This document shows positions 1-21,311 of a DNA stretch of 21,311 nt, piece by piece (positions within the stretch are counted from its first letter, which is position 1; each line of letters starts with the position of its first letter). The notes beneath the pieces were generated by a model. That model had not been told where the DNA came from. It was given only the letters and a program-made list of their open reading frames with translations, and did not search any database. This DNA is from a virus. Position numbers and translations under genes: made by a program. The stretch is from positions 1-21,311 of IMG/VR virus record IMGVR_UViG_3300002141_000013; one strand, written 5' to 3'.

Positions 1-504
1 CAGAAGAACAAATGTCTGGAAGCATTGAACGAGTGCGACTATGTATTCTTGTTTGATGATGATTGTTTTCCAATAGAAGATGGATGGGCGGATGCGTATA
101 TATCCGAATATATCCGAACAGGTAACCATCACTTCTTGAAGATTAATGAAATGCCGACAATAGAAATAAGGGCAGTTATTGATGGCATTACTTCGTGGAG
201 TAATTGTGCAGGGTGCATGATGTTCCTGACAAGGTCAGCAATTCAAACTGTTGGAATATTCAATGAGGACTTTGGGGTGTATGGATTTGAACATGCAGAT
301 TACACCAATAGAATCCACAAATTAGGATTTACAATGTTTGGACAATATTTGTCATGCAAAGGAAATGAGAAAATCTACGCATTAGACCTGCAAGGTGTCG
401 GCTCATTTAACGTGACACACAAGTCATCAATGCCATTCAAAGAAATGTTGGAGCATGTAAAGAAAGCAGAAATAGTTTACAAAGGTTTCAATTTGAAACC
501 TTAA
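1..504 (+). CDS. Glycosyltransferase, GT-A-like (5' end outside window)
   Basis: The reading frame is open from base 1 with no stop, so the gene almost certainly begins upstream; a TTG at 25 is only the first start-like codon visible. About 167 residues are seen. A hydrophobic strand ending in FLFDDDCFP (Asp codons at 55-63) matches the metal- and nucleotide-sugar-binding DxD region of GT-A enzymes. The later segment YGFEHADYTNRIHKLG resembles the acidic catalytic-base region of GT2/GT27-like enzymes. The expected role is transfer of a sugar from an NDP-sugar; donor and acceptor cannot be told. It heads a run of glycosyltransferase genes and is followed after 13 bp by a DNA methyltransferase. 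The fold class is fairly sure, the substrate unknown. Confidence 0.7.
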   Translation, partial: QKNKCLEALNECDYVFLFDDDCFPIEDGWADAYISEYIRTGNHHFLKINEMPTIEIRAVIDGITSWSNCAGCMMFLTRSAIQTVGIFNEDFGVYGFEHADYTNRIHKLGFTMFGQYLSCKGNEKIYALDLQGVGSFNVTHKSSMPFKEMLEHVKKAEIVYKGFNLKP

Positions 505-517
505 ATAAAAATTAGTT

Positions 518-1177
518 ATGACAGACTTAAAATTAAACAATGAAATCGTTAATTCGGAGGTTTATTTAGAAGATTGTGTAAAGGCATTAAAACGCTATGC
601 AGATAACTATTTTGACTTGGCAATAGTTGACCCGCCTTATGGGATTGCACGATTTGGAAATAGGGTAGAATTAAGCAATAGATTATGTAATAGTGCTAAA
701 TTAAACACTTGGGATATAAAGCCAACTAAGGAATATTTTACCGAATTATTTAGAGTTTCAAAACAACAAATAATTTGGGGTGCAAATAACTTTGAATTAC
801 CAACAACAGAATATTTTATAGTTTGGGATAAAGAACAAACAGTTGACAATTTTGCAAGTGCTGAATATGCTTGGACTAACGTAAAAAAACCTGCTAAAAT
901 ATGCAAACATTCAATTCATAAAGTTATGGCAACAAGAAAAGCGGATGGCGGTAAAATACACCCAACACAAAAACCAGTTTATTTATATGATTGGCTTTTA
1001 CAAAACTATGCTGAAAGCGGAATGAAAATTTTAGACACCCATTTAGGAAGTGGAAGCAGTAGGATTGCAGCGTATAAAGGCGGGTTCAACTTTGTAGGAT
1101 TTGAAATAGATAATGATTACTTCAATGCACAGGAGAAAAGATTTAACGAATTTAAAAGTCAATTACGGTTATTTTAA
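518..1177 (+). CDS. DNA adenine-N6 methyltransferase (stand-alone)
   Basis: The 219-residue protein has DPPYG at residues 38-42 (catalytic motif IV of amino-methyltransferases) and DTHLGSGSS near residues 173-181 (the FxGxG SAM-binding motif I). This motif order, catalytic before SAM-binding, is that of the beta class. HPTQKP lies between them, as in many phage adenine methyltransferases. It is small but looks complete. No restriction endonuclease gene is adjacent, so it is most simply an orphan phage methyltransferase that modifies phage DNA, perhaps against host restriction. The gene looks more AT-rich than the glycosyltransferase genes around it, with more TTA, ATA and AAA codons, which suggests separate acquisition. 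The start ATG at 518 follows an A-rich leader. The target sequence cannot be predicted. Confidence 0.88.
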   Translation: MTDLKLNNEIVNSEVYLEDCVKALKRYADNYFDLAIVDPPYGIARFGNRVELSNRLCNSAKLNTWDIKPTKEYFTELFRVSKQQIIWGANNFELPTTEYFIVWDKEQTVDNFASAEYAWTNVKKPAKICKHSIHKVMATRKADGGKIHPTQKPVYLYDWLLQNYAESGMKILDTHLGSGSSRIAAYKGGFNFVGFEIDNDYFNAQEKRFNEFKSQLRLF

Positions 1178-1199
1178 CGATACGCTATAAAAATCAACT

Positions 1200-1880
1200 A
1201 TGAAAATTCTAATTAAATATCCATCACGAAATCGCAAAGAGAAATTCTACGACACATTGAATAAGATGAAAGCAATGGCGAACAATCTTAACGATATTAT
1301 TTTTCATTTTACCATTGATGATGATGAAGTTCAAATGTACTTTGTCGAAACACTTGGAGGCAATAGCAACAATAAGATTCACGCTGTGAATAGAGATGTT
1401 CCTGAATCAGATTGGGACATTTTAGTAGTGATGTCTGATGACATGGTGTGCGTTACTCATGGGTGGGATGACATCATTCGTCAAGACATGAATGAGAACT
1501 TCCCTGATACTGATGGGGTGCTACACTACAACGATGGAAATCAAAAAGCAAATGTGATGACAATGTCCATCATTGGCAGGAAATATTATAATAGGGATGG
1601 GTACATCTACAATCCAGAGTACCAAAGTTTGTGGTGCGATGTGGAGGCAACGGAAGTGGCACACATGCGAGGGAAGTATAAATACATGGGTGATGACACA
1701 ATTCTATTCGCACATCACCATCCTGCATGGGGATTCTGCCTACATGATGAACAGTATCGCAAAACTGAATCACCGTACTATTGGCAAAGGGACAGGCAAG
1801 TTATAGAAAATAATCGTGCTAAAAACTACGGATTGAAAGAAAATGAAATAATAAATGGATTTAAATATCAAAACTTATGA
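1200..1880 (+). CDS. Glycosyltransferase-like protein (GT-A)
   Basis: This 226-residue protein opens with a strand-like MKILIKYPSRNR, as in GT2-type proteins, and carries an acidic triplet at D40-D42 (FTIDDDEVQM). A second acidic pair lies in DILVVMSDDMVC at about residues 75-86, which more likely corresponds to the DxD of the GT-A fold. A C-terminal HHHPAWG segment, followed by charged and aromatic residues, is typical of a metal- or acceptor-binding end region in these enzymes. The gene is overlapped by the next one by 4 bp (ATGA), so the two are probably translationally coupled. The role is inferred as sugar transfer in the same pathway as its neighbours. There is no signal peptide and no membrane segment, so it should be cytoplasmic. 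Confidence 0.65.
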   Translation: MKILIKYPSRNRKEKFYDTLNKMKAMANNLNDIIFHFTIDDDEVQMYFVETLGGNSNNKIHAVNRDVPESDWDILVVMSDDMVCVTHGWDDIIRQDMNENFPDTDGVLHYNDGNQKANVMTMSIIGRKYYNRDGYIYNPEYQSLWCDVEATEVAHMRGKYKYMGDDTILFAHHHPAWGFCLHDEQYRKTESPYYWQRDRQVIENNRAKNYGLKENEIINGFKYQNL

Positions 1881-2491
1881 TAGATTACACACAACAACTG
1901 GAACAGGATGTGATTCTAAACTACTTTGAAAGCAAAGAGCATGGCATTCTGCTTGACATCGGAGCAAATGATGGCGAAACATTCAGCAATTCAAGAGCAT
2001 TGATTCTGAACGGATGGACAGGTGCATTGGTAGAACCTGATCCACAGCCATTGTATAAGTTAGAAAAATTGTATTATCACAATAATTACATTCAGATAAT
2101 AGACAATGCCATTGATAACTACAACGAAAAGATAACGATGCATTGTTCAGGCACACATTTGAACATGGGTGACATGGGGTTGCTGTCAACGATCAACGAA
2201 AAAGAGAAAGACAGGTGGCATGGCGAAACATTTACAGAAGTAGAAGTTGATGTGATTGACTTCAAGACATTGCTTGACATCACCAAGTTCACAACGATTG
2301 ATTTCATAAGCATAGATGCAGAGGGAAGCGACTATCGGATATTGGAACAGATAGACTTGAAGGCATTGAATTGCAAAATGGTATGCGTGGAATACAACAA
2401 TATCGATGGGATGAAATATGTGAAGTACATGGAGCAGTATGGCTTTAAAATTATCATGATGAACGGGTGCAATTTAATTATGGCACTATGA
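1877..2491 (+). CDS. FkbM-family SAM-dependent methyltransferase
   Basis: The 204-residue protein has the SAM-binding glycine motif DIGANDGE at residues 27-34, followed by a WTGALVEPDP strand with the acidic residue expected to bind SAM ribose. It then has the FkbM-typical segment TIDFISIDAEGSDYRIL. FkbM-family enzymes O-methylate sugars and other small or polymeric substrates and are common in surface-polysaccharide clusters. Here the gene sits between glycosyltransferases with ATGA overlaps on both sides, so methylation of a sugar residue of the glycan built by this cassette is the likely job. The family call is strong and the substrate is inferred from context. Confidence 0.85.
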   Translation: MIDYTQQLEQDVILNYFESKEHGILLDIGANDGETFSNSRALILNGWTGALVEPDPQPLYKLEKLYYHNNYIQIIDNAIDNYNEKITMHCSGTHLNMGDMGLLSTINEKEKDRWHGETFTEVEVDVIDFKTLLDITKFTTIDFISIDAEGSDYRILEQIDLKALNCKMVCVEYNNIDGMKYVKYMEQYGFKIIMMNGCNLIMAL

Positions 2492-3099
2492 AACTATCAA
2501 TACTGATTCCAACATTACCAAATCGCAGAAAATTATTCAATGCGTTATACAAAAAACTAACTGCACAGATAGACTATGTGCATACAACACATCCATCACT
2601 TGGACAGGTCGAGATATTGTTTGACAAGTCAAAGAAGTTTCTCAAAGGTGGGTTGACTGTTGGTGGTAAAAGAGATGCGTTGAAGTGCAAAGCAACTGGT
2701 CAATACCTTGTATTTGTTGATGATGATGATAATGTTGCACCAAACTATGTTCAATCAATTTTAAGATTAACAGAAACTAATCCTGACATTATCACATTTA
2801 GGTCGCTTTATAAGTCAGAGCATTATTGGGGGATAGTTGACATGAATTTAAATTACGCAGAGAACGAGCAGATGAATGACAGCACTATTGTAAAGCGACA
2901 GCCATTTCATGTGTGTCCTATTCGCACAAGCATTGCACAACAACATTCTTTCCCTGACATCAACAATGCAGAAGATTGGGGTTGGATGGTGAAGGTATTA
3001 TCGGACTGCCAAAAACAAGCACACAGCGATCAGATATTGCACCAATACAATGACTTTTCAATTACATCAGCAGTTCACGAAATAGAACAATCAAAATGA
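2488..3099 (+). CDS. Family 2 glycosyltransferase
   Basis: The ATG at 2488 overlaps the previous stop (ATGA) and gives a 203-residue protein starting MKLSILIPTLPNR. A GTG at 2467 would add seven residues but is less likely. It shows GT2 hallmarks: the N-terminal beta strand, GGKRDALKCKATGQYLVFVD leading into an Asp run at D78-D81 (the DxD site), and NAEDWGW with E162-D163 as the candidate catalytic-base pair. The length is short, close to a bare GT-A domain with no transmembrane or C-terminal extension. It is a paralog of the next gene, sharing the MKLSILI start, the G(G/A)KR motif, the DDDD run and NAED. A soluble cytoplasmic enzyme using an NDP-sugar is expected. Confidence 0.85.
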   Translation: MKLSILIPTLPNRRKLFNALYKKLTAQIDYVHTTHPSLGQVEILFDKSKKFLKGGLTVGGKRDALKCKATGQYLVFVDDDDNVAPNYVQSILRLTETNPDIITFRSLYKSEHYWGIVDMNLNYAENEQMNDSTIVKRQPFHVCPIRTSIAQQHSFPDINNAEDWGWMVKVLSDCQKQAHSDQILHQYNDFSITSAVHEIEQSK

Positions 3100-3674
3100 A
3101 ATTATCAATCTTAATCTGCTCACTTGAAAAACGACACTTGCAACTGCAAAGTTTGTTGGAAGAAATTCAAACACAAATACTTTTGTGCGATGCAACTGCT
3201 ATCGTTGAAGTCATCACAGAGGTTGACAACAAACAAATCACGACAGGAGCAAAGAGAAACAACTTGCTTAACAAAGCACAGGGAAAGTACATCTGTTTCA
3301 TTGACGATGATGATCACATCAGCAACGACTACCTTTGTTTAATTTTAGAGGCAATAGAATCGGATGCTGACTGCATTGCGACAACAGGCATCTTCTCAAT
3401 TAATGGCGGTCATCCTGTGAAGTGGCGATTGTCAAAAGATTTCATTGATGAAGATAAGTTTGATTCACAAATTAATGAGATAGTTTTTTTTAGAAGGGCA
3501 AATCATTTGTCACCAGTCAAAAGAGAATTGGCACTACAAGCAATGTTCCCTGACCAATCAAATGCAGAAGATAAAGAATATTCAGGCAGGTTGAATCCAT
3601 TTCTTAAAACAGAAGTAAAGATTGACAAATCAATATATCACTACGATTTTAAAAACTATGATAAAGAATACTAA
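3096..3674 (+). CDS. Family 2 glycosyltransferase (paralog of the preceding gene)
   Basis: This 192-residue protein starts at an ATGA overlap with the preceding gene. The motifs run in GT2 order: MKLSILICSLEKR, then GAKRNNLLNKAQGKYICFID, then D70-D73, then NAEDKEYSGRL with E158-D159. The parallel motif layout with the preceding gene points to an old gene duplication, now well diverged in sequence. The two probably add different sugars or make different linkages in one glycan. The 3' end overlaps the next gene by 17 bp. No membrane anchor is visible. Confidence 0.85.
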   Translation: MKLSILICSLEKRHLQLQSLLEEIQTQILLCDATAIVEVITEVDNKQITTGAKRNNLLNKAQGKYICFIDDDDHISNDYLCLILEAIESDADCIATTGIFSINGGHPVKWRLSKDFIDEDKFDSQINEIVFFRRANHLSPVKRELALQAMFPDQSNAEDKEYSGRLNPFLKTEVKIDKSIYHYDFKNYDKEY

Positions 3675-4350
3675 CAGCCATAAAATAATAGTTTCTTATT
3701 CATCAATAGGTAGGGAAGATTACAACAAAGGGCAACTTCGTTTGTATGAATCTATTCTTGAACATTGGGATGGTGACTATTGGTTGCATTCAAAGGAACG
3801 TGATGGAATGCTTAAAGATTCAAAACTATTCAAACATCGTGAACATAATGATGTGCCATACTTCTTCAAGTTTACAATGATTCAAACAGCCAGAGAGCAA
3901 GGGTACACAGAAATCTATTGGATTGATTCATCAATTATATTGCACAAGGACATCACAGCACTTGCATCACCGATAATGGCATTTTATAATTTAGGACATT
4001 TATTGTCCAAATACATTTCAGATGAGGCAGTTGCTAATCTAAATTGCATTACCTATCTTTCGGACATCAAACAGATTTGGGGTGGTGCTATTGGTTTCAA
4101 CTTTGAGCATCCCATAACATTGGTAATCTATAACAAGATTTTGGAACAAGCACAGATTGGAAGTTTCAATGAAGGCACAAGCACACGAAAGGACTTTGTG
4201 GCTCATAGGCATGACCAAGCGGTGATGTCGGTATTGTTTCACGACCACAAGATTCATCTGTTGCACTATGGAAAAATAGTAACATCACCACATCACTTGC
4301 CACCATACGAATACGGAGAAGATTATTACTTAATACATAAAGGGATATGA
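3658..4350 (+). CDS. Putative glycosyltransferase-like protein
   Basis: I prefer the ATG at 3658, which lies inside the last codons of the previous gene, over an upstream in-frame ATG at 3622. It gives 230 residues starting MIKNTNSHKIIVSYSSIGR. The segment GYTEIYWIDSSIIL (D90) looks like the strand and short acidic motif of nucleotide-diphospho-sugar transferases. HRHDQAVMSVLF (H185, D186, Q187) resembles the C-terminal metal- or donor-binding motif seen in several such families. I cannot name the family exactly. The position in the coupled cassette (ATGA overlap with the next gene) supports a sugar-transfer role. A polysaccharide-modifying enzyme of another kind is possible. Confidence 0.5.
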   Translation: MIKNTNSHKIIVSYSSIGREDYNKGQLRLYESILEHWDGDYWLHSKERDGMLKDSKLFKHREHNDVPYFFKFTMIQTAREQGYTEIYWIDSSIILHKDITALASPIMAFYNLGHLLSKYISDEAVANLNCITYLSDIKQIWGGAIGFNFEHPITLVIYNKILEQAQIGSFNEGTSTRKDFVAHRHDQAVMSVLFHDHKIHLLHYGKIVTSPHHLPPYEYGEDYYLIHKGI

Positions 4351-4655
4351 TAACACTAATCGAAATAATTTGCTTTTCTGTATTCTTTGCAGAACTGTCA
4401 AATGTACCACAGCAACTGATGTACCTACTTTGTAAGTACAGGATATTATACAAGATAGACATCTACAACAGTCCACAACCACGCAGGTGCAGACCTTTTG
4501 ATTGTGCGATGTGTCTTGCAAGTTGGATAGGATTCGTTTATCAATTAGTAAACTTCACAAATGTATTCCATCTGGTAGCGTACTGCTCTATCTGTTCTGT
4601 GGGTGCAGTCTTACTTATTTGTATCTTAAACAAATTAAAGTCGTTAAACCTATGA
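4347..4655 (+). CDS. Small membrane protein with CRPFDCxxC motif
   Basis: The 102-residue protein has hydrophobic stretches at about residues 3-28, 54-70 and 74-94, so two or three membrane spans are likely. Between the first and second lies CRPFDCAMC (residues 48-56), whose C53 and C56 form a CxxC that could bind metal or form a disulfide. Small membrane proteins with an RPxDCxxC signature recur in phages of Bacteroidota, but I know of no assigned function. It starts at an ATGA overlap with the glycosyltransferase-like gene and ends in an ATGA overlap with the next, so it is co-translated with the cassette. It could anchor the glycosylation enzymes at the membrane or act in lysis or superinfection control; context does not decide. 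Confidence 0.55.
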   Translation: MITLIEIICFSVFFAELSNVPQQLMYLLCKYRILYKIDIYNSPQPRRCRPFDCAMCLASWIGFVYQLVNFTNVFHLVAYCSICSVGAVLLICILNKLKSLNL

Positions 4656-4906
4656 GGTTTTTAATAATTAAAAATACTATGAAATTAAGAGATGACCAGT
4701 ACCAACAATTAGTAAATCACAGGGGAGTGATCAAGATGGTAGCAGAGCAGAAACTAAACGTAAGCAATTCACCACACGACACAATGGCGAGGGTGTGGAT
4801 GCAACTTGGACAAGCACCAGTCAACACCAACTGCAATGCGTGTGTCCTTCAACTTTATGCAGACATAAACAATCTAATGATACAATACGAGAATGGCACA
4901 GATTAA
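4652..4906 (+). CDS. Small conserved phage protein of unknown function
   Basis: The ATG at 4652 overlaps the previous stop (ATGA) and gives 84 residues; an in-frame ATG at 4679 would give 75. I do not recognise a function. The N-terminal half is charged and helical-looking. The C-terminal 39 residues contain APVNTNCNACVLQLYADIN and are repeated exactly at protein level in the ORF ending at 6630. Over that stretch all DNA differences between the copies are synonymous (for example CTT/TTA Leu, GTC/GTG Val), which shows it is a real protein-coding sequence under selection. It overlaps the next small gene by 14 bp. Confidence 0.6.
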   Translation: MRFLIIKNTMKLRDDQYQQLVNHRGVIKMVAEQKLNVSNSPHDTMARVWMQLGQAPVNTNCNACVLQLYADINNLMIQYENGTD

Positions 4907-5012
4907 AGCAACGACAACAAAAAAGAACTTCGGTGTGCGTAAAAAGGGCAGGGCGAAGAAGTCAAAGAACAAACATTGTAGAAAGACAAAACAAACAAGA
5001 GGACAAGGATGA
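4893..5012 (+). CDS. 39-residue Lys/Arg-rich basic protein (copy 1)
   Basis: A short ORF from ATG 4893 to TGA 5012 encodes a very basic peptide containing KNFGVRKKGRAKKSKNK and a single His-Cys pair. Its stop overlaps the ATG of the ParB-like gene (ATGA). The second copy at 6617-6736 encodes an identical protein although eight bases in seven codons differ, all synonymous. That pattern is strong evidence of a real gene. The composition suggests nucleic-acid binding or condensation, but no domain is recognised. It sits just before the ParB/methyltransferase and terminase genes, consistent with a DNA-handling role. Confidence 0.7.
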   Translation: MAQIKATTTKKNFGVRKKGRAKKSKNKHCRKTKQTRGQG

Positions 5013-6148
5013 AAATAGTTAAGGTAAAGATTTCAGAGATAAAGCTCAACGAATCAAATCCACGATTCATCAAGGATGACAAGTTTAAGAAGTTGGTGAA
5101 GTCAATCAAAGACCTACCACAAATGCTTGACATCAGACCTATCGTAGTCAACAAAGACATGATGGTGCTTGGTGGTAATATGAGATTGAAAGCATGTGTT
5201 GAAGCAGGACTGGTTGAAGTGCCGATAATCATTGCCGATAATTTAACAAAGGAACAGGAGAAGGAGTTCCTGATAAAAGACAATGTCGGATTTGGGGAAT
5301 GGGATTGGGATATTATCGCAAACGAGTGGAATGAGGTTGAGTTGATAGAGTGGGGGTTGGAGATTCCTTTGGACTTCCAAACAGAACTTGAAGCAGAGGA
5401 AGATGACTTTGATGTTCCAGCAGATGGAATTGAAACCGACATAGTATTAGGGGATTTGTTTGAGATAGGAGAACATAGATTGCTTTGTGGAGATTCAACA
5501 GATAGCGATTCTGTTGCAAAGCTAATGGATGGTCAAAAAGCGGATATGGTGTTTACTGACCCACCTTATGGTGTAGATTACGAAGGTATAAACAATGACG
5601 ATAGAAAAGGATTAGAGGAATTGTTAAGAGGTGCTTTTGGCAATATGATGGTAAGCACTAATAATGGAGGTTCTTTTTATTGTTTCCATTCAGATAAGTG
5701 TTCCGACATTTTTAGTAAAGTTTATCGAGAGTTTTGTCACTTTTCTTCAATGATTATTTGGGTAAAAGAAAGCATAGTATTAAGTCAAACAGATTATCAA
5801 TCTAAACACGAACCTTGTATGTATGGTTGGTTTGATAATGGAACTCATAAATGGTATTCAGACAGAAAACAAGAAAGTGTATGGATTGCTAAAAGCAAAA
5901 GAGAAGAAGGTCACACAACGCCAAAACCAATTGATATAATTACTAAGGCATTAAATAATTCAAGTAAAACAAACCATTTAATACTTGATTTATTTTTAGG
6001 CAGTGGTTCAACAATGGTAGCATCCCACCAACTCAACCGCAAATGTTACGGAATGGAATTAGACCCAAAGTATTGCCAAGTGATTATTGACAGAATGAAG
6101 AAGTTGGATAGCACATTAGTTATTAAAAGAAACGGAATAAATATATGA
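5009..6148 (+). CDS. ParB-like domain fused to a DNA adenine methyltransferase
   Basis: This 379-residue two-domain protein starts at an ATGA overlap. Residues 1-90 form a ParB/Srx-like domain with NESNPR at 14-19 and the GGNMR box at 55-59. After an acidic linker (about 121-145) comes a beta-class DNA methyltransferase with DPPYG at 184-188 and FLGSGST at 329-335. ParB-methylase fusions are common in phages and mobile elements. They are thought to methylate phage DNA, with the ParB-like part perhaps binding or sensing DNA or nucleotide. The methyltransferase core (about 5560-5990) looks more AT-rich than the flanks, which suggests that this segment was exchanged. The ParB part recurs at 6733-7167 with only three residue differences and no methylase. 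Its stop overlaps the next start. Confidence 0.88.
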   Translation: MKIVKVKISEIKLNESNPRFIKDDKFKKLVKSIKDLPQMLDIRPIVVNKDMMVLGGNMRLKACVEAGLVEVPIIIADNLTKEQEKEFLIKDNVGFGEWDWDIIANEWNEVELIEWGLEIPLDFQTELEAEEDDFDVPADGIETDIVLGDLFEIGEHRLLCGDSTDSDSVAKLMDGQKADMVFTDPPYGVDYEGINNDDRKGLEELLRGAFGNMMVSTNNGGSFYCFHSDKCSDIFSKVYREFCHFSSMIIWVKESIVLSQTDYQSKHEPCMYGWFDNGTHKWYSDRKQESVWIAKSKREEGHTTPKPIDIITKALNNSSKTNHLILDLFLGSGSTMVASHQLNRKCYGMELDPKYCQVIIDRMKKLDSTLVIKRNGINI

Positions 6149-6630
6149 GCAACATAACGAAAACGAACACTATAAAGGAGCTTGATTTGAGGCAGTTGGC
6201 AATGGTTGAGGCATTAGAGAAACATCTTGGCATCGTCACTACTGCTTGTAGGCAAGTTGACATCGCAAGGACAACGCATTACGAATGGCTCAAAACAAAT
6301 AAGGCATACAGAAAGCTGTGCAACGACATCGACAATGTAGCACTTGACTTTGCTGAATCTTGTCTGCACAAACAGATAGCAAAGGGCAATCCATTGTCAA
6401 CAATATTCTACCTTAAATGCAAGGCAAAGAAGCGAGGGTACATTGAGCAAAGCACGATAGAGATAAAAGGTAACATGAAATTCAGAGCAGACTTTGGCAC
6501 AAGCAATCTTATAAGGGTGTGGATGCAGTTAGGACAAGCACCAGTCAACACCAACTGCAATGCGTGTGTGTTGCAGCTTTATGCAGACATAAACAATTTA
6601 ATGATACAATACGAGAATGGCACAGATTAA
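6145..6630 (+). CDS. Small terminase-like protein, chimeric copy 1
   Basis: This 161-residue ORF starts at an ATGA overlap. Residues 1-123 look like a phage terminase small subunit. A helix-turn-helix segment (TACRQVDIARTTHYEWLK, about residues 33-50) is followed by a conserved helical region from KAYRK to GTSNLI. At base 6513/6514 the protein changes abruptly into the C-terminal 38 residues of the small protein encoded at 4652-4906. This is the junction of the tandem duplication. The other copy (7157-7603) continues differently after GTSNLI and is followed by the large terminase, so copy 1 is the abnormal one. Whether this fusion is functional, or exists in nature, is open. Confidence 0.7.
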   Translation: MSNITKTNTIKELDLRQLAMVEALEKHLGIVTTACRQVDIARTTHYEWLKTNKAYRKLCNDIDNVALDFAESCLHKQIAKGNPLSTIFYLKCKAKKRGYIEQSTIEIKGNMKFRADFGTSNLIRVWMQLGQAPVNTNCNACVLQLYADINNLMIQYENGTD

Positions 6631-6736
6631 AGCAACGACAACAAAGAAGAATTTCGGTGTGCGTAAAAAGGGCAGGGCGAAGAAGTCTAAAAATAAACAT
6701 TGTCGCAAGACAAAACAAACAAGGGGACAAGGATGA
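6617..6736 (+). CDS. 39-residue Lys/Arg-rich basic protein (copy 2)
   Basis: This copy is the same length as the gene at 4893-5012 and encodes the identical protein with eight synonymous base changes. It overlaps the end of the chimeric ORF before it by 14 bp and the ATG of the ParB-like gene after it (ATGA), exactly as copy 1 does with its own neighbours. The conserved spacing places it in the duplicated block, with an offset of 1724 bp. Confidence 0.7.
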   Translation: MAQIKATTTKKNFGVRKKGRAKKSKNKHCRKTKQTRGQG

Positions 6737-7167
6737 ATATAGTTAAGGTAAAAATATCAGAGATAAAGCTCAACGAATCAAATCCACGATTCATCAAGGA
6801 TGACAAGTTTAAGAAGTTGGTGAAGTCAATCAAAGACCTACCACAGATGCTTGACATCAGACCTATCGTAGTCAACAAAGATATGATGGTACTTGGTGGT
6901 AATATGCGATTGAAAGCATGTGTTGAAGCAGGACTGATTGAAGTGCCGATTATCATTGCCGATAACTTAACAAAGGAACAAGAGAAAGAATTTCTAATTA
7001 AAGACAATGTTGGATTTGGTGAATGGGATTGGGATATGATTGCAAACGAGTGGAATGAGGTTGAGTTAATAGAGTGGGGATTGGAGATTCCAAACTTTGA
7101 CAGCGAAGTAGAAAGTGAAGAAAAAGAAGGACAAGAAACCGATAAATGTATAGTTTGTGGCAAATAA
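6733..7167 (+). CDS. ParB-like domain protein without methyltransferase (copy 2)
   Basis: The start at ATG 6733 matches copy 1; an in-frame upstream ATG at 6700 is rejected because it lies inside the small basic gene and has no counterpart in copy 1. The 144-residue protein is the ParB/Srx-like domain alone. It has GGNMR at 55-59 and differs from copy 1 over the first 120 residues only at K2N, V69I and I102M. After the shared LEIP at about 117-120 it has a short acidic tail ending KCIVCGK instead of the methylase. It may be a natural ParB-only form found in some related phages. A DNA-binding or regulatory role is likely but unproven. Confidence 0.75.
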   Translation: MNIVKVKISEIKLNESNPRFIKDDKFKKLVKSIKDLPQMLDIRPIVVNKDMMVLGGNMRLKACVEAGLIEVPIIIADNLTKEQEKEFLIKDNVGFGEWDWDMIANEWNEVELIEWGLEIPNFDSEVESEEKEGQETDKCIVCGK

Positions 7168-7603
7168 ATTGACAGCAGACAACGTAGATGTTACTGTTAC
7201 ATCAACGGATAACTACACTATTATAGACACAGGCATAAATTTGCAACAACAGGCAATGGTTATGGCATTGGAGAAGTCATTGGGAATAATTACAGCAGCG
7301 TGTCGTGCAGTTGGCATTGATAGGACAACACATTATTCGTGGTTAAAGAAGAACAAGGCATACAGAAAGCTGTGCAACGACATCGACAACGTAGCACTTG
7401 ACTTCGCTGAATCTTGTCTGCACAAACAAATCGCAAAGGGCAATCCATTGTCAACAATCTTCTACCTTAAATGCAAGGCAAAGAAACGAGGGTACATTGA
7501 GCAAAGCACGATAGAGATTAAAGGTAACATGAAATTTAGAGCAGACTTTGGCACAAGCAATCTTATACAATCCCCATCCGAATCAACAGAAGATACACAA
7601 TAG
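7157..7603 (+). CDS. Terminase small subunit-like protein (copy 2, intact)
   Basis: The best start is GTG 7157, overlapping the ParB-like stop by 11 bp; no in-frame ATG exists before residue 30 or so. The 148-residue protein has a variable N-terminus, a helix-turn-helix segment (AACRAVGIDRTTHYSWLK, about residues 50-67) and a C-terminal helical region. From KAYRK to GTSNLI (about 71 residues) it is identical to copy 1 in protein, with about eight synonymous base differences, while the N-terminal part differs at many residues. Small terminases bind the packaging site through the N-terminal HTH and oligomerise through the C-terminal part. The position directly before the large terminase supports the call. 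Confidence 0.7.
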   Translation: MANKLTADNVDVTVTSTDNYTIIDTGINLQQQAMVMALEKSLGIITAACRAVGIDRTTHYSWLKKNKAYRKLCNDIDNVALDFAESCLHKQIAKGNPLSTIFYLKCKAKKRGYIEQSTIEIKGNMKFRADFGTSNLIQSPSESTEDTQ

Positions 7604-8756
7604 CATCAATGATGAAGATTACAAATACTATGTGATTTGTATCGGTAGGCAGTTTGGCAAAACAATGATGGCTACCAACCAGATGATGTATTGGGCATTG
7701 AACAATCCACGAAGCAAGATAGCGTGGGTAAGTCCTGTTTACAAACAGGCGAAGAAAGTATTTGCAGACACTTACAAAGCATTCATCAAAAGACCAGAGA
7801 TTTATAAGAACATCAACAAGGGTGATTTGATTGTCGAATATCGCAATGGCTCAACGATTCAATTCTTTTCATCCGAGAGGTACGACAACATTCGTGGTTA
7901 CACCTTTGACTATCTTATATGCGATGAGTTCGCATTCATGGATGCAGAGGCATGGACAGAGGTGCTACGAGCAACGGTGTTGGTGAAGGGCAAGAAGGTG
8001 ATATTGATAAGCACACCACGAGGTAAGAATCATTTCTATCACTTGCACCAATTAGATTCAGTCAATCCACAATACAAGTCATTTAGCATGTCATCCTACG
8101 ACAATCCAATGATTCAGAGATCAGAGATTGACGATGCAAAGCTCACACTACCTGAACACATCTTCAAGCAAGAGTACTTGGCTGAATTTCTTGATGGGGG
8201 TAGTGGTCTGTTCCTGCACATCAACTATTCAACACAGGTGGACACATCGCCAAAGTATTATGCAGGATTAGACTTGGGAAGGGCAGATGATTATACGGTC
8301 TTGACAATCTTTAACCAACAAGGTCAAATGGTGTTCGTTGATAGGTGGAGGCAAACGACATGGAGCAACATTGTAGCAGAGGTATGTAAGCACATCAACA
8401 CATACCAAGCATTCACGTTTGTCGAGGTCAACAGCATCGGTGATGCTATCTTTGAGCAGGTGCAGAAGGGTGTGATGCACAGGGATAGAATCTATCCATT
8501 CGTCACCACATCGAAGTCAAAGCAAGACATCATTGAAGCGTTGATTGTGGCTAACAACAATAAAGAGGTGCAGTTTTTACCAATAGATTGGCTACGCAAA
8601 GAATTTGAGGTGTTCACCTACGAGTACAATCCATCTTCCAAGTCAGTCAAGTATTCTGCACCATCAGGATTCCACGATGATGGTGTCATGGCTACTTGCA
8701 TTGCATACTACTCATTGAAGGCAAACAAGAATTCAGGCATCTACAATGTTAGGTGA
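7548..8756 (+). CDS. terL: Terminase large subunit
   Basis: This is the ATP-driven DNA packaging motor and nuclease. The 402-residue protein has Walker A GRQFGKT at residues 33-39, Walker B YLICDE at 122-127 and the coupling motif STPRG. The RNase-H-like nuclease has a first catalytic Asp in AGLDLGRADD (D242) and a late acidic pair in FHDDG (D377-D378). The frame opens at 7533 and the only ordinary start before Walker A is TTG 7548, giving a protein that begins MAQAILYNPHPNQQK, a normal N-terminus for this family. The start lies inside the small terminase gene (56 bp overlap). In the first duplicated copy the same TTG (6494) is followed by only five more codons before a TAA created at the junction. 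Confidence 0.95.
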   Translation: MAQAILYNPHPNQQKIHNSINDEDYKYYVICIGRQFGKTMMATNQMMYWALNNPRSKIAWVSPVYKQAKKVFADTYKAFIKRPEIYKNINKGDLIVEYRNGSTIQFFSSERYDNIRGYTFDYLICDEFAFMDAEAWTEVLRATVLVKGKKVILISTPRGKNHFYHLHQLDSVNPQYKSFSMSSYDNPMIQRSEIDDAKLTLPEHIFKQEYLAEFLDGGSGLFLHINYSTQVDTSPKYYAGLDLGRADDYTVLTIFNQQGQMVFVDRWRQTTWSNIVAEVCKHINTYQAFTFVEVNSIGDAIFEQVQKGVMHRDRIYPFVTTSKSKQDIIEALIVANNNKEVQFLPIDWLRKEFEVFTYEYNPSSKSVKYSAPSGFHDDGVMATCIAYYSLKANKNSGIYNVR

Positions 8757-8792
8757 TGCCTATACAAACCAAACTAAACTACTTATATTATT

Positions 8793-9410
8793 ATGAAGAA
8801 ATTCTCATGGGGTAATCTTACATTAGGGCAATACGCTGATTTTGAAAGAATAAGGAAGCAAGTGTGCATCTTACCAGTTGACCTTTTAGAAAAGGATTGT
8901 AAACTGATTTCACTACTCACAAAGATTCCTTTGGCAGAGCTTGAATCAATGCCAATGTCTGAATTCAACGAGTACCGGAAACAGATGTATGAATTTGTGG
9001 CGATAGAATTGAAGGGAAAGTTTATGGCAAAGTTTAAGTTGGCACATCGCAAGTTTGTCTTTGATCCATCGAACAACAACATTAAGGTGAGTAACCTTAC
9101 TGACTTGTCGCTGTTGAAGATTACAGGCGAGAATCTGGCAGAGCAGTTGCCAACGATTGTGAGTATCTTCTGCAAAGAAAAGAAGGTGTGGTACATGCCA
9201 TTCAGAAAGCCATTGGAATTCCAAGAACGAATGAAGTTGTTTAAAGATAAACTTAATTTAGAGATAGGATTCGGTGTGGCTGTTTTTTTTTGCAAGGTAT
9301 CGGAAGAATTACCCAATCTTATGCAGAGCTATTTGGAATCAGAGCTAATGAAAGTGGACAACCTGCTGAACGAGGCGAAGGAGATGATACGACAGGTGGA
9401 GGAGGGGTGA
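8793..9410 (+). CDS. Tail assembly chaperone, short (gpG-like) form
   Basis: The 205-residue protein begins MKKFSWGNLTLGQYADFERI. The LTLGQY opening and the acidic helical body resemble tail assembly chaperones of Bacteroidota phages. In siphoviruses such proteins bind the tape measure during tail assembly and are made in two forms through a programmed -1 frameshift. Exactly this arrangement is visible here: a run of nine T at 9283-9291 lies within the 3' part, and the -1 frame stays open to 9580. Frameshifting would give a protein of about 262 residues. The in-frame form continues for 39 residues beyond the slip site. The family call rests on gene position and frameshift architecture more than on a diagnostic motif. 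Confidence 0.7.
   Translation: MKKFSWGNLTLGQYADFERIRKQVCILPVDLLEKDCKLISLLTKIPLAELESMPMSEFNEYRKQMYEFVAIELKGKFMAKFKLAHRKFVFDPSNNNIKVSNLTDLSLLKITGENLAEQLPTIVSIFCKEKKVWYMPFRKPLEFQERMKLFKDKLNLEIGFGVAVFFCKVSEELPNLMQSYLESELMKVDNLLNEAKEMIRQVEEG
9284..9290 (+). other. Candidate -1 ribosomal frameshift site (T TTT TTT)
   Basis: Within the nine-T run, the zero-frame codons are GTT TTT TTT TGC. The heptamer T TTT TTT at 9284-9290 fits X XXY YYZ, and slipping back one base lets the ribosome read TTG CAA GGT in the -1 frame. The -1 frame is open from 9257 to 9580. A homopolymer length error of one T would mimic this, so it is a candidate. Confidence 0.6.
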
Positions 9411-9580
9411 CCTTGTTCCAACAATGGGGATATATGTACACAGTCCACATTCTGTGTAAGTATGATAGAACAAAGTGGGACTACTTTATGGAAATGAACA
9501 TTATCGATTTCTTTAACTACATGAGTTTAGAGCAGGACATCGAAAAGGAAAGAGAGTTACAACGCATGATGCAAAAATAG
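9290..9580 (+). CDS. Tail assembly chaperone -1 frame extension (gpT-like)
   Basis: These 96 codons in the -1 frame relative to the chaperone gene have no good independent start; the first in-frame start-like codon is a TTG at the slip site itself. The segment has a flexible Gly/Asp-rich stretch (GEGDDTTGGGG) and then an aromatic, helical end (WGYMYTVHILCKYDRTKW and following residues). A linker followed by a compact C-terminal part is typical of the T extension of G/GT chaperones, which contacts the tail tube protein. It ends 1 bp before the next gene, so it is not free-standing. Most likely it is translated only as a fusion. Confidence 0.65.
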   Translation: MQGIGRITQSYAELFGIRANESGQPAERGEGDDTTGGGGVTLFQQWGYMYTVHILCKYDRTKWDYFMEMNIIDFFNYMSLEQDIEKERELQRMMQK

Positions 9581-9581
9581 A

Positions 9582-10133
9582 ATGGAAGAAAAGTCGATAT
9601 ATCAAACACTTGAAGATTTTGGCAACAAGGTGCAGCGTGACTTGCGTAAGAGTTTGGTCGATAAGAGGTCAAACGCATCCAAGAACTTATCGCAGTCGAT
9701 TGCATTTAATGTGAAGTTTAAGAGTGACACCGAGATTCAGTTCAAGTTGGAGCTTGACAGATACTACGAGGCGGTTGACAAGGGCAGAGGCAAGGCAACA
9801 AAGAAGGGTGCGATACCATTGAAGGAATCAATCTACCAATGGATAATACAGAAGGGGTTGGCAGTTAGCAGTCCAAAGGGAATAAATCTAACAGCGAAGG
9901 GTGCAGGTAAGAGTCTTGGAGTAGCGAAACCAAAGCTGCGTTCAATGATTGAAACACAAAGAAGAAACATGGCATATTTGATTGCAAGAAAGATAAACAG
10001 ATTTGGAACGAAGGGCAACAACTTTTATAGTGCTGTTGTCAATGATAGTTTGTTTGATGACCTGCGAATAGATTTGAGTGATTCATTCAAACGTGATGTA
10101 ATAATTGATATAAATAAAATAGAAATAATATAA
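9582..10133 (+). CDS. Tail completion protein, HK97 gp10-like
   Basis: The 183-residue protein contains YYEAVDKGRGKATKKGAIPL, then IYQWIIQKGL, and later AYLIARKINRFGTKGNNFY. The order of a Gly-Arg-Gly box, a helix ending in W-x-x-x-KG, and a C-terminal R-x-I-x-x-x-G segment is characteristic of the HK97 gp10-like neck/tail-completion family, which joins the tail to the head. It starts 1 bp after the chaperone extension ends, and its stop shares a base with the next start (TAATG at 10131-10135). Family membership is inferred from this pattern. Confidence 0.6.
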   Translation: MEEKSIYQTLEDFGNKVQRDLRKSLVDKRSNASKNLSQSIAFNVKFKSDTEIQFKLELDRYYEAVDKGRGKATKKGAIPLKESIYQWIIQKGLAVSSPKGINLTAKGAGKSLGVAKPKLRSMIETQRRNMAYLIARKINRFGTKGNNFYSAVVNDSLFDDLRIDLSDSFKRDVIIDINKIEII

Positions 10134-11380
10134 TGGCTTACTCATTCGTAGCAGCATACCAATCACCTGCACCAGTATTCAATCCGATGCCATTCGTGGT
10201 GACATCAACAGACAACACACAACCAAACTTTAAATATGTGTGCGATGTGTATGTGAGTGGGGTGACAGGGTACACAAGACTTCTGCTCAATTCCGATCCA
10301 ACCACAGGAGCAGCAGCGTTTCTTGTGAATCAGATTTTAAGGAGCAGAGTGACATCTGACTTCGATGTTACCACAACAACGGTAACGAATCCATTCAAAC
10401 AATGTACTAATGGTCATGTTATCTACGAGTTGAAGTTCGGACAGCAGTACGGTGCATCTGGAAGCATTGTCACCTATGCAGACATACTTGTGACTGGCAC
10501 ACTATACGGATTCAATGGATCACTTGATTCACAAGATTGGTTGAACTACATTGGCTCAACCTACAACATTTTATTAAGCACACGAAAGTTCTTTCAAAAA
10601 GACAAGTCATTCGCTAACTTCCCTATTCGCATTACAGACCAAGCGTGGCTGTACTACTTCTGCGACACGACAAACAAGGATGCGTTGTTAGAGATTGTCA
10701 CTTACGATGGACTTTCAGTAACACCATTGCAGACTATCACTTTGACAAATCAATATACCAACAAGACAACATACAAACTATTTCAACGTGCATCAGTTGG
10801 CCCAGTTGACCTTAACCTTGTCGATGCTACATTGATAGTCACAGGCACACAGCCATTCATCACTTCATCGGTTGCATATTACACTATCAACTTGACAAAC
10901 AATATAGGAACGCAGTCAAGTGAGATGATGACATATTACATCGACAAGACCTGCACCAATTCAGAGGAGTTCCCAGTGTACTTCAAAAATAATTACGGTG
11001 GATTTGATACCTATTCTTTTTACAAGAAGTCAAAGCGTATAGCAGAGATTTCACGCAAGACATACCAAAAGAATGTGGGAAGTCTTATCGGCACTAAATG
11101 GAACTACTTGACAACGGACACAGGCGAGGTGACAATGGACACACAGATCAGCGACAAGTATCTGCTCAATTCAGATTGGATAACGGACAACACAGCGAAG
11201 TGGCTCAAACAATTATTCACATCACCCGAAGTGTATCTGTACGATCCAATGTTGGCAATCTATGTGCGAGTGAATGTGAAGGCATCGGCATACGAATCAA
11301 AGAAGATAGACAACGAGAAGATGTTCAATTTGACATTAGAACTTAAAGCATCACAGCAGTCATATAGACAACAGCAATAA
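10133..11380 (+). CDS. Putative tail structural protein
   Basis: This 415-residue protein is rich in Ser, Thr, Tyr, Phe and beta-type sequence, with no signal peptide or catalytic motif that I recognise. It begins MAYSFVAAYQSPAPVFNPMP. The middle repeats short beta-strand-like segments, and the C-terminal third (SDWITDNTAKWLKQLFTSPE onward) looks like a packed alpha/beta domain. Its position between the tail completion gene and the large tail protein suggests a tail tip, distal-tail or hub component. It is followed with no gap by the next gene. Function is inferred from position only. Confidence 0.5.
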   Translation: MAYSFVAAYQSPAPVFNPMPFVVTSTDNTQPNFKYVCDVYVSGVTGYTRLLLNSDPTTGAAAFLVNQILRSRVTSDFDVTTTTVTNPFKQCTNGHVIYELKFGQQYGASGSIVTYADILVTGTLYGFNGSLDSQDWLNYIGSTYNILLSTRKFFQKDKSFANFPIRITDQAWLYYFCDTTNKDALLEIVTYDGLSVTPLQTITLTNQYTNKTTYKLFQRASVGPVDLNLVDATLIVTGTQPFITSSVAYYTINLTNNIGTQSSEMMTYYIDKTCTNSEEFPVYFKNNYGGFDTYSFYKKSKRIAEISRKTYQKNVGSLIGTKWNYLTTDTGEVTMDTQISDKYLLNSDWITDNTAKWLKQLFTSPEVYLYDPMLAIYVRVNVKASAYESKKIDNEKMFNLTLELKASQQSYRQQQ

Positions 11381-14152
11381 ATGATAAGGTCAGAGCTTTA
11401 TATTAACAACATTCGTGTTGAACTGAATCAAGAGGTACAGGCATCTATCACCTACCAGATAGCAGACATCCGTATGCCTGACAAGAGGCAAGGCAGTTTC
11501 TCAAAGACTGTTTCATTGCCGGGAAGTCCTACAATCAACAACCTATTTACATCCATCTTTGACCTTAACACATCGGTGCAGACAAGTGGTGTCATTAACT
11601 TTGCTCCTGACTTCAATCCAAATCTCAAAGCATCATTCGTGCTGTTGGTGGAAGGCATTGAGCAGTTTCGTGGTTATATGAAGTTGCAGAACATCACACG
11701 CATACAAGACCAACTTCAACAGGTGATGTATGAGGTGAATCTGTTTGGTGATGTGGCGAGTATATTCGGAGTGATAGGGGATGCGAAGCTCAACGCATTA
11801 GATTTGAGTGCCTACGACCACACTTACAACAAGGCAACACAAATAGCAACATGGAACACAGCGAACATCAATGGTGCAGGGTATGTGTACCCAATGATTA
11901 ATTATGGGGGTATGGGTGTAACAAGTTGGGATGTGAATGATTTCTTTCCTGCTATTTATGTGAAGACATACATCGATGAGATATTTGATGCAGCAGGTTA
12001 TAGTTACACATCAACATTCTTTTCGTCATCTTACTTCAAACATTTAATTGTTCCATTCGCAGGTGATAAGTTAACGATAAGTGCGTTGACTGCCTACCAA
12101 AGAACATTCAAAGCAAACACAAGTGCATTGACAAGTGCTTATGCAGTTTTAGTTTACAATCCAATTTTGTACAACGCAGAAACACTTGATCCATTAAACC
12201 AGTTTAACACATCGACAGGAAAGTTCACCACAGCACAGCGTGGTTTCTATTCATTTTATTCAAGTGGTGTCAGCACATTTACAGCATTTGATGATATTGA
12301 ATACAGACCAAATGCGTTCTATGGATATTCTGCAAATGTAAAGGTTTATCGTTCTGCTGTGTTAATTGCAACGTATGGCATAGGAACTACTGCAACAGGT
12401 GGAGCAAATATAAGTCCGATAACACCAGCAGGAACATTGATTAAAACATTTACTTATCAAGGGTGGACACCTACCTTTGTTTGTGATGTGGGTGATGTGG
12501 TGCAGGTGGAAGTGCGTTCATCTTTTGCACCTACTGATATAAATCCATTAACAGGGTTGCCTGAAAGAGTTACGCAAACCATTTCAGCAAATTCAATTTT
12601 TTTAAATCAAATATCAAACACAGCAATAGTTGATGGTGCGAGTATAACTTTAAACGATACATTACCAATCGACATCAAGCAATCTGACTTCTTGATGTCA
12701 ATTATCAGAATGTTTAATCTATTTGTTGAAACGGACAAGAATGATTCCAACAATTTAATCATTGACACTTATGATTCATTCTATGGTGCAGGAACGACAC
12801 AAGATTGGAGCAAGTTACTTGATGTGTCAAAGCCAGTCATCATAACACCTATGGGTGCATTGGATGCGAGAAGGTACACAGTAAAGTACACGCAAGACAC
12901 AGACTTTTGGAACAAGAAATATTTTGATTCTTATGGTAAAACTTATGGTGAATATAATAAAGACATCACAAATGACTTCTTAAAGAATGAGAATAAGAAT
13001 GAGGTGATATTTGCACCTACACCATCGATAGGCACAACTGCTGTGGATAGAATCATTCCAGAGATTTATCAGTTAGATTCCACAGGACTGCAAACAAAAT
13101 TGCGTAGTAAATTAAGAATCTTATATTATGCAGGAGCAAAGAATACTGTGAATGGATTTACTTATACCAGTTATGTGACAGGCAGCTCATCAGAAATTTA
13201 CTATCCATATGCAAGTCACATTGATGACGCAATCACGCCAACCACAGACTTATCGTTCGGAGTGCCAAATGAAATCTACTATGTGAATCCATACGGACAG
13301 ACTTCGTACACTAACAACAATCTATTCAACCAATATCACAAGTTATTCATTGATGAAATCACAGATGTGAATTCAAAGATAGTGACTGCATTCTTTCGTT
13401 TACAGCCATTAGACATTCTTGTGTTGTCATTCAGAAACAAGATATACATTGATGGACAATACTATCGATTAAATAAAGTCATAGACTACAATCCATTAGT
13501 CGAGGGTGTGACAAAGTGCGAGTTGTTAAAGATAAAGAATGGAGTGCCATTTGTTGAAACAACAGCAGAGCTGACATTCACAAGTGGTGAAAAGTTAGGC
13601 ATCGACAAAGCTCCATCTGCACCAGACAATGTGGGTAGGGGTGATATAGCAGCATCGACAAACAATGTGACAGTAGGTCGTGATAATTACATCAGTCCAT
13701 CTGCACGATATACTCTGGTGAATGGTAGCAACAACTTCGTAGGCAATGATGCTGCGAGTATCAATATCTCTGCGAGTAGTGGTGTGAGTGTGTTGGGTGG
13801 CTTGACAAATGTTACTGTCATCAACACCAACGACATTGTTATTCGTGAATCAAACATCACCTACATCAATGGTGTGCGAATGAGTGGCAGCGACAATATA
13901 TACACAGCAAGTGCAAGTCAAACGATTTCAGCATTAGGAACATGGGAGTGTACATCACCAATGACATTGACATTAGATGTGACATTGTTTAACACAGGCG
14001 ATTCAATAAGGGTAAAGAATGTAGGTGGTGGTGCGACAGTTATCATTGATGGCGGTGGCATCTTGATAGATGGTAGTGCTACACAAACAATGGCTATTGC
14101 TTATGACACATTAGAAATTTATTACAACGGAACAGTTTATTTTATAAGATAA
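11381..14152 (+). CDS. Large tail hub/tail-tip structural protein with C-terminal beta-rich domain
   Basis: The 923-residue protein begins MIRSELYINNIRVELNQEV and continues with a DKRQGSFSKTVSLPGS segment. A similar opening (short beta strands, a Lys/Arg-x-Gly-x-Phe/Tyr-Ser-Lys-T box, then a PG) is found in structural proteins of many Bacteroidota phages thought to form the tail hub or baseplate. From about residue 750 the sequence becomes low in charge and rich in Gly, Ser, Thr, Asn and Val, ending with a SALGTWECTSPMTLTLDV and IIDGGGILIDGS type beta module typical of phage appendage tips. Residues 634-923 are duplicated in the following ORF. A role in host contact is plausible for the C-terminal part. 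Confidence 0.6.
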   Translation: MIRSELYINNIRVELNQEVQASITYQIADIRMPDKRQGSFSKTVSLPGSPTINNLFTSIFDLNTSVQTSGVINFAPDFNPNLKASFVLLVEGIEQFRGYMKLQNITRIQDQLQQVMYEVNLFGDVASIFGVIGDAKLNALDLSAYDHTYNKATQIATWNTANINGAGYVYPMINYGGMGVTSWDVNDFFPAIYVKTYIDEIFDAAGYSYTSTFFSSSYFKHLIVPFAGDKLTISALTAYQRTFKANTSALTSAYAVLVYNPILYNAETLDPLNQFNTSTGKFTTAQRGFYSFYSSGVSTFTAFDDIEYRPNAFYGYSANVKVYRSAVLIATYGIGTTATGGANISPITPAGTLIKTFTYQGWTPTFVCDVGDVVQVEVRSSFAPTDINPLTGLPERVTQTISANSIFLNQISNTAIVDGASITLNDTLPIDIKQSDFLMSIIRMFNLFVETDKNDSNNLIIDTYDSFYGAGTTQDWSKLLDVSKPVIITPMGALDARRYTVKYTQDTDFWNKKYFDSYGKTYGEYNKDITNDFLKNENKNEVIFAPTPSIGTTAVDRIIPEIYQLDSTGLQTKLRSKLRILYYAGAKNTVNGFTYTSYVTGSSSEIYYPYASHIDDAITPTTDLSFGVPNEIYYVNPYGQTSYTNNNLFNQYHKLFIDEITDVNSKIVTAFFRLQPLDILVLSFRNKIYIDGQYYRLNKVIDYNPLVEGVTKCELLKIKNGVPFVETTAELTFTSGEKLGIDKAPSAPDNVGRGDIAASTNNVTVGRDNYISPSARYTLVNGSNNFVGNDAASINISASSGVSVLGGLTNVTVINTNDIVIRESNITYINGVRMSGSDNIYTASASQTISALGTWECTSPMTLTLDVTLFNTGDSIRVKNVGGGATVIIDGGGILIDGSATQTMAIAYDTLEIYYNGTVYFIR

Positions 14153-14242
14153 GAAAATGGCAGACAAGTCAGTATCGATAGATTTAATTATCAAAAGTTC
14201 AGAGGCAGCATCTTCACTTAAAGAGGTGAAGCAATCTTTGAA
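13280..14242 (+). repeat. Tandem duplication 2, copy 1
   Basis: The block covers the C-terminal 290 codons of the large tail protein plus the first 86 bases or so of a tape measure gene. It aligns without any indel to 14244-15206 (offset 964). By eye there are roughly forty base differences, concentrated in the first half. Confidence 0.85.
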
Positions 14243-15116
14243 TTATGTGAATCCATACGGACAGACTTCATACACTAACAACAATCTATTCAACCAATAT
14301 CACAAGTTATTCATTGATGAAATCACAGATGTGAATTCAAAGATAGTGACTGCATTCTTTCGGTTACAGCCATTAGACATTCTTATTTTATCATTCAGAA
14401 ATAAGATTTATATTGATGGACAATATTACAGACTTAACAAAGTCATCGACTACAATCCATTGGTAGATGGTGTGACAAAGTGCGAGTTATTGAAGATAAA
14501 GAACGGAGTGCCATTTGTACAGACAACAAGAGAACTTACATTCACAAGTGGCGAGAAGTTAGGCATCGACAAAGCTCCATCTGCACCAGTCAATGTGGGT
14601 AGGGGTGACATAGCAGCATCGACAAATAATGTGACAGCAGGTCGTGATAATTACATCAGTCCATCGGCACGATACACCCTGGTGAATGGTAGCAACAACT
14701 TTGTAGGCAATGATGCTGCGAGTATTAATATCTCTGCGAGTAGTGGTGTGAGTGTGTTGGGTGGCTTGACAAATGTAACTGTCATCAACACCAACGACAT
14801 TGTTATTCGTGAATCAAACATCACCTACATCAATGGTGTGCGAATGAGTGGCAGCGACAATATATACACAGCAAGTGCAAGTCAAACGATTTCAGCATTA
14901 GGAACATGGGAGTGTACATCGCCAATGACATTGACATTAGATGTGACATTGTTTAACACAGGCGATTCAATAAGGGTAAAGAATGTAGGTGGTGGTGCGA
15001 CAGTTATCATTGATGGCGGTGGCATCTTGATAGATGGTAGTGCTACACAAACAATGGCTATTGCTTATGACACATTAGAAATTTATTACAACGGAACAGT
15101 TTATTTTATAAGATAA
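14157..15116 (+). CDS. Chimeric ORF: tape-measure N-terminus joined to a second copy of the tail C-terminal domain
   Basis: The first 28 residues (MADKSVSIDLIIKSS and on) are the N-terminus of the tape measure protein encoded at 15121. From residue 30 the protein equals residues 634-923 of the large tail protein. The DNA repeat is 964 bp with no indel. Most changed residues fall in the first half of the repeat: V/I, E/D, E/Q, A/R, D/V and V/A replacements. The last 400 bp or so are almost identical. The join lies within codon 14241-14243. The ORF could yield a free copy of the beta-rich domain, but it lacks any normal gene start of its own. It could equally be a chimera product. Confidence 0.6.
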   Translation: MADKSVSIDLIIKSSEAASSLKEVKQSLNYVNPYGQTSYTNNNLFNQYHKLFIDEITDVNSKIVTAFFRLQPLDILILSFRNKIYIDGQYYRLNKVIDYNPLVDGVTKCELLKIKNGVPFVQTTRELTFTSGEKLGIDKAPSAPVNVGRGDIAASTNNVTAGRDNYISPSARYTLVNGSNNFVGNDAASINISASSGVSVLGGLTNVTVINTNDIVIRESNITYINGVRMSGSDNIYTASASQTISALGTWECTSPMTLTLDVTLFNTGDSIRVKNVGGGATVIIDGGGILIDGSATQTMAIAYDTLEIYYNGTVYFIR

Positions 15117-15206
15117 GAAAATGGCAGACAAGTCAGTATCGATAGATTTAATCATTAAGAGTTCAGAGGCAGCATCTTCTTTAAAAGAGGTGAAGCAATC
15201 TTTGAA
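14244..15206 (+). repeat. Tandem duplication 2, copy 2
   Basis: This copy encodes the chimeric 319-residue ORF after its first 29 residues and runs into the intact tape measure gene. The join with copy 1 falls at codon 14241-14243. Both copies carry the same tape measure start with the same GAAAATGG leader, but with synonymous changes in the codons after it. Confidence 0.85.
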
Positions 15207-17232
15207 GGATATTAAAGATGAAATGATAAAGGCAGGGGAAGGCACACCTGCATTTAATAAATTAGCAGCAGCAGCAAGTGAGTTGAAGGACAAAGTTGAC
15301 GATGCAAACGATGCTATCAAAGCAACCAATCCAAACAAGTTTCAGGCATTAGCATCATTCGCAGCAAGTGCAGCAGGTGGCGTTAGTGCAGTTACAGGTG
15401 CTATGGGTTTGTTCGGTGCGCAGTCGGAGGAGGTGACAAAGACACTTGCAAAGGTGCAAAGTGCAATGGCATTAAGTCAGGGACTTGCATCGTTGAGTGA
15501 GATGCCGAAAGCATGGGCATCATTTAAGACATCTGCTGTAAGTGCGTTGAATGCTGTGAAAGCGGGAATAGGTGCGACAGGAATAGGATTGATTGTCATT
15601 GCGCTTGGAACTATCTATGCTTATTGGGATGATATCAAAGCTGTTGTAAGTGGTGTAAGCGAAGAGCAGAAGAAGTTAAATAAATTGAGTGATGAGAAAT
15701 TAAAGGGGAGTCAAAAAGAATTAGATGCGGTAAGCGGACAAGAAAATATATTAAAGTTACAAGGGAAAACAGAAAAAGAAATTTTGCAAATAAAGATTGC
15801 AAAGACAAACGAAACAATTAAAGATGCGGAGATTTCTATCTTACAGGCAGAGCAAACAAAGGCATCACAGATAGAGGCATCAAAAAGAAACAAGCAAATA
15901 TTAGAGGGAATAATAATGTTTGTCACAGCACCATTGCAATTATTAATGGGTGCTATTGACCTTGCAGGAAAAGCGTTTGGTCAAGACTTTGGGTTGAGAG
16001 AAGGTCTTACAAGTGCGGTTGCTAAATTTGTTTTTGATCCAGAGAAAGTTGAAAAGGATGCAAATGAATCTATCATAAAAGCAAAGGAAGGTCTTGCTAA
16101 ATTAAAGAACGATAAGGCAGGTTTTCAGTTAGCAATTAATGCAATAGACAAGACTGCAAACGACAAATCAATAGCAGACGCAAAAGCAAGTTCTGATGAA
16201 AAGATTAAAATAAAAGAAGATGAACTAAAAGCATTAAAAGAATTATCAAATAAGTCTGTCGATGAACAAATAAAGGCAGAGCAAGAAGAAGAAATAAGAT
16301 TAGCAAAAACTGCACAGGAAAGATTAAGAATTCTCTTTGAAAGAGATCAAGCAGAATTAATAGCATTAGGTAAAAAACACCTAACAGAAAGTCAGGAAGA
16401 TATTGATATTAGGAGTTCTGTGCAAACACGATTAAGGTTAAATCAAAGAAAATTCAATGATGAATTAGCGGCGTTAGACAAAACTGATAGAGAAAAGAAA
16501 TTTAACGAAATACTTTCTGATCAAGAGAAAATAATTACAGATTCGCAAACATCATTATCATTAAAGTTAGATGCATTAAATATTGAGAATGAGGCAATAA
16601 AATTAAATCAAGATTTAACTGACGAACAACGAGAAAAGAAAATACAAGAGAACGAAGATAGAAAAGTTGCAATAACCAAAGCAGCAAGACAAGCAGAAGC
16701 AAAGATTGCGATGGACTTGGCTGTCACTTCAATAGCAGGATTGCAAACTTTATCAGATTTGGCATTCGCATCTAAATTATCAAAGACAAAAAAGGGAAGC
16801 GAAGAAGAAGAAAAGTTGATGCGAAAACAATTTAAGGCAAACAAAGCATTGAATCTCTCAACTGCAATCATCAACGCAGCACAGGCACAACTTTCTATCT
16901 TGGCACAATATCCAAAGTTCGATGGTGGATTCGCAATGGTAGCAGCAATGGTTGGTGCAGGGATAACATCATTAGCATCTATTGCAAAAATAGCAGCAAC
17001 ACAATTTGACACTACAAGTGCAGGAGGCAATGAGCCACCACCAAGTTTAAACGCAGCAGCAGCGACAGCAACAAGCAATTCACAACCATCTACATTGCTC
17101 AATCCTGATGGAACGGTAGCTAACAACACAACACCAACACCAACACCGATACAAGTGTATGTGGTGGAATCAGATATTACATCGACACAGACACAGGTGG
17201 CGGTGGTACAAAATCAAATGAATTTTCACTAA
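15121..17232 (+). CDS. Tail tape measure protein
   Basis: The 703-residue, mostly helical protein has an Ala/Lys/Glu-rich coiled-coil body and hydrophobic segments at about residues 149-168 (GIGATGIGLIVIALGTIYAY), 264-285 and 600-625. This is typical of tape measure proteins, which set tail length and help DNA pass the cell envelope. The C-terminus has a Pro/Thr stretch and then IQVYVVESDITSTQTQV, an ending I recall from tape measures of Bacteroidota phages. The length is modest, so the tail should be fairly short if the usual length-to-tail relation holds. The first 28 residues are also present at 14157-14240. It follows the tail assembly chaperone by several genes. Confidence 0.85.
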   Translation: MADKSVSIDLIIKSSEAASSLKEVKQSLKDIKDEMIKAGEGTPAFNKLAAAASELKDKVDDANDAIKATNPNKFQALASFAASAAGGVSAVTGAMGLFGAQSEEVTKTLAKVQSAMALSQGLASLSEMPKAWASFKTSAVSALNAVKAGIGATGIGLIVIALGTIYAYWDDIKAVVSGVSEEQKKLNKLSDEKLKGSQKELDAVSGQENILKLQGKTEKEILQIKIAKTNETIKDAEISILQAEQTKASQIEASKRNKQILEGIIMFVTAPLQLLMGAIDLAGKAFGQDFGLREGLTSAVAKFVFDPEKVEKDANESIIKAKEGLAKLKNDKAGFQLAINAIDKTANDKSIADAKASSDEKIKIKEDELKALKELSNKSVDEQIKAEQEEEIRLAKTAQERLRILFERDQAELIALGKKHLTESQEDIDIRSSVQTRLRLNQRKFNDELAALDKTDREKKFNEILSDQEKIITDSQTSLSLKLDALNIENEAIKLNQDLTDEQREKKIQENEDRKVAITKAARQAEAKIAMDLAVTSIAGLQTLSDLAFASKLSKTKKGSEEEEKLMRKQFKANKALNLSTAIINAAQAQLSILAQYPKFDGGFAMVAAMVGAGITSLASIAKIAATQFDTTSAGGNEPPPSLNAAAATATSNSQPSTLLNPDGTVANNTTPTPTPIQVYVVESDITSTQTQVAVVQNQMNFH

Positions 17233-17247
17233 ACTAAAATAAAGACA

Positions 17248-17859
17248 ATGAAAAAATTAATGACTTATGAACTTGACATCAACGAAGATGAAGCTGCTGA
17301 AAGCGGTGTGGACTACGTTGCACTGGTTGACGATCCTGCAATCCAAGAGAATTGGATGGCATTTGAAGCACAGAAATCTTTTGCTTTCAAAGTGTCTTCA
17401 CCAGAACGCAGAATCATAACAGGTGCAGCCATGATTGCCGACATGCCTATCTATCGCAAGGATGATGCAAGAGGCGAGTACAATGTAGTGTTTCGAAAAC
17501 CTGTGATTGAAAAGATTGTCAAGAAGTGGGCGAAGCTCAACAAGTTCAACAATGTGAACATGATGCACGAAGAAGGCACACAAACAGAAGGTGTGTATTG
17601 CATTGAATCATTTATCATTGATTCAGAACGTGGCATCACCACACCGAAGATATTTGACAAGGCAACTGATGGAAGTTGGTTTCTTTCTTATTACATCGAA
17701 AATGACGTAGTTTGGAACGAGTTCATCAAGACTGGCATGTTCAAAGGATTTTCTGTTGAGGGTATGTTTGGATTTGAGATCAAGGCACATGCAGAGGTGG
17801 TTGAGGTTGATTCCGATGAAAAGCACCTACGCACTATCTTACAGATATTAAATTCATAA
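17248..17859 (+). CDS. XkdF-like prohead protease
   Basis: This 203-residue protein begins MKKLMTYELDINEDEAAESG and has VDYVALVDDPAIQENW, then AAMIADMPIYR, then a VNMMHEEG strand (H107) and VYCIESFIID (S121). The order of a His and a Ser on neighbouring strands matches the XkdF/S78-like prohead protease fold, in which they act as catalytic residues. Such proteases cleave scaffold and capsid proteins during head maturation. The following genes are scaffold-like and major capsid, the usual partners. It follows the tape measure by 15 bp with an A-rich leader. Confidence 0.7.
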   Translation: MKKLMTYELDINEDEAAESGVDYVALVDDPAIQENWMAFEAQKSFAFKVSSPERRIITGAAMIADMPIYRKDDARGEYNVVFRKPVIEKIVKKWAKLNKFNNVNMMHEEGTQTEGVYCIESFIIDSERGITTPKIFDKATDGSWFLSYYIENDVVWNEFIKTGMFKGFSVEGMFGFEIKAHAEVVEVDSDEKHLRTILQILNS

Positions 17860-17908
17860 AATGGTACACATTTAATTTTTCTACTTAATTAATCAAACAA
17901 CTTAAATC

Positions 17909-18547
17909 ATGGCAGACAAAACAACATTCATTTCAGAATTAGCGACACTTGTTAAAAAACATTTGTCACCAACAAAATTGAATTTCAAAGACATCATGTT
18001 ACCTGATGGAAGCACACTTCGTTATGAGGGTGATATGCCAATGGTACAGACACCTGCAACCGTTGTTCAACCTGATGGAACAGAACTTCCTGCACCTGAT
18101 GCTATCTACGAAATGGAAGATGGAACAGCTATCGAAGTTATCGAAGGCATCATTGTAACAGTTACACCACCAGCAACAGAAGTGGAAACACCGGAATCAG
18201 CAATGCCAACGACACCAACAGAAATGGAGAACAATACTGCAACAGTTAAGACACTTATCGAAACGCACACCAAAGAGCATCACTTTACAAAAGAAGAAGT
18301 GACATCTATGTTGGAGCAGTCGGTAGTTGGCATGACAGAAAAATTTGCAACAGCAACAAAAGAACTTGCGGACAAGATAGAAGTAATGGAAGGTTATAAT
18401 TCAGATTTGAGTGCATTGGTATTAAAGTTCAGCGAACAACCAGCCGAAACATCTGTAAAGAAACTACCAGTAAACTTGAAGTCAGAGCCAACTTCTAAAC
18501 GTGAAAGTTTAGAGGAGTATCGCAATCGAATGAACACACAAAAATAA
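17909..18547 (+). CDS. Scaffold-like head protein
   Basis: The 212-residue acidic protein has a Pro/Thr/Glu-rich middle (about residues 90-115) and a helical C-terminal half including EEVTSMLEQSVVGMTEKF, with coiled-coil character. It ends in a charged, basic-rich tail (KRESLEEYRNRMNTQK). Position between the protease and the major capsid gene, together with this composition, is typical of a capsid scaffold. There is no sequence motif that proves it. A 49 bp AT-rich gap precedes it. Confidence 0.6.
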   Translation: MADKTTFISELATLVKKHLSPTKLNFKDIMLPDGSTLRYEGDMPMVQTPATVVQPDGTELPAPDAIYEMEDGTAIEVIEGIIVTVTPPATEVETPESAMPTTPTEMENNTATVKTLIETHTKEHHFTKEEVTSMLEQSVVGMTEKFATATKELADKIEVMEGYNSDLSALVLKFSEQPAETSVKKLPVNLKSEPTSKRESLEEYRNRMNTQK

Positions 18548-18579
18548 TTCATAAAAAATAAACTAAAAAAAAATAAACA

Positions 18580-19566
18580 ATGGCAACATTTTCATTAGGC
18601 GGTCTATCCGCTTACACAGAAGAAAACAAAGCAGACATCGTGACCAAATCCATTCTTGGAGCAAGAACAATGGGACTTATCGATGTTCGTGCAGGTATCA
18701 AATCAGCAATGAAGATTCCAATTCTTGACACCACATCTAACTTCCAAGTTGGAGGATCATGTGCATTCAACACATCTGGAACAACAACAGTAACACAAAC
18801 AACTATCACACCAGTTGCTTTGAAATTAAACATGTCATGGTGTCCATCAGAACTTGAAGCATATTTCACACAGAAGTATCTTAAAGCAGGTGCATTGTAC
18901 TCTGGTACTTACGATTCACAAGATGGTATCGACAATGCTTTTTTCACAGCAATCACTGACCGAGTTCAACAATACATCAACAAACAAGTTGAAGCGATGT
19001 TGTGGTTAGGTAACACAGCAACAACTGCTGATCCTAACTTGAAGTTGATGAATGGTTTCATCAAGACAATCGACACAGCAGCAACAGCAGTAGCAGCAAC
19101 ACCAACAGCAGCTATCACATTGTCAACTGTTCGTGGCATATTTGAGGAAATCATTTTCCAAAAGATTCCAAACGCAATATTGAATGACAATCCAGTTGTA
19201 TTCTGTTCACAAGAAGATTACCGTTTACTTTTAAACAAACTTTGGGTTGACAATTTGTACCACTACATTCCGACAAGTGGAGAGAATGCAGGTCTTGAAT
19301 TAACATATCCAGGAAGTAACGTGAAAGTAATTGCCGTTCCAGGTTTGAATGCCGATAACGGAACAGGTCTGCCGACAGCAGCAAAGCATCGTATCTTTGC
19401 AGGAACAGCAAACAACTTCGTTGTAGGTGTTGATCTTGAAAATGACATACAGAACTTCGACCTTTGGTATTCAAAGGACAATCGTGAAGTTAGAATGGTA
19501 ATGGACTTCAAACTTGGTGTTGCGAATCACTTCACAGACCAAATCGTTCAGTACAAAAATATCTAA
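18580..19566 (+). CDS. Major capsid protein, HK97-type fold
   Basis: The 328-residue protein begins MATFSLGGLSAYTEENKADI. The length and order fit an HK97-type capsid protein: an N-terminal helical segment with IKSAMKIPILDTTSN, a central alpha/beta region with ITDRVQQYINKQVEAMLWLG, and a C-terminal part ending in VRMVMDFKLGVANHFTDQIV. The C-terminal QIVQYKN end is common in capsids of Bacteroidota phages. It follows an A-rich leader (about 18548-18579) without a Shine-Dalgarno sequence, a pattern found before well-expressed genes in this phylum. Protease and scaffold genes directly before it support the call. Confidence 0.85.
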   Translation: MATFSLGGLSAYTEENKADIVTKSILGARTMGLIDVRAGIKSAMKIPILDTTSNFQVGGSCAFNTSGTTTVTQTTITPVALKLNMSWCPSELEAYFTQKYLKAGALYSGTYDSQDGIDNAFFTAITDRVQQYINKQVEAMLWLGNTATTADPNLKLMNGFIKTIDTAATAVAATPTAAITLSTVRGIFEEIIFQKIPNAILNDNPVVFCSQEDYRLLLNKLWVDNLYHYIPTSGENAGLELTYPGSNVKVIAVPGLNADNGTGLPTAAKHRIFAGTANNFVVGVDLENDIQNFDLWYSKDNREVRMVMDFKLGVANHFTDQIVQYKNI

Positions 19567-19580
19567 TAATTAACCAAGAA

Positions 19581-19606
19581 ATGGGAGTGGGGTAACCTGC
19601 TCCCAT
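19581..19606 (+). other. Hairpin after the major capsid gene
   Basis: ATGGGAG at 19581-19587 pairs perfectly with CTCCCAT at 19600-19606 around a 12-base loop that contains GGTAACC. No U-run follows, so it is not a classic terminator. It may stabilise the capsid mRNA end or attenuate transcription. Confidence 0.4.
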
Positions 19607-19627
19607 ATCTTAAATACGAAATAAGAA

Positions 19628-20149
19628 ATGGCATGTACATTAGTAAGTAGTTTCCCTATCGGATGCAGAGCATCAGTTGGTGGAATTCAAGAAATAAAAA
19701 TAAAGGCATTGCCGACAGATGCAATCATTGCTGCTCAATACACACTTACAAGTGGTGTTGTTGCAATAACAGGAGCATCATTGTCAGGATGGTACACACT
19801 ATCTTGTGAGAAACAAACAGCGAATCTTAAAGATTCAGCAACTGTGAATGTTCAGAACGGAACAGTATTCTACACAGAAACTTTGGTGTACATCTACAAT
19901 CAACTACAAGCATCATTCCGTAACGAATTGCAGAACTACGCACAAGCACGAGTTCAGATAGCAGTTAAGGATCGCAATGGTAATATCTGGTTGTTAGGTT
20001 ATCTTCGTGGACTTGATTTGAGTGCAGGTGAGTCTGATTCAGGCACAGCAGATGGTGACCGTAGCGGTTACTCATTAACATGGACAGGAATGGAAATTGC
20101 TCCAATTGCATCAATGAGTTCAGCGAACTACGCATTGTTAGTAACATAG
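19628..20149 (+). CDS. Virion structural protein, possibly tail tube or head decoration
   Basis: The 173-residue protein begins MACTLVSSFPIGCRASVGGI. It has alternating beta strands and a helix (FRNELQNYAQARVQIAV), then a DRNGNIWLLGYLRG segment and SGYSLTWTGMEIAPIASM. This arrangement, with a Gly- and Asp-rich loop before a final beta strand, is common in small structural proteins next to the capsid gene in Bacteroidota phages. I cannot decide between a tail tube subunit and a decoration protein from sequence alone. A strong terminator lies 28 bp after its stop, so it closes the capsid transcription unit. Confidence 0.5.
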   Translation: MACTLVSSFPIGCRASVGGIQEIKIKALPTDAIIAAQYTLTSGVVAITGASLSGWYTLSCEKQTANLKDSATVNVQNGTVFYTETLVYIYNQLQASFRNELQNYAQARVQIAVKDRNGNIWLLGYLRGLDLSAGESDSGTADGDRSGYSLTWTGMEIAPIASMSSANYALLVT

Positions 20150-20176
20150 AATTGTTTTCATAGTGGAGTAAGGTTT

Positions 20177-20214
20177 GAGAGTTCTGGTAGTAATATCAGA
20201 ACTTTCTTTTTTTT
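20177..20214 (+). terminator. Rho-independent terminator
   Basis: The stem GAGAGTTCTG (20177-20186) pairs with CAGAACTTTC (20197-20206) over 10 bp with one G-U pair, with a 10-base loop, followed by a run of eight T at 20207-20214. This is the best terminator in the window. It separates the capsid unit from the portal unit. Confidence 0.85.
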
Positions 20215-20245
20215 ATACAAATGGCTATTCTTTACTTATATTAAT

Positions 20246-20635
20246 ATGTTAAAGGTTACAAGAGGTCAATCGAATGGTGTTGTGTTTACGTTAACAGAAA
20301 AGACAACATTGTCATCACCTTACTTTTTAGTCGTGTTCAATAACTTGGCAACAAATGAACTTGTGTATGCTATCTGTCCAGATACATCAACACAGACAAC
20401 CAGATACAACCTACTCACGATAATTGAATCGAACACATCCATTCCATTGTCAGGGCAGGTGAAGTTGGTAGAGGGGACATATCAGTATAAAGTATATGAG
20501 CAGACAAGTTCATCAAATCTTGATCCATCACTATCAACTTCATTAGTTGAAACAGGACTACTCAAAAGCACAACCACAGCAACAAGCTCATTCATCGACA
20601 ACACATATACAGAAGAATTCGTATGGCAGAATTAA
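20246..20635 (+). CDS. Small structural protein of unknown role
   Basis: The 129-residue protein begins MLKVTRGQSNGVVFTLTEKT and is rich in beta strands and Ser/Thr, with PYFLVVFNNLATNELVYAIC followed by TTRYNLLTII. Small proteins of this kind, with a similar FxxxFxN and RYN pattern, often sit beside the portal gene in phages of Bacteroidota, but no function is known to me. It is the first gene after the terminator and overlaps the portal start by 13 bp, so the two are co-translated. A head-tail connector or minor virion role is a guess from position. Confidence 0.55.
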   Translation: MLKVTRGQSNGVVFTLTEKTTLSSPYFLVVFNNLATNELVYAICPDTSTQTTRYNLLTIIESNTSIPLSGQVKLVEGTYQYKVYEQTSSSNLDPSLSTSLVETGLLKSTTTATSSFIDNTYTEEFVWQN

Positions 20636-21311
20636 CAAATATTCCAACAGCATCACAAAGATTCTTGACCTTCGGCAATCAAGACCTTCCTGCATTCGTA
20701 GAAAAGAAAGACAAGCACTATGTGTTGTTTGGGCAGTTCAATGACTATCCCTATTATCTTATTGACCTATACACAAGGAGTGCGTACCACAAGACAATCA
20801 TTGACCAGAAGGTAAGGTATCTAACTGGCAATGGATGGACTTACGATGCACGAACAACAACGGTGCAGAAACAATCAATGGTGAATGATTTCTTGACAAA
20901 GAACTTCGGCAACGAAACATTGAATCAGGCATCACAGAAGTGGGCGAATGATTTAGAGCTGTTCAATGGAATGGCAGCAGAGGTCATCTACAATAAGGGT
21001 GGCTCACTTTCTCAAATCAATTACATTGACTTTGCGAATGTTAGAAGTAGTCCTGATAAAAAGAAATATTATTACACATCACGTTGGTACACATTGGATG
21101 GGGTTGGCAATCGCAAGATGAACAAAAATCCAGAGAATGAGCCAGATTACAAAGTGTTTGATGCGTATGATAAGGAAGCGACAAATAAGAAGTCACAGCT
21201 TTACTACTTTTCCGTTTACCATCCCAACCAACAAGTCTATCCTTTACCATCTTATAGTGGTGCGGTGATTTGGATAAATGTTGACATTGCACTTTCTGAC
21301 TTTCATTATCA
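20623..21311 (+). CDS. Portal protein (3' end outside window)
   Basis: The frame runs from ATG 20623 without a stop to the end of the window, so about 229 residues of a longer protein are seen. After an N-terminal tail it has LFGQFNDYPYYLIDLYTRSA, then HKTIIDQKVRYLTGNGW, and WANDLELFNGMAAEVIYNK. This fits a phage portal: a conserved YPxxL helix region, a serine before the next helix, and the GKxxY(I/L)xGxG-like box followed by a long helix. The portal forms the dodecameric ring through which terminase packages DNA. Finding it after the capsid genes rather than right after the large terminase is unusual. Confidence 0.75.
   Translation, partial: MAELTNIPTASQRFLTFGNQDLPAFVEKKDKHYVLFGQFNDYPYYLIDLYTRSAYHKTIIDQKVRYLTGNGWTYDARTTTVQKQSMVNDFLTKNFGNETLNQASQKWANDLELFNGMAAEVIYNKGGSLSQINYIDFANVRSSPDKKKYYYTSRWYTLDGVGNRKMNKNPENEPDYKVFDAYDKEATNKKSQLYYFSVYHPNQQVYPLPSYSGAVIWINVDIALSDFHY

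Follow-up and report, generated by a model that had tools for sequence, protein, structure and literature searches.

Two alleles of a ParB and small terminase locus joined in one phage contig, most likely as a chimera of co-existing strains

Introduction

A metagenomic contig can mimic a gene duplication that no phage has. The stretch of DNA analysed here, called the window, comprises positions 1 to 21,311 of IMG/VR record IMGVR_UViG_3300002141_000013, a length of 21,311 nucleotides. Its packaging region contains two versions of one gene block back to back, and the question that this locus raises is whether one phage encodes both versions or whether each belongs to a different strain. The features that bear on the answer are collected in Table 1.

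Table 1. Features of the two repeats and of the genes around them
Feature	Position	Strand	Evidence and remarks
Small gene upstream of the block, complete, 75 aa from an inner ATG	4679–4906	+	ORF list; single copy in relatives; 3′ 117 bp is the part repeated in copy 2
Block copy 1 (putative strain A version): small-gene 3′ end, 39-aa gene, ParB-methyltransferase, small terminase minus its last 11 codons	4790–6513	+
ParB_N fused to N6/N4 DNA methyltransferase, 379 aa, motifs TDPPYG and DLFLGSGST	5009–6148	+	PF02195 1.8e-6; PF01555 2.7e-26; PHROG 498 4.2e-114
Exchangeable central segment of the methyltransferase, about residues 187–326, putative target recognition	5548–5986	+
Hybrid ORF: small terminase (type A N-terminus) in frame over junction 1 into the C-terminus of the upstream small gene	6145–6630	+	161 aa
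Junction 1	6513–6514	.	No microhomology
Block copy 2 (putative strain B version): small-gene 3′ end, 39-aa gene, ParB alone, small terminase to the repeat edge	6514–7567	+
ParB-only protein, 144 aa, acidic tail	6733–7167	+	PF02195 3.4e-7; 95–98% identical in L005, L008/L165, L164, L166
Terminase small subunit, complete, type B N-terminus	7157–7603	+	PHROG 4044 7.7e-5 (weak); 93–94% identical in relatives
Terminase large subunit, overlapping the 3′ end of the small-subunit gene	7548–8756	+	PF03237 7.1e-20; PHROG 2 3.3e-50; 97–99% identical in 15 contigs
Tail repeat copy 1: 3′ part of a 923-aa gene and first 28 tape-measure codons	13280–14242	+	95.1% to copy 2
Junction 2, between ...KEVKQSL (tape-measure N-terminus) and ...YVNPYG (preceding gene)	14242–14244	.
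Tail repeat copy 2; with preceding bases gives hybrid ORF 14157–15116	14244–15206	+

The doubled packaging block

The two versions of the block, copy 1 and copy 2, follow each other directly, and the edges lie exactly at 6513/6514 and 7567, as had been claimed from the letters of the window. In the repeat search of the whole window, positions 4790–5367 match 6514–7091 ungapped at an offset of 1724 (93.4% over 578 bp), and 6198–6513 match 7252–7567 at an offset of 1054 (86.8% over 317 bp), with 95.8% identity in the last 214 bp. The claimed difference in content is also present: the Pfam domains ParB_N and N6_N4_Mtase are both found in copy 1, while copy 2 has ParB_N alone. Like the ParB-methyltransferases of PHROG 498, the copy 1 protein combines ParB_N with DPPY and FxGxG-like motifs.

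The original prediction also held that the order small gene, 39-aa gene, ParB-like gene and small terminase gene occurs twice. The repeat exists, but the upstream small gene is whole only ahead of copy 1, copy 2 having just its 3′ end, and the small terminase of copy 1 is incomplete: after ...GTSNLI its last 11 residues are gone and 39 residues of the upstream gene follow. The small genes ahead of the large terminase have weak small-terminase matches in PHROGs (PHROG 4044 and 4102; 7.7e-5 and 7.9e-5). As is typical of a terminase small subunit, the protein encoded directly 5′ of the large subunit is a small helix-turn-helix protein whose gene overlaps that of its partner, with weak family similarity. 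Near the left end of the window (518–1177), an ORF that stands alone resembles a DNA methyltransferase and contains the motif IVDPPYG.

A second junction in the tail region

The same contig contains a further diverged tandem repeat, absent from the original prediction, in the tail region (13280–14242/14244–15206, 963 bp, 95.1%). A repeat search limited to 13000–15400 yielded nothing beyond the whole-window result. At junction 2 the tape-measure gene breaks off after 28 codons and runs on into the interior of the gene that precedes it, which creates a hybrid tape-measure/tail ORF. Both junctions have 0–1 bp of microhomology, with overlaps of 1054 bp (the length of copy 2) and 964 bp, both create hybrid ORFs, and neither contains N. 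Both are also in frame, for which the chance expectation is about 1 in 9. More than one unexplained junction per contig is a mark of a chimera, and the second junction, being of like kind, points to chimeric construction.

Among about 240 other loci (1.78 Mb), no comparable direct repeat of at least 150 bp was found, the sole match, in L086, being an array with a 66-bp period. Two copies of a 6.2-kb segment, 98.1% identical and separated by about 32 kb, occur in contig IMGVR_UViG_3300024346_000136 (L208, L209; 44,117 bp), which may wrap around from one strain into another.

Copy number in related contigs

Fifteen viral contigs encode a large terminase 97–99% identical to that of the window, and the nearest contigs are mostly about 90–95% identical along its length. 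Nine records (L005, L006, L008, L010, L012, L014, L164, L166 and G001, the record of L016/L246) cover the whole packaging block, with the upstream gene at one end and the small terminase at the other, and each has one ParB and one full small terminase. The tail segment is likewise single-copy in all six relatives that span it (L004, L007, L011, L013, L015, L016). G001 (34,985 bp) is probably near complete: an exact-match test of an end overlap failed, but 25 bases of one end recur within the other, which suggests an overlap of about 135 bp. A second small-terminase-like match in L014 and L015 was considered as a natural duplication and rejected, because the match is a gene in its own right, for an HNH endonuclease whose N-terminus carries a similar helix-turn-helix.

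The ParB-methyltransferase form occurs once each in L006 and L014 and the ParB-only form once each in L005, L008, L164 and L166, so both alleles exist in separate contigs, which upholds the claim of two natural alleles of one locus. The further claim, that one phage encodes two small terminases and two ParB-like proteins, is not supported, since each relative carries one version only and the contig has a second junction of like kind. Strain-specific contigs with a single version each had been named from the start as the sign of an assembly product, and the related contigs are of exactly this type.

The junctions themselves were sought in 2.9 million viral contigs, with exact and degenerate queries for junction 1 and a degenerate query for junction 2; each search gave 0 matches, in a collection from which records very near the window may be hidden. 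The sign of a genuine duplication, the same junction in an independent contig, was therefore not seen in this set, and another assembly that shares it may have escaped notice because records nearly identical to the window can be hidden there. In the same set, 9 contigs contain the natural upstream flank of junction 1 and 15 its natural downstream flank.

Assemblies often end near the packaging locus, since the left end lies within 7078–7786 in eight of the 15 closest contigs, all of which were chosen for holding the large terminase. Such ends are as expected where co-present alleles tangle the assembly.

Divergence between the copies

The ParB copies differ by 19 synonymous codons and 3 amino-acid changes, and the gene copies of the tail repeat by 31 and 6, respectively. 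Differences that are nearly all synonymous match the pattern that would be seen between circulating strains. In two of three segment trees the window copies are grouped together with moderate support (89/96, 91/93), while in the small-terminase tree copy 2 is grouped with L014/L015 and not with copy 1. The trees were intended to show that the copies are not sisters, and in two of the three segments they failed to do so. A sister grouping fits in-lineage duplicates, and co-resident close strains would predict the same.

Origin of the joins

The contig most likely combines, as a chimera, pieces of two or more co-existing strains from a single phage group, a reading to which we give a probability of roughly 90%; the two versions are real, but their occurrence in tandem is most likely an artefact. 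At 6513/6514 the piece from strain A, with the ParB-methyltransferase allele, would end; the appended piece from strain B, with the ParB-only allele, would begin about 1 kb further upstream along the gene order that both share, the overlap being left unmerged. The same unmerged appending would account for the tail region at about 14242/14244. Two such joins in 21 kb, each with about 1 kb of overlap and 0–1 bp of microhomology, are consistent with strain pieces placed one after the other. The strains presumably shared one sample, and the joins would have arisen in assembly or library amplification, not in a living phage. The joins contain no N, and the exact step behind them may have been an assembler, a scaffolder or an amplification chimera. 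Each real phage would most likely have a single version, in which one small terminase stands beside a ParB-domain protein that may or may not include a methyltransferase; where present, the methyltransferase could shield phage DNA from host restriction.

An unequal, non-homologous crossover between co-infecting strains could instead have placed both alleles in tandem, a second event having duplicated the tail segment. Some room for such a recombinant is left by the fact that both junctions are in frame and by the two trees, of three, in which the copies are moderately supported sisters, and the sharpness of the junctions, the joins free of N and the intact ParB reading frame in each copy agree with it. 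It is nevertheless improbable, as it needs two independent rare events in 21 kb and is present in no spanning relative. The first small terminase is truncated and hybrid ORFs are created, and homologous recombination between the copies should tend to delete them. That a living phage holds both alleles through such a crossover and also expresses two ParB proteins and two small terminases is very improbable. An old tandem duplication within the lineage, followed by divergence and by gain or loss of the methyltransferase in one copy, would explain why two of the three trees join the copies, with moderate support. This history would have to keep the breakpoints gap-free and the hybrid reading frames open, and no relative shares it; moreover, each copy matches a separate natural allele, down to the matching small-terminase N-terminus, so that we regard it as extremely improbable. 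A chimera of strains remains the preferred reading, and its presumably false tandem is exposed without reads by the second junction in the contig together with the single-copy relatives.

The variable cassette

As read from the sequences, the real biology of the locus is a variable cassette that is located between ParB and the small terminase and has at least six forms in close relatives. This segment differs among phages whose large terminases are 97–99% identical. The ParB-methyltransferase has one central segment in window copy 1, another in L006/L007 and a third in L014. ParB stands alone in L005, L008, L164 and L166; in L015 the ParB-only tail is followed by an HNH gene, which is also found in L014. 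In L012, ParB is followed by a separate 192-aa gene with a sub-threshold methyltransferase match only, and a diverged ParB, 36% identical, is found in L010 and G001. The small-terminase N-termini are of two types: type A accompanies the methyltransferase forms of the window and L006/L007, as well as L012, while type B accompanies the ParB-only and HNH forms.

Residues 187–326 of the window methyltransferase are 14% identical to L006 and 28% to L014, while the long flanks are 81–97% identical. For L084, L085 and L086 the identity of this segment is 90–96%, against only 59–71% for the ParB domain. The swap among close relatives has sharp edges (window 5548–5986; L006 2400–2895; L014). This is the pattern that would be expected from specificity-segment exchange, and the central segment probably serves target recognition. 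The HNH endonuclease gene lies directly before the true small terminase and its N-terminus resembles the small-terminase helix-turn-helix (L014 1435–1929; L015 148–639). The 192-aa gene of L012 (7076–7654), between ParB and the small terminase, has a sub-threshold tRNA-methyltransferase match and may be an unrecognised methyltransferase.

The alleles outweigh the tandem in importance: at a single site by the packaging genes, close relatives swap small-terminase N-termini, an HNH nuclease and the putative specificity segments of methyltransferases. Allele exchange at this place probably serves evasion of changing host restriction.

Comparison with known systems

The phage collection holds no close isolate of this phage group, the top-ranked large-terminase match being 30% identical (Thermus phage phiFa). 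The sole match in a bacterial genome is a short contig in a Chitinophagaceae MAG (65%). The methyltransferases with a ParB domain in PHROG 498 have the same domain order as the copy 1 protein over nearly its full length, but the best phage record, from Streptococcus phage Javan486, is 38.6% identical. The known ParB-adenine methylase fusion, likened here by description, has the same domain fusion, and its ParB domain is reported to nick DNA non-specifically. Our literature search found no paper covering phage ParB, methyltransferase, small terminase and fusion together, and for tandem-duplication assembly artefacts in metagenomes it found only a tuberculosis reference-genome paper.

Chimeric virome contigs of co-existing related viruses resemble the window in combining two related genomes, and in the passages of PMC5610896 on such contigs they usually make up less than 2.5% of simulated virome assemblies and less than 5% of contigs of 10 kb or more. 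The joins in the window, in contrast, duplicate about 1 kb in tandem, at two places, a form that those passages on chimeric contigs do not describe.

Published examples exist of variable islands that combine ParB, terminase, methyltransferase and homing-endonuclease genes. Cryoconite phages have metagenomic islands with variable methyltransferases, homing endonucleases and terminases, with up to five variants co-present per metagenome, and contigs often break at such islands (PMC7468147). The variable region figured there holds ParB, TerS and TerL, and is like the present locus in its shifting methyltransferase and HNH content within otherwise like phages and in the contig breaks at that place. 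The cryoconite phages are other phages, whereas the group of the window exchanges the central segment of a ParB-fused methyltransferase.

Follow-up and report, generated by a model that had tools for sequence, protein, structure and literature searches.

A join of two strains, most likely made in assembly, probably underlies a tandem repeat at the tail and tape measure genes of a phage contig

A tandem repeat at the boundary between the tail protein and tape measure genes of a phage raises the question whether the phage has gained a second, chimeric tail protein or whether two versions of one locus stand end to end in its record. The record in question is a virus contig of 21,311 bases, analysed here over its whole length (the window); the genes, copies and joins described below for its two repeated regions lie on its + strand. 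Self-comparison reported a single gap-free direct repeat at this locus, 13280-14251 against 14244-15215, with 94.8% identity over 972 nt. The final few columns of this match are due to chance, and the true repeat is 13280-14242 against 14244-15206, that is 963 nt with 47 differences, a period of 964 and no indel, which agrees with what the sequence-only reading had described. The large tail protein gene (11381-14152) is intact and encodes 923 aa, with a C1q/TNF-like domain at residues 235-416 and the recurring part at residues 634-923. Copy 1 of the unit (13280-14242) consists of tail residues 634-923 and the stop, a 4-nt spacer and the first 28 tape measure codons, and copy 2 (14244-15206) is a different population haplotype. 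As the unit spans the 3′ end of the tail gene and the start of the tape measure gene, its second copy yields a 319-aa ORF (14157-15116) ahead of the intact tape measure gene. In this ORF, which is read from the duplicated start region of the tape measure gene, tape measure residues 1-28 and a single N precede tail residues 634-923. Both this chimeric reading frame and the position behind it of the sole intact tape measure gene (15121-17232, 703 aa) were as claimed before.

The two copies differ in 37 codons, 31 of them synonymously and 6 non-synonymously. The clustering of changes in the first half of the unit, which had been noted earlier, was confirmed: 36 of the 37 changed codons lie before 13815, all 6 non-synonymous ones lie before 13675, and the 29 differences found in the densest 200-bp stretch were equalled in none of 5000 permutations. 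Along four consecutive stretches of the unit the copies are 99.2, 85.6, 95.3 and 99.7% identical, and at 13814-14188 they share 99.7% of positions, compared with 96.3% for the nearest relative. The relatives also differ unevenly along the unit; leaving aside near-identical pairs (for example L002/L003 and L009/L010), none is as close as the copies are in their last stretch. Local exchange between strains may account for the uneven divergence, and so may exchange between the copies. Partial homogenisation within a single genome, which had been suggested for it, is possible but not needed as an explanation, while the other suggestions made at the time, a second recombination and a chimera that is inert or artefactual, are compatible with the data.

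Single-copy relatives provide information on what the copies are to each other. Among nine such relatives both bases were found at 31 of the 47 differing sites (25 of 47 with seven of the nine, gapped matches being dropped); a third-position transition would meet such a site with a chance of 0.27 (p 3e-8). The other 16 sites are private, 8 for each copy, and in the second stretch of the unit the nearest relative is L004 for copy 1 and L002/L003 for copy 2. Because most differing sites are polymorphisms common to the single-copy relatives, we conclude that the copies are alleles of one locus and not paralogues, that is, two population haplotypes rather than a duplicated gene that later drifted.

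The relatives themselves carry the locus once. The whole tail unit is single-copy in all eight close-relative contigs that hold it, a ninth (L010) ends within the unit and has one partial copy, and this outcome is the one that had been named earlier, together with single-copy reads, as refuting the duplication. The conserved core of the unit was found in one place in 80 of 80 wider loci, which represent 80 of the 407 relatives found and include at least three contigs already counted. Direct repeats of at least 150 bp were detected in none of 138 loci and in none of 80 further loci, sets that include several loci from the same contigs and are thus not all independent; a direct repeat of 134 bp, below this limit, is present in the unrelated locus L015. 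One relative of 34,985 bp (G006, loci L027 and L007) has one copy of each of the regions treated here. Its record is classed linear, and because its ends overlap by 136 bp at 99.3% it may be a complete genome of about 34.85 kb. G006 is without the stretch between window positions 521 and 1189, where the window has a gene (518-1177) that resembles, by eye, a DNA methyltransferase gene. In a distant relative (L049, 4248-8464) the tape measure gene is located upstream of the tail protein gene, opposite to the order in the window. The phages collection contained no match to the DNA at 12500-16500 or to the tail protein, and the terminase matched there only below 60% identity. A scan of genome_contigs with alignment A1 returned 33 pattern matches and no relative, and hence no host was found.

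A further jump back, comparable to the one in the tail region, occurs at 6513/6514 of the contig and was not mentioned in the sequence-only reading. Here 4790-5367 recurs at 6514-7091 with 93.4% identity, and 6185-6513 recurs at 7239-7567 with 84.8% identity. The first copy (4790-6513) holds the end of an ORF at 4502-4906, a ParB-methyltransferase gene (5009-6148) and terS type 1 (6145-6513), and the second (6514-7567) holds a ParB-only gene (6700-7167), which is without the methyltransferase domain, and terS type 2 (7157-7603). The join is blunt and in frame and fuses terS type 1 to the end of the upstream ORF 4502-4906, giving an ORF at 6145-6630. Each arrangement is found by itself in relatives, the ParB-methyltransferase with terS type 1 in L069 and the ParB-only gene with terS type 2 in L060, L062, L063 and L067. 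Both alleles occur among relatives at 29 of 38 and at 41 of 50 differing sites, so that these copies, too, are alleles of one locus. In terS, ten relatives were split between the types: L069-L071 match the first copy at 40-41 of the 50 sites, and the other seven match the second at 32-41. A single terS hit was obtained in 78 of 80 loci, and in the remaining two a second, weak hit (43-44%) falls in an upstream ORF whose end is HNH-like. Inspection by eye of L061 (148-639) and L068 (1435-1929) showed, directly upstream of terS, an ORF that starts with a terS-like helix-turn-helix and ends in an HNH-like part. The contigs of L006, L008 and L009 all start at a homologous place just inside terS (window 7450-7453). 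Terminal redundancy, considered because G006 closes near terS with its 136-bp overlap, was rejected, since the terS copies are two alleles with 84.8% identity. Degenerate pattern searches of viral_contigs, in which records very near the window may be omitted, gave no hits for this join and four chance hits for the join in the tail region, none of which aligned with the window; the same join was thus found in no independent contig of this collection.

The two joins have features in common. Useful microhomology is absent at both, and the downstream one (14242-14244) is blunt as well, with tape measure bases followed by a single T at 14243 and then by tail sequence. This T matches neither parent context, as the position before the tail sequence is C in 8 of 8 relatives and the tape measure gene has G or A. 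Residue 634, at the breakpoint, falls within a loop (631-643) that is modelled with low confidence in the predicted tail protein, and the stretch around it aligns on both sides in distant relatives.

We consider it probable that the contig combines pieces of at least two co-occurring strains of one phage, joined most likely as false heterotype duplications of assembly. According to this explanation the sequence of one strain would stop at 6513/6514 and at 14242/14244, and that of another would start about 1-1.7 kb further back in the common gene order. Since each switch of strain would involve a jump back, each overlap would appear twice, as a tandem 'duplication' with two alleles as its copies, and a chimeric ORF would arise at each join that would not exist as a gene and would have no action. 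Two cases in this contig against none in the 138 and 80 loci make a common cause likelier than two rare events. The repeats, the alleles, the single-copy relatives, the blunt joins and their number are observed; from these we infer assembly, rather than a phage, as the most likely place of joining. False heterotype duplications are described as a class of assembly error that results in chimeric genes (PMC9516828), and chimeric contigs are known from virome assembly (PMC5610896). As that class implies, the relatives are single-copy (8/8 whole units, 80/80 wider loci, 78/80 for terS). The likeness to the published cases is that both alleles of a divergent region are adjacent in one haploid sequence and that false chimeric genes are found at the joins, there ALDH2/ACAD10. 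Those cases concern vertebrate genomes in diploid assemblies, where in most instances a gap or a read-depth gap separates the copies (PMC9516828), whereas here we are dealing with a viral contig without N.

Three observations argue against joining in assembly. There is no N in the window, both chimeric ORFs are in frame, for which the probability by chance is 1 in 9, and the near-identity of 13814-14188 would also follow from exchange between copies within a real genome. Assemblers based on k-mers normally do not join ends without shared sequence, and in view of the missing N and the missing shared sequence at the joins this explanation must assume a spanning read or a gap-fill step.

The same observations favor real unequal (illegitimate) recombination between two co-infecting strains, to which we assign a substantial minority chance. 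Blunt offset crossovers would then have left two recent tandem allelic duplications that are probably inert and, as nothing is lost with them, tolerated. The copies are indeed different alleles, the tail gene, the tape measure gene and terS are each retained intact, and the tail copies are near-identical toward their 3′ end, which is what exchange between copies would produce. However, this requires two events in one contig of 21 kb and none in the related loci examined, and it is established that repeats of this length are expected to be lost through homologous recombination. A precedent does exist in Enterococcus phage EfV12-phi1, in whose tail fibre gene long reads showed an in-frame tandem duplication of 1.8 kb (PMC6365445). 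Both are large in-frame direct duplications in a phage tail gene region, but in the published one, from a laboratory lineage, the copies are parts of a single gene instead of alleles from two strains, and it is backed by coverage, PCR and long reads (PMC6365445). The repeat in the window, in contrast, crosses a gene boundary, consists of two different alleles and has a similar case elsewhere in the same contig. We regard as highly improbable the further reading that the joins are real, that the phage has two in-frame allelic duplications derived from co-infection, and that the tape measure start drives a second, truncated tail variant with a gp9-like end, so that one virion could display two versions of a tail part.

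The sequence-only reading had raised a duplicated, possibly receptor-facing module that might offer a second variant for host contact. A selected module of this kind, in which the tape measure start signal gives rise to the chimeric ORF and the C-terminal domain of this ORF serves as an extra part for tail or fibre docking or for host contact, is in our estimate highly improbable. It would account for the frame being open and for an upstream context shared with the tape measure gene, and the last ~85 residues of the chimera are predicted to fold confidently, matching domains of phage CBA120 TSP4 (Z 11.5, rmsd 1.9, 87 aligned) and T4 gp9 (Z 9.8, rmsd 2.0, 82 aligned). The likeness to these two proteins is a fold match alone, common to the ~85 C-terminal residues of the duplicated stretch; in the model of the chimera, which was built on a shallower alignment, only these residues fold well, the rest is of low confidence and residues 1-61 are below pLDDT 50. 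The predominance of synonymous changes (31 of 37 codons) might hint at selection, but synonymous differences are equally expected of two alleles of an intact gene and are therefore uninformative on selection on the chimera, which is absent from every relative examined. In the predicted model of the tail protein (mean pLDDT 71.6) residues 235-416 (window 12083-12628) resemble C1q/TNF-like domains (best Z 14.0, rmsd 2.5, 125 aligned) and, among phage proteins, for example the central spike of phi812 (Z 13.3, rmsd 3.0, 139 aligned). Among close relatives this domain varies far more than the remainder of the tail protein. Identity to seven close relatives is 25-68% for residues 235-416, compared with 95-99% for 634-718, 63-97% for 719-794 and 81-98% for 795-923; the middle of the duplicated stretch varies in L008 and L009. 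The duplicated stretch is thus not the most variable module, and residues 235-416, which are possibly host-facing, are a better candidate for such a role. As these residues lie outside the repeat, and the repeated part is conserved among most close relatives and present as two haplotypes, we rejected a duplicated receptor-facing domain.

An old tandem duplication that arose within one lineage and was later altered by mutation and, in part, by gene conversion would fit the clustered differences and the near-identical end, but it can hardly be correct and was rejected because most of the copy differences are shared polymorphisms (31 sites, with just 16 of 47 private to one copy), and no relative examined has kept such a duplication.

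The repeat, being two strains' versions of a locus placed end to end, most likely by an assembly error, offers no good evidence of a new host-contact protein. If joining in assembly is indeed the explanation, what look like two gene duplications and two chimeric ORFs in a public virus record are not genes, and the counts of tandem duplications and gene fusions in uncultivated phages would be inflated by records of this kind. Comparing the differences between apparent paralogues with the variation among single-copy relatives is a simple test for such cases and is applicable to any viral contig. If the joins are real, the contig would capture a natural instance of unequal recombination during co-infection by two strains.
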